Origin: Prorocentrum cordatum | Taxonomy: Eukaryota; Sar; Dinophyceae; Prorocentrales; Prorocentraceae | DNA: 64,000 nucleotides | Reading direction: 5' to 3' | NCBI GenBank assembly: GCA_963575745.1 | Contig: CAUYUJ010003003.1 | Coordinates: 140,001-204,000, forward strand | Shown here: positions 1 to 64,000 of the stretch, in pieces | Numbering within the stretch: the first letter of the stretch is position 1 | Layout: every line of letters begins with the position of its first letter | Notes under the pieces: generated by a model | What the model was told of the DNA's origin: nothing | The model's input: only the letters and a program-made list of their open reading frames with translations | Databases searched by the model: none | Made by a program: the position numbers and the translations under genes

Positions 1-42
1 GGTTGGGCCGTGGGTGGGTCGCGGCGTGGGTCGCGACAACAA

Positions 43-43
43 C

Positions 44-114
<71 letters not shown>

Positions 115-132
115 GCAGCAGCAGCAGCAACA
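43..132. repeat. (AAC)n/(AGC)n microsatellite
   Basis: About 25 uninterrupted AAC triplets pass into AGC triplets. The poly-Asn and poly-Gln open frames across it are products of the repeat, not genes. Confidence 0.95.
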
Positions 133-214
133 ACGCAACAAGCAGAATTCTCACCACGGATTCTCATTTAAGCCACGCCCCAGGGACAAGCGGGTCGGGA
201 AGGCGGACCCTGGC

Positions 215-660
215 GGCCAGGTCGAGCTGGCGGTTTGCTGAAGCGTGCGTCCTGCATGAATCGCGAGAGAAACTCAAGCGACAGCTCGATTCCCAAATCA
301 ATCGTGAGGAAATCCACAACGAGAGCGTGACTACTGAATGTCGAGGGCGCGCGTCTGAATCAATTGCGAGGAAGTCCCACGCGAGAGCGCGACTCCTGAA
401 TACATTGAGGAAGTCTCGCGCGACAGGGCGACTTGGGAATAGAACCTGCGAAAGTATCAGGCGGAAACCGTTGTTGTTGTACTTCGGGGGCCAACAACGC
501 AGTTGGAGGAACATCAACTTCCCTTTGTAAAAAAGGTGCGAACCGCACTTCGATTGAAAACAAACGTGTTACCGGAGGGGGGATCAACAACACATATGAT
601 TCTTCCGTCGTGAGCCCAACAACAACACCAACACTTGGGGGTATAGACCTTTCTTAGTTG
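215..660. repeat. Dispersed repeat with ~45-bp internal units, copy 1
   Basis: The unit has the core GCGAGAGCGCGACTC followed by a TGAAT...GAGGAAGTC stretch. The same flank-to-end order (TTGCTGAAGCGTG, units, GGGCCAACAACGCA) recurs at 4310-4640, so this is a dispersed element built of short degenerate tandem units. No coding potential is seen. Confidence 0.7.
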
Positions 661-825
661 CAACGTGTACTTCATGCAATCCCTAAGGCAAAGGATATGA
701 GGACAGATGCAAGGAACGGACAGGGGGTCGGAGGGGGACGGAACATGGGATTGGCAGGAGGGGGGCGAGGAGCGGGAAACACGTAGCAACACCATACGGG
801 CGGGTAGACCGTAATGGGCGGGTCG

Positions 826-1480
826 GGAAGATCGGGCCAGGTCGAACAGGCGGCTTTCAACAGTGCCTCCTGCATGAATCGCGAGGACGTCTCGAGCGAT
901 AGCGCCATTCCCAAATCAATCGCTAGGACATCCACAGCAAGAGCGTGAGTCTTGAGTGTCGAGGGCGCTACGTCTGACGAAATTGCAAGGAAATCCAACG
1001 CGAAAGCGCGATTCCTGTGAAAATTACAGCGAAGTCCCACGATTCTGAGTAAATTGAAAGGAAATGTCAGGCGGGAGCCGTTGTTGAACTCTCACTACTG
1101 AAGAATGATTATTGTTGGTGCCCCGCCTCCGGTGCATGCTGTATTTTTTCAATGTGAGGTGCCCCTCCCAGCGCTCGCACCCTGCTTTTAACAGAGGGAG
1201 TCTTTCTTTTCAAACTGTGTTGTTGGCCCCCGAGGCTTCCTCACAATGTAGCCAGGACCCCCGCTCCCGCCCGAAATTTCCTCGCATTTGATGTAGAACT
1301 CGCGCTCTCGCCTGGGATTTCCTTACAATTTATTCAAACATCGCTCTCTCGGCGCTCTGGAGTCGCGCTCTCGTTGGAGACTTGTTTGCAATTTACTAAA
1401 GAATAGCGCCCTTGCGTTGAAATTTCCTGCAACTTACTCAAGCGCCAGGCTCCCGACACCCAGGCACCCAGGAGAAGCGC
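826..1480. repeat. Further copies of the ~45-bp-unit repeat, both orientations
   Basis: From 826 to about 1090 the units run as at 215-660. From about 1220 to 1460 related units (CTCGCGCTCTCGCC, TTTCCTTACAATTTA) run in the opposite orientation, so the stretch is a loose inverted arrangement. Confidence 0.55.
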
Positions 1481-1526
1481 TCACGCTCAGGACTCCCTGA
1501 CATATGATTCAGGAATCGGGATCTCG

Positions 1527-2030
1527 CTGCCCTTCGTGGCCACGTTGCAGCCCTTCGTGGCCCCCCCCTCGCTGCCCTTCGCGGCCCCGTTGCAGCCCTT
1601 CGTGCCCCCCCTCGCTGCCCTGCGTGGCCCCGCTGCAGCCCTTCGTGGCCCCCCCGCTGCCCTTCGTGAGCCCGTTGCAGCCCTTCGTGGCCCCCCCCGC
1701 TGGGCGTGGCCCCGTTGCTGCCCTCACTGGCCCCGTCCTTGCACTCCGCGCCTTTCTCGTGGCCCGCCGCTCGTTCGCGCCCGCCGTGGCCCTACGTGCA
1801 TGCCCTCCGTGGCCCCGCTGTCACCGTTTGTGGCCCCCTCGCTGTCCTGCCTGGCCCAGCTGTTAGTTACCCTCTGTGGCGCCGTGGTTGCGCCCTGTGG
1901 CCCTGCATTATTATCTGCCCCTCGTGGCACCCGCTCGTTCGCGCGCTTCGTGGCCCCGTGCGCATTCCTCTCGTGCCCCCGCTGTCGCCCTGCGTGGCCT
2001 ACTACGTGCCCTTCGTGGCCATGCCGTCGT
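1527..2030. repeat. Minisatellite, core CAGCCCTTCGTGGCCCC
   Basis: The core recurs every 20-30 bases with growing divergence to the right. The Pro/Ala-rich open frames of up to 301 residues over it have repeat composition and no domain. Confidence 0.75.
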
Positions 2031-2035
2031 TCTCG

Positions 2036-2075
2036 CTCTCGCTCTCGCTTTCGCTCGTCGTCGTCGTCGTCGCCG

Positions 2076-2115
<40 letters not shown>

Positions 2116-2122
2116 GGTCGGT
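2036..2122. repeat. (TCG)n microsatellite
   Basis: CGCTCTCG repeats pass into about 20 TCG triplets. Confidence 0.9.
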
Positions 2123-2699
2123 CCCCTGTCCGTCCCTCTTGCCGTCGGGCTGCCGCCGCTTGCCGGGGTCCGGCCTGCAGGGAAGAGAAGTATACCCCCC
2201 CAGAAGGGGTACGATCGAAGACGAAGAGGGCGGGTCTCGAGGGTCTGGGAACTACGCAGTGACGGACACTCGAGCAGATCAGAGCGAACAAAACCAAAAT
2301 GGTTGTTGGTGTTGTGATTATGCTTGTAGTTGCGGTTGTTGTCGATGTTGCTGTTGTTTTGAACCTGGGGCCAACCATACCCTGGTGAAAGCATTTGAAA
2401 TCGAAAGACACAGTGTGATCAAGAAGGGGGGACAGCAATAATTATTCAGTAGTGAGTTCAGCAACGACAACAATCATCCTATCCGAATGCCCAATCATTC
2501 AATAGAGCGTGCACCCATCATGATAGCTACCCCCCATGATGGGGGGGTTCTTTTCTAGCACATGGAGGTCTCATCATCCCATATCCAGATATCACGCCCA
2601 AAGGGGTCTTGCCAACGCCTCTTCCAAAGCACGGCAACATCTGCGGCTCGGATGGCACAACGCCGTCGCAAAAACGTTTCTAATGCCTGCTTCTCGGAG

Positions 2700-2765
2700 G
2701 AGGTAGAAGTGGAGGGGAGGAGGAGGAGGAGGAGGAGGAAGAGGGAGGAGGGAGGAGGCAAGATG
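2700..2765. repeat. (GGA)n polypurine tract
   Basis: Short polypurine GGA-triplet run, the first of about fifteen in the window. The flanking 2130-2700 holds no recognisable gene. Confidence 0.8.
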
Positions 2766-2839
2766 ATGGAGCACGAAGGGGAAGAGAAGGAGGGGGTATC
2801 TGGTTTGAGGCGCCGAGGCGCGACCACTACTTCTGGGTA

Positions 2840-3545
2840 AACATCAAGGAAATATACAGCGGGAGCGCTGCCTTTGTTGGAAGACTGGCTTCCGGCCGCG
2901 AGCAAAATGGCGCTGGTCCCGAATAGAATTCAAAAAAGTCAACCGGAAGCGCTGGTTTTAATGGTGGGCTTGCAAAAAAGCCAATCCTCAAGTGAAAAGA
3001 AATGTCGAGCGGAAGCGTCGTTGTTTTAGGCGTGGGCCGACTGCGGCGCCGAGATGAAAGCGCCCGTCTGGAGTATATATCAAGAAAACATCGAGCGGGG
3101 GCGCTGGTTTTGGAGGAGGGCCAGCTTTCGAAGTGATCAAGAGAAAGGTGGTCGGAGCCAACAAAATGGCGCCTATTCTAAGTAAAGAACAAGAGAGTAC
3201 CAAGCGGGAGCGATGGTTTTAATGAAGGGCCCGTTGTCGGCGGCGAGCAAAAGTGCCAGTCCTGAGCCAAAACGAAGGCAGCATCGAGCGGGAACGTCCT
3301 TGCTTGTAGGTGGGTCTGGTTGCGCCGCCGAGGCGGGAGCGCTGGTCTCTAGTTTGTTTTGTTGTTTGTTTTTGTTGTTTTTTTACACAAAAAAACCTAT
3401 CGAGCGGGAGTGCCAGCTTGGTCGGAAAAAACTGCTTCGGGCGGCAAGCAAGAGCCCCGGGTCTGGGCAAAAATGGTGGTGAGCATCGAGGCGGGGCGCT
3501 GTGGCTGCTGGGGGGCCGTGTGGGGTGGAACCCTGAAGCGCCTGA
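2840..3545. repeat. Degenerate ~110-bp tandem repeat
   Basis: The core ATCGAGCGGGAGCGCTGGTTTT followed by GGCGGCGAGCAAAATGGCG-like sequence recurs about six times with heavy divergence. Apparent open frames are not conserved from unit to unit. Confidence 0.6.
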
Positions 3546-3774
3546 GCGCGAGCCTACTTTTGAAAAGGACACGCAGCCAGCGCCCAGGCGAGCGCGCCAA
3601 ATCGCCTCTAGGGTGTCCAACCAAAGAAACTGTTTCGCAATTCGGATCAATTGCAACATCAATAAAACACCAGCGTTCTAAGACTGCTCGCTCTTCTACG
3701 CGCGCGTGTCAATCAGCATGTGTTTCCCAAGCCCTTGATACCCGCCCTCTTCGTCTTCGATCGTGCCCTCATGG

Positions 3775-3855
3775 GGTGTGTGTATATAGATGTATATATA
3801 TATATGTATATGTATATATGTATGTATGTGTATATATATATGTATATCTTTCTTA
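3775..3855. repeat. TATATG/TATGTA microsatellite
   Basis: Alternating TA/TG tract. The next 450 bases hold GGTCGGGAAGGCGG-type degenerate repeats and no gene. Confidence 0.85.
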
Positions 3856-4309
3856 CCAGCTACGTGGATTTCCTGCAGCCCCTGAGGCAGGGGAAGAGAG
3901 GCAGGATGGAAGGAATGGACAAGGGGGAAGGAGGAGGATGGAGCACGAGAGAGTGAGTAGCAGGAGAGGGCGCTAGGAGCAGAAACACGTGGCAGAACCA
4001 CACGGGCAGATCGGGAGGGTAGACCCTGACGGGCGGGTCGGGAAGGCGGGCCCAGGCGGCCAGGTCGAGCAGGAGGGTTGCTGAAGCGTGGGTCCTGCAC
4101 GAATCGCGAGGCAACAGCAACAAGCATTCTAAGACTGCTCGCTATTATCTGCCCGCGTGCCATTGAAACAGTATATCCCAAACCCTCGGTACCCGACCGC
4201 TTCGTCTTCGATCGTACCCCCCTGAGGGGTAGATGTTCCTCACCTGCAACGTTGATCTCGTGCGAGCTATAAGGCAGAAGAATAACGGATGGAAAAAAGG
4301 GACAAGGTC

Positions 4310-4640
4310 CAGTCGGGTTGCTGAAGCGAGCGTCCTGCACGAATCGCGAGGACGTCTCGAGCGATAGCGCGATTCCTAAATCAATCCATAGGACATCCAC
4401 AGCGAGAGCCTGAGTGTCGAGGGCGCTGCACCTGAAGAAATTACGGAGAAGTCCCACGCGAGAGCGCGATTCCTGTGAAACTTGTGAGGGCGTCGCGCGC
4501 GAGAGCGGAACATTGGGAATAAACGGTGAGGAACTATCAAGCGGGAACCGATGGTGTTGTAAGTCGGGGCCCAACAACGCAATTTGGTGGTCACTCGCTT
4601 CCCCTTGTACAAAATAGGGTGCGAGCCTGCGGAAACACAC
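4310..4640. repeat. Dispersed ~45-bp-unit repeat, copy 3
   Basis: Same order of motifs as at 215-660: TTGCTGAAGCG, CTGCACGAATCGCGAGGA, degenerate units, then GGGCCCAACAACGCA. Confidence 0.7.
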
Positions 4641-4714
4641 TCAAATTAAACAAATGCAATGGTTATACAGGAGGGGGGGGATTCACAACACTTGTTTTTC
4701 GAAGCTGAAATTCC

Positions 4715-4805
4715 ATCAACAGCAGCAACAGCAGCAGCAACAACACCAACAACAAAAACACCACCACCACCATCAACAACAACACCCCCACCACCACCGA
4801 GCAGC
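4715..4805. repeat. (CAR)n/(CAC)n microsatellite
   Basis: CAG, CAA and CAC triplets in a row. His/Gln-rich frames across it are artefacts. Confidence 0.85.
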
Positions 4806-5169
4806 AACACTCCGCACCGCAGAACCTCCCTTCAGCCACGCGGCCGGGGACAGTGAATCACCGCTCGGCCCGCTCTCTGTCGGATAATGCAGCTCAGCCG
4901 TGTCGACTTACTTCTGCGCATCGCAGCGCGCGGTTCCCTTCGCGCCTCGGCGCCGCCGCCCTGGAGATCGGCGCCCCCCAACGCTCTCCGAACCGAGCCG
5001 CGAGGCGCGGAGCGCCGTTGCCTTCGCGCCCCTCTCGGGCGCCCGACACAACTGCTGGCTGGCAAAGTTTCAGTGCGTCTTCTGAAGGCACCCCCCTCAC
5101 GCGTTGCGGCGTCCTGCCAATCGACACCCAAGCTGCTGGGCGGGCACAACGGCGGGTCTCGCCGCAGAC

Positions 5170-5415
5170 GACCGCATAGATGGTGACGGGGATGTTGTAG
5201 GTCGCGCCCTTGTAATTGATCGGCAGGACACCACCGAGGTAGAACAGCGTGGCCGTTTTTCCAGGGCTCCTGAACTCCTGCGCGGCCGGGACCAGCGTAG
5301 GCGTCGACTGGAGCAGGTTTACCACGTGGTTGCGCAAGGCGGCCCTGTTCTCGTACTGGTAGGGCACCGTCTGCAGGACCTGATCGAGCTTTGCTATTCT
5401 CTGCTGCTCGCTCAT
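5170..5415 (-). CDS. UEV-domain exon of a TSG101/VPS23-like ESCRT-I subunit (first coding exon, partial gene)
   Basis: From an ATG at 5415 the minus strand reads about 82 residues starting MSEQQRIAKLDQVLQTVPYQ and ending GATYNIPVTIYAVV. The pattern YxNRAALRNHVVNLL, then a strand pair and GxLPINYKGxTYNIPVTIY, is that of the ubiquitin E2 variant (UEV) domain of TSG101/VPS23, which binds ubiquitin and PTAP-type motifs in ESCRT-I on endosomes. The family normally continues with a YPxxPPxxxVxPT segment; the frame instead turns to low-complexity sequence after position 5170, where GT (GCG|GTC) and GC (TCT|GCG) donors are both possible. I chose this ATG because residues before it are Pro/Arg-rich without homology and follow a pyrimidine-rich stretch suited to a splice or spliced-leader acceptor. 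The remaining exons were not found and may lie left of base 1. The domain is well supported; gene identity within UEV proteins is less so. Confidence 0.75.
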
Positions 5416-6150
5416 GGCGACGGGAGGTGCGGCGACCGAAAATGAGGGGCAACGAGGGGGGGGACTGGCTCGAAGTGGGGGGGGGCACCGACCTGGAATC
5501 GGAGATACATCGTCGACACATCCGCGAAATGCCCTGGATAGCGAAATCCCAGGCTCCTGGGCGGGGTGGGCTGTCACGCCTCCGCCGGCGATGCATGTGC
5601 GATTGGAGGTCGATGCCATCCCCCCTGCACCTGCCCCCGTCCCTGTGGCTTTCGGGCCTTCCTTGAGCCTCTGGCGGCCGTTTGGGACGACCTGGGCGCC
5701 TCTGGAACGCTCTCGGCGAGGCGCAGCTGTTGGAGAGCATCCTCAGGTTGGAAAACCGCCGAGATCCCAGTAAACCTCGAACCTCGAGCCTGGCGCCCCC
5801 ACCCGGGGGCCCATCCCCCCTTGAGCCCATCCCCCCCGGACGTTGTCCCCGACGGTGGGGTCCGAGCGCCAAGCAGGCTGCCTCTCTGGTGACGAGCGCG
5901 GCCTGCTCTGAAGTGGCTGGAGCCCGAAAGGCTGCGGACTGTCTGTTCCCTCTTTGAAGCCAGCACACCTAACCACCGCCCCCAGCCAGCACCCCCACTC
6001 CCGACCTGGTGATCCTGGGGGTCTTGGCCGGGTCGACACGTGAAAACCCGTGAGTTTCGATACTCTTTGGGCGCTCAAAATTCTTCCTGGTGATCAAAGC
6101 CAAAATAGGTTGGAGCATCCTAAGACTAGCCACGAGCTCCCCTCCTGTCT
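5416..6150. other. Intergenic or intronic; one weak exon-like stretch
   Basis: Nothing certain. On the minus strand at about 5740-5640 an acceptor-like TTTTCCAACCTGAG precedes a frame reading DALQQLRLAESVPEAPR. It could be a 3' exon of the upstream gene, but no family is recognised. Confidence 0.3.
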
Positions 6151-6151
6151 G

Positions 6152-6522
6152 TCGGGTCGGGCGGAAGGGGGGGATAGCCAAGGGGGGGTTTGAGACTCAG
6201 CTCACGCAGCTGATTTTCCCGGCGCCTCCCAGCGCCGGGAGGCGCCCATGTATCAAGGAATGGGCCCCTCGGTGGGGCCGAAATCAGCTGCATGCAGCAA
6301 ATTTCGCAACCTACAGGGCTAGGATCGGGATAAATCGCTCCAGAGCGTTCCGGAGCGCTCTCAGAGCGTTCCGGAACGCTCTGGAGCGGCCGCGGCGCCC
6401 GATACATCCTCCACACCCGCCGATTCTCAGAGATTTCGAGTTATCCCGATCCGATTCTGTCCCGATCTTCGCGTCGTTTTGCACCCCCCCCTTTCCCAAT
6501 CCCCCCCTTTCGTCCGGCCCGA
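6152..6522. mobile_element. MITE family M4 copy, interrupted by a nested M5 element
   Basis: Terminal inverted repeats begin TCGGGTCGGGCGGAAGGGGG and end CCCCCTTTCGTCCGGCCCGA. The body (GGCGCCTCCC, ATGGGCCCCTCGGTGGGGCC, AGCTGCATGCAGCAAATTTCG) matches the intact 195-bp copy at 61212-61406. Here the element is split by about 170 bp at 6312-6480. Confidence 0.85.
6312..6480. mobile_element. MITE family M5, nested inside M4
   Basis: Starts CTAGGATCGGGATAAATCGC and ends near CCCGATCTTCGCGTCG, with an inner palindrome around GCGTTCCGGAACGC. It is nearly identical to 43287-43450, and the intact M4 copy at 61 kb shows the empty state, so it inserted second. Confidence 0.8.
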
Positions 6523-6744
6523 GTCTGAGCGGCCCGACCTCTCGCCGCCACGCCCGGGGGCTCGGGGGGCGAGGGCTCGCGCGCGAGCCTGGCGTCGCCC
6601 ACCGCGCCTCCGCGCCGCGGCGGGCGCCTTCGCGCCCCCTCGCGCCGCGGGCCTGCCAGGCAGAGCTCAAATCGGGTACGCCCCTCTTCAGGAGGTACCT
6701 TACACCATCATCGAAGCACATCCAGGGACAGTTTTTTATAAGCA

Positions 6745-6765
6745 TAAAAACACACACACACACAC

Positions 6766-6809
<44 letters not shown>

Positions 6810-6812
6810 CAT
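6745..6812. repeat. (CA)n(TA)n microsatellite
   Basis: CACACA run followed by about 20 TA dinucleotides. Confidence 0.95.
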
Positions 6813-7073
6813 AATCGAAGCACATCGAAGGGGCAGTTTTTCTTCAATATAGACATGAGGAAACAAACAATTAAACAATCAGACCCGATGTTTGACTATC
6901 CCAGGAGTCTTGCTGATCTGTCGTCCACGCTCCGCCTATATGAGGCCGACGTGCGCGACCTGAGAGCAACGACGGGAGGCAGGGCCCGCGGCGGGGGCCC
7001 CGCCGGGCCCGCACTCCCCGAAGGAGCCGCCCGGGGCACCGGCGGGCGCGGCCGACGCCGCGCCGGGCGGCGC

Positions 7074-7194
7074 CTGGCAGCAGGACCCGGTGGTAGTGGC
7101 CCGTCGACGGGTCGGCCCGGGTGGCGATCTCCTGCGCGCCGGAGGGGCTCACCACCGAGGCGGGGAGGCGGATGGGATCGGATCGGATCGCGCG
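7074..7194 (-). CDS. Probable C-terminal-domain exon of the M14 carboxypeptidase
   Basis: The minus strand encodes LPASVVSPSGAQEIATRADP followed by STGHYHRVLLPG. This matches the transthyretin-like domain that follows the catalytic domain in M14B carboxypeptidases (typical pattern: hydrophobic-V strand, G, TxxDG, YxRLLxPGxY). An acceptor CGACCCAG lies before 7194 and a GC donor (CTGCCAG|GCGCC) after 7074. The exon lies downstream of and in the same orientation as exons A-E. The link is inference: about 22 kb, including a transposon, separates it from exon E, and the connecting residues were not found. Confidence 0.45.
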
Positions 7195-7615
7195 CTGGGT
7201 CGAGCCGCGGGCACTCCCATGTCGGCATGCCGCAGCAGCGTGCGCGGTGCATGCCCGGAGCCAAGACCACACGACCACACTCCCGCCCACCACGCCTGGA
7301 GCACACCCATGCGGAGTTCACTTTCGAGCACAACGTCTGGATCAGGCGCGGGCACCAAGCGATCACTGGCAGTGGTTTTGCTGCCAGCAGGGGCGAGGGG
7401 AGGCGTCATAGTGCCTGCTGCGCGCAAGTCCGTCATCCCGTTCCGGAAAAACAATACGAAATACACTGTGCGGCAACACAGTGGAGGCCCGTCCACAAGA
7501 AACCCTCCACGAGAAACCCAACCCTGAGACCCCAGGACGTCCCCTGATTTTTGGCTTGGGAGCGTCACGCTCTCCATCACAAAACTATCGAAACCCAATA
7601 AACCCAGGGTACCCT

Positions 7616-7754
7616 GGGGGCAAGCAGGGTGTTTCTTGGCATGGGCCCCCATTGCATGTTGATCACGCTCGGGCGCCCCGCCATCACTTTTCCTTGGTCT
7701 TCGGCAGGAGGGATACACTTGAAACCCATGCCAAGAAACACCCAGCTTGCCCCC
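7616..7754. mobile_element. 139-bp MITE with ~30-bp inverted termini
   Basis: Left end GGGGGCAAGCAGGGTGTTTC and the inverse right end differ at about one base over 30 bp (TTGGCATGGG continues the arm). Only one copy is in the window. Confidence 0.75.
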
Positions 7755-7983
7755 ATGGCTGAGCAGAGGCAGATGCAGGGATGGAGAAGGGCAGAGCAGG
7801 TTCTCGGAAGAGGGGAGGAGGCCCGAGGAGGGAGCCGAAGGAGGAGGCGGGAGAGACACAACGGGCGCCGTCTCTGCCGAACGAGGACCCGGCACGGGAC
7901 GAAACAGAAAACGGTCTGGCCAGAGCGTTGGGGGGGGGTCTGTGCTGGCTCTCGAGGCCCTCGAGGTCGAGGGCGAGCCTTGG

Positions 7984-8095
7984 TCGGGCATGTCTCCTAC
8001 AGGCTGATTGACTTTGGACGAAGATGAAGCAGATCCAAAAAATCCTCAAACATAGCCAAACAGTGCTAAACTAAACGTCTCCAGACTTGTCTTCA
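7984..8095. mobile_element. M1-family MITE fragment
   Basis: Begins GGTCGGGCATGTCTCCTACA and TTTGGACGAA like the intact M1 copies, but the right terminus is missing. Confidence 0.55.
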
Positions 8096-8109
8096 CTATT
8101 TTGGAATGT

Positions 8110-8340
8110 TTTGAGCAAGGACAGACCCTCCTGGCATTCCTCTTAGCCTACCACGCAATGTTCTTAGAATCCATCAACATTCTGGGAACAGAAACAATGC
8201 TCTTAGAGCATTCGCCCGATGTGTTAAAACAAGACAGTCCCAGCCAGACATGTTCTAAGAACATTTCGTGGAAACCACAAAAAGGTTCTTAGACATCGTT
8301 TGGTAGGCCTACAGGCACGCCAGGACATTTCGCCACTGCA
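8110..8340. repeat. Dispersed repeat R1 (ATGTTCTTAGAACAT family)
   Basis: About 230 bp with GGCCTACCACGCAATGTTCT, a central CGATGTGTTAAAACAAGACA and GGTAGGCCTACAGGC...CGCCACTGCA. Other copies lie at 14397, 34436, 50540, 52031 and 62495. The half-sites around TTCTTAGAAC form inverted pairs. Confidence 0.85.
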
Positions 8341-8526
8341 GGAGAGTTCCTCTTGCGGGGGGACATGCCCGACTTCAGGCGAGCAGTGGCGGAGCCGGCC
8401 GCGGGCCGGCGGGCCGCTGGAGGCGGTGAGCCGAGACCGCGGGGGATCCGGCGGCCCCAGCCCCCGACCCCCTGTGGGCGTCCTGCGAGCGGGCCGGCGG
8501 GGAGGCCTCGAAGACAGTCACTAAGA

Positions 8527-8690
8527 TCAAGTCGGGCACGTCCCCCTACAGGGCGATTTCCGACGAACAAGTAAAACACACACTCAGACAATACTCGAAC
8601 AATGCCCCACAATACAAAAAAGCAGTCCCCATACTATTTTTTGATTATTTGTTTGATATTCCTCCTGTGGAGGGAGAGGCCCGACCTAAC
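8527..8690. mobile_element. M1-family MITE, complete
   Basis: Inverted termini AAGTCGGGCACGTCCCCCTA and AGGGAGAGGCCCGACCTAA enclose about 100 AT-richer bases containing CAGTCCCCATACTATTTTTT. It is the most abundant MITE family here. Confidence 0.85.
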
Positions 8691-8703
8691 ACCAAAAGAA
8701 CGA

Positions 8704-8882
8704 ACGATGACATAAGCATAAGAACTTGAAGGCCCACGTGGATTTCTCGGATCGGCGCTGGGGCCCCCTGGCGGCGCCTCCGGCGCAGCCCCGTGGCGCG
8801 CTCCGCGGCCAGGGACGACGGTCCAGCGCGGATTCAGGAAATCCGCGCGGACCGCAGAGTTGTTATGCTTATGTCATTCTTC
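8704..8882. mobile_element. MITE-like inverted-repeat element
   Basis: GATGACATAAGCATAAGAAC on the left is matched in inverse by GTTATGCTTATGTCATTC on the right, about 155 bp apart. Single copy in the window. Confidence 0.6.
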
Positions 8883-9040
8883 GGTACCGTTTCCTTACCC
8901 TAATCAAGAAGCCACCAAGACGGGCCCCAAGACAATCAAGGCGTCCAGGACAGTCAAGGCGCCCGAAAAGGCGCACCACCTCTGGGCCGCTGGAAGCCAC
9001 CCCGCCTGCACGGCCCCGAGGTGTCAAGAGGCGTCCAGAG

Positions 9041-10690
9041 GCCCCCTCTCAAGCCAAACCGGGGGAAATACGATGAGGGGGTGCCTATCCTCGATGGGGG
9101 TGCCTTCCAGTCCCCGAACCTGTTGGGCTTTTCGAACGGACTAGCGATCTTAGGCCAAACCTGGGGAGATACGAAGGGGAATGCATGCGCCCATCCTCGA
9201 CACGGGGTGACTTCCAGCCCCCGACCCTGTGGGGTCTTCGAACGGGCAAACAGTTGTTGGGCCAAACCCGGGGAGCTACGAGGGGGGGGCGTCCATCCTC
9301 AGTGGAAATCTCTCCCGATCCCCGACCTTCGGAGGCTTTGGAAACGGACTGGCAATTCGAGGCCAAACCCGGGGGGGTACGCAGGGGGGGGCATCCATCC
9401 TTCCATGGGGTTCCCTTCTATGCCCCGACCCTGTAGAGTTTTCGAATGGACCAACAATTTCAAGCCAAACTCGCGGAGATGCGAATTGGGGGGTGGGGGG
9501 GGGGGGGGCGCCCAGCCCCGATGGGGGTGCCACCCGCTCCCCCAGCAATCTCAGGCCAACCTCGGAGAGACGCGCAGTGGGGGCGCCCATTCTCGATGGG
9601 GGTGGGAGTGCTTCTCGAATCCCCGAATAGGTGGGATTTCCAAATAGACCAAACATTTGAGGCCAAACTCTGGGAGATACGAGGGGGGGCGTCCATCCTC
9701 GATGGGGGTGCCTCCCGCTCCCCGACTCTGTGCGGTTTTCGAATGGACCAGTAATCCTAAGCCAAACTCGGGGAGATATGAAAGACAGGGGCATCCATCC
9801 TCAATGGGGGTGCTGCCAAATCCCCGACTCTGTGGGCTTCCGAGTGGACCAGCAACCTGAAGCCACGCTCGGGGAGACGCGAGGGGGGAGGGGCGTCCAT
9901 CATTAATAGGGGTGCCTGCGAATCCCCGACTCTGTGGTATGTTCGAAATGGACCATCTGGACAAACTCGAGGAGATACGAAGGGGGGGCGTCCATCCTCG
10001 ATCGAGGTGCCTCCCAAATCCCCGACTCTCTGGGGGTTTTCGAAGTTGGCTCGCAAATCCCAGGCCAAGCTCGGGAAGATGCGAGGGGGCCGCGCCCATC
10101 CTCGATGGGGGGTGCCTTCCAGTGCCCTGCTCTGTTGCGTCTTCGAACGAGCCAGCGCTCCGAGGCCAAACTCGGGGAGATACAAAAAGGGGGGGGCCCA
10201 TCCTCGAGGGGGGTGCCTCGCAATCCCCGACTCTGTGGGGTTAATCGACGTGGGCGAGCAATCCCGGGCCAGACTCGGCGAGATGCGGAGGGGCGGCGTC
10301 CATCCTCGAGGGGGGTGCCTCCCAACCCCCGACTGTGTGGGGTCTCCGAGATGGAGTGGCAATCTCAGGCCAGACTCTGGGAGATACGATGGGGGGGCGT
10401 CCGTCCTCGACGAAGGTGCCTCCCAATCCTCGACGCTGTGGGGCTGCCAAATGTGGGAGGAGGTGGGGCGTCTATCCTCGATGGGGGGGTCTCCAAATCC
10501 TCGACTCTGTGGGGAAGCCAACCTCGGGGAGATACGAAGGGGGTGGTCCATCCTCGATGGGGGTGCCTCCCAATCCCCGGCTTTGCGAGGTTTCCGGATT
10601 GACCAACCATCTTGGGCCAAACTCGGGGAGATGCGAAGGGGCGGGGCGGTCATCCTCGATGTGGGTGCGTTTGGACAGTCCCCCAAGGGT
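9041..10690. repeat. ~100-bp minisatellite, about 16 units
   Basis: Each unit carries GGCCAAACTCGGGGAGATAC, a G-run, GTCCATCCTCGATGGGGGTG, CCTCCCAATCCCCGACTCTG and TGGGGTTTTCGAACGG. Divergence between units is roughly 10-20 percent by eye. Long frames on both strands (up to 408 residues) arise because the unit is often near a multiple of three and low in stops; none has a domain. Confidence 0.9.
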
Positions 10691-10739
10691 GCGTCTCCGT
10701 GTTTCGCCGCCCGTTCTGAGTGGCAATATGTTCCGGGCA

Positions 10740-10880
10740 GAACTCCTGGATTGGGGTCGGTAAATCGTTGGCCAAAGTTCCATGGGAGCCTGCGCGGCCC
10801 CCGGCGCTGTCCGCTTTTGGGCTGCTTTGGATTGGATTTGGAACACGTTTGGGACCGGATTTGGACCAGACTCGCCCCGT
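10740..10880. repeat. Dispersed repeat R8, copy 1
   Basis: TTCCATGGGAGCCTGCGCGG and TTGGATTTGGAACACGTTTG recur in the same order at 12060-12195. Confidence 0.65.
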
Positions 10881-11042
10881 CACTGAAGGGGCCCTGGGAC
10901 ACACAAATAAATACACACAAATAAAATGATCCCCCATATTTTCTTATATAGTTTGGGTCTTTGTCTCCCCGCCCAATTCCCATATTTTCCCATATTTCCC
11001 TGGGACTCGACGATTAATTGTGTCTGTGTGTTTCTTTCCCTC
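10880..11042. repeat. Dispersed repeat R2, copy 1
   Basis: Order of motifs: GAAGGGGCCCTGGGACACAC, AAATAAATACACACAAATAA, CCATATTTTC, a second TTCCCATATTTTCCCATA, then CGATTAATTGTGTCTGTGTG. The copy at 23222 has the same order. This family provides the empty-site reference for the transposon insertion at 17951. Confidence 0.85.
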
Positions 11043-11329
11043 CTGAGTCACGCGGAACACGAGAGAAGAACGAGGGGGAGGGGGGGGTCACAGGAAGGGC
11101 GGGGCGGAGCAGGAGGAAGGGCCGCATGCGGTCCAGATACGGGCCAAACTGACTCCAATGTCTCCGCCCAGGGCTCCACGAATCGGATCGGCGGCAGTCG
11201 GCAGCCAGATCGGGAGCAGTCGAACCGGCGGCAATCGTCAGGCCAGGAAGGCCTCCACTGAGAACTCGGCGCCCAAAGTCGAGGCACATCGACACTGGAA
11301 GCGACCGAGATCTGAGAGAGTCGAGTCGG

Positions 11330-11500
11330 AGGACTAAGTTGCTCTCGTCGTACTTGCGGACCGCGCTCCAGAAGCAATCTCGAGCACACCCAAAAAAGTA
11401 TCGAAACAGAGTGTGCCCGTGCCCGACACGCTGGCGAGGTGTCGGGCAATGATCGCCTCCCGAAGCCCGACACGTGAGAGCCCTCCAGTTCCGGCACCTC
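11330..11500. repeat. Dispersed repeat R7, copy 1
   Basis: TCGTACTTGCGGACC, AAAAAGTATCGAAACAG and GCCCGACACGTGAGAG recur in this order at 46404-46590. No coding signal. Confidence 0.65.
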
Positions 11501-11559
11501 TTCCTGGCGCGTGGCATTCCTCCCGGCGATCAGGGCTCAAGTGGGCTGGAACGTCACGA

Positions 11560-11895
11560 AGAGGAGGAGGAGGAGGAGGAGGAAGAGGACACCACGGAGA
11601 AGGAGGAGGAGGACAACAAGGAGGAGGAGGAGGAGAAGGAGGAGGAGGAGGATGAGGAGAAGGAGTAGGAGGAGGAGGAGGAGGAGGATCAGGAGGAGCA
11701 AGGAGGAGGAGGAGGAGGAGAATGAGGAGGGCAACAAGGAGGATAAGGAAGAGGAGGAGGAAAACAAGGAGGAGGAGGAGGAGGAGGAGGAAAAGGAGGA
11801 GGAGGAGGAGGAGAAGGTAGGAGGAGGAGCAGGAGGAGGACGAGGAGGAGGAGGAGGAGGACGAGGAGGAGGAGGACGAGGAGGAGGAGGAAGGC
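11560..11895. repeat. (GGA)n polypurine tract
   Basis: About 335 bp of nearly pure purine on the plus strand. Poly-Glu, poly-Arg and poly-Gly frames are artefacts. Confidence 0.95.
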
Positions 11896-12059
11896 GCGCG
11901 GAGTTCCTCCTGGAGACCAAGCCGCGCGCCCTCCGCCGGCCTCGGGGCGGTGCCTCCGCCGCGGCGCGGCCAGGGCCCCCCGCCCTGGGCGGCGAGGCCG
12001 CGCCCCTCCTCGGGTCGAGGGGGCGACGCTCGCTGAGCATTTCCTTGGGGTGGGATGGC

Positions 12060-12195
12060 TCAGGGTGAAATCCGTATGTTCGGTGTCCGTTCCATGGGAA
12101 CCTGCGTGGCTCCCGGCACTGTCCAATTTGGGCCTGATTTGGACCGGATTTGGAACACATTTGGACCGGATTTGGACCAGACTTGGACTGGATTC
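12060..12195. repeat. Dispersed repeat R8, copy 2
   Basis: Matches 10740-10880 and ends in tandem TTTGGACCGGATTTGGAAC units. The 330 bases after it hold nothing recognised. Confidence 0.65.
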
Positions 12196-12534
12196 GTGAG
12201 GGCTAGGAGAACGAGGAGGCGGAGAGGGAACAGGAGGGGAGAGGAGGAGCAGGAAGATGGGCCAAATGTGGCCCCCACGCTGTCCACATACAGGAAAAGC
12301 TGATTTCAATGTCGCCGCCCAAGGCTCCCATGAACAGACATCGAACGTATGGGCTTTTGCACCTTGAAAGCCGATCCGTCTCGTGATTCACTTTCTGCAG
12401 ATTGAAGCCTCGAAAACCCATCGAAACGGCGTTTCAGATTTTACCCTTTGCCCTCCACCCAAAGAAAATGCTCGGGCTCGATGGTCTCGGTGCCCAGGCC
12501 TCCAGCATGTAGAACGGAGGCGCTTCGTTTAGGT

Positions 12535-12640
12535 CGGGCACGTCCCCCTACAGGCGGATCGTCGACGAGAAATAAAAAATGGAAGCAGCCCAACATAGTA
12601 GAAAATTATCAGGAAGTTGTCCCCAGACTGCGTTTCAGGG
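12535..12640. mobile_element. M1-family MITE, left end only
   Basis: TAGGTCGGGCACGTCCCCCT and the following GTCGACGA match M1; the right terminus is lost. Confidence 0.6.
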
Positions 12641-12727
12641 AACGTCTTCCTAGCCGTCTTCTCCGCGGTGCCCCAGGCTGCCGCGTGCGAGGCGCTTGCT
12701 TCCTTAGAGGCGGCGGCGGCGGCGGCG

Positions 12728-12975
12728 GCCCTCCTACCTCCTCCTCCTCCTCCTCCTCCTCCTCCTCCTCCTCCTCCTCCTCCTCCTCCTCCTCCTCGCT
12801 CCTGTTGTCCTCCTCCTGTTGTCCTCCTCCTCCTCCTCCTCCTCCTCCTCCTCCTCCTCCTCCTCCTCCTCCTCCTCCTCCTCCTTGTTGTCCTCCTCCT
12901 CCTCCTCCTCCTCCTCCTCCTCCTTGTCCTCCTCCTCTTTGTCCTCCTCCTCCTTCTCCATCTCCTCCTCCTCCC
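12728..12975. repeat. (TCC)n polypyrimidine tract
   Basis: About 250 bp of TCC with a few TTG interruptions. It is the inverse of the (GGA)n tract at 11560-11895, so the two could pair. Confidence 0.95.
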
Positions 12976-13204
12976 AGGCCCCCAGGACCGTCGAACACCG
13001 ACTCGAGGGCACCGAGGGGAGCCGCGCGGGGTCGCTGCGAACCCCCCCCGCGGAAGCGGGCGGGCCGCGGGCGGGCGCGGCGGGGCCTGCGCCAGCGGCG
13101 GCGGCGCGGCGCCGCAGCCCGCGCCGCACGCGCGGGGCGGCGCGCCGGGCAGGAACGTCAGCGTGGCCTCGGGGCGGGGGCGCCCTCCTCTCGGGGGCGG
13201 GGGC

Positions 13205-13330
13205 CATCTCTGAAGGGGCCCCAGGACACACCAATAAATGCACACAGATAAACAGATTCCCCGTATTTTCCCATATTTTCGGGTCTGTCTTCCCCCTGTG
13301 AGTGCGTCTGCGTGTGCGTTTCCCTCCCGA
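13205..13330. repeat. Dispersed repeat R2, copy 2
   Basis: GAAGGGGCCCCAGGACACAC, AATAAATGCACACAGATAAA and TCCCATATTTTC, truncated before the CGATTAATTG segment. Confidence 0.8.
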
Positions 13331-13382
13331 ATCGGGAAACGCGCCCTGGTGACAAACTCTTGTCGGATCCCCATTTGACTAC

Positions 13383-13545
13383 CTACCAGACCACCCCAAC
13401 CCAACCCGAAGACCCGAATTTGACCCGAACTTCGGGCTGGGGGGGGGGGTACGGGTTCCACGTGTTTTTTCAATGTTCCCCGACCCCCCCCCCCCACTGG
13501 AAATCGAAGGTAAAGTTGGGCCTTCGGGTTGGGTTGGGGTGGCTT
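13383..13545. mobile_element. MITE family M7, copy 1
   Basis: Termini CCACCCCAACCCAACCCGAA and TTCGGGTTGGGTTGGGGTGG are perfect inverted repeats. The body contains GTACGGGTTC and CCCACTGGAA. Copies at 23386 and 34984. Confidence 0.85.
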
Positions 13546-13632
13546 GGTGGGAGGGTGACCACTGGCACTCTGCCGTCGGGACACACATCTCTCGGGCCCG
13601 GACGCCTCCCTCGGCGCGGGAGGCACACCTGC

Positions 13633-13634
<2 letters not shown>

Positions 13635-13664
<30 letters not shown>
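13635..13664. repeat. (GA)n microsatellite
   Basis: About 15 GA dinucleotides; its reading frames give Arg-Glu and Ser-Leu strings. Confidence 0.95.
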
Positions 13665-13666
<2 letters not shown>

Positions 13667-13694
13667 ACCCCGAGGCTGGCACACGCTAGCTGCA

Positions 13695-13874
13695 GCCGCT
13701 ACGGGGGGATTGTCGATGAAACATAAGAAAAACCACACAGATCACCAAAAAATATCACAAAAATAGTATGGGGACTATTGTTTGACTATTGTTCGACCTT
13801 TTTGGTGTATTCTTGGTGTGTGTTTCTCATTTTTCGTCAAAAAAATCCCCTGTAGGGGGACAGGCCAGACATAA
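13695..13874. mobile_element. M1-family MITE, left terminus truncated
   Basis: Begins inside the left terminus (CTACGGGGGGATTGTCGATG) and ends AGGGGGACAGGCCAGACATAA. Next to a complete copy, giving a tandem pair. Confidence 0.75.
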
Positions 13875-13881
13875 CGCTAGC

Positions 13882-14051
13882 TTTAGGTCGGGCGTGTCCC
13901 GCTACGGGGGACTTTGGATGACAAACAACAAATACGCAGACCATGCTCAAACGTGGCAAAACAAAAAAATACTCCAAAAGTCGTCCCCGGAGTAATTATT
14001 CTCTGGACTATTTGGGAGTACTCCTCCTGTAGAGAGACAGGCCCGACTCAA
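13882..14051. mobile_element. M1-family MITE, complete
   Basis: TTTAGGTCGGGCGTGTCC on the left, AGAGACAGGCCCGACTCAA on the right. Confidence 0.85.
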
Positions 14052-14141
14052 AGCCAGCGAGGGCCAGCGAGCACGCCCGAAAGCCCTGCTCGAGCCTCGA
14101 GTGTTCGCTCCTGCATTCGCACCGTCTTCCACTCCCTCCTC

Positions 14142-14327
14142 CTACAAAATGTTATCGTCCGTGCTGCCTTCTTCCATCTCGTCCTCGCCAGCGTCACCTT
14201 CTGCTGCAGTTGCTGCCCTTGCATCGTGATTCTCGTTCGTGTCTCCATCGACGCAGAGCCCCCCCCAGCTCAGCACCTGGGCACGAGCGGCGAACATGTC
14301 CGCAGCCGCGCGCTCGCAGTCTGGGCT
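14142..14327 (-). CDS. Unrecognised candidate terminal exon (acidic C-terminus)
   Basis: After an acceptor-like CGCCCCCAG the minus strand reads about 61 residues, including PDCERAAADMFAARAQ, VLSWGGLCVDGDTNENHD and the acidic end GDAGEDEMEEGSTDDNIL before a TAG at 14144-14142. The balanced composition, strong 3' acidity and lack of repeat structure suggest real coding. No family is recognised. If the carboxypeptidase really reaches 7 kb, a stop here would sit inside it, so this may be a separate transcript, an alternative end, or chance. Confidence 0.3.
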   Translation of the reverse strand, partial: SPDCERAAADMFAARAQVLSWGGLCVDGDTNENHDARAATAAEGDAGEDEMEEGSTDDNIL

Positions 14328-14396
14328 CTGGGGGCGCGGATGCGCAGCCGCTCGGAGGCCTTCCGCGCCGGGCAGCCGCCAGAAAACGCCCCGTGT

Positions 14397-14632
14397 CTTG
14401 AGCAGGGACCGTCCTTCCTATAGTCCTACCACGGAATGTTCTTGGAATCCAACGCTGTTCCGAGAACATAAACAAGTCCTTAGAACATTCGCCCGATGTG
14501 TTAAAACAAAGACAGTCCCGGCCAGAAGTGTTCTAAGAACATTTCGTGGAGACCACGAGCGGTTCTCAGAACACTGTTTGGTAGGGCCTGTAGGCGAGCC
14601 AGGGAGCTACGCCACTGCTCGAGTGTCCGCAA
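14397..14632. repeat. Dispersed repeat R1, copy 2
   Basis: TTGAGCAGGGACCG start, CCCGATGTGTTAAAACAAAG centre, GAGCCAGG...CGCCACTGCT end. Confidence 0.85.
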
Positions 14633-14699
14633 GATCCGCGGCCCGTGGGCCCCACGGGCCGCGGACACGGGCCGCATGGTGCACAGCAGCGGATTCGCT

Positions 14700-15045
14700 C
14701 CTCCCTCCTCCCTCCTCCCTCCTCCCTTCTCCCTCCTCCTCCCTCCTCCTCCTCCTCCTCCTTCTTCTTCTTCTTCCTCTTCTTCCTCTTTTTCCTCTTC
14801 TTCCTCTTCTTCCTCTTCTTCCTCTTCTTCCTCTTCTCCCTCCTCCCTCCTCCAGCCTCCTCCTCCTCCTCCTCCTCCTCCTCCTCCTCTATTCCTCCTC
14901 CTCCTCCTCCTCCTCCTCCTCCTCCTCCTCCCTCCCTTCCTCCTCCTCCTCCTCCTCCTCCTCCTCCTCCTCCTCCTCCTCCTCCTCCTCCTCCTCCCCC
15001 TCCACCTCCTCCTCCTCCTCCTCCCCCGCCTCCTCCTCAATCATG
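14700..15045. repeat. (TCC)n/(TTC)n polypyrimidine tract
   Basis: About 345 bp almost purely pyrimidine; frames of poly-Ser, Pro or Leu are artefacts. Confidence 0.95.
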
Positions 15046-15149
15046 TGCCCAGGTGCGCGGCCGTGGGAACGGGACTTAACTAGGAATGGGCGCCAGGAGA
15101 TCTGGGGAGACATCCTGGCCTCGGCCAAAATACTATTGATTTTTTTCCC

Positions 15150-15265
15150 TAACAGAAATAATTCGCTGAGCAATTAATGCTGTAGTTGTACTGTAGGGTG
15201 CTACAGTAAATAATTCGCTGAGCAATTAATGCTGTAGCTGTAGCTGTAGCTGTAGCTGCGACGAA
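15150..15265. repeat. Direct repeat flanking the 118-bp array
   Basis: AATAATTCGCTGAGCAATTA followed by ATGCTGTAG occurs twice and passes into CTGTAG hexamers. A diverged relative (AATAATTCCGAAACCAATTA) lies beyond the array at about 17140, so the array looks bounded by related ends. Confidence 0.65.
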
Positions 15266-15289
15266 GCTTTCGCGCGGCGTTTTTTTTCT

Positions 15290-17075
15290 GTTTTTTTTTA
15301 CGACGCCGGGAGGTCTGGGCCAGGAAGGAAAAAGGAGTTAGAAAGGAATTTGATAAGGGATTTCAAAAGTTAGAAAGGAATTCAGTTTTTTTGCGTTAAA
15401 TTTGTTTTTTTACGACGCCAGGAGGTCTGGGCCGGGGAAGAAAGAGGAGTTAGAAAGGAATTTGATAAGGAATTTCAAGAGTTAGAAAGGAATTTCTTTG
15501 TTGGGGTCGCTTTTTGTTTTTTTAACGACGCCGAGATGTCTGGGCCAGGAAGGAAAAAAAGGAGTTAGAAAGGAAATTGATAAGGAATTTCCAGAGTTAG
15601 AAGGGAATTTCGTTTTGGGTGTTGTTTTTAAACAAAAAAGAAACGACGCCGGGAGGTCTGGGCCAGGAAGGAAAAAGGAGTTAGAAATGAATTTAATAAG
15701 GAATTTCAAGAGTTAGAAAGGAATTTCGTTTTTGGTGGTGGTTTTTTGTTTTGTTTTTTACGACGCCGAGAGGTCTGGGCCAGGAAGGAAAAAGGAGTTA
15801 GAAAGGAATTTAATAAGGAATTTCAAGAGTTAGAAAGGAATTTCGTTTTTTGGAAATTGTTTTTTGTTTTGTTTTTTTACGACGCCGAGAGGTCTGGGCC
15901 AGGAAAGAAAAAGGAGTTAGAAAGGAATTTAATAAGGAATATCAAGAGTTAGAAAGGAATTTCGCTTTTTTGGATTATTTTTGTTTTGTTTTTTTAAACG
16001 ACACCGAGAGGTCTGGGCCAGGAAGGAAAAAGGAGTTAGAAAGGAATTTAATAAGGAATTTCAAGAGTTAGAAAGAAATTCATTTTTGGTGGCTGTTTTT
16101 TGTTTTGTTTTTACGACGCCGGGAGGTCAGGGCCAGGAAGGAAAAAAGGAGTTAGAAAGGAATTTATCAAGGAATTTCAAGAGTTAGAAAGAAATTTTGT
16201 TTTTGGGTTGTTTTTTGTTTCATTTTTTACAACGCCGAGAGGTTTGGGCCAGGCAGGAAAAAGGAGTTAGAAAGGAATTTAATAAAGGAATTTCAAGAGT
16301 TAGAAAGGAATTTCGTTTTTGGTGGTGTTTTTTTGTTTTGTTTTTTTACGACGCCGAGAGGTCTGGGCCAGGAAGGAAAAGGAATTAGAAAGGAATTTAA
16401 TAAGGATTTCCAAGAGTTAGAAAGGAATTTCGTTTTTTTTGAAATTGTTTTTTGTTTTGTTTTTTTTACGACGCCGAGAGGTCTGGGCCAGGAAGGAAAA
16501 ATGAATTAGAAGGGAATTTAATAAGGAATTTCAAGAGTTAGAAAGGAATTTCGTTTTTTTGGGCTGTTTTCTGTTTTTTTACGCGCCGAGAGGTCTGGGC
16601 CAGGAAGGAAAAAGGAGTTAGAAAGGAATTTAATAAGGAATTTCCAGAGTTAAAAAGAAATTCGTTGTTGGTGTTGTTTTTTTGTTCTGTTTTTTTTTTT
16701 TTTTTCACGACGCCGAGAGGTCTGGGCCAGGAAGGAAAAAGGAGTTAGAAAGGAATTTAATAAGGAATTTCAAGAGTTAGGAAGGAATTTAGTTTTTGGT
16801 AGTTGTTTTTTGTTTTGTTTTTTCACGACGCCGAGAGGTCTGGGGCAGGAAGGAAAAAGGGGTTAGAAAGGAACTTAATAAGGAATTTCAACAGTTAGAA
16901 AAGAATTTCGTTTTTTGGGGGGCTGATTTTTGTTTTGTTTTTTTACGACGCCGACAGGTCTGGGCCAGGAAGGAAAAAAGGAGTTAACAAGGAATTGAAT
17001 AAGGAATTTCGAGAGTTAGAAATGAATTTCGTTTTGGTGGTTGGTCTGTTTTGTTTTTTTACGACGCCAAGAATA
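15290..17075. repeat. 118-bp tandem array, about 15 units
   Basis: Each unit carries TTACGACGCCGAGAGGTCTG, GGCCAGGAAGGAAAAAGGAG, TTAGAAAGGAATTTAATAAG, a second TTAGAAAGGAATTTCG and a T/G-rich spacer. It is much AT-richer than its surroundings. Frames of 60-75 residues recur unit by unit (WARKEKGVRKEFNKEF) but are broken in most units. Confidence 0.9.
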
Positions 17076-17223
17076 TTTCGAGCCTACATTATTAATTCCC
17101 GACACAATTATTGATGTAATTGCATACAGTGCGCACTACAGAAATAATTCCGAAACCAATTAAAGCTGTACTGTAACCAAAAAAATCAATGGTAATCCTC
17201 CCCCGCCCATAACCATCACCTCA

Positions 17224-17464
17224 GTGGGCCCCGGAAACGGCAGGGCCGTTTCTTCACCGGTTCCGAAGAAGTGCCCCTTGAAAATGGAAACGGCAAAAAA
17301 CGGTGACCGGAAACGGCAACAAAAACGGCTCCAAGAGTGGAACCGGAGCGGGAACCCGCAAAAGAACGGCGACGGAACAGGTAAAAAAAACAGCGTCGGA
17401 ACCAATCAAAAAACGGCAAATCGGAACTGGTAAAAAACGGCCCTGTCGTTTCCAGGGTCCACTA
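17224..17464 (+). mobile_element. MITE family M2 (GGAAACGG), copy 1
   Basis: Termini GTGGGCCCCGGAAACGGCAG and CTGTCGTTTCCAGGGTCCAC, body of AACGGC(A)n units. Three more copies at 29571, 49855 and 50287. Confidence 0.85.
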
Positions 17465-17725
17465 AGCCCATCACCCCCCTCTTCGTCGCCCCCGAATATT
17501 ACGCCGGGTATGTTCTTCGCCCACGATGTTACGCCGCATTGTGGACAGCCGGTGCTTACGCTACGCAGACTTGTGACCCTCGAGCGATGCCGCTACTCCC
17601 TGGACCTCTCCAAGGCTGCGCCCTCGCCAGAACTTCCAGGCGGGCCCGGCCCTGGCGACGAGGGCCTCCCAGGCGGCTCACGTTGGCGAGAGCGCGGCAG
17701 GGGCAGCGGCATCGGTACCATTCCC
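17465..17725. other. No recognisable feature
   Basis: Ordinary GC-rich sequence between two MITEs; frames of under 160 residues lack any family resemblance. Confidence 0.5.
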
Positions 17726-17904
17726 TACAGTCGGGGCGCTGACCTAAGGAACCCTGAGTAAGGAACGAGGCCCCTTTTCTCCAGAGCTGAAGTTCGATTT
17801 CCCACGGAGAACCTCAGGAAAACCGAAGGCAAACTGCAGAAGAATCAAGGGACACCGAGCCCCTCTCCAACGAAAAGGGCTCCTTCTGCAGGGCCCCGGC
17901 TGTA
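17726..17904. mobile_element. MITE family M3 (TACAGTCGGGGC), copy 1
   Basis: Inverted termini TACAGTCGGGGC and GGCCCCGGCTGTA. The body matches 47179-47358 throughout (AGGAACCCTGAGTAAGGAAC, CTCAGGAAAACCGAAGGCAA). Confidence 0.85.
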
Positions 17905-17918
17905 TTCCGACCCTGGAT

Positions 17919-17950
17919 GACTGAAGGGAAACTGGGACACACAAATAAAT
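17919..17950. repeat. Dispersed repeat R2, left part of the interrupted copy
   Basis: ACTGAAGGGAAACTGGGACA and CACAAATAAAT continue, after the transposon, at 22908. The last eight bases AAATAAAT are the target duplication. Confidence 0.85.
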
Positions 17951-17977
17951 GCGCGCCCCCCCCTCTGAGATCTACCT
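17951..17977. repeat. Left terminal inverted repeat of the transposon
   Basis: Pairs with 22881-22907 at 25 of 27 positions. Confidence 0.9.
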
Positions 17978-18041
17978 TGAAGCCCTTTTCAAAGCAAAGA
18001 AGTACGAGGACACCATCGCTGTCCAAGTTTGCAGTAACAAT

Positions 18042-19187
18042 TTACCTCCGCCAAAAGTTGGCACAGAACGTGGATCCCATCTCGGCCCAAAGGTCTTTGC
18101 CCCTGTGCCAGTAAAGCCACTGGGCGCTGCGAATTGCAGTGGCGGCCGTCTCAGAATTGGGCGCCATTGTCTGGCCACCCAAGGTTGAGCGGATGTATTT
18201 CCAAGCGCTGTCGATAACCTGGGAGCCGGCCTTGGTGCGCAACTTCCTACCACATGGAAGCTTATGAGTTGCCAAGCGCGCGTAGCACGGCTTGATCCAC
18301 ACCCACTTGCCATTATTTTTCACTCTCTTTTTGCAGTGCCGCACTGAATCGTGCAACACTCCCTCAACTCGCATGGCGTAGCTCTTAGCGCGGTCCGTAT
18401 GCAAAATAATGCGCCTACCTTTCAAATAGCGGTTTGCCAGAGGCGCCCAATCGACCTTCCTGATTGCGCCTGGCCCAGGAGCCCTCTTCACCGTGGGAGC
18501 CGCGGTAGTCTTCGCCAGCACCAGCGACTCGGGCCGGCCTCGCTCCACGATGCCCGCCCATTGTTCCCATTCCACGCTCTCGGGGTCGTCCGCCTTGGCT
18601 GCCCATCCAAAGACTGCTTCATCTGCTTCAGCGTCCCTCCAGTCGCGGTCGTTGCCAACCCCGAAAACGATCGTCTTCTCTCGCTTCTTGACAAACTTCT
18701 CGCGCTGCTTCTTCACGGCAATCGAGATCCTTTCGATCGCCTTGTGGTTTGCGGAAGAGATCAATCTGCGAACCGTGGGATTGCTTCCTCCTGCTAGAAT
18801 GCTGAACAAGATGGCCACCTGCTTCTTGAAAGGCGAATGCGTGGCCCCCCACCCAGTAGAGAAGACGGGGTGATGAGCATGTGGAACAGTGAACTTCTGA
18901 CAGCCCTTGCGGTTGCACCTGCACCGAAGGCCGCGGCCTTTCACCTTGCGAAGACAGCCGAGTCTACCTCTAGGCGCAGTGGGAATCAACGGCCACGCCC
19001 GCCAACCTCGCGACCCCTCATCCCCAAGCTCCCTCCCCCCGTCTGCAGCGAGCGTGTTTGCGTTGATTCCCAGCCGCCAAACCTTTGCAGCAGTGAAGAC
19101 ACATCTTGCCCTCCTTGTTGTCCAGGGTGTTATCGCGGATGCACCGGCGGTAGAGCTTATCGTCAGGCATCTCCAAGATGGATTCAA
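18042..19187 (-). CDS. ISXO2-like (IS1595/Merlin) transposase with zinc-ribbon-like N-terminus
   Basis: DNA-cutting and joining enzyme of the element. Within the 381-residue frame, a cysteine cluster RCRCNRKGCQKF (residues 88-99) with a preceding MCLHCC in the overlapping upstream frame looks like the zinc ribbon of IS1595 transposases. A helical region (120-170) follows, then the RNase-H-like core: ADEAVFGW (Asp189), a WEQWAGIVERGRP strand pair (208-219), ILHTDRAKSY (Asp265) and QVIDSAWKYIRS (Asp326). In the family the third acid is normally Glu in an HTNxIExxW context; here it is Asp and the His is absent. The frame opens with TTG and overlaps the polymerase/protease frame by about 170 bases in another phase, so the real protein probably continues from it by frameshift or splicing. 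The stop is about 90 bp from the left terminal repeat. Confidence 0.8.
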   Translation of the reverse strand: MNPSWRCLTISSTAGASAITPWTTRRARCVFTAAKVWRLGINANTLAADGGRELGDEGSRGWRAWPLIPTAPRGRLGCLRKVKGRGLRCRCNRKGCQKFTVPHAHHPVFSTGWGATHSPFKKQVAILFSILAGGSNPTVRRLISSANHKAIERISIAVKKQREKFVKKREKTIVFGVGNDRDWRDAEADEAVFGWAAKADDPESVEWEQWAGIVERGRPESLVLAKTTAAPTVKRAPGPGAIRKVDWAPLANRYLKGRRIILHTDRAKSYAMRVEGVLHDSVRHCKKRVKNNGKWVWIKPCYARLATHKLPCGRKLRTKAGSQVIDSAWKYIRSTLGGQTMAPNSETAATAIRSAQWLYWHRGKDLWAEMGSTFCANFWRR

Positions 19188-21540
19188 GGTCGATGCTCCA
19201 CTTGTCGCGGTCGCCCCTGCTCTTCGTCGTCGGCTTGCCGTGGCGCACGTACTTTGTGTTCCTGTATGCCTTAGACTTCGCTGACGCCTTTGCCGTTCGC
19301 CCGACCAGGCTGCGGGCGGCGGCCCTTGCCCGCCCTTTCTTGGGCGTCGGGAAACTCGGAGCTGCGGCGGGCCGCCTCAAGCAACCTTGACCCGCAGGCT
19401 TCTTCACGCACGGCCGAGAGGAGCCAGCAATCAAGTCCAACAAATCTGACTCGGCGTTGCCATCGACAGGCCCGTCTTCGGTAACTTGCAGCAGGCGAGC
19501 ATGGCGTCGGCCCTCGTCCCAGTGGGTAACCAGGTCGTACAAGGCCTCATCGCCAATCTGCATCACGAAGTCCTGGTGCGAGTCGAACACCAGCATCTGC
19601 TGCGAGCCCCCGTGGGCGCGAAGACCAACAGCGTGGCCGCGAGTTCCTGGCGCCCCAATGTGCAACAGGAAGAAGTGGGCGGGGTCGGCGCAGATCACGT
19701 CGCTCAGCTGCACCTCTTGGAACGCCAGAGAAGGATAAATATGTTGCAACTGTCGGTAATAATATGGTCCACAGGCGAAGTTTGACTGGCTCGGCCCCCC
19801 CGCAACCAAATCCATATTGGCGAGCGCGCTCACAGCGCACATATTTTCTCCAGGGACAGCCTGGAGCTTCTGCTGCGACTTCTCGCAAGCTGCCGCCAGG
19901 AGAGAAGAGAAATCGTTGTGGCACGGCGGCGAAGGAGGGGCGCCACCCTGACCTCGGGCCCCTTCTCCAGGCTCGGGAGCGGAACTCCTCCAGGGTATCT
20001 CCGCGCCGCTTAGGTCTTTCAGATGCAAGGATACGCCGTGCTCGGCTTCGACTGCAGTCACAAGTCCGATGAAGCCCTCGTCGTGCACGTCAAGCCCCAT
20101 TGGCCTGAAGTAGGTGCCGTCGTAGACCAGAGAAATTGGCACGGCCCCTGCTTCCTCTAAAATATGCTTCATACTCATCATCACCCGGCACTCCAGCTCG
20201 CCCAGAAAGATGTGGAGCGAGCTGCATTCAGGCCTTGCTTTCGCAACTTCCTGATAAAGAGCGTCGTGCTCGAGAAGAAATCGACAGGCATTCGATGCTT
20301 CTGTTTGCACGCAATCCAAATGCGGAAGCCAGTCAGGCTGCTGCGCTGGATCTGGCGATTGCCGCCCGTAGGGACTGGTCGCCGAGATGGGAAGCTTCTT
20401 GGCGACGTCCACCCCGACGTCGAAGTACCCAGAGACAAAACTCTTCCACCCGCCCCAGTTGCTGGCGATGTCGCACAGCAGTGGGAACTCTGCCTCGACG
20501 CAGATCTGCCCGTGCCGCTTTAAGGCCACAACCAACAAGCTGAAGAACGCAACCTTTATGTCGAGTTCTAAAACGCCTCCTGGAATCCCAGCCAGAGCGG
20601 CGCACCGAGCTTCCCTGGTTATCTTCTGCAGAGAAGGGCCCACTGTATGAAGTCGCCCATAACCTTGCTTCACGTACTTTCGAAGGAGACTCTTCAGTGG
20701 CCGCTGCTCGCCGTCTGCAGCGGCCTCCGTGGAGGCTGTTCCCCGATTGTCAAATAAGCGAGCATAGCCCTGAACCTGGACCTGTGGCCTGTCGGCTCCA
20801 GACTCGACGCGGCCAATCAAGGCGGCGATGTCCACGACGTCTGCAACCGAGCAGACCACGGAGCTGCCGATCTGGCGAAGCTCCTGTTCGTCGTCAGACA
20901 AGAAATGGTCTGCGTCCCCAGGGCGAGCCCCCATGAGCCATCTTTCGCTGGGGGGCGCCGCCGGCGCAGGAATCTTGAAATCTCTGGAAAGCTGCAGCAT
21001 CACGTCAGCCATGACTGGGTATAGTAGCGCGTAGCGCTGCTGCTTGCCGAAAAAGTTTACGTCGGTGTCTTCCTGGACCAAGTAATCGGCCAACGGCCCG
21101 CAACTTTTCGCCAGCGACACAAATTTCGCATGCGCGGAAGCTCTTGGAACGTCGAGTCCACTGCATAACTCTTTTGCAACTTTCCAGTCCCCCACTTGTC
21201 TACCCCTGCCTTTCGATAACTTCCGCGCCTCGGCGGGCGTCTTCTTGCCTTCTTCCTGCCACAACTTTTTCAGGCAGCCAGCAAGCGTGTCCCAGTCGGT
21301 GTCGCTGCCGCCGGATCGCCCGTTGCCGGCCCCCGATGAGGAGTCCATGACGCACTTGGGCCTGGGCTCGCACTGCTGGTTGGTCAGGCGGCGGATGTAC
21401 CAACGCGTCGACACCTTCATGTGGTCATCGAGATTTTCTGGTTCGAGCGTTCCCACAATGGCTGACGAGTCCCCGAGTTCATCCCAAGTTGGTTGTAGAA
21501 TTTCTCTCAAATAAACATGGGCTGCAGCGGGGCATGCCAA
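19018..21540 (-). CDS. Polymerase-like (family A/TV-Pol-like) domain fused to a cysteine-peptidase-like domain
   Basis: An 840-residue frame. Residues 294-312 (YGRLHTVGPSLQ...TREAR), 325-336 (ELDIKVAFFSLL, Asp327), 381-392 (KKLPISATSPYG) and 470-478 (SLVYDGTYF, Asp474) are in the order of motifs A, B and C of family-A-related polymerases; the GRL-GPSLQ-R-D-YDG set most resembles TV-Pol polymerases of virophages and mobile elements. Residues 565-576 (ENMCAVSALANM, Cys568), 635-640 (GHAVGL, His636) and 650-656 (LVFDSHQ, Asp653) give a Cys-His-Asp order as in papain-fold peptidases such as C39 or C58. A basic linker (733-775) and MCLHCC (813-818) lead toward the transposase frame. The listed start is TTG; the phase is open back to a stop at 21594-21592 and overlaps the helicase-like frame. 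Domain calls are by motif reading only. Confidence 0.6.
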   Translation of the reverse strand: MACPAAAHVYLREILQPTWDELGDSSAIVGTLEPENLDDHMKVSTRWYIRRLTNQQCEPRPKCVMDSSSGAGNGRSGGSDTDWDTLAGCLKKLWQEEGKKTPAEARKLSKGRGRQVGDWKVAKELCSGLDVPRASAHAKFVSLAKSCGPLADYLVQEDTDVNFFGKQQRYALLYPVMADVMLQLSRDFKIPAPAAPPSERWLMGARPGDADHFLSDDEQELRQIGSSVVCSVADVVDIAALIGRVESGADRPQVQVQGYARLFDNRGTASTEAAADGEQRPLKSLLRKYVKQGYGRLHTVGPSLQKITREARCAALAGIPGGVLELDIKVAFFSLLVVALKRHGQICVEAEFPLLCDIASNWGGWKSFVSGYFDVGVDVAKKLPISATSPYGRQSPDPAQQPDWLPHLDCVQTEASNACRFLLEHDALYQEVAKARPECSSLHIFLGELECRVMMSMKHILEEAGAVPISLVYDGTYFRPMGLDVHDEGFIGLVTAVEAEHGVSLHLKDLSGAEIPWRSSAPEPGEGARGQGGAPPSPPCHNDFSSLLAAACEKSQQKLQAVPGENMCAVSALANMDLVAGGPSQSNFACGPYYYRQLQHIYPSLAFQEVQLSDVICADPAHFFLLHIGAPGTRGHAVGLRAHGGSQQMLVFDSHQDFVMQIGDEALYDLVTHWDEGRRHARLLQVTEDGPVDGNAESDLLDLIAGSSRPCVKKPAGQGCLRRPAAAPSFPTPKKGRARAAARSLVGRTAKASAKSKAYRNTKYVRHGKPTTKSRGDRDKWSIDLESILEMPDDKLYRRCIRDNTLDNKEGKMCLHCCKGLAAGNQRKHARCRRGEGAWG

Positions 21541-22010
21541 TATAGTATAGTCTCTAAAACATCCGATGCGATTTTGAGAAAGCGGCCATGTTCATGGTCC
21601 ACGTCCTTGACATCAGTGACCAGTGTCGCAAGGCCCACAGCCGACGTCAAAAAACGACGATCCACAGACTCCGTGGGGGACTTCCTTGGTGCTGCCTCCT
21701 CTCCGTGCCCTTCCAGGTCCAGCGCTGCAACGCTTCGGGGAACTGACATGATGGGGGCCACGTCGTCGTAGTTGCAGCTCTGCTGCTTCTTCATTCTGTT
21801 GAAGCGGACTTCGCTGGAGAATCCAAAGTTGGCTCTCACAATCAGCTCCTCGCCTGCAATGAAGCGTTTGAGCACGTCCACGTTAATCCGCATGTGAGAC
21901 GACCCTGTTTTGGACTCCTTGATGCAAACTCGCTTCTTGTGTAGGCCGAAGTGAGCGCTCTTCCGCGAGGGGCTTTCGCTGGCCGCGAGGGGGCTTGCTC
22001 CATTTTCCAA
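21507..22010 (-). CDS. Partial SF3 (D5-like) helicase segment
   Basis: A 167-residue frame. KKRVCIKES (25-33, acid at 32) followed by INVDVLKRFIAGEELIVRAN (42-61) and SCNYDDVAPIM (78-88) resembles the stretch of virus-type SF3 helicases from Walker B through the LKxLTGGDxIxxR segment to the sensor-1 CNxxPxI motif. The Walker A region expected about 100 residues upstream is missing: the sequence there is the 8-bp inverted array, so the helicase looks truncated or rearranged. The frame begins with TTG; the first ATG is at residue 40. It ends in an overlap with the polymerase frame, suggesting a single-base frame change between 21507 and 21594. Confidence 0.5.
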   Translation of the reverse strand: MENGASPLAASESPSRKSAHFGLHKKRVCIKESKTGSSHMRINVDVLKRFIAGEELIVRANFGFSSEVRFNRMKKQQSCNYDDVAPIMSVPRSVAALDLEGHGEEAAPRKSPTESVDRRFLTSAVGLATLVTDVKDVDHEHGRFLKIASDVLETILYWHAPLQPMFI

Positions 22011-22019
22011 TAAAGTCCA

Positions 22020-22098
22020 ATACAGCCCTCTTCCTCCTCCTCCTCCTTCTCCTCCTCCTCCTCCTCATCGTCATCATCGTCCTCCTCCTCCTCATCGC
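22020..22098. repeat. (TCC)n and (TCG/TCA)n tract in the transposon
   Basis: Pyrimidine-rich triplets just upstream of the helicase-like frame. Confidence 0.9.
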
Positions 22099-22099
22099 G

Positions 22100-22800
22100 C
22101 CTGGAGCGGGAGGGCGGGAGGAAAGCGGGAGAGCGGGAGAGCGGGAGAGAGCGGGAGAGGGAGAGCGGGAGAGCGGGAGACGGGAGGGCGGGAGAGCGGG
22201 AGAGCGGGAGAGCGGGAGAGCGGGAGAGCGGGAGAGCGGGAGAGCGGGAGAGCGGGAGCGGGAGAGCGGGAGAGCGGGAGAGCGGGAGAGCGGAGAGAGC
22301 GGGAGAGCGGGAGAGCGCGGAGAGCGGGAGAGCGGGAGAGCGGGAGCGGGAGAGCGGGAGAGCGGAGAGGGAGAGCGGGAGCGCGGAGAGCGGAGAGCGG
22401 GAGAGCGGGAGAGCGGGAGAGCGGGAGAGCGGGAGAGGGCGGGAGAGCGGAGAGCGGGAGAGCGGGAGAGAGCGGGAGAGCGGGAGAGCGGGAGAGCAGG
22501 AGTGCCGGGGGGGGGGGGCGGCCGGGGCGGCCGCCTCCGCCGCTCTCCCGCTCTCCCGCTCTCCCGCTCTCCCGCCCTCCCGCCCTCTCCGCCCTCCCGC
22601 CTCCCGCTCTCCCGCTCTCCCGCTCTCCCGCTCTCCCGCTCTCCCGCTCTCCCGCTCTCCCGCTCTCCCGCTCTCCCGCTCTCCCGCTCTCTCCGCTCTC
22701 CCGCTCTCCCGCTCTCCCGCTCTCCCGCTCTCCCTCTCTCCCGCTCTCCCGCTCTCCCGCTCTCCCGCTCTCCCGCTCTCCCGCTCTCCCGCCTTCCCAC
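22100..22800. repeat. Giant inverted array of the 8-bp unit AGCGGGAG
   Basis: From about 22100 to 22500 AGCGGGAG units run in one direction; after a G-rich centre (22501-22545) the complement CTCCCGCT runs back to about 22800. Arms of 250-400 bp could fold into one hairpin or cruciform. Long Ser/Pro/Arg frames here (245-405 residues) are artefacts. Confidence 0.95.
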
Positions 22801-22880
22801 TCCTCCCGAATTTCCACTTCTCCCGCCATCTCGCTCTCCCATCAGCGGCTGGAGAACACGTTATCGAAAAAAGGTGGTTG

Positions 22881-22907
22881 AGGTAGATCTCAGAGGGGGG
22901 GGCTCCC
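22881..22907. repeat. Right terminal inverted repeat of the transposon
   Basis: AGGTAGATCTCAGA, eight G, CTCCC; inverse of 17951-17977 with two mismatches. Confidence 0.9.
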
Positions 22908-23045
22908 AAATAAATACACAAATAAAAAGATTCCCCATATTTTCCCATATTTTCTGGGTTTCTGTCTTCCCCCCCACTTCCCATATTTTCCCATATTTTC
23001 CTGGGGATCGACGATTAATTGTGTCTGTGTGTTTTTTCCCGTCCT
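22908..23045. repeat. Dispersed repeat R2, right part of the interrupted copy
   Basis: Starts with the duplicated AAATAAAT, then ACACAAATAAAAAG, two CCCATATTTTCC blocks and CGATTAATTGTGTCTGTGTG, as in the intact copy at 23222. Confidence 0.85.
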
Positions 23046-23221
23046 GGATGACGCCGACCACGACCGTGGGGGCGGCCGGGCGGCCGTGGGGGCGGCCGCC
23101 GCCAGGGGCGGCGGCGGCGAGAGAGCCGTGCTGTGGCCGCTGCGGCGGCCGCGGCCACGTCGTCGCCGCCGGTCCTTGGAGCGACAGCGGTGGTGCAAAG
23201 ATGGGGCCCTGACGACCTGCC

Positions 23222-23376
23222 ATGAAGGGGCCCCAGGACACACAAATAAATACACACAAATAAAAAGATGCCCCATATTTTCCCATATTTTCTAGATTTT
23301 TGTCTTCCCGCCCACTTCCCATATTTTCCCATATTCTCTGGCAAATCGAGGATTAATTGTGTCTGTGTGTTTCTTT
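23222..23376. repeat. Dispersed repeat R2, intact copy 4
   Basis: GAAGGGGCCCCAGGACACAC, AAATAAATACACACAAATAA, both CCCATATTTTC blocks and GATTAATTGTGTCTGTGTG are present in order. Confidence 0.85.
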
Positions 23377-23385
23377 TCCTCCTGA

Positions 23386-23540
23386 TGCCAGACCACCTCA
23401 ACCCAAGCCGAGGACCCGAACTTCAGGTTGGGGAGGGCACGGGCTTCGGATGTATGTTTTTCAATACTCCCCGAGCGCCCCCCAGTCGAAATGGAGGGCA
23501 GGGTCTTCGGGTTTGGTGGGGGTGGGATGGTGGGCGCTGA
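23386..23540. mobile_element. MITE family M7, copy 2 (diverged)
   Basis: CCACCTCAACCCAAGCCGAG on the left and TTCGGGTTTGGTGGGGGTGG on the right; body as in 13383-13545. Confidence 0.7.
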
Positions 23541-23599
23541 GGGGTCCTAAGGACAGGAAGGGATTCGAGGGTGGATATACACTGTTTGAAGCATCGACC

Positions 23600-23720
23600 G
23601 CCGTCCCTGAGGATGGGGACCTGAGGATGGGGCCCTGAGGATAGGGGACCTGATGGGACGGGGCACAAGATGGGGGCCTGAGGGATGGGGCCCTGAGGAT
23701 AGGAAGGGATCCGAGGGTGG
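23600..23720. repeat. Short tandem repeat GATGGGGCCCTGAG
   Basis: A 13-14-bp unit repeated about seven times with small changes. Confidence 0.7.
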
Positions 23721-23755
23721 ATTTGCAATGCTTGAAGCACCTCGCCCTCAGGACC

Positions 23756-23972
23756 CCATCCTTGGAGGCCTGAAAATCGGCACCAACACCAACACAGGTG
23801 GCTGCCTCCACAAGGGGAAATGATCCTCGATTCCAGTGTTGGTGGTCATGGTTCGGCCACCCTGGAAGCCAGAGTACGTACCACCATCACCGAGATCGGG
23901 GCCCTCTTCTCTCGGTGGAGGCACGGCGCCGATCCTGGTCTTGGTGCCAACCTCCAGGCCTGCGAAACCCCT
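23756..23972. repeat. Dispersed repeat R3, uninterrupted copy
   Basis: GGAGGCCTGAAAATCGGCAC, ACACAGGTGGCTGCCTCCAC, then an inverted half around TGGTGCCAACCTCCAGGCCT. The ends are inverted copies of each other, so it may itself be a MITE. The copy at 49692 contains an M2 insertion. Confidence 0.75.
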
Positions 23973-23999
23973 CCAAACCCCACCTTGGAACCGCCGGCG

Positions 24000-24600
24000 A
24001 CAGCAGCCGCGAGGACGGACGGTGGCCTTGGTCGCCGGCCGGGCCGGGCCGGCGCCGCAGGCGCAGAGCACGCGGCCGCGGGCGCCGGCGTGCACCTCTG
24101 GGCCGCCGCCCGCGCGCGGGGATACAGGGAAGGGGGGTGGGGCGCCCCTCGCCCCGGTGGCCTCCAGGGGGAGGAGCGTCGGTCGGAAGGAGCAGGTAGA
24201 AACGTGGAGCGGGAAGGCGGATGACGTACAGCCCAAAATATGAAACGTGGACTTCTTTTTTCCTCCACAAATTTCGCATCGGAAGCCTGAGGGCAACCTA
24301 AGGAAAACTGCACTCAGGACCAGGGAATCTCACCAGCTCTTTAGGGCGTAGGTGGTCTAGGGGGCTTCCTCTTCCAACCCTCTTCTTCCCCTTCGGGGAA
24401 GGTTTTATCACTGTTCCCCATTAATAACGACCCCCTCCCCCAGGCGACTGGTCGCCAACCAGAAACCATGAGGGCCCCCCCCACCATCCCTTGTACCAAA
24501 AAACATGCAAAACACACTCCGACTCCAATTCGGAGCATGCCCAGCCACTCCGATGAGGCATCCCCCCACCATCCCTGTCAACAAACTATACAGAGTACAC
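24000..24600. other. No recognisable gene
   Basis: Three overlapping frames of 130-180 residues lie on both strands at 23.8-24.3 kb; none shows a family motif and all are Arg/Pro/Gly-rich. Confidence 0.4.
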
Positions 24601-24603
24601 TTG

Positions 24604-24826
24604 GCGACGGCGGCGGCGGCTGCGGCTGCGGCGGCGGCGGCTGCGGCGGCTGCGGCGGCTGTGGCGGCGGCGGCGGCGGTGGCGGCAGCGGCGGCGTAGG
24701 CGGCGGCAGCGGCGGCTGCGGCTGCGGCGGCGGCTGCGGCGGCGGCGGCGGTGGCGGCGGCTGCGGCGGCGGCGGCGGTGGCGGCGGCGGCAGTGGCGAT
24801 GGCTGCAGCGGCAATTTGGCAGCGGG

Positions 24827-24858
<32 letters not shown>

Positions 24859-24897
24859 GGCGGCGACCGCGGCGACGGCGGCGGCGGCGACAGCGGC

Positions 24898-24928
<31 letters not shown>

Positions 24929-24935
24929 ATTGGCC
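24604..24935. repeat. (GGC)n repeat, about 330 bp
   Basis: GGC, GCT and GGT triplets give poly-Gly, poly-Ala and poly-Pro frames on both strands. Confidence 0.95.
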
Positions 24936-25078
24936 CTCACTAGCTGCCCATCCAAAGACGACTGCTGAATATGTTGAGGCTCGGGCCAGACTCGGGTGCT
25001 ACGTATGTGCTGGGAGGGCGGGTGGGATTGAGCGAGACGGCTTGCGGGCGGAGAGGAAATCTTGACCCCTCCCCCGAC

Positions 25079-25925
25079 CCCCTCCCCTGGACCTGGACTG
25101 GGGGGTCCGCGGGTAGCTGGAGCGTCCAAAAAGGCCTCGGCGAGGAAGTCACAATCATCGATTTTACTAAGATTTGGGCCCCATTTTGGCCTCCTGGAGA
25201 GGGAGCCCAAATTAAGAACCCCCCCTTCTTTGATCGATCTCCTCCGAGATGGCCCCAGCAGCGCTCCCAAGACTCCCGAGGGTGCCCCAAGAGGGCCCAA
25301 GAGGTGGCCAGGAGCCCCCCCATGAGGCCCCCATGAGGCCCCCAGGATGCCCCCAAGAGGCTCCCAAGAGACACCCAGGAGGCCCCCCAGAGGCACCCAA
25401 GACGCTACAAGAGGGCTTGGCGAGAATGCCCAAATCATTGATTCGACTTAGGTTTTGGCCTCAAGTTGGGCTCCTGGAGGGAGGGGGGCACTGATTAAGA
25501 TGAATCCTAGAGCGCCTGGGAGAGACCAAGATGACCTCCCAAATGGCTCCAGATATCCCAAGATGCCTCAAGATGGCTCCCACGATGCTCTAAGAGGCCT
25601 TTAGACCGCTCCAAGACGGCTCCAAATTTCCAAAAAGCTTCCCCAGGAGGCCCCGAAGAGGCCAAACGCCTTACGAAACCTTAGGGTAATCAATGTTTTT
25701 GGCTTTCTCGCCTGCTTGCTTCCGATGGCCATCCGAGGCCTCAAGATGGCTCCAAGATGGCCCAGGAGGGCTCCAAGAGAGGCTCAAGAGAGCCCCGAGA
25801 CGGCCCGCAGAGCGCCCAAGAGCGCTTCAAGAGCGCCCCAAGAGCCGACTTTTTGGAGCAGAATGCCATAGGAGAGGAATCAACACGAAACCCCTTCCCT
25901 TGGATCACTTCTCCGCGCCGCGGGG
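25079..25925. repeat. Dispersed repeat R4 (CCCAAGAGGCCCCCAAGAC family)
   Basis: Ordered blocks: ATCATCGATTTTAC...GGTTTTGGCCTC, short 12-16-bp degenerate units such as CCAAGAGGCCCCCAAGA, then GAAACCTTAGGGTAATCAAT and CGATGGCCATCCGAGGCCTC. The same order recurs at 59725-60350, and parts at 45580 (inverse), 47470, 56040 and 62630. Confidence 0.75.
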
Positions 25926-25999
25926 TTGGGGGTCCCGGGAGGGGTCCCAAGGGGGTCCCCGGGGGGGGTCCAGGGGGGGTCCCGGGGAGGGTCGCCACC

Positions 26000-26620
26000 C
26001 AGATACGCGCTTTCCCCCCGCGCCTCGCGGGTCCCTCGGCCAGTCGCCAGCGGCTGTCCTGGGGGAGGTCCCGCCTTCAGGGTCGGCGGCATTGGCCGCA
26101 AGGCCTTCGCAATTGAATAGCCCCATTTGCCATTTGAGCCCCAATTCCTTCTCCGTGCTGAACAGCTCGACCCCCATTACCCCATGCATCTTAAATGATG
26201 TCATTCGTATACCCAGTGGTCACTCCCCCGCTGAATGGTAAGCTGTCTCCCGTAATTCTGGCTCTCTTCCTGGCCCTGGCTGCCTCCACTGCTTGCCTAA
26301 CTCCTCCTTGGCAATTACATCAAACCTTAATTGTGCAACGCTCGGCGTTGTGAGATTGGTGATTTGTGTCACATCTGGCTATGGCATTGCGCCTGCAAAG
26401 TCCAGGCGCGGCCGAACTCTTGACGGATTCGGCTGCCTTGGCTGCTACGGTCAGACCTTGTACGTAAGAACACCCTTCAAGAACATGAGACTATCCGCCT
26501 GCACAAGCACCCCAAACCATAAGATCACTCAAGGGGACGCTTCCCCAAGATGCATCAAAACATCCAAGAAACACGAAGGACATTAGGCTACACTCCCGGA
26601 ACCGACCTCTCGGGGATCTT
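26000..26620. other. No recognisable feature
   Basis: Moderate-GC unique-looking sequence; a 97-residue plus-strand frame at 26293-26586 has no family resemblance. Confidence 0.4.
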
Positions 26621-26634
26621 CTGACCAGGTTCAA

Positions 26635-26775
26635 TCCAGACCAGGGTCAGTCAGGCCTTGCAAAATCCTGCAAGATCCTGCACCCAAACCCGGGTCAATG
26701 CGACCCTGGCTCTGCAGGATCCTGCAAGATCGGGCGCTACCCCCGTTTGCATTGACCCCCGTCTCAAGGCTCCCG
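26635..26775. repeat. Short inverted/direct repeats, core GGATCCTGCAAGATC
   Basis: GCAAGATCCTGCA, CAGGATCCTGCAAGATC and two GGGTCAATGC copies form overlapping hairpins. Confidence 0.5.
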
Positions 26776-27474
26776 AACCTCGATCTTATACCTCGGTCCG
26801 GCCGTATGCATCGTACGAGGTACGGACTGACTTGTGCTCTTTCAACTCCTCGGGGCAATTGCGGCGCAGGCGCGAGAACTCTCGGTTGCACGTCATTTGC
26901 AATGGCGGTGGGCCCAGGCTGCCAAGGTGATCCTTTTCTCGGCGTTCATGTCTCCAAAACGCCACCTCTCTTCGTCGCTTCCCTTCCGACGCTGCTCGGG
27001 CAGCGTGGCTAAGCTCGCCGTGGAAGGCATGACGTGCGGCACCACCCGCCAGCGTACGCTGATGCACACGAGGACATGCAAGGCCCCCACGACTTACTAC
27101 CGAAGGCCCCGACACGCAGCCGCCGGGGCGCGACGGCAGTAGCAACGACACGCCGTCGTGGGAACCCATCGGCGTGCTGCTGCTGAAGAAACGCCAGGGG
27201 CCTTCGGACGAAACGACAGAGCCAACACACTGACGGGCTGCCAACGACATCGTGCCCTACATACTCTTGCCCCCGCTGCTCTCTCGCCGCGCCCGCGGCG
27301 CCTGCGCGATGAGCCCGTACAACGCCCGGCGGTTCGCCGCCCACTCGGCCCCGAGACGCTGCGGCCCGGGCGACCTGCCGCGGGCCGCGCTGCCGCGGCG
27401 CCGCCGCCAAACCCGCCGCCCCACGCCGCCGCCACGGCCGCCGCCGACGTCCGTCAACCGTCGCGGACATCCTC

Positions 27475-27700
27475 CCTCTCATCCTCCTCCTCGTCCTCCT
27501 CCTCCTCCTCCTCATCCCTCCTCCTCCTCCTCCTCCTCCCTCATCCCTCCTCCTCCTCCCTCCCTCCTTCCCTCCCTCCCTCCCTCCCTCCCTCCTCCCC
27601 CCCTCCCTCCCTCCTCCCTCCTCCTCTCCTCCTCCACCTCCTCCTCCTCCACCTCTTCCTCCTCCTCCTCCACCTCCTCCCTCCTCCCTTCCCTCCTCAG
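27475..27700. repeat. (TCC)n/(CCCT)n polypyrimidine tract
   Basis: About 225 bp nearly pure pyrimidine on the plus strand. Confidence 0.95.
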
Positions 27701-27741
27701 GCCAGGCGTGGCGGGGCGAGGGGGCGAGGGAAGGCACGGAG

Positions 27742-27813
27742 GACCCGTCGCGGACGCCGACGGCAACCGTCAACCGGCCGTTGCCGCCGTCGACCGCCAG
27801 CTCGCCCTCGCCC
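27742..27813 (-). CDS. Unrecognised exon-like stretch
   Basis: Minus-strand frame PGEGELAVDGGNGRLTVAVG VRDG is framed by an acceptor-like GACCTCAG and a possible GT donor (GACGG|GTCC). It alternates hydrophobic and polar residues like a beta strand. No family is recognised; it could belong to the carboxypeptidase gene or be chance. Confidence 0.2.
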
Positions 27814-28234
27814 GGCCCTGAGGTCCTGGCGCCTCAACTCTTAGCGAGCCTTGGGGTGGGCGTCGCTTGAGGTGGGGGGCGATACATGGGGGGAAGAAGG
27901 GCGCATTGTTCGGGCCCCGTGGGCCCCCTCGTGGGCCGCAAAGGGCTCATCATCTAGAGGCTCCAGGAGGCCCCTCTGGGGGCCTCCCAGGGCCTCTCCT
28001 CTGCAGCCCTCGCTGCCCCCGCTTTTGTCGGCCCCCCCCCTGGCGCAGCGCTCAGGAGCCAAGGCGTTTTCGCCCAGTTTTTCCGGTTCTGGGTCCGTGG
28101 CTTCGGGCGTATCTTCCGCGCTGCTGCAAATCTTTCGCCACGCCGCATCTCAGGAGTTGTCGTTCGCGGCCGCCGCCGCAGGCAATCGCTGTCATCCTCA
28201 GTGCAAATTCTTCCCCCTTTCTCCTTGTGCGTCG

Positions 28235-28530
28235 TCCTCGCCTTCGTCGTCGTCGTCGTCGTCGGCCCCCCGTCCTCCTCCTCCTCCTTCTCCACCTCCT
28301 CCTCCCCCTCCTCCTCCTCCTCCTCCTCCTCCTCCTCCTCGCTCCTCGCTCCTCGCTCCTCGCTCCTCGTCGTCCTCATCCTCTAGTCTCATCTTTTCTC
28401 GTTCCTCCTCCCTCCTCGCATGTCGTCGTCCCCCTCCCTGCTCGCGGGTCGCCCTCGTCCTCGCCGAATGTTCTTCGTCCTCCTCTTCGTCGTCATCCTT
28501 GTCATCGTTGTCCTTGTCATCGTCGTCCAA
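28235..28530. repeat. Pyrimidine-rich (TCG)n/(TCC)n/(CTCGCTC)n tract
   Basis: Successive TCG, TCC and CTCGCTC runs, then TCATCGTTGTCC-type units. Confidence 0.9.
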
Positions 28531-28717
28531 CCCTCGTGCCAAGCGGAGGAAACCGAATGGGATCTGACATGGCATTGAACATCAGGGTACTGAAGGAAAC
28601 GGGTCATGGAGCCCGGGGCGCTCCCTCCCGCGACGACATTCTTATCTCGAGTCGTGTTTGGACGCTCCCAGGGCCAGGGGAGCGCCCCGGGAGCCCGAAG
28701 ACACACAAACAAACACA

Positions 28718-28755
28718 AGCCTCCTCCTCCTCCTCCTCCTCCTCCTCCTCCTCAA
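28718..28755. repeat. (TCC)n tract
   Basis: About 12 triplets, immediately left of the exon-like stretch at 28797. Confidence 0.9.
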
Positions 28756-28796
28756 GCAGGACCTCTTCCCTCCGCGGCCACTTCCCTTTCTGGCGC

Positions 28797-28921
28797 CTTG
28801 CGCGCGAGAGCTTCGGGCATGCCGAGGTCCGAGGTGGCTCCGGCGAGACGACGAATCTCCCCCTCGATGTCCTGGGTGTCCTCCTCCTTCAGGGCCACAC
28901 ACGCTTCGGGGTCGAAGCGCT
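28797..28921 (-). CDS. Unrecognised candidate exon
   Basis: After a strong acceptor-like GTGTGCGCCAG the minus strand reads RFDPEACVALKEEDTQDIEG then EIRRLAGATSDLGMPEALAR and meets a GC donor-like CGCAAG|GCGCC. The segment is non-repetitive and amphipathic-helical. It lies about 490 bases downstream of carboxypeptidase exon E on the same strand, so it may encode part of the linker after the catalytic Glu. No family is recognised. Confidence 0.35.
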
Positions 28922-29408
28922 CTGGCGCACACGTGTTTGGAGATCTGCGTGCTGGTTCCCTTCTGGCACCACGCCGTGACTCCCGCTTTCGCGGGCTGTG
29001 AACTTTCTGCGTCTCGCGCTCGTGCTGACACCAAAACGGAGCATCGAACCTATCATGACCTTCTATACTTGACAGGAGTGCCGGCATAATGGCGTAAACC
29101 TCTTGAGCCACTCACTGCAATAGGGCGCACGCTATCATTGATTAAAAATCGGTCGATCTGGCGCGTGGGCTTTAGATACACGGCTCAAAGGAGATGACCC
29201 GCAAAACATGGCGGTAATGCCGCCCGATTTGACGACGGAGCTCGCCGCTTCTGCACGGAACGCGGAATCGTCGCTAACCCACGCGCCTTGCATCATGTCT
29301 GTGCTCCCGCGATGCGAGGCCCTGCTTACCGCCCTCATCTCCACTCCGCCCCGCTCGTCCTCACCGCCCTCCTTCTCGCTACCTCTTGGGGGAGGCGAAT
29401 GGGCGGAC

Positions 29409-29476
29409 TTCTCGTCGCCGAGCTCCAGGGTGACGTGCATCATCCCGAGCTGCGAGTAGGACCAGTCCTGGAACCC
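29409..29476 (-). CDS. M14 carboxypeptidase exon E: catalytic Glu
   Basis: The exon reads GFQDWSYSQLGMMHVTLELG followed by DEK. It corresponds to the GGMQDWNYxxxxxxEITLELxxxK segment of M14B carboxypeptidases; the Glu in TLEL is the catalytic base that activates the zinc-bound water. The acceptor is CGCCAG|GGG and a GT donor can be read after GACGAGAA. The phase-0 join to exon D (codon GGG to codon GGG) restores the family's Gly-Gly before (M/F)QDW exactly. Upstream sequence in the same frame is MITE-derived. A MITE (M2) lies 95 bp upstream on the minus strand. Confidence 0.8.
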
Positions 29477-29570
29477 CTGGCGGACGCGGCGGGGGCCAGA
29501 GCGGCGAGGGAGCGCGGGAGCGAGGGAGGGGGCATGCGGAGAGTGATGGAATGCGGGGAGTGAAGATATA

Positions 29571-29813
29571 ATGGGCCCTGGAAACGACAAGGCCGTTTTT
29601 TTACTGGTTCCGTTTTGCCGTTTGGTTGCCGGTTCCGACGCCGCTTTTGTTACGGCTCCGTCGCAGTTTTTTGACCGGTTCCAGCTCCGGTGCCAATCCT
29701 GGAGCCATTTTTCTGCCGTTTCCGGTGGCCGTCTTTTTGCCGCTTCCATTTCCAAGGAACACTTTTTGGGAAACGGTGAAAAAACGGCCCTGCCGTTTCC
29801 GAAGCCCACAAAG
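29571..29813 (-). mobile_element. MITE family M2, copy 2 (inverse orientation)
   Basis: TGGGCCCTGGAAACGACAAG on the left and CCTGCCGTTTCCGAAGCCCA on the right. Confidence 0.85.
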
Positions 29814-29829
29814 CTCTAGGGCCATGTCT

Positions 29830-30460
29830 TTGTTATTCGAGCATTCTCGCGTCCGAAAATGCTTCTGTTATTCAAACATTCTCTCGCGTCCTACATATTC
29901 CGTGGTAAGCTGCCAGGATTGCTGGGACAGACGGTCCTTGCCCCAAAGAGTGAGGGGGGAAATGGGGAGACGTGGGGGGAGTGAAGCGAGGGAGCGACTG
30001 AAGGAAGGACGGATGGGAAGGAGAAGGGAGGGACGGGCGGAGAAGAGAGGGCTGAGGTGCAGGGGGGCTGGGCGGGGGAGAGGGGGGGAGAGAAGGGGAG
30101 AGAAAGGCGGGGAGGAGGAGCAGCGTGAGGATGGTGAGAGGAAGGACGAGGAAGTACATAGACGAAACGGCGAGGTGGAGGAGAGAGCGGGGGAGCAGCG
30201 ATGCGAGGGGAAAAGGATGTCTCCGGAGCTCCCCGGGAGTCAAAAAAGACTCGATCCTCGAATGTCGGTGTCCGTGGGACTCCCCAGAACTCCCAAGAGG
30301 GCATGCGCCAGCTAACAGCCTCGATCCTCGAACCTCGAAGATGAGATGCGAACGAGGGGGGACGGAGCAAGTGTCGGCTACGCAGCCGCCACCACATGTG
30401 ACCGTGCATCTATTGTGCTGTCCACTAACTTGAACCAGCGCAATACCCAGACCCCTGGCG
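29830..30460. other. Purine-rich stretch, no gene
   Basis: 29960-30120 is G/A-rich with GGGGAGAG-like units; the rest is ordinary sequence. Frames of up to 229 residues are low-complexity. Confidence 0.4.
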
Positions 30461-30702
30461 CTGTTTTTTACACAGCGCGGACCCCCCCGAGCTCTGGACC
30501 CCGTCGGACCCGCATCTCGACGCCGGACTGTCTCGTGGACGCTCCCGGGGCCCGGTGGAGGCCCGCAGAAACAGAACCTCGCCACTGACAGACTGTCGTG
30601 CTCTTCGCGACGCGACAGGGGTCTGTGCGCATTCACTTCGCTCGTGCCTGCGCGAGATCTCGACGCCCCCACCGGCTCGCCGACCCTCGCCGACAGTCTC
30701 GG

Positions 30703-30832
30703 GACCCTCCTCCTCCTCCTCCTCCTCCTCCTCCTCCGCCTCCTCCTCCTCCTCCTCCGCCTCCTCCTCCTCCTCCTCCTCCTCCTCCGCCTCCTCCTCC
30801 TCCTCCTCCTCCTCCTCCTCCTCCTCCTCCGC
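30703..30832. repeat. (TCC)n tract
   Basis: About 40 triplets with GCC interruptions. Confidence 0.95.
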
Positions 30833-30835
30833 CCA

Positions 30836-30965
30836 AGAATAAGACGAAACCAGGATCGGGACACGATCGGATCGGGATGCATCAGGGATCTCTGAGAACC
30901 GGCGGCTCTGGAGGATGCACGGGACGCCGCGGCCGTTCCCGAGCGTTCCGGAACGCCCAGGGCCG
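30836..30965. mobile_element. MITE family M5, partial inverse copy
   Basis: ATCGGGACACGATCGGATCG, TCTCTGAGAACCGGCGG and GCGTTCCGGAACGC match the inverse of 6312-6480. Confidence 0.7.
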
Positions 30966-31539
30966 GTTTCTCCCGATGCCAGCTGGGCCTGCCCGACCTC
31001 CGACAGCAAGTAGGAGGCACGCAGGAGCACGAGGGGGCCCCAGGCATCTTCCAGGAGGCACCCGCAACACTGGCTTGGCAGCCGAAGAGGTCCAGAGCCT
31101 CCACCTGGGCGCCCCCAGCAGCTTCGAGGAGGCACCCAAGAGGAGACTCCAGGCGGCACGCGGCAGGGAACACGAAATGAGGGCCTCACGCGCTTGCCAC
31201 CATGACCTGCCTCAAACACTGTTTTGCGCCCCACACGGTCCCGCTCGCCCCCAAGGCCGGCTGGCCATACCCACCTCCCACGATCGCTCAAACCCGCCGC
31301 AGAGCCAGAGCACCAGAACAGCCCCGGAGCGGCGCCCGAGACAGCGCCCGAGCTCTCGAACCAGAGCCAAGCGAACCTGTGGGCGCACAAGGGGAGGGAA
31401 TAGAAGCGGAGGGAGGAATACTGGTACCTATACGAACATCCTCCAAATGATATGGAGGTTCGGGGGGGAGTCGGAACCATCGTCTCATTCAATCGACCTC
31501 ACGTTGATCAAACTTCGACCTCGCAACAGTTTTCGCTAT

Positions 31540-31795
31540 CTATATCACAATCGATCGATCGACCGATCGATCTCACAACGGATCCCACCATCGACAACAC
31601 AATCGATCCCACTATCGATCTCATAATCGATTTGACAATCGAACTCACGACCGATCTTTAAATAATTCTCACTTCGATCTCATAATCGATCTCACCATCG
31701 ATCTCACTGCCGGTCTCAAAACCGATCTCACAATCGGTCTCACAATCGATCTCAGTATCCATCTCGCTGCCGATCCCACCCTGGATCTCAGAGAG
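31540..31795. repeat. Tandem repeat of ATCGATCTCAC-type units
   Basis: 12-16-bp units built on GATCTCAC and AATCGATC. Similar units resume at 32905-32960, outside the other end of the next element. Confidence 0.8.
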
Positions 31796-32895
31796 AGCGT
31801 GATCCACCGCCGCTTTACTGCGGAAAATTGCCGACCTTTTCCTCCGGAATCTGGGGGTCGCCCCCCCCCCTCTCCGAAAATCTCCCCCCCCCTGCTGGAC
31901 CCCCCCCCCCCTCCCTCGGAAAAAAACCCTCCCCTAAACGCCCCCCCCCCCCCCCCCTCGAAAACCGGGAGGGGGTCACTACCGGTTCGAACCCCCCCCC
32001 GCCCCCCCCCCTCCGGATCCGGAAAACCGGGGGGGGTCACTACCGGTTCGACCCCCCCCCCCTCGAAAACCGGAGGGGGATCACTACCGGTTCGAACCCC
32101 TCCCCACCCCCCCACTCACCGCCAGCAAACGACTCCCGGTCCCTACCACCGTCCGCATCACATCCTCCACTGTTGTTCCCAGCACCACTGTCCTCACCAC
32201 CACTGTCCCCACTGTGTCCCCACCAGTGCCCCACCACTGTCGCACTGTCCCCACTGTCCCCACCACTGTTCCCACCACGGTTCCACGGCCCCAACCACTG
32301 CCCGACTATCCCCACTGTCCCCGCTGTCCCACAGACTCCGCCGCTGTCCCACTGAGCTGTCCCACTGTTCCCACCACTGTCCCCACTGTCCCCACCACTG
32401 TCCCCACTGTACCTCTGTCCCGTTGTCCCACTGCCGTCCTCGCCACCGCCTTCACCACTGTCCCCACCACCATTATACCCTCCACTGTCCCACTGTTTCC
32501 ACCTAATTCCCACTGTGCCCACACCACTGTCCCCACCACCACCGTCCCCACCACTGTCCACTGTCTCCCCTGTTCCCACCATTGTCCCCACCACTACTGT
32601 CCCCACCACTGTCCCACTGTCCCACTGTCCCCACCACTGTCCCGCTGTCCCCTCGCCACTGTCCCCACCAACACCGTCCCCACCACTGTCCACATCCCCA
32701 CTCGGTTTTCGAGAGGTGGGGGGTGTTCGAACCGGTAGTGACCCCCCCCTTTTCATGATGAACTAGGGGGGGGGGAGGGGTTCGAACCGGTAGTGACACC
32801 CCCCGGTTTTCGGGAGGGGGGGGGGAGGGGTTCGAACCGGTAGTGACCCCCCCCCCGGTTTTCCGCCAGCAGCGGTAGAACACGCTCTTTCGGAT
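31794..32895. mobile_element. ~1.1-kb inverted-repeat element with minisatellite core
   Basis: Outer ends GAGCGTGATCCACCGCCGCT and, inverse on the right, GAGCGTGTTCTACCGCTGCT are paired. Inside each end are two or three copies of GGTCACTACCGGTTCGAACC separated by C-runs, in opposite orientations left (31957-32105) and right (32715-32855). The centre is a 12-15-bp minisatellite. No open frame encodes a known protein. Confidence 0.7.
32140..32700. repeat. CCCCACCACTGTC minisatellite
   Basis: About 40 units of 12-15 bp, core CCCACCACTGTCC. Confidence 0.9.
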
Positions 32896-33025
32896 CTCAA
32901 GAGCGACCCAATGATCGATCTCACAACAGCTCTCACGATCGATCTTACAGCAAATCTCACTACCGACATGACAAAAGCTCCCACTATCATGGTGGGCTGG
33001 TTTCCCACCACCATCACCACAAGTT

Positions 33026-33240
33026 GGAGGGGGGGAGGAGGAGGAGGAGGAGGAGGAGGAGGAGGAGGAGGAGGAGGAGGAGGAGGAGGAGAGGAGGAGG
33101 AGGAGGAGGAGGAGGAGGAGGAGGAGGAAGGAGGAGGAGGAGGAGGAGGGGGAGGGAGGAGGGGAAGGGAGGAGGGGGAGGGAGGAGGAGGAGGAGGAGG
33201 AGGAGGAGGAGGAGGAGGAGGAAGAGGAGGGGGAGGAGGA
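33026..33240. repeat. (GGA)n polypurine tract
   Basis: About 215 bp purine run; no interruption longer than one base. Confidence 0.95.
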
Positions 33241-33479
33241 CTGCCCCTCCAGCTGATGGCGGCGGTGGTGGAGCACAGGCCCATCACATCAGCGTCGCCC
33301 AGCTCCGCGCCGCGCGCCCCCGGGTTGTGCGGGCCACGCGCGCTCCTCTCTTCCTCGCCCTCGTGCCGCCGCCCGGGAGGAGGGCGCCTTTTGTCCCCCG
33401 CGCCCTCGCGCCCGATGCCGCGATGCCGCGCCAGCGCGGTCACCGTCGCGCCCCCCTCGGGTGACCTATCTCGGTAGTC

Positions 33480-33660
33480 GAAGCCAATATGGCGCCAATC
33501 TGGCAGGCCCAAGATAATCTGGCAAACGGGGGCAATCTGGCGAGGGAGCCAACGCGAATCCGGTCTGGCGAATAACCCAAATCCTCCAGTTTGGCCAGGC
33601 CAGATTGGCCCTTGGGGCCCGGTCCAATCTGCCAGTCTGGCCTTCGACTACCCAGCCTAT
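33480..33660. repeat. Degenerate repeats of CCAATCTGGC(A/G)
   Basis: AATCTGGCAGGCCC, AATCTGGCAAACGG, AATCTGGCGAGGGA and their inverse CCAGATTGGCC and CCAGTCTGGCC give a loosely palindromic block. Confidence 0.5.
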
Positions 33661-33904
33661 CCTGTGACGCACAAGGACACACGAATAGAGGAAAGAGAGC
33701 TGTGCACAGAGACACCGAACATCCTAAGGCTCGACAGTGGAGGCAGCGAGACTGACTGTGGCTCACTGTGCGTGCTTGGGCCGCCAGGGGCCCACGGAAA
33801 TCTCTGGAGGTCTCAAGGTGCCGCCTGCGGTGCACCTCCGGGAGACAGGCACAGGCAGCCACATCCACAACTTCTGGCTTCCTGCCCTGGGCAGTGAACA
33901 CTAG

Positions 33905-34012
33905 AGGAAGGAGAACTGTGCACATACACCGATTCTGGCCAGGCCCATCCTGGGCCCAGGATCGGTGCATACTCCCGCTACCTTGGCCAGAAAGGTATAT
34001 GCACTATGGGGC
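33905..34012. mobile_element. M6 hairpin element, left arm only
   Basis: TGTGCACATACACCGATTCT and GGCCCATCCTGGGCCCAGGA match the left arm of the full element at 37298; the right arm is missing. Confidence 0.7.
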
Positions 34013-34142
34013 CACGAAACGTGGGAGGGGTGTGCCGAAATGGGGGTGGAACCGCATGCGGACCCCGCCACTGGGGCCTTCGGTGGGGCTCCCTATGGGG
34101 CCACGAAGCGGCTCTCCAAAGCGGCTTCCTATGCACTACGCC

Positions 34143-34352
34143 ACAACGACGATGATGGTGAGGATGAGGATGACGACGACGATGACGATGACGATGACGA
34201 TGATGATGCTGATGATGGTGATGAGATGATGACGGTGACGATGATGATTACGATGAGGATGGTGATGATGACGATGATGATTATGATGGCGGCCATGATG
34301 TTGATGCTGATGAAGATGATGATGATAAGGATGATGCTGATGATGAGAGGTG
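34143..34352. repeat. (GAT/GAC)n repeat
   Basis: About 70 GAT, GAC and related triplets; poly-Asp, Met and His frames are artefacts. Confidence 0.95.
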
Positions 34353-34435
34353 GGGGGAGGGGGCAGCAGGAGGAGGAGGAACGCGGGGTGCTGTCTCTTC
34401 AAAACGAGGACCCAACACTACAGGATGGTTGGGAA

Positions 34436-34592
34436 CAACAGCAGCATTGTTGGGACATGAACGCGATGTGTTAAAACATGACAGTCTCGGCCAGAAATGT
34501 TCCGAGATCATGTCGTGCAGACCACACAAAGGTTCTCAGAACATGCTCTGGTGGAACTATAGGTGAGCCAGGACGCCTCGCCAGGAAGCTGC
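34436..34592. repeat. Dispersed repeat R1, copy 3 (left-truncated)
   Basis: GCGATGTGTTAAAACATGAC centre and GTGAGCCAGGACGCCTCGCC end. Confidence 0.8.
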
Positions 34593-34645
34593 AAGATCTG
34601 GCGCTCTGGCCGACACACGTTTGCATCGACCCCCGCGCCTTTGCG

Positions 34646-34795
34646 TCAGGTCGGGCACGTCCCCCTACAGGTGGATTCTGCAAGAAGAAATTCAAAACAT
34701 GCCCCAAAACTATTCAAACATGTTCACAAGATCGTCCCCCGACTATTTTTCAACTATTTCTGAATATCCCTCCTGTAAAAAAAACGCCCGACTTA
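34646..34795. mobile_element. M1-family MITE, complete
   Basis: TCAGGTCGGGCACGTCCCCC on the left and ACGCCCGACTTAA on the right. Lies 98 bp downstream of carboxypeptidase exon D. Confidence 0.85.
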
Positions 34796-34892
34796 ACGCC
34801 CTGGCCGACACCCATCTGCATCGCCCCCCGCTCCTTGGCGCCCAGATCACCCGCAAGGGGGGGGGGCATTCGGCGGATCGGGGGGTGCCCGC

Positions 34893-34943
34893 CCCGTACA
34901 TGGCGAAGTACTCCGCGCCGTTCGTGATGCCGCCGCGGAACAC
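34893..34943 (-). CDS. M14 carboxypeptidase exon D: substrate Tyr loop (51-nt micro-exon)
   Basis: Seventeen residues VFRGGITNGAEYFAMYG match the (E/V)FxGGITNGAxWYxxxG segment of M14B carboxypeptidases, which carries the Tyr that caps the substrate pocket. The acceptor is GCCGGAG|GTG. The donor is GC (GGG|GCGGGC), a class known to be common in dinoflagellates. It joins exon E in phase 0. It is enclosed by MITEs: M7 begins 41 bp upstream and M1 ends 98 bp downstream. The segment expected just before it, about 20 residues with a YAxxxPxM pattern, was not found. Confidence 0.8.
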
Positions 34944-34983
34944 CTCCGGCGGCCAAGGGGGCAGCAGCGATTCTGACCCCGTA

Positions 34984-35120
34984 CCAAACCACCCCGACCC
35001 AACCCGAAGACCCAAATTCGCCCGAATTTCGGGTTAGAGGGGGTACGGGCTTCATGAGCCCTCGCCCACTGGAAGTGGAAGGCAAATCGGGGCCTTCGGG
35101 TTGGGTTGGGGTGGTCCGGT
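34984..35120. mobile_element. MITE family M7, copy 3
   Basis: CCACCCCGACCCAACCCGAA on the left and TTCGGGTTGGGTTGGGGTGG on the right. Confidence 0.85.
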
Positions 35121-35454
35121 GGGCGTTGAGATTCGTAATCAAGAAAAGCGGAGGGCGAAAGAGCTGGCTCGCTCTCGCCCCTTCGGTTCCGTGTTCACTC
35201 GATCTTACTCTCGCTGATCTTGGGGGGGGCGGACTACTTCTGTGCACCCCCTTCGGCGTACTAGCTCTAGGAGCCACACGCGAAGGCGGGTGCAACCGCG
35301 TTGATGCCTACGCGGGGGCCTGGCCGGAGGAGTACGAGCGAGGAGGAGGAGGGACCAATGCAAACCCAAGACTCACCCACGATGTTGGAATGCACCCTCT
35401 CCACGCTCCCTCTTCACAGGCCCCTACAACTATTCATTTCCACTCGGGGTAGTG

Positions 35455-35800
35455 CCACGATGGCGAATGTACGCGGCACGACGGCGAGAGCGACAGTTTG
35501 AAAAAAACACCCTCAATCCGAGAAGTCCTTGCAAATGTTCAAACACATGCGCGCGACGCAAAACGAACGAATACGAACGAACGAAGTACAAGCAAATGTT
35601 CAAACGAAAACCACATTTTGACAACGAGCCGCCATCAATCCGTAAAGCTCTTACAATTGTGGTAAGACGAATGTGCGAGGCACGAAGGCGAGAGACACAT
35701 TTGGAAAACCACCTGTGCGCTGTCCGTGAAGCCCTCACAACGTTTAAAACATGTGCACGGCGCTACATCGAGAGCGACATGTTGAAGCGACCCACCCTCC
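35455..35800. repeat. ~85-bp tandem repeat, block 1
   Basis: Units carry GAATGTGCGAGGCACGAAGG, CGAGAGACACATTTGGAAAA and CCGTAAAGCTCTTACAATTG. Block 2 is at 36320-36650. The 188-residue plus-strand frame across block 1 follows the repeat. Confidence 0.7.
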
Positions 35801-35899
35801 ATCTGGGTAGCTACTGCCAGCTCCTAAGCTTCGGGCTCATGAATTATAACAACTCAAGCGAAACGCCGGGCCCGCCCTTTCGACTGTCCTTGGGGTGCG

Positions 35900-36320
35900 A
35901 CAGGGAGGAGTTCCTCATAAGGAATAGGAATGGAAGACGAGGGGGAGAAGGGAGGAGGAAGAACTCTGCCCTCTGGCGAATGGCCGATCCTGCTCCCTCG
36001 CCTCCGCACCCACCGTAGGAGAAAGAAGAGGAGGAAGAGGACCAGTGTAAACCCAAGAGTCATCAGAGATGTTGGAATCAACCCTCCCTCCAAGCTCCCT
36101 CTTCCTAGACCCCTACAACGGTTCATTTCCATTGAGGGAACTGCCTCGTTGAAAGACAACCGTTTCAAGACCCTGAAGCATGCCAAAACATTGTTCTAGA
36201 GATTCCAACGCCACGGATCAACCTGACAGTTGCGTCTTAACGATCCTGAATCGTGCCAGACCACCACTCCTGAGACTTCAACGCCGCGAACCAACGTAAC
36301 TGATGTACCTGCATTATCCT
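35900..36320. other. Degenerate repeats, no gene
   Basis: Contains two copies of a segment ending CTCCCTCTTC...CCCCTACAAC...ATTTCCA (about 35375-35450 and 36060-36135), pointing to a local duplication. No coding motif. Confidence 0.4.
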
Positions 36321-36650
36321 GAATCCTTCCGAATGTGAGAGGCGCTGAAGCGCGAGCCGCATTTTGAAAACAGGTCGCCCTCAATCCGTGAAGTTCTTGC
36401 AACGTTTGACAAGGAATGTGGGCGTCGCTTAGGCGAGAACCACATGTTGAAAACGGGACGCCCTCAATCCGTGAATCTTTTGCAGAATTTTAAACCGAAT
36501 GTGCGCGGAACGAAAGCGAGAGCCACATTTTGGAAACGAGCCGCCCTCAATCCGTAAAGCTCTTGTAAGTGTGGTAAGACGAATGTGCGAGGCGCGAAGG
36601 CGAGAGCCGCATTTTGAAAACAACTCGCCCTCCATCTGTGAAACTGTTGC
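36320..36650. repeat. ~85-bp tandem repeat, block 2
   Basis: Same unit as at 35455-35800; about four copies. Confidence 0.7.
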
Positions 36651-36779
36651 CAATGGTTGAGCTTCAGGGTCTTACCTGGAGAGGAATACTCAATTGAAAC
36701 GCCCCGTCCACCCTACAAACTGGTCTCGGCGAGCGACGGGGAGAAGTTATTTGAAGGAATGGAGGAGACAGGAGAAGGA

Positions 36780-36985
36780 GTATCGGGGGGGGGGGGGCCG
36801 AAAGCGTAGGATAGCAAAGGGCATGGTAAAGAATTAACGTACGACGTACGTAGCTCGCTTTCCTGGAGACTCCTGGCGCCCGGGAGCGCCCATGTATGGA
36901 GGAATGGGCCCGGCGGCGGGGCAGAAACTGGCTTCATGCAGCAAATGTCGTACCACCCCTTTCCTTATCCTTCGTCCGGAACGAG
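36780..36985. mobile_element. MITE family M4, diverged copy
   Basis: GCGCCCATGTATGGAGGAAT, GGGCCC...GGGGC and GCTTCATGCAGCAAATGTCG follow the order of 61212-61406; the termini are degraded. Confidence 0.65.
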
Positions 36986-37117
36986 GGGAGGAGGAGGAGG
37001 AGGAGGAGGAGGAGGAGGAGGAGGAGGAGGAGGCGGCGGAGGAGGAGGAAGAGAGGAGGAGGAGGAGGAGGAGGAGGAGGAGGAAGGAAGAGGAGGAGGA
37101 CGAGGAGGAGGAGGTGA
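36982..37117. repeat. (GGA)n polypurine tract
   Basis: About 135 bp of GGA triplets. Confidence 0.95.
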
Positions 37118-37297
37118 ATGAGCATAGGGGGAAGGGGTCCTGAGGGAACCGGATCCTGGACCCCGGGGCTTGCCCCCGGGACGAGCTTGTCTTTCCGAGG
37201 CCTCTTTCGGACGGTCCCGGGGCCGGCGGAGGGCCCGGGAACGGCGGAAGACCTCAGGACCCGCTTCCCTCAGGACCCGTTGCCCCCGCGGCCAGAA

Positions 37298-37460
37298 GGA
37301 ACAGAACTATGCACATACACAGATTCTGGCCGGGCCCATCCTGGGCCCAGGATCGGTGCATACGCCCTTCCACCTTGGCCAGGAGGGAATATGCACCGAT
37401 CCTGGGTCAAGGATGGGCCTTGCCAGGATCGGTGCATGTGCATAGTTCTTTTCGCTCCCG
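37298..37460. mobile_element. M6 hairpin element, complete
   Basis: Left arm AACTATGCACATACACAGAT plus GCCCATCCTGGGCCCAGGAT and its inverse right arm TGCATGTGCATAGTTC fold over about 60 bp with a small loop around 37375. Copies at 33905, 43660 and 52585. Confidence 0.8.
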
Positions 37461-37507
37461 CGGCGATGGCAAGAGGAAGACCTCAGGACCCGTTTCCCTC
37501 AGGACCC

Positions 37508-37672
37508 GTTGCTCCTCCTCCTCCTCCTCCTCCTCCTCCTTCTCCTCTTCCTCCTCCTCCTCCTCCTCCTCCTCCTCCTCCTCCTCCTCCTCCTCCTCCT
37601 CCCCGTCCTCCTCTTCCTCCTCCTCCTCCTCCTCCTCCTCCTCCTCCTCCTCCTCCTCCTCCTCCTCCACGG
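37508..37672. repeat. (TCC)n tract
   Basis: About 165 bp, facing the (GGA)n tract at 36982 as an inverse pair around the M6 element. Confidence 0.95.
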
Positions 37673-37679
37673 CGATGGT

Positions 37680-38775
37680 AGGAGGAAGAGTGAGAGGACG
37701 TGGGCACCGGCGCGGGGCGAGGAGGGCACAGCGGGACGAGACTCCTGCCCTTGGGGCGCCCTGCGAGGGCCGGGAGGCGGGAGGCGCAGCGGCGGGCCGG
37801 CCGCGGGCAAGGTATCCCGGATGGCGCCCCTGGCCGGGATGGGGGAGCGCAGGCGGGAGAGGCGAGCAGAAAGGCCACCCCCGTGATGCGCACCCCGACG
37901 AGCGGAGACGGTCAGTAAGCGCACCCAGGGAAGGGATCGAACAGGGCGGGGCCGTTCGGCAAACGCCCAGGGCCCTGTCGCAAACGCCGATCGTCAGGGC
38001 AAGGTTGGTTCTTCCTCCCTTGAGAGAAGAGGGGCTCTCGTTGGGGACCTCCCTGGAGCCACTCGCTCCACTCGTGCGCCGAAGCTGCGTCGAAGCTGCG
38101 CCGAGCCGAGGAGGGGGCGAGGGCGGGAAGGGAGGAGAGGGCTGGAGCGGAGGAGCGGAGTGGATGCTGGGGGGAGCCCCCGATGGAGGAGGGCGAGGAG
38201 GAGGAGACTAGGAGGAGGACGACAACGACGAGGAGGAGGAGGAAGAGGAGCAGGGCGAGCAAAGTGGCCAAACGTACGACGGCAGAGGGAAACACAGCGA
38301 CGACATGATTACGACAACTCGGAGGTCTGCGCAGACCTCTTGGATCGGCGCCAGACCCCCCTCACCGGCGCGCGGAGCGCGCCAGGGGCAGCGCTGGAGG
38401 CGGACCCCTGTCGACGTTGGGATCTCTAGACACAGCGGACCCCTCGGCGACGTGGATGTTTATGTCGTGCGCCTTGGCCGCTCCACGGCGACGCACCTCG
38501 CCATGTGGGGGTTGAACTACTGTCCTTGCGTCCTTGGTGCCCTTGCAGAAGTTTTTAGTCTGACTAATATTATGCTGGCTGCAACGCCACCCAGTCTCGA
38601 CAAGCCGTATGCTTCAGCGAGGAGCCAATCCAACAAAAAAAACCTCCCTCGCGGCCGCTTCCGTCTGCCTTCCCCTCCTCCTGCCGCCAGCTCGTTCGCG
38701 CTGCCCGCTGCCCGGACCGCCCCGGCGCGCGTGCGGACCTGCCTCCGCCGCGCTGCGACGCAAAAGATAACACGT
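37680..38775. other. No recognisable gene
   Basis: GC-rich sequence with Arg/Gly/Pro-rich frames (up to 300 residues, mostly carried in from the TCC tract). No domain is seen. Confidence 0.4.
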
Positions 38776-38905
38776 CACGGAGGAGGAGGAGGAGGAGGAG
38801 GAGGAGGAGGAGGAGGAGGAGGAGGAGGAGGAGGAGGAGGAGGAGGAGGAGGAGGAGGAGGAGGGAGGGGGAGGAGGAGGAGGGGGAGGAGGAGGAGGAG
38901 GTCTT
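38775..38905. repeat. (GGA)n polypurine tract
   Basis: About 130 bp. Confidence 0.95.
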
Positions 38906-40370
38906 TCTACTCCCGCTGCTCTCCACGCGTCCACAACACGGTCTAGACACCCCCGGGACGCTGAGCGGGGAGGTCAATCCAAGGGCGGCACCGCGCGACT
39001 TGGGCTGGGCGCGCCGCGAGACGCGCTTCGGGATCCGACCTGCCGTGCGCCCTCGCTGCGAGCGGAGGGCCCTCTCTTCGCCGGCGATGGCTCCGAGAAG
39101 GCCCGCGGTGCTCTAAGACGACCTCCAACGGAGGCGCGCCACGTTCGTCCCCGTCCCCTCCCTGCCCGTGTCGCTTCACCATGCGTGTCTCTTCCTCCCG
39201 GATCCCGTCAGCTCTCGTGGGCAACGTTTCTGCATGGGCTGGTGGGGATACAGGCGGGACCCGGGACGGAAGAGCATCCTGAGAGAACTTGAGATCCCCC
39301 GCTGGCCAACACACACACACACACAGAGAACGTCCAAGGATGCTCTCCCCCGTGGTGCGCAAGCACGTCCAAGAAACACGAGGAACATCAAGGTACCCTC
39401 CTATAGCTGGGCTCGATCTTATACCTCGGTCCGACCGTGTGATACATCGCGCTGAAGCGAATTTTGGAGCATCAAATCTACATTGCGCCAGTACATTGCG
39501 CCAGCAGTCTTTTTGTGGATGCTGCGCGTCTGTGCGTCGCTGGCGCACTGAGGGGAACAAAAGCAGAGTCACGCTTGCGAGAACAACACTGCCACTCAGT
39601 GGAAAGGTAAGCAGCCGCAGAACCAAAGCTTTCGACTGTCCGCGCGGACTTCTCGGATCGGCGCTGGACACCCGCGCGGCGCCGCATAGGAGAGTTCAGA
39701 CACCGACCCACGACATCCGCGCGGACCTCACACGGTCTCGTGCTCATGCCGTTTCCTTGTACGAGCGAACGGGCCGCCCTGAGGGGCAACGATGGGGGGA
39801 AATGCATCGCCGATAAATCGGCGACATGCCCACGCCCTGGGCGGGAACGACGGCGATACCGCGACAACGGGTCGCCCTCAGCGAACGGGTCGCCCTGAGC
39901 GGGAGCGATGGCGATGCCGGCGCTGTGTGGGCAAGTGGGGGTCGATGCGCACCCTCCGGAGCGTCTCACCCCTGACGCTGCCGCTGACTGGGGCTCAAAA
40001 ATCAATCCGTGCTACCTCTCCCAGGGCTCGCTTAGCCAAGAATCCCGAGGCGGATCCAGACCGGGGCGCGAGGGCGCCCAGGGACGCTCGAGAACCTCCA
40101 GAAAAAGAGCCGCGATCCTCGAACCTCTTGAGCATACCCACTCCCCTAACGCTACCCCTGAGAATGGAGGATCCTCCTCCCTCGCCATCCGCACTTGGCG
40201 GAGGAGGACGAAGAGGAGGGGGTGGGGGATGGAGGAGGAGGAGGAGCAGCGGGGGAGGGAGGGATGGGGGGAGGAGGAAGGAGGGAGAGCTTTGTCCCCC
40301 AACGAATCGTGGTCGTCTTCCCTCGCCCTCCGCACCCGGCGGAAGAGGAGGGGAGAATGAGGAGGAGAAA
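38906..40370. other. No convincing gene
   Basis: A TCTTATACCTCGGTCCG stretch at 39418 is shared with 26785, so a small dispersed repeat is present. A minus-strand frame at about 39240 (YPHQPMQKRCPREL) could be forced onto the missing carboxypeptidase segment but the match is too weak to call. Confidence 0.35.
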
Positions 40371-40403
40371 CGAACGAACGAACGAACGAACGAACGAACG
40401 AAC
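40365..40403. repeat. (ACGA)n microsatellite
   Basis: Nine CGAA units. Confidence 0.95.
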
Positions 40404-40792
40404 CACCACCGTCGCGCCGGGGCGTGTCCCTTGGGGGATGGGAGGATCGGGCAGCAGCCCCCAGAAATTGGAACGCTCGCAGCCAACTCGCCAGGTGTTG
40501 CTTGTCGCCTCGCGTAACCAATCCATCGCATCCACATCAGTTCCGGCGCCCGAAGGAAAAAACACCATCTCATTGTCCAATCGTTTTTTGGGGCCCGTGT
40601 GGTCGGCGGTCGCTTGCTTTCTGGCAATCAGCCGCGTTCCAAGCAGGTGTATTCACTGCCCACCGGCCCCGTGGCATGGCAGCCAGCCTTGCTGCATAAT
40701 GCCAGATCTTGCGCCTCCAAGCAGCGCACTTCCAACTTTGTCGTAACCGCTGGCCGATTTAGGTTTCCACTGGCATGTCAAAAAACACTGGG

Positions 40793-41175
40793 AGAAGGAG
40801 GAGGGGGGGGACGGAGGAGAAGGGAGGAGGACGAGGGGGAGGAGGGAGGGAGGGAGGGAGGGAGGGAGGGAGGGAGGAGGGAGGGCGGGAGGGAGGGAGG
40901 GAGGGAGGGAGGGAGGGAGGGAGGGAGGGAGGGAGGAGGGAGGGAGGGAGGAGGGAGGAGGAGGAGGAGGAGGAGGAGGAGGAGGAGGAGGAGGAAAAAA
41001 CTGTCCCCCAGCGAATAGTGGTTCCTCCTCCCTCGCCCTCGCATACGACGGAGGAGGAGATCGAGGAGGGGAAGCGGGAGGGGGAGGGGGAGGGGGAGGA
41101 GGGGAGGAGGAGGAGGAGGAGGAGGAGGAGGAGGAGGAGGAGGAGGAGGAGGAGGAGGAGGAAGAGGGGGGCGGA
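40793..41175. repeat. (GGGA)n/(GGA)n polypurine tract
   Basis: Two purine blocks of about 200 and 125 bp split by GTCCCCCAGCGAATAGTGG. That splitter recurs near 40290-40310 as CCCCCAACGAATCGTGG, hinting at block duplication. Confidence 0.9.
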
Positions 41176-41363
41176 GCAGGATGGAGGAGGAGGCGGAGGA
41201 CGCCCACGACCGTCGAAGGGTACGACCGCACTCGGTGCACAATGAGGAGGCGGAGGAGGAGGGAGGGCGAGGGAGGAGGAGGAAGGGCTCTGTCTCCCAG
41301 CGCGCCGCGGATCCTCCCCTCCCCCCTTCTCCCCCTTCAGCGCCCCTCAAACGGGGACTCCAC

Positions 41364-41482
41364 TAACGGGTACTTTGGCCAGTGAACCAGCGAACCCAAC
41401 CCTTCCCGATGTGGGCAAAGCTGCAATGCAAGAAAAAGGCCCTAAACTGGCAACTTTCGGCAAAAATTCAAAGTACCCGTTA
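41364..41482. mobile_element. Small MITE with TAACGGGTACTTTG ends
   Basis: Perfect 14-bp inverted termini 119 bp apart; a further ACCCGTTA copy lies just outside the right end. Confidence 0.6.
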
Positions 41483-42295
41483 GTAAGTACCCGTTACGGT
41501 GCCGTTGACCCCTCCTCGCCCTCCGCATCCCGGGCGGCCTGCGAGCCGCGCATCCGCGGGTGCAGCCCGCTGTACGCGGAGCAGAGCCGGCGCCCCCCCC
41601 CGGGGGGGGATCGGGCGGGCGGGGGGCGCGGGCCAGCCTGTTCTCCAGAGCCTCGTCGCCCTCCCCCCCTCGCCCTCGACGCGGGCGGGCCTCGTTATCC
41701 GCAGCCACTGCGCCCGGGACTTTCTGCGGAGGGGCGCCAGGAGGCCGAGGCGCACTGGATAGGTATGCCAGTCTGGCCTCGGGGGGCAGATTTTCAACCA
41801 TGTCCAGCGCGCCTCGGGCTTCTGGGGGAGAGACCCGAAACTTCAAGCTGCAGCGGATATGGACACAAGCCTCGTCGGCACTCGTCATCATCTCCCTCCT
41901 TCTGGAGCCTCGCCGACCCCCTGTCCCTCCTCCTGCCCCCCCCTATCTCCTTCCACGTCCTCTTCGTCCTCATCCTCTTCCCATTGTACAATTACTCAAT
42001 ATGAAAATACTCTCCCTCTTCCCCTGATGGCGGTTGGGTGATCGCCGACCCCCCCGCGTACCGTTTTCTTACACACAGGATTCCCGGGAAACGGGTTTTC
42101 GCCTGCGTTTTTTTCCAAAATGCTGCTCTCGCTGAGGCGTTGGCCTCATTTCTGCTCCCGAATCGTTCCGAATCGTGCTCCCGCTGCAGCGTGGGCCTCA
42201 TTTTCGGATCGGTGTTTGGCCTCCGTCGTTCAGGATGGCGTTCTCGCCCCAGCGCGGGCCTCTTTCTCGCGCGCCCATCCGCCCGCCACCACCGC
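41483..42295. other. No recognisable gene
   Basis: Pro/Arg/Ala-rich frames overlap on both strands; none has family motifs. Confidence 0.4.
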
Positions 42296-42297
42296 GC

Positions 42298-42362
42298 CGC
42301 ACCACCACCACCACCACCACCACCACCACCACCACCACCACCACCACCACCACAACCACAAC
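42298..42362. repeat. (CAC)n microsatellite
   Basis: About 20 CAC triplets passing into GCAC units. Confidence 0.95.
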
Positions 42363-42599
42363 CACGCACACACGCACGCACGCACGCACGCGCACCACCA
42401 CCCACTACGCACGCGCGCGCGGAGACACAGGTCCGCTACGACACGCGTCCGCGGATAGAGAAAAGCAGCGCCATGGGAAGGGATGGGAGGGAGGGGTAGG
42501 ACGTCAGATATGACGCGAGCGCACCCAGCTTGTCTCTCTCTCTCTCTCTCTTCCCTCCTCCTCCTCTTCCTCCTCCTCCTCCTCCTCCTCACTGCTTGC

Positions 42600-43280
42600 T
42601 GGTTAGAGTCGGTTTCTGTCGTCCGCTCTTTGGTTGCCAAGACACCAGGGCGGACCCCCGAACGTACACGTTGATGCCGCGTGTGGTGCTCGCTTTTCAT
42701 TGTCAGCCTTCTAGCAAGCCTGAGAAGAAAAGCTGTCTAGCGGCATCATGCCTCCCCCCTCCCGATCGGTTGCATTTGGGGTCGCTGGACTAGATCGTGT
42801 ACTGAACCGCGGACCTCCGAACACCTGTGTATTCGAACGCCTCCGATGGCCTTCTGCGAATATCGGCATCGCGGGATGCTGACAGGCACCGGTGCGGTGA
42901 GCCTGGCCCAGAGCGGGATCCTTTTGACCAGCAGTGGACGATCCATCGCCGAGAGATCGCCGATCGGCCCCCAAAGGGGAGGGGGAAGCCGAAGCAGCGC
43001 CGGCTCCCCCCCGGGATTCTCAGCGTTGGAGGGCTTCGGACGCGCTCGTGCGCTCTTTTGTGGCCCTCCGGCTTCGGAGCAGCTTGACTTCCAGCAGCTG
43101 CGCCTCGACGATCGCGCTGCCTGACGAGCGAACAACTCACACCCATAACCCATAGGAGGGTCGAACGGAGGGCAACTGGCTATGGGTAGGGGTGCGAATG
43201 GTCGAACCCTGGGGGAAGCTCCCCTTCGAGCGGGGACCCCCACCCGACAACACGCACCCATAGCCTCCTCCGTCCCCCTA
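42600..43280. other. No recognisable gene
   Basis: At 43140-43265 CTATGGGTAGGGGTGCG is matched in inverse by CGCACCCATAG, suggesting another short inverted-repeat element; otherwise nothing is seen. Confidence 0.4.
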
Positions 43281-43286
43281 AAACAG

Positions 43287-43450
43287 GACTAGGATCGGGA
43301 TAAATCGCTCCAGAGCGTTCCGGAGCGCTCTCAGAGCGTTCCGGAACGCTCTGGAGCGGCCGCGGCGCCCAATACATCCTCCAAACCCGCCGATTCTCAG
43401 AGATTTCGAGTTATCCCGATCCGATTTTGTCCCGATCTTCGCGTCGTTGT
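43287..43450. mobile_element. MITE family M5, complete copy
   Basis: Almost identical to 6312-6480, including CAGAGCGTTCCGGAGCGCTC and GTTATCCCGATCCGATT. Confidence 0.85.
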
Positions 43451-43659
43451 ACCCCCCTCTGGGTATGGGTGCGTGTTGTTCGATCGTCACTGCTGGGGTG
43501 CCCGGATCGTCCAGGGCGGCCGCCAGGATGGCCCGAGCTATGGCCCGGAAGGCCCGTCGGCGGGGCAGCCGGGCCGTGGCCGGTCGAGACAACGGCGGCC
43601 CTCCCCGGGCGATGTTCCCATCCCTCGGGGCCTCATCCCCCGGGGCCCCATCGGGTAGA

Positions 43660-43822
43660 GGAAAAAGAACTATGCACATACACCGACTCTGGCCAGGCCC
43701 CTCCTAAGCCCAGGATCGGTGCCTACGCCCTCCTAGCTTGGCCAGGAAGGCATATACACCGATCCTGGGTCGAGGATGGGCCTTGCCAGGATCGGTGCAT
43801 GTGCATAGTTCTCTTCGCCCGA
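43660..43822. mobile_element. M6 hairpin element, complete
   Basis: AACTATGCACATACACCGAC and GTGCATGTGCATAGTTCT frame the same arms as 37298-37460. Confidence 0.8.
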
Positions 43823-44082
43823 ATCGGGCCCAGGCGTCCACGGCGGCGGCGAGACGATATCGGACCGAAATCGTGTCTCCAACGGGCACCAACAAATTGC
43901 GAAGGAAAACCGCGACCCTTTGGCCTGTCGGGCGCTTCAAAAGCGAGTCACGGAAGCCCTGCCCCCAGGGAGGGTGGGAGCCCCGAGCTGTCTTCGCTCG
44001 GCCACCGAGGTCGAGACACCCAGGCCCCGACGGGGCCAACGAGGAATCAAAAACGCATCGCGTAGGCAACAAGTTCCTAGAA

Positions 44083-44177
44083 GCTGGCGGAGGAGGAGGA
44101 AGAGTAGGAGGAGGAGGAGGAGGAGGAGGAGGAGGAGGAGGAGGAGGAGGAGGAGGAGGAGGAGGAGGAGGAGCCTC
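44083..44177. repeat. (GGA)n polypurine tract
   Basis: About 95 bp. Confidence 0.95.
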
Positions 44178-44179
44178 TC

Positions 44180-44920
44180 TGAGCCTCCCTGGAGCCTTCT
44201 TGGCGACGCGGCCCGATCCGCCTCGAGGAACGGGCCCCCTGGCTGGCCCCCTGAGGGAGGCCGGGGGCGCCGGTGCTGCAAGAGCCCCGAGGCTGGAGAA
44301 CCGCCCAGCGCCAACGGCCGCGTCCCAACGCCTCCCACCTCGAACCCCAAAAAGGCCGCCACCGCCTCGACCGGCCCTCCTTCGAGAGTGCCGCGGCACC
44401 GACACGCGAGCGTGTTCTTTTTCGGCGCTTCGACATTGGTTTGCAGCAGTGCGTCCTATGGGGAAGACTCAACCTGCTCGACACAGGCGCCAGAAACAGC
44501 AAAGATCTACTCCATGGAGGGGGGGGGGTGTGCGAGGGCCCGCGCAGACCGGCTACACAAGGCGTAAGAGGACGATGGCCACACGAACAGAGGACACTCC
44601 TCGGGGGACAGCGTGACAGAGACGGGCTCGGCGAGGGGGGCCTCGACCCCCCAAAAATCGCCAAATGCCTCGCCGAGGCCGGAGCATGGGTGCCCCACCC
44701 CGCCAAGGGACCGCGAGGCGTCCCCACTCTCGCGGTGGCCAATCGGTCATCGATCGGCGAAGGATCGTCCATTCCAGATCGTGGTTCCCCACCCTGCGCC
44801 AAGCCCCACGCATCGCTGCCCCTCAACATGCCGCGGTGCCGATCGTCGAAGAATGAGCACAGTTACAAACGCAACAACCGTTCGAAGTTAATCGATGGGA
44901 TGGCCATTTACATGGTTATC
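44180..44920. other. No recognisable gene
   Basis: Frames of up to 292 residues on both strands read out of the GGA tract and are Pro/Arg-rich. No motif. Confidence 0.4.
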
Positions 44921-45235
44921 TCTCTCCCTCTCTCTCTCTATATATGGTTTCTATGTGCGGCGCGCACAGGACATGACAACATAACTATATTTATAATATG
45001 TATATGTTGTACGCACATGTTGGTACCACTGCATCTGCATGTAAACGTTTATATCTGACTGTGTATGACTATGTCTATGTGTTTGCTTATGGATATGGAT
45101 GCCTGTACATGTCCATGCACGTGTATATGCATGTGCATGTGCGCGTCCAGGTCTAATCATATGTATAGGTACATGTGTACGCATGAATATACATATATAT
45201 ATATATATATATACATATATAGACCGTCAAAAATC
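44920..45235. repeat. (CT)n and TATG/TATA-rich low-complexity stretch
   Basis: CTCTCT, TATATA and ATGTGT-type runs give Met/Cys/Tyr-rich frames. Confidence 0.8.
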
Positions 45236-45339
45236 CAATGTACCAGGGATCGGGGGAAAATGAATATGCCATCTGGAAAGCGTCGCGCTCTAGCTAATGC
45301 TGATACCCCTAACCGAGCATCCAAAACTGGTACACTATA

Positions 45340-45465
45340 TACATGTATGTATGTATGTATGTATGTATGCATGTATGTATGTATGTATGTATGTATGTTT
45401 GTATGTTTGTATGCATGTATGCATGTATGCATGTATGTATGTATGTATGTATGCATGTATGTATG

Positions 45466-45496
<31 letters not shown>

Positions 45497-45540
45497 GTTG
45501 TCTATACATGTATGTATATATATCTCTATATATATGTATA
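45340..45540. repeat. (TATG)n microsatellite
   Basis: About 45 tetranucleotides, with TATGC and TATGT variants. Confidence 0.95.
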
Positions 45541-45579
45541 CAGGACTAGAACCATCGCGCGCGCTTCGCGCGCGCTCGA

Positions 45580-46130
45580 GTTCTAGCGAGCTTCTCGGGG
45601 CCTCCTCGGAGCATCCTGGACTGCTTCGTGCAGTCGTCATGGGACCTTCTTGGTATGTCTTCGGGGGCCTCTTAGAAAGAATTTTGGAGCCTTTTGGGTG
45701 CCGTCTTGGGGCCTCTTGGAGCCTCATTTGGGCTTCTTGTGGGCATCTTGGGCTCTCTAGGGGGCTTCCTGGGGGCATCTTGGGGCCTCTTGGGGCCTCT
45801 TGGGGCGGAGAGCTTGATTTTTCGGTTCGCGTTCCCTCTCTTGGGGGCCTTCTTGGGACCCTCTTGCGCCGTCTTGGACGGCTCTGGGGCCGTCTCGGGG
45901 CTCTCTCGGGCCGGTCTGGGGCTCTGTTTGGGGCCTCTTGGGCCGTCTTGGAGCGGTTTGGGGAGCCTCGCGGTGCTTTAGCGCCAGAAACACGGAACAG
46001 CGAATGCAATACACATTGAAGAAAACCAATCAAAATCAACGATTTTGCCCGCTCGGGGCGCTCTTGGGCGGCACCTTCAAGGCCTCTTGGGGCGTCTTGG
46101 GGGCCTCCGGGGCAGCTTAAAACGCATCGT
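45580..46130. repeat. Dispersed repeat R4, inverse copy
   Basis: GGGGGCCTCTTGGGGC-type units, the inverse of those at 25249-25860; AATCAACGATTTTGCC at 46035 is the inverse of the ATCGATTT block. Confidence 0.7.
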
Positions 46131-46399
46131 GCGTCGCCAGAGACCCCTGGACGGCGTCTTGGGGCTGTCTCGAGACCGTCCTGGCGAGTTTGGGCCTCCC
46201 AGAGGCGGGCCCGGCCGCGGGCCCCACATCTGCGGTCGCTGGGCTCCGGCCCCCCCCCGGCCCCCGGACCCGGTCCCCCGTGAGATGTATATAGGTATGG
46301 GGAGGCCCGCTCAGATGTCTTGGATCGACTGGGGGGATCCGGCGCCGACCCAAGACAGTTGGGCGGACCTCCAAAAACGCATGCTTGTGCCAAATGTAG

Positions 46400-46590
46400 C
46401 GCTGCTCTTCTGCGGATCCCATCGTACTTGAGGACCACATGCCACGAATAGCTTGGAGCACCCAGAAAAGTATCGAAACAGTGTCGAACGAGTCTCGCCT
46501 CCCAGGGCCCGACACGTGAAAACACTCAAGTGTCGGTACGTTCTTGGTGCTCGGGCTTCTTTCTGGTAGTCAAGGCTAAAGTCGGTTGGA
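46400..46590. repeat. Dispersed repeat R7, copy 2
   Basis: TCGTACTTGAGGACC, AAAAGTATCGAAACAG and GCCCGACACGTGAAAA in the order seen at 11330-11500. Confidence 0.65.
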
Positions 46591-46621
46591 ACATCATAGC
46601 GCTACTCTCTGGACGCCCGAA

Positions 46622-46803
46622 ATGGGCACGGAAAGAATGGGTACAATGCCCAACAAATGTTGTCCCAAACCAACAGCGGCCGCTGTTGGGCAGGCGGCCT
46701 TCTGTCTCATATCGACACAGGCCGCGGCGGCGTGGACAGCGAGTCCGGTTCAAAATGAGCAGGAACTGCTGTTGGGCATTGTACCCATTCTTTCCGTACC
46801 CAT
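46622..46803. mobile_element. MITE with >=26-bp perfect inverted ends
   Basis: GGAAAGAATGGGTACAATGC plus CCAACA at left is exactly inverted at 46772-46797. The core has AGCGGCCGCT. Confidence 0.8.
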
Positions 46804-46814
46804 GTCGGTCGTCC

Positions 46815-46998
46815 CGATCCCACGACATCCCAAAGAACATCCGAGAGGCCTTCGACCCACGACCCGGGCACGGTGGCTGGATGGACCGAAGGCCATTTGT
46901 AACCATTTTCTCGCCGACTGGGGCCATGGGCAAGCAAGACCAGTCCACATTTAGGTCGGGCCTGTCCCCGTGCAGGGGGATTTTGGACGAAGAAAAAA
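46815..46998. repeat. Segmental duplicate of 48085-48262, ending in an M1 left end
   Basis: CATCCCAAAGAACATCCGAG, GACCCACGACCCGGGCACGG, TCGCCGACTGGGG and TTTAGGTCGGGCCTGTCCCC occur in the same order in both. Here M1 stops after GGGGGATTTTGGACGAAG. Confidence 0.8.
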
Positions 46999-47178
46999 AC
47001 ATTCCCCAAAAGTACCCCCAAAATACCCATGTCGGTCGTCCCGATTACTCGGCCATCCTACCGCGGCGCCGATACGCGAAGAAGACTCCGCATCCGGGCC
47101 GCCGGGCACGGAGGGCGTGCCCACAGGTCCTCTGCCTCGTCCTGTGAGCCACGTGTCCTGGCTCCTGAAGATCAGTCC

Positions 47179-47358
47179 TACAGTCGGGGCGTTGACAGAA
47201 GGAACCCTAAATAAGGAACGGGGCCCCTTTTTCCCATAAGTTGAACTTCGATGTCCCATGAAAAACCTCAGGAAAACAGAAAGCAAACTGCAGCCCAATC
47301 AAGGATTACCGAGCCCCTCCCCAACGAAAAGGGTTCCTTCTTCAGGGCCCCGACTGTA
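47179..47358. mobile_element. MITE family M3, copy 2
   Basis: TACAGTCGGGGCGTTGA and GGGCCCCGACTGTA ends; body as in 17726-17904. Confidence 0.85.
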
Positions 47359-47469
47359 CAGGAGGCCTGGGCACCACACTGCTAAATTCGGCGGGGCCTC
47401 CTGCGGTTCCCCTGGGCTACGGGAAGTCTTGTCGCATGACTTCTTGGGGCCCGAGACGGCCCCAAGACG

Positions 47470-48130
47470 GGCCCAGAGAGCGCCAGGATGCCCCGTACAC
47501 GGCCCAAGAGGGCGCCGAGTCGCCGAACGGTCGCTCCACTACGCCGTGACCCCAAGACGGCCCAAGAGGCCCCCAAGACGTCCCAAGAGAACCCCAAGAG
47601 CCTCCCCAAGAGGGCCCCGAGAGGTCAAAATCATTAATTGTACAAAGTTATTGATTTAACACAAGTTTTTCCAACAATTTGGGGTTCCTCGACTTCGAGC
47701 TCTCGACGCTCCAAAACTGTCCTAGAGGCCCCCAGAAACACCCCAAGACAGCCCAAGAGGCTCCCAGGAGGGCCCCAACACTTCCGAAGAGGGCTCCAAG
47801 ACAGCTTCAGGGGCGCCTCAAGAGAGCCCAAAGACAACCCCAAGAAGCACCCAAGAGGGGGAGCACGAAGCGAAAATCCAAGTCTTCCGCCCCAAGAGGC
47901 CCCCAGGCGGCCCCCAGGATGCCCCCACGAGGCCCCAACTGGAGGCCCCGAAGACACCCCCAGAAGCTCCCAAAGGGCCCCCAAGAGGGCCCCAAAACGA
48001 CCCCCCAGAAGCCCCCGAGAGGCCTCCCACGACATCCCAAAGAACCCCCGAGAAGCCTCCAACGACATACCAAAGAACACCCGAGAGGCCTCCCACGACA
48101 TCCCAAAGAACACCCGAGAGGCCTATGACC
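47470..48130. repeat. Dispersed repeat R4, copy
   Basis: CCAAGAGGCCCCCAAGAC-type units over about 650 bp; frames up to 195 residues are periodic Pro/Arg/Lys. Confidence 0.75.
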
Positions 48131-48220
48131 CACGACCCGGGCACGGCGGCGGGATGGACCGAACGCCAGCAGTAACCATTCCTCGCCGACTGGGGCATGG
48201 GCAAGCAGGACCAGTCCACG

Positions 48221-48384
48221 TTTAGGTCGGGCCTGTCCCCCCTACAGGGGGATTTTGGACGAAGCATAAAAAAATACCCAACAAATATCCAACAGATGCC
48301 ACAAAATACTCAAACAATAGTCCCCAGACTATTTTTTGACTATTTTCGAAAATTCCCCGTGCAGAGGGTCAGGCCCGACTTAGG
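48221..48384. mobile_element. M1-family MITE, complete
   Basis: TTTAGGTCGGGCCTGTCCCC and GGTCAGGCCCGACTTAGG enclose AATAGTCCCCAGACTATTTT. Confidence 0.9.
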
Positions 48385-48740
48385 TCTACATCGCACCGGC
48401 GAAATCGGATCGAATCGGAGGGTGCGCCGGAGCGGGCCGCATCGGCTCGGGGTCGAAATCGAAGCGGGCCACATGCGCCAGAATGCCCAGCAGTGCCATG
48501 CAAGCACCGGGTCGCCGGAACGTCGGGAGTCAAATCGGATCGGGCTGGCCGAAATTGACATCGACCCGGATCGATTACATTGAAGTGGAGCCTGCTGGGT
48601 GCCCTCCTCTCAGGCACGGCCCCCATCCCAGCCCGATGGGCATTCGGCAGCGCAGGCGTCAGGACAGACCGAATGGAACACCCAGGGCCTCCGCGAGGCC
48701 CCAAACCCCACTTTGGATCTGGGGGGGAGGGGAGTGGCCT
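48385..48740. other. No recognisable feature
   Basis: Short stretch between two M1 copies; TCGGATCG-type words only. Confidence 0.5.
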
Positions 48741-48931
48741 TTTGTCGGGCGTGTCCCCCTACAAGGAAATGTTCGACGAAACATAAAACATATCCCCAAA
48801 ATGTCACAAAACAAAACAGAAAATACTAACAAAAATAGCCCCAGACTATATTTAGACAATTTTTGACTATGTTTGGGATATTTCTTACTTTTCTTCGAAA
48901 ATCCCCCTGTAGGGGGACAGGCCCGACTTAA
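48741..48931. mobile_element. M1-family MITE, complete
   Basis: TTTGTCGGGCGTGTCCCCCT and AGGGGGACAGGCCCGACTTA enclose an AT-rich body. Confidence 0.9.
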
Positions 48932-48993
48932 GAGTGGCCGAACCTGGGGCTCCATCTCTGTGGTCCCTCTGCCGCCGAAGGCGGGCGGCAACA

Positions 48994-49027
<34 letters not shown>

Positions 49028-49102
49028 CACGACGGCGGCGGCGAAGACGGCGAGCCTCCGCAGGGGGGCGCTCGCGGGGCCGGCGGCGGGAGCCCTCGCT
49101 GG

Positions 49103-49166
49103 GATGTGCCCGTAGAGCGCGTCGTCGGGGCACAGCGAGGGCGCGCCGCGCCCGGGGAGGCCGGAG
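49103..49166 (-). CDS. Tentative M14 carboxypeptidase exon C
   Basis: After an acceptor GGCTACAG the minus strand reads SGLPGRGAPSLCPDDALYGH, then I. It fits the loop between the third zinc ligand and the substrate Tyr in M14B enzymes, where SxxPDDxxFxxLA is typical. It lies in the correct order and orientation between exons B and D. The 5' splice site is uncertain (GC within GGGCAC, or GA further on). An M1-type terminus (GGGGACGCGCCCGACTCA) ends only 16 bp before the exon. Confidence 0.4.
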
Positions 49167-49202
49167 CTGTAGCCTGGGGCTGAGTCGGGCGCGTCCCCCT
49201 AG

Positions 49203-49375
49203 AGGGGGACGCGATAAGGATGCCTGATGAGGAGGCGCGACAAGGATGCAAGGGCCTCGGAAGCCCATCACGGAGCTCTTCGAGCGGGGCGTGGTCAACG
49301 AGAGTGGCCAAGGATGGACCCAGGAGGCAAGGATGCAGGGGTACCCTTTGGAAGGTTGCCATCCTTACTATGCGG
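49203..49375. mobile_element. R6 inverted-repeat element, copy 1
   Basis: GATAAGGATGC at left and GCCATCCTTACTAT at right. GGATGCAAGGGCCTCGGAAG, GCCAAGGATGG and GGTACCCTTTGGAAGG appear in the same order in 52264-52408. Confidence 0.7.
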
Positions 49376-49691
49376 GTTGACTGTAGGACTTGGAGCCGGG
49401 GCTCTGAATTGTTTGGGGCCCAGGGGGATGCAGCCAGATCCGCTCACAATCTGTCCCTGGACCTTCTGGGGGCCACCTGATGCAGGTTTTCACCATGGAT
49501 GTGTTTTTGTCTCCTGGGGGGCCCGAAGACGGCCCAAGGAAGCCGATAAAAACAAAAAAAACCTTCCGAACCCAACACTTCGAACCTGCCCGCCCTGGTC
49601 AACACCAGCCCAGGGCCATAGACCCCCGGCGGGTTCCAAGTGAGAGCTACCTCGCGAGGCGCAATTCGGACAAAAAAAATCGGGGAACCAG

Positions 49692-50172
49692 GGAACTCGG
49701 AGGCCTGGAAATTGGCACCAACACCAACACAGGGGGTTGCCTCCACAGGGGGAAGATGATCCTAGACTCTGTGTTCGTGGTGATATTTCGGCCCCCTTGG
49801 AAGCCAGAATATTGCCACCATCACCAAAATCGGGATCTTCTTCCCTCGGTCGGGGCCTTTGTGGGCCCCGGCAACGGCAGGGCGTTTTCTTTGCACCGTT
49901 TCCGAAAAAAAGGCCCCTTGAACATGGAAACGGCAACAAAAACGGCGACCGGAAACGGCAACAAAAACGGCTCCAGGATTGGAACTGGAGCGGGAACCCG
50001 TAAAGAACGGCGACGGAACCAATAACAAAAACGGCGTCGGAACCCGCACAAAAACGGCAAAACGGAACCGGCAACAAAAACGGCCCTGTCGTTTCCAGGG
50101 CCCACGAAGGTCGAGGCACACCGCCGAAACTGGTGCTGGTGTCAACCTCCAGGCCTGCGAAGAGCCACCCCC
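49692..50172. repeat. Dispersed repeat R3, copy interrupted by an M2 MITE
   Basis: Left part 49692-49853 (GGAGGCCTGGAAATTGGCAC to CCTCGGTCGGGG) and right part 50112-50172 (TCGAGGCAC to CAACCTCCAGGCCTGCGAAG) are contiguous in the copy at 23756-23972. Confidence 0.85.
49855..50111 (+). mobile_element. MITE family M2, copy 3, with filled-site evidence
   Basis: Ends CCTTTGTGGGCCCCGGAAAC and GTTTCCAGGGCCCACGAAGG. Flanking TCGGGG and TCGAGG are a likely 6-bp target duplication with one mismatch. Confidence 0.9.
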
Positions 50173-50286
50173 TTCTTGGCCCGCGGACCGCCGGCAAGCA
50201 ATGGCGCCGGTCGAGCAGGCGGCGGGGCGGGCGCACGGAAGCGGCCTGAGGCACGATGCGCGGGAAGACCAGAGGGGCAGGACCTT

Positions 50287-50512
50287 AGTGCGCCCCGGAA
50301 ACGACAAAGCCGTTTTTGTTGCCGGTTCCGTTTTGCCGTTTTTGTGCCGGTTCCGTCGCCGTTTTTGTTACCGGTTCCGTCGCAGTTCTTTTGCGGGTTC
50401 CCGCTCCGGTTCCAATCCTTGAGCCGTTTTTGTTGCTGTTTCTGGTCGCCGATTTTTTGCCGTTTCCATTTTCAAGGGGCACTTTTTCGGAAACGGTGAA
50501 AAAACGGCCCAA
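50287..50512 (-). mobile_element. MITE family M2, copy 4 (inverse, right end truncated)
   Basis: GCGCCCCGGAAACGACAAAG at left; stops after AAAAAACGGCCC. Forms an inverted pair with the previous copy. Confidence 0.8.
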
Positions 50513-50539
50513 TCAGGACGTGTGTGGCCAGATCTTTGA

Positions 50540-50766
50540 ACAGGGACCGACCGTCCCGGCATTTCTGTAGGCCTGCCACGACGTGCTCTTAGAACCCAGA
50601 CATGTTCTAAGAACAGAAACAATGTTCTTAGAACATGAGCCCGATGTGTTAAAACAAGACGGAATCAGCCAGAAATGTCTAAGAACATTTCGTGCAAACC
50701 ACGAAAGTGTATCATAATATTCTTCTGTGGGCCAATAGGCGAGCCAAGACGCTTCGCCACTGCTTA
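50540..50766. repeat. Dispersed repeat R1, copy 4
   Basis: CAGGGACCGACCGTCC, ATGTTCTTAGAACATGAGCC, GATGTGTTAAAACAAGACGG. Confidence 0.85.
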
Positions 50767-51010
50767 AAGAATACCGTCCTCCAAGAACATGAGACCCTCC
50801 GCCGGCCAAAACTGTTAGGCGGGGACTGATCCACATCCACCGCCTGGGAACTGACGCCCTGGTGCCTCAGCGGGCGGCGAAAATGTATCTATTTTGGCCC
50901 GCGGGGGGCTCGAGCATACCCATGTCCACCGTCTGCCGAGGCCCCCGAAGGTTGATCCTCCAGGCGGTGGTCCTGTACGAATTCCGCCTCCGAAAACTGA
51001 GGAGCATTCG

Positions 51011-51186
51011 AGGGTACACCCTGCGAAATGCTTAAGAAATCATGGGTTCAGAAATTCATAGTCTCGGAACTTAAATAAAAACCCAACATTTCTATTAAAA
51101 TCTTAGGATTTACATTGAAACGTTAAGAATAATCGAGACTCTGGCCGAAAACTTAGGTTTTCTTAAGCATCGCCTAAGGTGTATCC
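51011..51186. mobile_element. AT-rich MITE-like inverted-repeat element
   Basis: GAGGGTACACC...GCTTAAGAAA at left and, inverse at right, GAGGATACACC...GCTTAAGAAA; the body is AT-rich (TTAAATAAAAACCCAACATT). Confidence 0.65.
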
Positions 51187-51489
51187 TCCCCGAGCCGACC
51201 TCGAGATTTCAAGGGCTCCTGACTTCGCGCTCCGCGCTGCGCGAAGAACTCCGCGCTCTCGCGCCGCCCCGAAAGGGGAGGAGAGGGGAAACGAGGAGGA
51301 GGGGGAGGAGGAAGGAGGCCCGCTAAGCGCGACTCACTGCGCGCCCTCGTGGGAGCCCCTGGATATCCCTCGCCCCGACCGCGGCTGTTCACGCGCGTGC
51401 CGGCGCCGCGCAGCCACGCGGAGCCCAAACCGAGGGAGCCGCGCAGCCCAGCCCGACCCCGTGGGCCCAGGACGCGCACCGCGGGGGGA

Positions 51490-51612
51490 TCCTCCTCCTC
51501 CTTCTCCTCCTCCTTCTCCTCCTCCAACTCCTCGTCCCCCTCCTCCCTTCCTCCTCCTCCTCCTCCTCCTCCTCCTCCTCCTCCTCCTCCTCCTCCTCCT
51601 CCTCCTCCTCTT
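51490..51612. repeat. (TCC)n tract
   Basis: About 120 bp. Confidence 0.95.
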
Positions 51613-51895
51613 CACTCACGGCGGTTTTGACTTTGGACCTGAAGCCGTCCCCTCCTCCTCTTCCTTCCTTCTCCTCCTCTTTTTGTTTCACTTACAGCGG
51701 TTTTGCTCTTGGACCTGAAGCCGTCCCCTCCTCCTCCTCCTCCCTGCTACCTCCTCCTCCTCCTGCTCCTCCTCCTTCTCCTCCTTCTCCTCCTCCTCCT
51801 CCTCCTTTTCTTCACTGACGGCGGTTTTGGTCTTGGACCTGAAGCCGTCCCCTCCTCCTTCTCCCTTCTCCTCCTCCTCCTCCTCCGCCTGCGTG
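51613..51895. repeat. ~95-bp tandem repeat, three units
   Basis: CGGCGGTTTTG and TTGGACCTGAAGCCGTCCCC plus TCC runs occur three times. Confidence 0.85.
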
Positions 51896-51911
51896 CGCGC
51901 GGAAAGTTGGC

Positions 51912-52006
51912 GCCCCCCGGCGGCCGTCCCAGGGGTAGTTGCAGACGAGGGCGCCCGCGTGGAGCGTGGCGCCCAGAGCGAAGGTGTGCTGCCGCATGAA
52001 GTTCAC
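51912..52006 (-). CDS. M14 carboxypeptidase exon B: third zinc His
   Basis: After acceptor CCCTATAG the exon reads VNFMRQHTFALGATLHAGAL then VCNYPWDG. It matches the (W/F)xxxxxFVLSANLHGGALVxNYPxD segment of M14B; the His in TLHAG is the third zinc ligand. In phase 0 it continues exon A (GCG|GT donor to AG|GTG acceptor), giving the family's QPETRAxxxF(M/I) sequence. The 5' splice site is not certain; a GC donor near 51911 would suit exon C. The intron end just before it, TTCGTCGCCCTATAG, resembles the inner terminus of M1 MITEs, and an R1 copy starts 25 bp away. Confidence 0.75.
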
Positions 52007-52030
52007 CTATAGGGCGACGAATTCTATTGA

Positions 52031-52258
52031 GCAGGGACCGATCGTCCAGGCATTTTTGTAGGCCTACTATGACATGTCCTTAGGATCTCAAAATGTTCGA
52101 ATAACAGAAACAATGTTCTTAGAACATATACCGATGCCTAAAAACAAGACAGTCTCAACAAGAAATGTTCTAAGAGCATGTCTTGCAGACCACACAAGGT
52201 TCTTAGACCATTCATTTGGTGGGTCTATAGGCAAGCCAGGATGCTTCGCCACTGCATG
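52031..52258. repeat. Dispersed repeat R1, copy 5
   Basis: TTGAGCAGGGACCGATCG, CAATGTTCTTAGAACATATA, TAAAAACAAGACAGTCTC, CTTCGCCACTGCATGAG. Confidence 0.85.
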
Positions 52259-52263
52259 AGTAC

Positions 52264-52408
52264 AAGAAGGACGCACCATAAGGATGCAAGGGCCTCGGAA
52301 GGCCATGTCGCCACTTTGCGCTCAGGGCGCGGCCAGCGAGAGCGGCCAAGGATAGGCCGAAGGGGACGGATGCAAGGGTGACCTTGGGAAGTGTCGCATC
52401 CTTGCTAT
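52264..52408. mobile_element. R6 inverted-repeat element, copy 2
   Basis: CATAAGGATGCAAGGGCCTC at left and GTCGCATCCTTGCTAT at right. Confidence 0.7.
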
Positions 52409-52584
52409 ATGTAGGGCGACGAACTCTATACACGTCGGTCGGAAGAAGTAGGCAAAATCATGAAGTAGGAAGGCGGATCAAGTGGATTGGGTCCAGGCCC
52501 TGCCAGACAACAACAAAACACAGCAAAAGCATATCGATTCTTGAAGTAGGAAGGCGCTTGAAGTAGATTGGGATCTGGGAATCC

Positions 52585-52757
52585 GAAAATACCTACTTTC
52601 AACGACCACCGTGTGCACATGTCCACCGCTCCATGGCCAGGCCCATCCTGAGCCCAGCAGCGGCGTATACGCCACGCCCTCCTGGCTGGCCAGGAGGGCG
52701 CAGGCACCCCTCTGGACTGAGGCAGGGCCCGGCCGAAGACCGGTGGGCATGTATACA
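52585..52757. mobile_element. M6 hairpin element, diverged copy
   Basis: TGTGCACATGTCCACCG, GGCCAGGCCCATCCTGAGCC and CTGGCCAGGAGGGCG keep the family order; the right arm is degraded. Confidence 0.6.
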
Positions 52758-52851
52758 TTAAGTCGGGCGTGTCCCTCTACAAGGGGAGTATTCAAAAATA
52801 GTCAAAACATAATATGTGGACGATGTTGTTACTAGTTTTGCGTATTTGGGT

Positions 52852-53961
52852 ATTTTTCCCTACCTAGGCTCTCCCTAGAAGGGTTCTTACTCTCTTTGCT
52901 TAAAGGGGCCGGGCAGTGCTACACGCCCCGGGCGGTTCCCCCAGTCCCCGCCCCGCGGTTCCCCCAGTCCCCTGGGAGCTTTAGCCTTAGCTTTAGCTTT
53001 AGCTCAGCTTTAGCTGTAGCTTTAGCTTTAGCTTAGCTTTAGCTTAGCTTTAGCTTAGCTTTAGCTTAGCTTCAGCTTAGTGTTAGCTTAGCTTCAGCTT
53101 AGCTTTAGCTTAGCTTCAGCTTAGCTTCAGCTCAGTGTTAGCTTAGCTTTAGCTTAGTGTTAGCTTCAGCTTTAGCTTAGCTTCAGCTTAGCTGAAGTTT
53201 AGATTTAGCTTAGCTTTAGCTTAGCTTTAGCTTAGCTTCATCTTAGCTTCAGCTTAGCTTTAGCTTAGCCTTAGCTTAGCTTCAGTCTAGCTTCAGCTTA
53301 GCTTTAGCTTAGCTTTAGCTTAGCTTTAGCTTAGCTTTAGCTTTAGCTAAGCGTTAGCTTAGCTTTAGCTTAGTTTCAGCTTAGCTTTAGCTTAGCTTTA
53401 GCTTAGTGTTAGCTTAGCCTTCGCTTAGCTTTAGCTTAGCTTTAGCTTAGCTTCAGTTTAGTGTTAGCTTAGCTTTAGCTTAGTTTTAGCTTAGCTTCAG
53501 CTCAGTGTTGGCTTAGCTTTAGCTTAGTGTTAGCTTAGCTTTAGCTTAGCTTCAGCTTAGCTTCAGCTTAGCTTTAGCTTAGCTTTAGCTTAGTTTTATA
53601 TTAGATTTATCTTAGCTTGAGCTTAGCTTTAGCTTAGCTTTATCTTAGCTTTAGCTTAGCTTCAGCTCAGCTTTAGCTTAGCTTCAGCTTAGAATTAGCT
53701 TAGCCCTAACTTAGCTTTAGCTTAGCTTTCGTTTAGCTTCAGCTTAGCTTTAGCTTAGCTTTAGCTTAGCTTTAGCTTTAGCTTAGTTTTAGCTGAGCTT
53801 TAGCTTTAGCTTAGCTTCAGTTTAGCTTTAGCTCAGCTTTAGCTTAGTGTTAGCGTAGCCTTAGCTTAGCTTTAGCTTAGCTTTAGCTTAGCTTTACTGT
53901 TACTACTAATGCTGCTTTCCTAGGGGCTCCAACTCCTAGGTAGGGTCGCACTGGGATAATT
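52852..53961. mobile_element. Nested element 1: CCCTACCTAGG ends, AGCTTAGCTTT satellite inside
   Basis: Left TTTTCCCTACCTAGGCTCTC plus GGGCCGGGCAGTGC and CGGGCGGTTCCCCCAGTCCC; right GGGGCTCCAACTCCTAGGTA plus GGGTCGCACTGGGAT. CCCTACCTAGG is perfectly inverted at the right end. Confidence 0.75.
52975..53895. repeat. 11-bp satellite AGCTTAGCTTT, about 80 units
   Basis: Units vary mainly as TTC for TTT and GTGT insertions. It lacks the TTTAGGG telomere motif. Confidence 0.95.
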
Positions 53962-54974
<1,013 letters not shown>

Positions 54975-55179
54975 TTGAATATCTTTTTTCGTCCACAATC
55001 CCCTTGTAGCGAGACACGCCCGACTTACGTATAAATTTGGCCTCCGTACCTTGGAGGACAAAGAGACGAGCCCGGCACGATCCTGATGAGAGGTCTCCTT
55101 CCAGAGCAGTTCAAAGCTAATGTGACCACTGCGAAAGAATACGATGCAGAGCAGTGCTCGGTATCGCGTAGCGCGGCAG

Positions 55180-55320
55180 AAAGGGACCAATACCAAAGAA
55201 CCACACAACCAAGAACAAGAAACGCCGGAACCGAGACCAAGGGTCCAGGAAACCAAGACCAAGGAACCAAGACCAAGCAACCCGAGAAAGGCAGCAACGA
55301 GCCAAGACCCAGGAATTGGG
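55180..55320. repeat. Degenerate ACCAAGA repeats
   Basis: AACCAAGACCAAGGAACCAA-like units. The rest of 55.03-55.78 kb shows nothing recognised. Confidence 0.5.
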
Positions 55321-55794
55321 GTAGAGCACGCAAGTGGGCGGCACGTCCAATAATGAACTAACTTGTCATACATAACAGGATGTTCTGCCGTATGTGCCCA
55401 CTGTACACTTAAAACCCAAAGCGAATAAGCAAGGCGAGTGTACAAAACTCCGTCGAGCCCATGCACATGTCTGCGGGCGTCCGAACTTGCCTACTTGACG
55501 AGGGGCCGAAGATTCAAGTCCTGCTTCTTCAATCAATCGTCTGTTGAAGGATCATCATGCACCCCGTGGAGTGGGACAAAAAAGAGAACCACAAGAATCA
55601 TCAGGCTGCGCCCCAGAGTCATCCCATTTCTGCTTGAAAGTGGCAGCCTCATGGGAAGCGGCTGGGGGAGGAGTGGGCAAAGGACGTAGAGGAACGGTCG
55701 CCCTCGCAAGCATACCTCCACCCTTGGATGCTCAGAGCTTAAGAGCAGCAAAAGCCGCCTGTCAATGGGCGGCTGGGAACTTCACCCACCCACG

Positions 55795-55965
55795 TGGCGC
55801 TGCGGCTCGACAGCGCGAGTTCAGCCGCACAAGGACGCCGACGTGGGCGCAGGCGTAATTACCCATCGGCGTCCCCCACTGCGGCGCGACAGCGCGAGTT
55901 CAGCCGCACAGGGACGCCGACGTGGGCGCAGGCATAATCACCCATCAGCGTCCCCCGCACTGGAT
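55795..55965. repeat. ~85-bp tandem duplication
   Basis: GCGACAGCGCGAGTTCAGCC, GGACGCCGACGTGGGCGCAG and AATTACCCATCGGCGTCCCC occur twice. Confidence 0.85.
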
Positions 55966-56039
55966 TGAGGGTCGAGAGCGGGACTCCCACCAGCCCTTTC
56001 GGGCGCAGGTGGTCTAGGGAGCTGCCTCTTCCAACCCCC

Positions 56040-56310
56040 TTCTTCCCCGGCGGGACCCCCCCCCCGTGACCCCTCCCCTGGACCTGGACGTGGGGGGGCC
56101 CGTGGGCAGTTGGAGCGTCCAAAACGGCCTCCGCGAGGAAGCCTGCATCACTGGTTTTACTCAGGTTTTGGCCCCGTTTTGGCCTGGCCTCCTGGGGGCG
56201 ATGCTAATTGGGACCCCCCCTCCTCTGATTGATATCACTCAAGATGACTCAACGATGGCCCCCAAGGCGGCGACTCCACTTCCAGAGGTTCACGAGCTTT
56301 TCTCGCGCTT
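56040..56310. repeat. Dispersed repeat R4, partial copy
   Basis: CCCCTCCCCTGGACCTGGAC, GTCCAAAACGGCCTCCGCGA and TTTTGGCCCCGTTTTGGCC match 25070-25200. Confidence 0.75.
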
Positions 56311-56700
56311 TTCATGTTGTTGTCTTGTTCTTCTTCAATGCATTTTTCTTCTTCGGTCGGCGGCCACGGGGGGGGTCCGATTGTAATGCGTCACGAAAGG
56401 AATCCATGTGTGGCGGCCAGCAAAAGTAGAGACCTCCGAGGAAGAAGGGAACAACAAATGATTGGTTGTGTGTTGGCGGGGGGATTTTTTCATATAAAAA
56501 GGAAACACACATTGTTGGTTCTCCTTCGGGGCTCCCCAGTTTTGCTAGCCGCCCCACAAGGATTCCTTCTGTGGCGTTACCATAGCATTCCTTTTGTGTG
56601 GAATTACAATGGGACTCCGTTCGTGGAGGATTCAATCGGGTTCCTTCGAGGGGGGTGTCTTTTCGCTGACGATTCTTATAATATGTCATAACATCATTTT
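56311..56700. other. No recognisable gene
   Basis: Lower-GC stretch; ATTCCTTYTGTGGCGTTAC- and GGAATTACAATGGGACTCC-like words may be worn units of the adjoining satellite. Confidence 0.4.
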
Positions 56701-59315
56701 CGAATGGATCCACCTTTTCATCGAATCCTATTGCCGATGATACCACTTCTAATGTATTCATACTACATATGGATCCACCTCCAATGGAATCCTACTACAT
56801 ATAGGTCCACAGCTAAAAATAATCATAATACAAATAGATCCACCTTTGATGGACTCCTGGTACACATGCAAACACCTCTAATGGGGTCCGAATAGAGATG
56901 GATCCATCCAGAATGGGGTCCTGGATTGAGATCCACCTCTAATGGAGTTCTATCAATGATGGGTCCACTTCTAATAAAATCCTACAACATGTGGGTCCAC
57001 CTCCAATGGGATTCTAACAGAGATCGATCCACTCCGAATGGGAGACTATTACACATGGATCCTCCACCAGTTGGGGCCGGATACATATGGATCCACCTCT
57101 AAAAGGATCCCATTAGATGTAGATCCATCGTTAATGGGATCCTGGCACAGTTGGATCCACTTCTACTCAAATCCGATTGCAAATGGATTCAACTCGAATG
57201 GAACCGATTAGAGATGGACCCATCGCTCATGGGACCCGATTCGACATGGAACCACTCCTGATGGGAACATATTAGCGATGATTCCACCTCTGAGTCCCAT
57301 TAGAGAGGGATCCACATGTGATGAACTAGCTCTGTTTAAAGATGGATACACCCATAACATAATCACACCACATTGCAGATGGATCCACATCCAATATAAC
57401 CCATTCGGTATGGATCCACTTCTAATATAATCTTAATACATACGGATCCACCTCCAATGGAATCCGATTAGGAATGGGTTCGCCTCTACTGGAATCCTAA
57501 TGGTGATGGGCCCACCTCGAATGAAATCGTATTACACAGATGGATCCACCCCTTGTATAATCCTGTTACGTATGGGTCGACCTTGCATAAACTCGCACTT
57601 GTATGGGCCCACCTCAAACATAATCGCACTACATATGGGTCCACCCCACAGAAAATCCTACTACATATGGATCCACCTCTCAATCCTACTACAGATGGAG
57701 ACACCTCTAACAGAATCCTATGACATATGGGTCCGCCTCTAATATATTCCCAATAGGGATGGAACCACAAGTCATGAGATCCCATTAGAGATGGATCCAC
57801 ATCTAATGGAATCCTGCTACGGATGGACCCACCTCGGCAAGAATCCTTTTTACAAATGGACCCACCTCTAATAGAATTCGGGTGCACCTGGTTCCACCTC
57901 TAATGAAATCCTGTTAGCGGTGAGCCAACACCTGATACATATCATGGGAGGTGGATGCTTCTTTAATGGGCTCGAATTGCCAATTGATCCACCTCTAGCA
58001 GAATCCTGTTAGAGATGGCCCCATCTCCAACGGAATGCGATCAAGGGCTGGTCCAAATCTAATAGAACCCTATTCACAATGGGTCCCCCTCGAATGAAAT
58101 CCTAATAGAGATGGGTCCACCCCAAATAGAATCCGATTGCAGATGGATCCAGCTCTGTTGGGATCCTACTACAGATGGATCCACCTCTAATAAGGTCCTA
58201 TGACCGATGGCCCCCACTCTACTATAATATTATTGCATGTGGGCCCACCCCAGATATAATCATATTAGAGATGGGTCCTATTAGGCATGTGTCCACATCT
58301 GATGGGATCCTATATATATATAGTAAAACACCTCTCATATAATTCTAATACATATGGACCCACCTTTAATGGAATCCTGTTGCAAATGGGTCCGCCGCAC
58401 ATAGAATCCTACTACAGATGAGTACACCCCTAGTATCATCCTAAAACAAGTGGGCCCACCTCACATATAATCCTACTACGGGTGGATCCACCTCGAATAG
58501 ACTCCTGTTATCAATGGGCCCATCTCGAATGTATTCGAATAGAGCTGGATCCATAAATACACACATCGTATTAGAGATGGGCCCGTTTCACATGGAAACC
58601 TATTGCAGACATACCCACCCCACATGGAATCCTAACCGAGTTGGCTCCATCTGTACAAAAAGCCTACTACAGATGGACCCACCTTTGCTTGAATCCTACC
58701 AGAGATGGGTACACCTCTGGTAAAACCATATTAGAGATGGATTCATCCCTAATGGCACCCCGTCGCATATGGATCCATTTCTAACAGAATCCTATTCGGG
58801 ATGGACCCACTTCTGCTATAAGCTTATTGGGTATGGGCCCACCCCGAATGGGATCCTATCAGGCTGAGGTCAAATTCTAATGGAATCCTATCAGAGACGG
58901 GCCCACCTCTAATGTAATCCTACTACATATGGATCCACCTCGAATGGAAACCCACCATACATGGATACACCTCGAACGGGAGCGGATTAGAGATGGATCC
59001 ACCTTTGATGGAAGCCGATTACACATGTATCCACTTCTAGTAGAATCGCATTAGACATGGATCCACCTCTAATGGAATCCTAATACAGCAGATATATCCA
59101 CTTCCAATTAGTTCCTATTACATACGAATTCGACCCCAATGGAACCCGATTATAGATGGATCCACCTTTAATATAACCAGACTACAAGTGGACCCACCTC
59201 TAATAGAATATCAGTGAAGATGGGCCCACTTCTAATAGACACACAACTCATCGGGATCCTCCTCTAAGAGAACCTTATTACATACGGGTCCACCTCTAAT
59301 GGAATCCGATTAAAA
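56700..59315. repeat. 32-bp satellite, about 80 diverged units
   Basis: Core ATGGATCCACCTCTAATGGA followed by ATCCTATTACAG. Unit length is 31-36 bp, and neighbouring units differ at several positions. Because 32 is not a multiple of three, every frame is soon stopped. Confidence 0.95.
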
Positions 59316-59319
59316 TGGA

Positions 59320-59725
59320 TCATCCTCCCTCCTTCGCTATTACCCTCTTTCCTTATTTTCCTCTTGCTCCTCCTCCCTACTCTCCCCTCGCCCTCGTTTC
59401 CCCTCTCGTCTCGTCTCCCCTCGTCATGTGCCCGTTCTCTTCTACTACCTGCTTCCTTCAACCAGCATATTCGAACACGAAGCTTGATTTAGAAGGGCTC
59501 CAACTTAACCCCGCCTCTTTTTCTTTGCAGGGACGGTTAAAGATATAGAGATGATGAAAAGAGAAAAGGGAGAAAGAAAGAGAGACACATATCAACATAA
59601 AAAACAACAACATACATACAGATATTTGACTAGGAGAAAGAACTTTGATATAGAGAGAGCGATATATATAGAGAGAGAGAGAAAGAGAGGAACAAATCGA
59701 GGAGAACATGCCCCGAGTGGACCCC
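59320..59725. other. Pyrimidine-rich then (GAGA)-rich stretch
   Basis: CTCCTCCCT-type sequence, then AGAAAGAGAGAC and GATATATATAGAGAGAG runs. No gene. Confidence 0.5.
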
Positions 59726-60350
59726 CAGAGGCACCCAAGACGCTCCAAGAGGCCTCGGCGAGAATGCCAACATCATCGATTTTATGGAGGTGTTGGCCAG
59801 ATGTTGGCCTCCTGGGGGAGGGACTGATTGAGATGAGTCCAACAGCGCCTGGGAGGGCCCACGATGACCTCCAAGATGGCTCAAGATATCCCAAGATGCC
59901 CAACAATGGCTCCCACGATGCTCCAAGATGCCCCAAGACCGTTCCAAGACAGGTCCGAAACCTTAGGGAAATCAATGTGTGTGGTTTTTTCTCGCCTTTT
60001 CGCTTCCGATGCCCATTCGAGGCCTCAGTATCGCTCCAAGATGGCCCAAGAGGGCTCCAAGAGAAGCTCAGGAGAGCCCCGAGACGGCCCCAAGAGCGCC
60101 CAAGAACGCTCCAAAAGCGCCCGAAGAGGTGACTTGTTGGGCTCCCGAGGGGCAGCGCTAATTAATGTTTGCTTCTTGTTTGATCGATGTCCTCCAAAAT
60201 GTCCCCATGAGCGCTCCCAAGTCTCCCAAGGGCGCTTTCAAAAGGGTCCCAAGAGGCGACCCCAAAGAGGCCCCACGAAGCTCTCCGAGGTACCCAAAAC
60301 GCTCTAAGAGGGACCCGGGACTGCCAAGAGGCCCCCAAGACGCTCCAAGA
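59725..60350. repeat. Dispersed repeat R4, long copy
   Basis: ATCATCGATTTTATGGAGGT, GATGGCTCAAGATATCCCAA, GAAACCTTAGGGAAATCAAT and CATTCGAGGCCTCAGTATCG in the order of 25130-25860. Confidence 0.8.
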
Positions 60351-60429
60351 AGCCTCCACTGCGGGCCCTTCCTCTGTGTGTTGCCCAGTTCCCTGATCGA
60401 GGCAACTCTTCTGGGCATCGTTCCTGGAT

Positions 60430-60795
60430 GGGCTCGTGGGGTTATTTTGTTTGGTCGGCGGCCGCGCGACGACGGTCTGGCGGCAACAGGCAATGTCCGG
60501 GGCGGGCGGCACAAAGCTAATTGCACACAGAGCGTGCGGTGCACATGCACTGAACAAAATGCTCAGCATTCACTCGCAGACGCACCTAGGCGCCGCCCAG
60601 TAAACCAAAGTGTGCAAGGCTCGTGGGGTTACTTTTTGGGTCGGCGCCCGCGCGACGACGGTGTGGCGGCAACAGGCGTGTCTGGGACGGCGGAACAGGC
60701 AAATTGCACGCAAGGCGTGCGGTGCACGTGCACTGAGCAAAATGCTCCACAGTCGAGCCGATACGCACCTAGGCGCCACTCGTGGGGATACGCGA
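60430..60795. repeat. ~180-bp tandem duplication
   Basis: CTCGTGGGGTTA, CGCGCGACGACGGT, GCGGCAACAGGC, GTGCGGTGCAC(A/G)TGCACTGA and CGCACCTAGGCGCC occur twice, with a third start at 60779. Confidence 0.85.
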
Positions 60796-61211
60796 AGCGT
60801 TTGGAATTCTACATATTTTGTTCTTGACGGGTTTCACTTTTTGTTATTTCTTGGCCTCCGGAAGCGTCCAGTGGACCCCAGGGCACATCTGGGACGTGCA
60901 GCGCGGCCCCAGACCTCTGGCAACCAAGGCCCCCAAACGGCTCAGCTGGGCCCATCGACGCGGAGCCCGCCAGGGCCTGCTCGTCGTTCCGAGTCCTTCC
61001 TGGACGGCTCCCAGGGCCGAGAAGCGGCGCTCCAGCGACCCAAATGACGAATCCTCGACCTCCACCGCCCGCACCTTCTGGGCGGCAAATGTCCGCGCAG
61101 GGGCCGCCGCCGGCGCGGCCGCCGTCGAGGCCGCAGCGGCGGCTGGCGGTCGCAGCGGCCGCGCCGCAGCCGCGCCGCTGCGACACCTGCTGCGCGGAAG
61201 GGTTGCAAAGT

Positions 61212-61406
61212 TCGGGTCGGGCGAAAGGGGGGGATAGCAAAGGGGGGGTTTGAGAATCAGCTCACGTAGCTGATTTTCCCGGCGCCTCCCGGCGCCGGAG
61301 GCGGCTATGTATCGAGGAATGGGCCCCTCGGTGAGGCCGAAACCAGCTGCATGCAGCAAATTTCGTAACCCCCCCTTTCCCAATCCCCCCCTTTCGCCCG
61401 ACCCGA
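61212..61406. mobile_element. MITE family M4, intact 195-bp copy
   Basis: Perfect ends TCGGGTCGGGCGAAAGGGGG and CCCCCTTTCGCCCGACCCGA. Lies 86 bp downstream of carboxypeptidase exon A. Confidence 0.9.
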
Positions 61407-61491
61407 AAAATGGATGGCGAGGGAAAGACATCCAGCGCGAAGTCTTGCTCGGGGCCACCGGAGGCACCACTTGTTCGGTGCCCGGAGTCAC

Positions 61492-61779
61492 CGCCGCCCG
61501 CGTCTCTGGCTGGAGCTCCGCGGTCTCGTTGGCAACCTGGTCCGGGAAGTTGCGATTGAGGTCCACCCCGTTTGAATTGTAGCGCGTGCCCGCCTCATGG
61601 CCGTCAGGGTTCAGAGACATGACCATGTATATGTCCGTCTCCTCCACGAGCCACCGGACATAAGCATCCCCGGCCGCGAAGCGCGCGCACATGTCCCGGA
61701 GCAGGTTGACAAGAAGTTCCCGCCCGAGGGTCTCGTCACCGTGGATATTCGCGGCGTACAAGAACTCGGGTTCGCCGTC
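61492..61779 (-). CDS. M14 carboxypeptidase exon A: first two zinc ligands and substrate-binding NR
   Basis: Zinc-dependent exopeptidase that removes C-terminal residues; M14B members are usually secreted or membrane enzymes. The exon begins DGEPEFLYAANIHGDETLGR, in which His and Glu of HGDE bind zinc. It continues with LLVNLLRDMC, then TDIYMVMSLNPDGHEAGTRY and NSNGVDLNRNFPDQ, where RY and LNRNF bind the substrate carboxylate, and closes at LQPETRAA. The acceptor is ACGAAAG|GAC and the donor GCGGCG|GTGACT. Reading on past the donor gives non-homologous residues that run into MITE M4, so the splice is needed. The pro-region exons with the typical SxxGR motif lie beyond the window or were not seen. 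Confidence 0.85.
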
Positions 61780-61951
61780 CTTTCGTGAGGATGTCAATAC
61801 CGTGGGGCATGGTGGGCTTTCGAACGGGCCAAACGATTCGGGATGTACGATTAAGGGAATCCTCGATCGCCTCACAAGAAGCCCCCAAAAACGGCAAACG
61901 AGGGAGGGGTTCCTGTATGGGAAGTGGACCTCTACCTTCCGCTTCTTCCGG

Positions 61952-62055
61952 ACGGCAGATGCCGCGCCAACGGCCGCCGCCTGCGCGGCCGCAGTGGCGG
62001 CCGCCTTCGAGGCCGCAGCGGCGGTCTCGGCGGTCGCCGCGGCCGCGCCAACACT
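61952..62055. repeat. GCC/GCG-rich repeat, partner of 61078-61178
   Basis: GGCCGCCGCC...GCGCGGCCGC, TTCGAGGCCGCAGCGGCGG and CGCGGCCGCGCC occur in both places, flanking exon A and M4. Ala-rich frames follow the repeat. Confidence 0.65.
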
Positions 62056-62084
62056 TTTCCTCCAGCGCAAGAGGACCCCAGTGA

Positions 62085-62238
62085 CAGGTCGGGCATGTTC
62101 TCCTACCGGCGGAAGTTACCAGAAACAATGAAATGGCCAAACAAAACTCGAAAAACATAAATAATCGAAGGGTCGTCCCAACACTAATGCTTAATTATGG
62201 TTCCACGCTCCTCCTGTAGAGGGACGTGCCCGACTTAA
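62085..62238. mobile_element. M1-family MITE, complete
   Basis: CAGGTCGGGCATGTTCTCCT at left and GAGGGACGTGCCCGACTTAA at right. Confidence 0.85.
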
Positions 62239-62396
62239 CCCCAGTGGCAGCGAGCAGGGAAGGAAGGAGAAAAGAAACAGAGGGGGGGGGACTCGGCCCG
62301 CCCGCCAGGAACCCCGCGGGTCGCGCGAGAAGCTGAAGCACGCCCGGTGCGCGAGGCGATGGAGCGAGGGCGAATCAACATGTTGATACAGATATG

Positions 62397-62431
62397 CATC
62401 TGTGTATATATATATATATATATGAATATGG

Positions 62432-62462
<31 letters not shown>

Positions 62463-62480
62463 TATATATATATACAGACA
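62397..62480. repeat. (TA)n/(TATG)n microsatellite
   Basis: About 80 bp alternating TA with TATGAATATG. Confidence 0.95.
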
Positions 62481-62494
62481 TGTACATACATGTC

Positions 62495-62628
62495 ACACAT
62501 ATTCTCATAACAAAAGCAATGTTCTTAGAACACAAGCCCGATGTGTTAAAACAAGACCAGTCGCAATCAGAAATGATCTAAGAACATATCGTGGAAACCA
62601 CAAAAGGTTCTTAGAGTATTTTTTGGTC
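62495..62628. repeat. Dispersed repeat R1, copy 6 (partial)
   Basis: CAATGTTCTTAGAACACAAG, CGATGTGTTAAAACAAGACC and AACCACAAAAGGTTCTTAGA. Confidence 0.8.
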
Positions 62629-62629
62629 A

Positions 62630-62950
62630 AGAGGCCCCGATATGGCTTCAAAACGGCTCTGGTGGCCCCCAGAGCCTCCCCGGGATGTCCCCCCGGGTAC
62701 CAACGTGATCAAACAACATGTGTGTTCAATCATGTTGGTGTGTTCATCTCTTCGCTTCCGATGGGTTTCTGAAGCCTCTCAAGGTGGCTCCAAGGTCGCC
62801 AAACCCAAGAAACCCAAGAGGGGCCCAGACATGTCCCAAGACGAACCCAATGACCTCAAAGAGCGCCCTACGAGGGTCCCCAATTGCAGTTTCAAAGAAG
62901 CAGCGCAAGCTAAGCACCATCCCCCTTTTGATCGACGCCGTCCAAGACTA
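62630..62950. repeat. Dispersed repeat R4, worn copy
   Basis: TCGCTTCCGATGGGTTTCTG, GGTGGCTCCAAGG and CCAAGAGGGGCCCAGACATG keep part of the R4 order. Confidence 0.5.
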
Positions 62951-64000
62951 CCTGAACACAGCTTCGAGGCTCACGAGAAGGCCCCGACTGCCTATCAAAC
63001 TGTCTCACATAGACCCGAACAGACACGGGTGCTCGTGAACGGTGGGGCTATCTGCAAACGTGGGGCAAGAAACGTGCTCTTTTCGCGATCAGCGTGGGGG
63101 ACGAAGCGTGCTCTTTTCGTTTAACATGCCAATGCGCCGACCTTGCAGACGTACTGCAGCGGATGTTTGGCGCGGATTTCTGTCAATGCAAGACCCCGAA
63201 AACGGCGAGCAAAAAACGGAAATGAATTCACGTGGATGTTTCTCTTGTCTTTCGGCGGTGGATAAACCTCCCTTTAGTAAACCTCCCCTTAGTGACATCG
63301 GCCTGGGACCGAAACCGACGGACCTGGACCCGCAAAAATGACGGCCGCGACGCCCTCTCGCGAACCGAAAACGTTCAATTACTTAATCGACGTGTCAGGG
63401 TAGGAGGTCTGTCCACCCCCGAGTCTTCATTCCTGGCCAAACAAGTCCGCACAAACATCACTTCGGAATCCGGAACGAACTTCTCCAGCACACTCCGGGC
63501 CCATCCCAATGTTTTCCGAACGACATCCGCTCTACGATGTTGGCGCCAGGACATGTTGCACCCGCGGTGGCAGTTTCAGGTCCGTCCAGGGCCCCAAATC
63601 AGTGTCACTCTCCTGCAGTCCTCGACCTCCCCACGCTCCTCGTCCCCTCCCAGCTCCTCATGATCCTCGTGGGCAGAAAACGTAGACTGGATTTCATAAA
63701 AAAGCATGGGGGGACCCCCCGACGGGGGTCAACCTCGCCTCGTCGTCGCGCCGCGACGGGGGTCGGAGCGCCTCCGGCGCGCGGTGGCTGCCCGCGACGG
63801 GGGTCGATGTGGGGCTGTCGGCGGGGGCGACGACGCCGCCCCGACGCAGAGTCAGAGAAGCTCGGAGCGTCCGATTCCACGGCCTCGCGGGCGCCCCCAG
63901 GCCGCGACCCCCCCCGAAAGGGAAGAAGGGGGGTGGAGGAGGACACGCTCTAAACCACTCACGCCCTGAAGGGCTCGCGACGCCCCAGCCTCCTCGCGGG
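62950..64000. other. No recognisable gene
   Basis: AAACGTGCTCTTTTCG-like pairs at 63060-63120 and CGACGGGGGTC repeats at 63720-63830. Frames of up to 143 residues carry no motif. N-terminal carboxypeptidase exons would be expected here or further right, but I could not identify any. Confidence 0.4.

Follow-up and report, generated by a model that had tools for sequence, protein, structure and literature searches.

A multicopy DNA transposon family of Prorocentrum cordatum with a putative helicase-polymerase replication core, a protease-like domain and an IS1595/Merlin-like transposase

A transposon of 4,957 bp lies at positions 17951-22907 of the window, the 64,000-nucleotide stretch of Prorocentrum cordatum DNA analysed here (Table 1). 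As an initial annotation of the sequence had proposed, it has 27-bp inverted ends, agreeing at 25 of 27 bases, and stands between the two copies of a perfect 8-bp duplication, AAATAAAT. The empty site that had been read from sister repeats was also found: near 10,880 and 23,222 of the window, AAATAAAT occurs once in these repeats with nothing inserted, and a 2-bp difference, an extra AC, lies immediately past it. Some 4 kb of minus-strand coding for four activities had likewise been described, and this is better read as one polyprotein, in which the polymerase, protease and transposase parts belong to one intron-split frame and the helicase is a mere remnant in another. The order of domains is SF3-type helicase, TV-Pol-like polymerase, Cys-His protease-like domain, zinc ribbon and IS1595/Merlin-like transposase. 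The best protein match to the 857-residue open reading frame is identical to it over 55% of its length and is labelled Prorocentrum cordatum.

Table 1. Features of the element and its flanks in the window. P-numbers denote collected relative proteins, and L-numbers fetched genomic loci.
Feature	Position	Strand	Basis or remark
8-bp target-site duplication AAATAAAT, left copy	17943-17950	none	sequence read
Terminal repeat	17951-17977	-	25/27 against reverse complement of 22881-22907; homology of other copies begins here
Stop-to-stop frame, 444 aa	18042-19376	-	ORF list
IS1595/Merlin-like transposase	18042-18967	-	45% identity to L009 transposase
Transposase acidic-motif segments	18606-18635, 18378-18410, 18189-18224	-	alignment
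Predicted 115-nt GT..AG intron, introner-like, perfect 12-bp inverted repeat inside	18968-19082	-	splits zinc ribbon
Stop-to-stop frame, 857 aa	19018-21591	-	ORF list
Zinc ribbon start, before intron	19081-19107	-	alignment with P0002
Protease-like domain	19570-19854	-	Cys and Gly-His columns kept in family alignment
Protease Asp segment	19570-19593	-	alignment
Protease Gly-His segment	19615-19647	-	alignment
Protease Cys segment	19810-19854	-	alignment
TV-Pol-like polymerase domain	20062-20865	-	family alignment, placed on window
Polymerase motif C YDG segment	20107-20136	-	alignment
Polymerase fingers Lys and YG segment	20359-20409	-	alignment
Polymerase motif A segment	20533-20577	-	alignment
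Polymerase hairpin-Arg segment	20623-20664	-	alignment
Stop-to-stop frame, 185 aa	21507-22064	-	ORF list
SF3-type helicase remnant	21513-21989	-	76% identical to P0002 over residues 212-378; no Walker A, which in P0002 is at 183-190
(GGGAGAGC)n-type arrays, two orientations	22099-22858	none	occupy place of relatives' N-terminal coding (P0007, P0002)
Terminal inverted repeat, coding-strand 5' end	22881-22907	-	outermost base is start of 20/23 genomic matches
8-bp target-site duplication AAATAAAT, right copy	22908-22915	none	sequence read

Removal of the predicted intron leaves a frame of 1,144 residues, in which the zinc-ribbon cysteines from either side line up with those of P0002. A step of equal size is present at this place in the window-type copies L015-L019, the NCBI gene model P0003 likewise omits part of 18968-19082, and the sister subfamily has no gap here. 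Separate genes in the window were considered and rejected, because polymerase, protease and transposase form a single frame across this predicted intron. Introners and transposable elements are both mentioned in the P. cordatum genome paper, where the words "Merlin" and "transposase" are absent from the main text (PMC10666404).

The description of the transposon as "complete" has to be given up. A P0007-like N-terminal part is seen in ten fetched loci (L009-L013, L015, L016, L019, L020 and L022) and was not found in the window copy, whose match to P0002 begins only at residue 212, past the P-loop at residues 183-190. A frame change near 21,540 puts the helicase remnant in a different frame from the polymerase-protease-transposase part. 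Together with the GGGAGAGC arrays, the late start of the match and the change of frame mark the window copy as an internally deleted derivative; as read from its sequence it is without the N-terminus and Walker A and is probably non-autonomous.

The initial annotation had pointed to other genomic sites as the place to look for copies with the same ends and 8-bp duplications, and such copies are present in the 4.13-Gb P. cordatum assembly. The left 450 bp gave 40 scored genomic matches, and 20 of them, counting the window, reach 98-100% identity; end base 1 is the first matched base in 14 of the 20, and in the remaining six the match starts within bases 2-8. The right 118 bp gave 23 matches (window included). 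Both ends occur on 17 of the 20 contigs, 4.1-14.5 kb apart as calculated from the end-match positions, and five of these 17 paired copies measure 7.1-7.3 kb, spacings beside which the 4,957-bp window copy looks shortened. Ends that are 98-99% identical at different places indicate that the family is multicopy and moved in the recent past. In the sister subfamily, at least five genomic copies are open over the whole match to P0002 residues 1-1467, with no stops and with all four domains in a single frame; the best 32 of 1540 candidates were scored in this search, so that copy counts are lower bounds. Two of the open copies, C16384 and C18189, agree also over ~1.3 kb beyond the 3' end and may thus be one insertion, duplicated or assembled twice.

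In ten elements that could be read at both ends, the ends enclose the coding part, and all ten begin with GG at the 5' end and finish with GC at the 3' end. An exact 8-bp duplication is present in nine of the ten elements with both flanks read. Five of the nine are not pure (AT)n; in coding orientation the duplications read ATTTATTT in the window, ATACATAT in L013, AAATAAAT in L015, ATATGTAT in L016 and ATATATTT in L019, and those of L009, L010, L011 and L014 lie within (AT)n. L018 occupies a pure (AT)n site, where an 8-bp duplication does not fit. The 14 3' flanks compared all start A/T-rich, a sign of target preference. Sister-subfamily ends (CTATGATCTACCT versus CTGAGATCTACCT) are different, and clearly related.

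The family assignments of the domains are made on weak to moderate scores, which for IS1595 and the helicase lie under the curated cut-offs. The helicase P-loop, of the GxxGDGKG kind, is at least 90% conserved in an alignment of 48 sequences and is deleted in the window. The NCBIfam model for the P4-family primase C-terminus matches eight of 25 members (best 1.6e-4; 17-21 bits against a curated cut-off of 108.7), PHROG DNA-primase families match a few members (best 1.9e-4), and UniRef names P0011, P0014 and P0016 as SF3 helicase domain proteins.

Iyer et al. (2008, PMC2579912), in their survey, define TV-Pol by an arginine in a hairpin, a pair of palm aspartates and RxxxK in the fingers. Among the rows covering each position in an alignment of 42 sequences, the hairpin GR, both aspartates, the finger lysine with its following glycine and the motif-C DG are at least 90% conserved; of the RxxxK, the lysine alone is kept and the arginine is not conserved. 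The same survey reports a TV-Pol in phage Ma-LMM01 (PMC2579912), for which we took as candidate, by place and size, a 506-aa ORF beside transposases. This ORF ranks first of 27 stop-to-stop frames of at least 200 aa from the first 50 kb of the phage when compared with the polymerase profile. Its hhalign match spans 162 columns at 22% identity and brings the motifs into register, with an E-value of 0.021 and a probability of 2.3%; its score was reached by one of 150 shuffles, and the reversed sequence falls short of it. The alignment lends support to a TV-Pol-like polymerase, short of proof. An IMG/VR scan with the phage protein returned 16 loci, 15 of them more than 90% identical, and gained no more diverse TV-Pol set.

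The protease-like region has only two sets of columns that are at least 90% conserved among 38 aligned sequences, a Cys followed by a Gly-His, and it has no Pfam family match. The Cys precedes the His, which would suit a papain-like Cys-His(-Asp) active site and is unlike the adenovirus/Ulp1 order of active-site residues in the proteases of Polintons and virophages. Scanned against Pfam at E 0.1, 25 members gave no polymerase family (PolB included), no protease family and no integrase family, the retroviral type among them. The profile searches that had been suggested for these regions therefore gave a divided answer, with helicase and IS1595 matches under their cut-offs and no Pfam polymerase or protease family in the 25 members.

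For the transposase, the NCBIfam IS1595 model matches P0002, P0004, P0005, L009 and L013 at 2.4e-6 to 5.1e-5 (23-28 bits against a cut-off of 75) and gave no match for the window segment, P0003 or P0007; P0007 has the same domain order and an IS1595-type end. The model matched one of 25 members of family set A5, in which two members have an IS1595-type end. Six other genomic loci exceed the cut-off of PF12762 (59 candidates scored), none of them on a contig listed among the matches to the element family. Pfam and PHROGs searches of the window ORFs returned nothing informative, PDB sequence searches no credible match, and a search of bacterial plasmids with the transposase nothing useful.

Substitution rates were compared between subfamilies, with the window, L016, L019, L020 and L022 each set against the L009 frame. 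For helicase, linker, polymerase and protease of the window, L016 and L019, dN/dS is 0.10-0.20, the window helicase value resting on 119 codons. The more distant L022 and L020 give 0.17-0.39 over all domains, and their transposases 0.20; for the window-type transposase dS is saturated and no ratio is claimed. Judged by these ratios, helicase, polymerase and protease are under purifying selection between subfamilies.

In 60-residue windows, identity between the window copy and L009 is 63-90% up to residue ~1,040, 49% at 1,040-1,099 and 25-56% from 1,100 on, and that between the window copy and L022 drops from 62-86% to 22-46%; L022 and L009 are 57-87% identical throughout. In its transposase L020 shares 60% identity with L009 and 38% with the window, and in its polymerase 61% and 64%, respectively. 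(The window helicase has no value in this domain comparison, as the protein used starts past the frame change.) On the simplest reading, the window subfamily apparently exchanged its transposase for another of IS1595 type, close to where protease and transposase meet; alternatively, a single domain diverged faster in one lineage.

Relatives extend to other dinoflagellates. Successive searches, in which the best 8000 candidates by word sharing were scored, found at least 6, at least 13 and at least 46 relative proteins, among them proteins of Cladocopium goreaui, Symbiodinium and Polarella glacialis. By profiles built here, 6 of 55 collected proteins have an IS1595-type end, 28 a KDZ-type (Kyakuja-Dileera-Zisupton) end and 21 neither, 18 of these 21 being shorter than 900 residues. 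The KDZ-type profile, made from the C-terminal 520 residues of each of six proteins, may take in some protease-side residues, so that its weakest labels (P0021, P0042 and P0035) are less sure. Pfam KDZ matches nine of 25 members at E 0.1 or better, two of them over the cut-off of 26.6 (P0028 with 29.5 and P0029 with 32.0 bits). The KDZ lineage is also present in P. cordatum, where matches to the KDZ part of P0015 lie on contigs that bear core matches (best 29 of 722 candidates scored, and counts again lower bounds); the KDZ-type loci L033 and L034 showed no convincing ends. Core identity between the two lineages is ~20-25%. In a core tree of 35 sequences, 3 IS1595-type and 26 KDZ-type rows are split by one change with full support, a result to be read with a long-branch warning, as the branches are very long and P0040 groups with the IS1595-type rows. 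On the strength of these protein comparisons, Symbiodinium, Cladocopium and Polarella have a related core joined to KDZ transposases. A Merlin-mobilised kind of element had been proposed; the window does carry an IS1595-like transposase, but since a related core occurs with KDZ transposases as well, it is the replication core, and not the Merlin transposase, that defines the kind.

We consider it likely that these sequences are a multicopy class II DNA transposon family with one polyprotein, in which a replication core of SF3-type helicase and TV-Pol-like primase-polymerase is followed by a cysteine protease-like domain and a C-terminal transposase, the window holding an internally deleted copy. 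The SF3-type and TV-Pol-like domains give good grounds to infer that the element replicates itself. The protease would free the modules from the polyprotein; the transposase would bind the 27-bp ends, excise or copy the element and insert it with an 8-bp stagger; and helicase and polymerase would multiply the element while it is excised, so that its copy number rises ahead of reinsertion. For the window copy, the most to be expected would be movement by proteins that intact copies supply. With somewhat less assurance, though still on the favourable side, we regard the family as a separate dinoflagellate superfamily of self-synthesizing DNA transposons, with an SF3 helicase-TV-Pol-protease core paired with unrelated IS1595/Merlin and KDZ transposases and modules swapped at the protease boundary. 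The proposal of a helicase, polymerase, protease and Merlin/IS1595 transposon is upheld insofar as one bounded element joins all four, and is weakened by the low-scoring assignments and the deletion of Walker A in the window.

An ordinary Merlin/IS1595 cut-and-paste transposon, whose extra domains aid transposition by unwinding, gap repair or regulation and do not serve self-replication, is the foremost alternative, and we think it unlikely. The 5' GG ends, 8-bp duplications and A/T-rich targets would all suit a DDE cut-and-paste transposon, self-replication is read from the domains, and the likeness to TV-Pol is weak; against this, the helicase and polymerase regions are both under purifying selection, the core persists while the transposase changes, and a D5/SF3-type helicase beside TV-Pol is treated as a replication set in PMC2579912. 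We give still less credence to descent from a Polinton-like virus or virophage, with the element as a fossil or derivative whose capsid genes were lost and whose transposase was acquired. Sputnik does have TV-Pol with a D5 helicase (PMC2579912), and some copies of the family are ~15 kb with long upstream parts, an uncharacterised ORF being present in five fetched loci. The helicase here precedes the polymerase, however, the reverse of Sputnik as described there; five of the 17 paired copies measure 7.1-7.3 kb; IMG/VR scans with the element family confirmed no relative; and inspection by eye of the L025 and L029 ORF lists noticed no capsid-like gene.

An accidental composite, in which a Merlin element landed inside, or became fused to, an unrelated gene for replication and was then passively amplified, seems very improbable. 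The window copy is indeed broken, and some Cladocopium gene models run into unrelated domains (P0013 with a glycosyltransferase), so that fusions in gene models alone prove little. The at least five copies open from helicase to transposase speak against such an accident, as do the purifying selection, the ten elements whose ends enclose coding, and a domain order that is the same in P0007 and, with KDZ, in many proteins. Nested insertion was rejected on the open frames and on the order kept in both lineages.

Among known systems, Merlin/IS1595 elements resemble the family in the IS1595-like transposase (by weak profile matches), the preceding zinc ribbon, the 8-bp duplications, which fall within the 8-9 bp of Merlin/IS1595, and the 5' GG. 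They differ in that the transposase here is the C-terminal end of a helicase-polymerase-protease-like polyprotein. The element's 3' end is GC, where that of Merlin/IS1595 elements is CC, and its third acidic residue looks like Asp. The sister lineage shares a KDZ transposase with KDZ elements, and the transposase of the window element is not KDZ. Polintons, or Mavericks, have PolB, a retroviral-type integrase, 6-bp duplications, an adenovirus-type protease and capsid genes. The element would be like them a eukaryotic self-synthesizing DNA transposon, and is unlike them in its 8-bp duplication, IS1595-like transposase and TV-Pol-like polymerase, with no Pfam PolB or integrase family found; membership of Polintons was rejected for the want of PolB and the 8-bp duplication. 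Of the Polinton-like replication set that had been suggested, the joint presence of helicase, polymerase and protease stands, and the kind of each enzyme does not, the polymerase being TV-Pol-like and not PolB and the protease having Cys before His. To our knowledge, eukaryotic nuclear self-synthesizing transposons are known mainly as Polintons, and we know of none with the same polymerase, transposase and organisation; we infer that the element adjoins self-synthesizing transposons as a kind.

PMC2579912 places the pair of TV-Pol and D5/SF3 helicase in mobile DNA of bacteria, in the Nephroselmis plastid and in Sputnik, proposes that it primes and replicates the element, and lists RNase H-fold transposases, integrases or resolvases in bacterial TV-Pol neighbourhoods. 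The link of a TV-Pol-like polymerase to a D5/SF3 helicase in mobile DNA is common to those elements and ours. Compared with what is described there, the present family is nuclear, has one polyprotein with the helicase before the polymerase and a cysteine protease-like domain, and carries IS1595 or KDZ transposases, with short terminal inverted repeats in the IS1595 lineage. Merlin-related proteins of Symbiodinium microadriaticum have 181-445 aa, and the words "helicase" and "protease" do not occur in the main text that reports them (PMC8101967). The combination had been put forward as undescribed, and in the open-access literature searched we found no description of helicase, polymerase and protease with an IS1595/Merlin transposase, nor any paper in which a KDZ transposase is joined to such a core.

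If this reading is true, the family would be a second kind of self-synthesizing transposon, with a TV-Pol core that trades transposases, and would show how modules for replication and for mobility combine. It would also connect nuclear transposons with the TV-Pol elements of bacteria and the replication genes of virophages, and it may help to explain the repeat load of the very large dinoflagellate genomes.

Immediately inside the 5' end of the coding strand, elements of both subfamilies carry arrays built of the 8-bp unit GGGAGAGC and its complement. The same (right) end of the window element recurs on two further P. cordatum contigs, in elements of 4.8-4.9 kb (n = 2) whose similarity to it at the left end extends over only 39 bp; these are apparently derivatives that carry other contents. 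Two other copies, L001 (contig C16384) and L004 (C18189), are 99.8% identical, and because this identity continues beyond the 3' end into about 1.3 kb of flanking sequence, they may represent a single insertion that was duplicated or twice assembled.

Long copies of the family (loci L023, L024, L025, L029 and L016) have an unknown ORF of about 230 residues upstream of the polyprotein. It is 98-100% identical among L023-L025, with 54-56% identity across 61 residues in L029 and L016, so that it could represent either an additional exon or a second gene belonging to the element.

Features of the transposon family and related elements
Feature	Location	Remark
GGGAGAGC-unit arrays	window 22099-22858	
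GGGAGAGC-unit arrays	L025:1868-2759	
Element with right end of window element	C5084:21852-26742	
Element with right end of window element	C1337:557614-562365	
Unknown ORF, ~230 aa	L025:8968-9663	upstream of polyprotein
Predicted intron in window element	window 18968-19082	perfect 12-bp inverted repeat TGGGAATCAACG/CGTTGATTCCCA

Elsewhere in the assembly, six loci (contigs C1403, C16963, C17974, C15263 and C13764) exceed the Pfam cut-off for IS1595 transposases; these may be Merlin-type elements that stand alone and could have served as sources of transposase modules. The predicted intron within the window element, given its perfect inverted repeat, looks like an introner; each of the two 12-mers occurs once in the window. 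Housed by the transposon, this intron is multiplied along with it.
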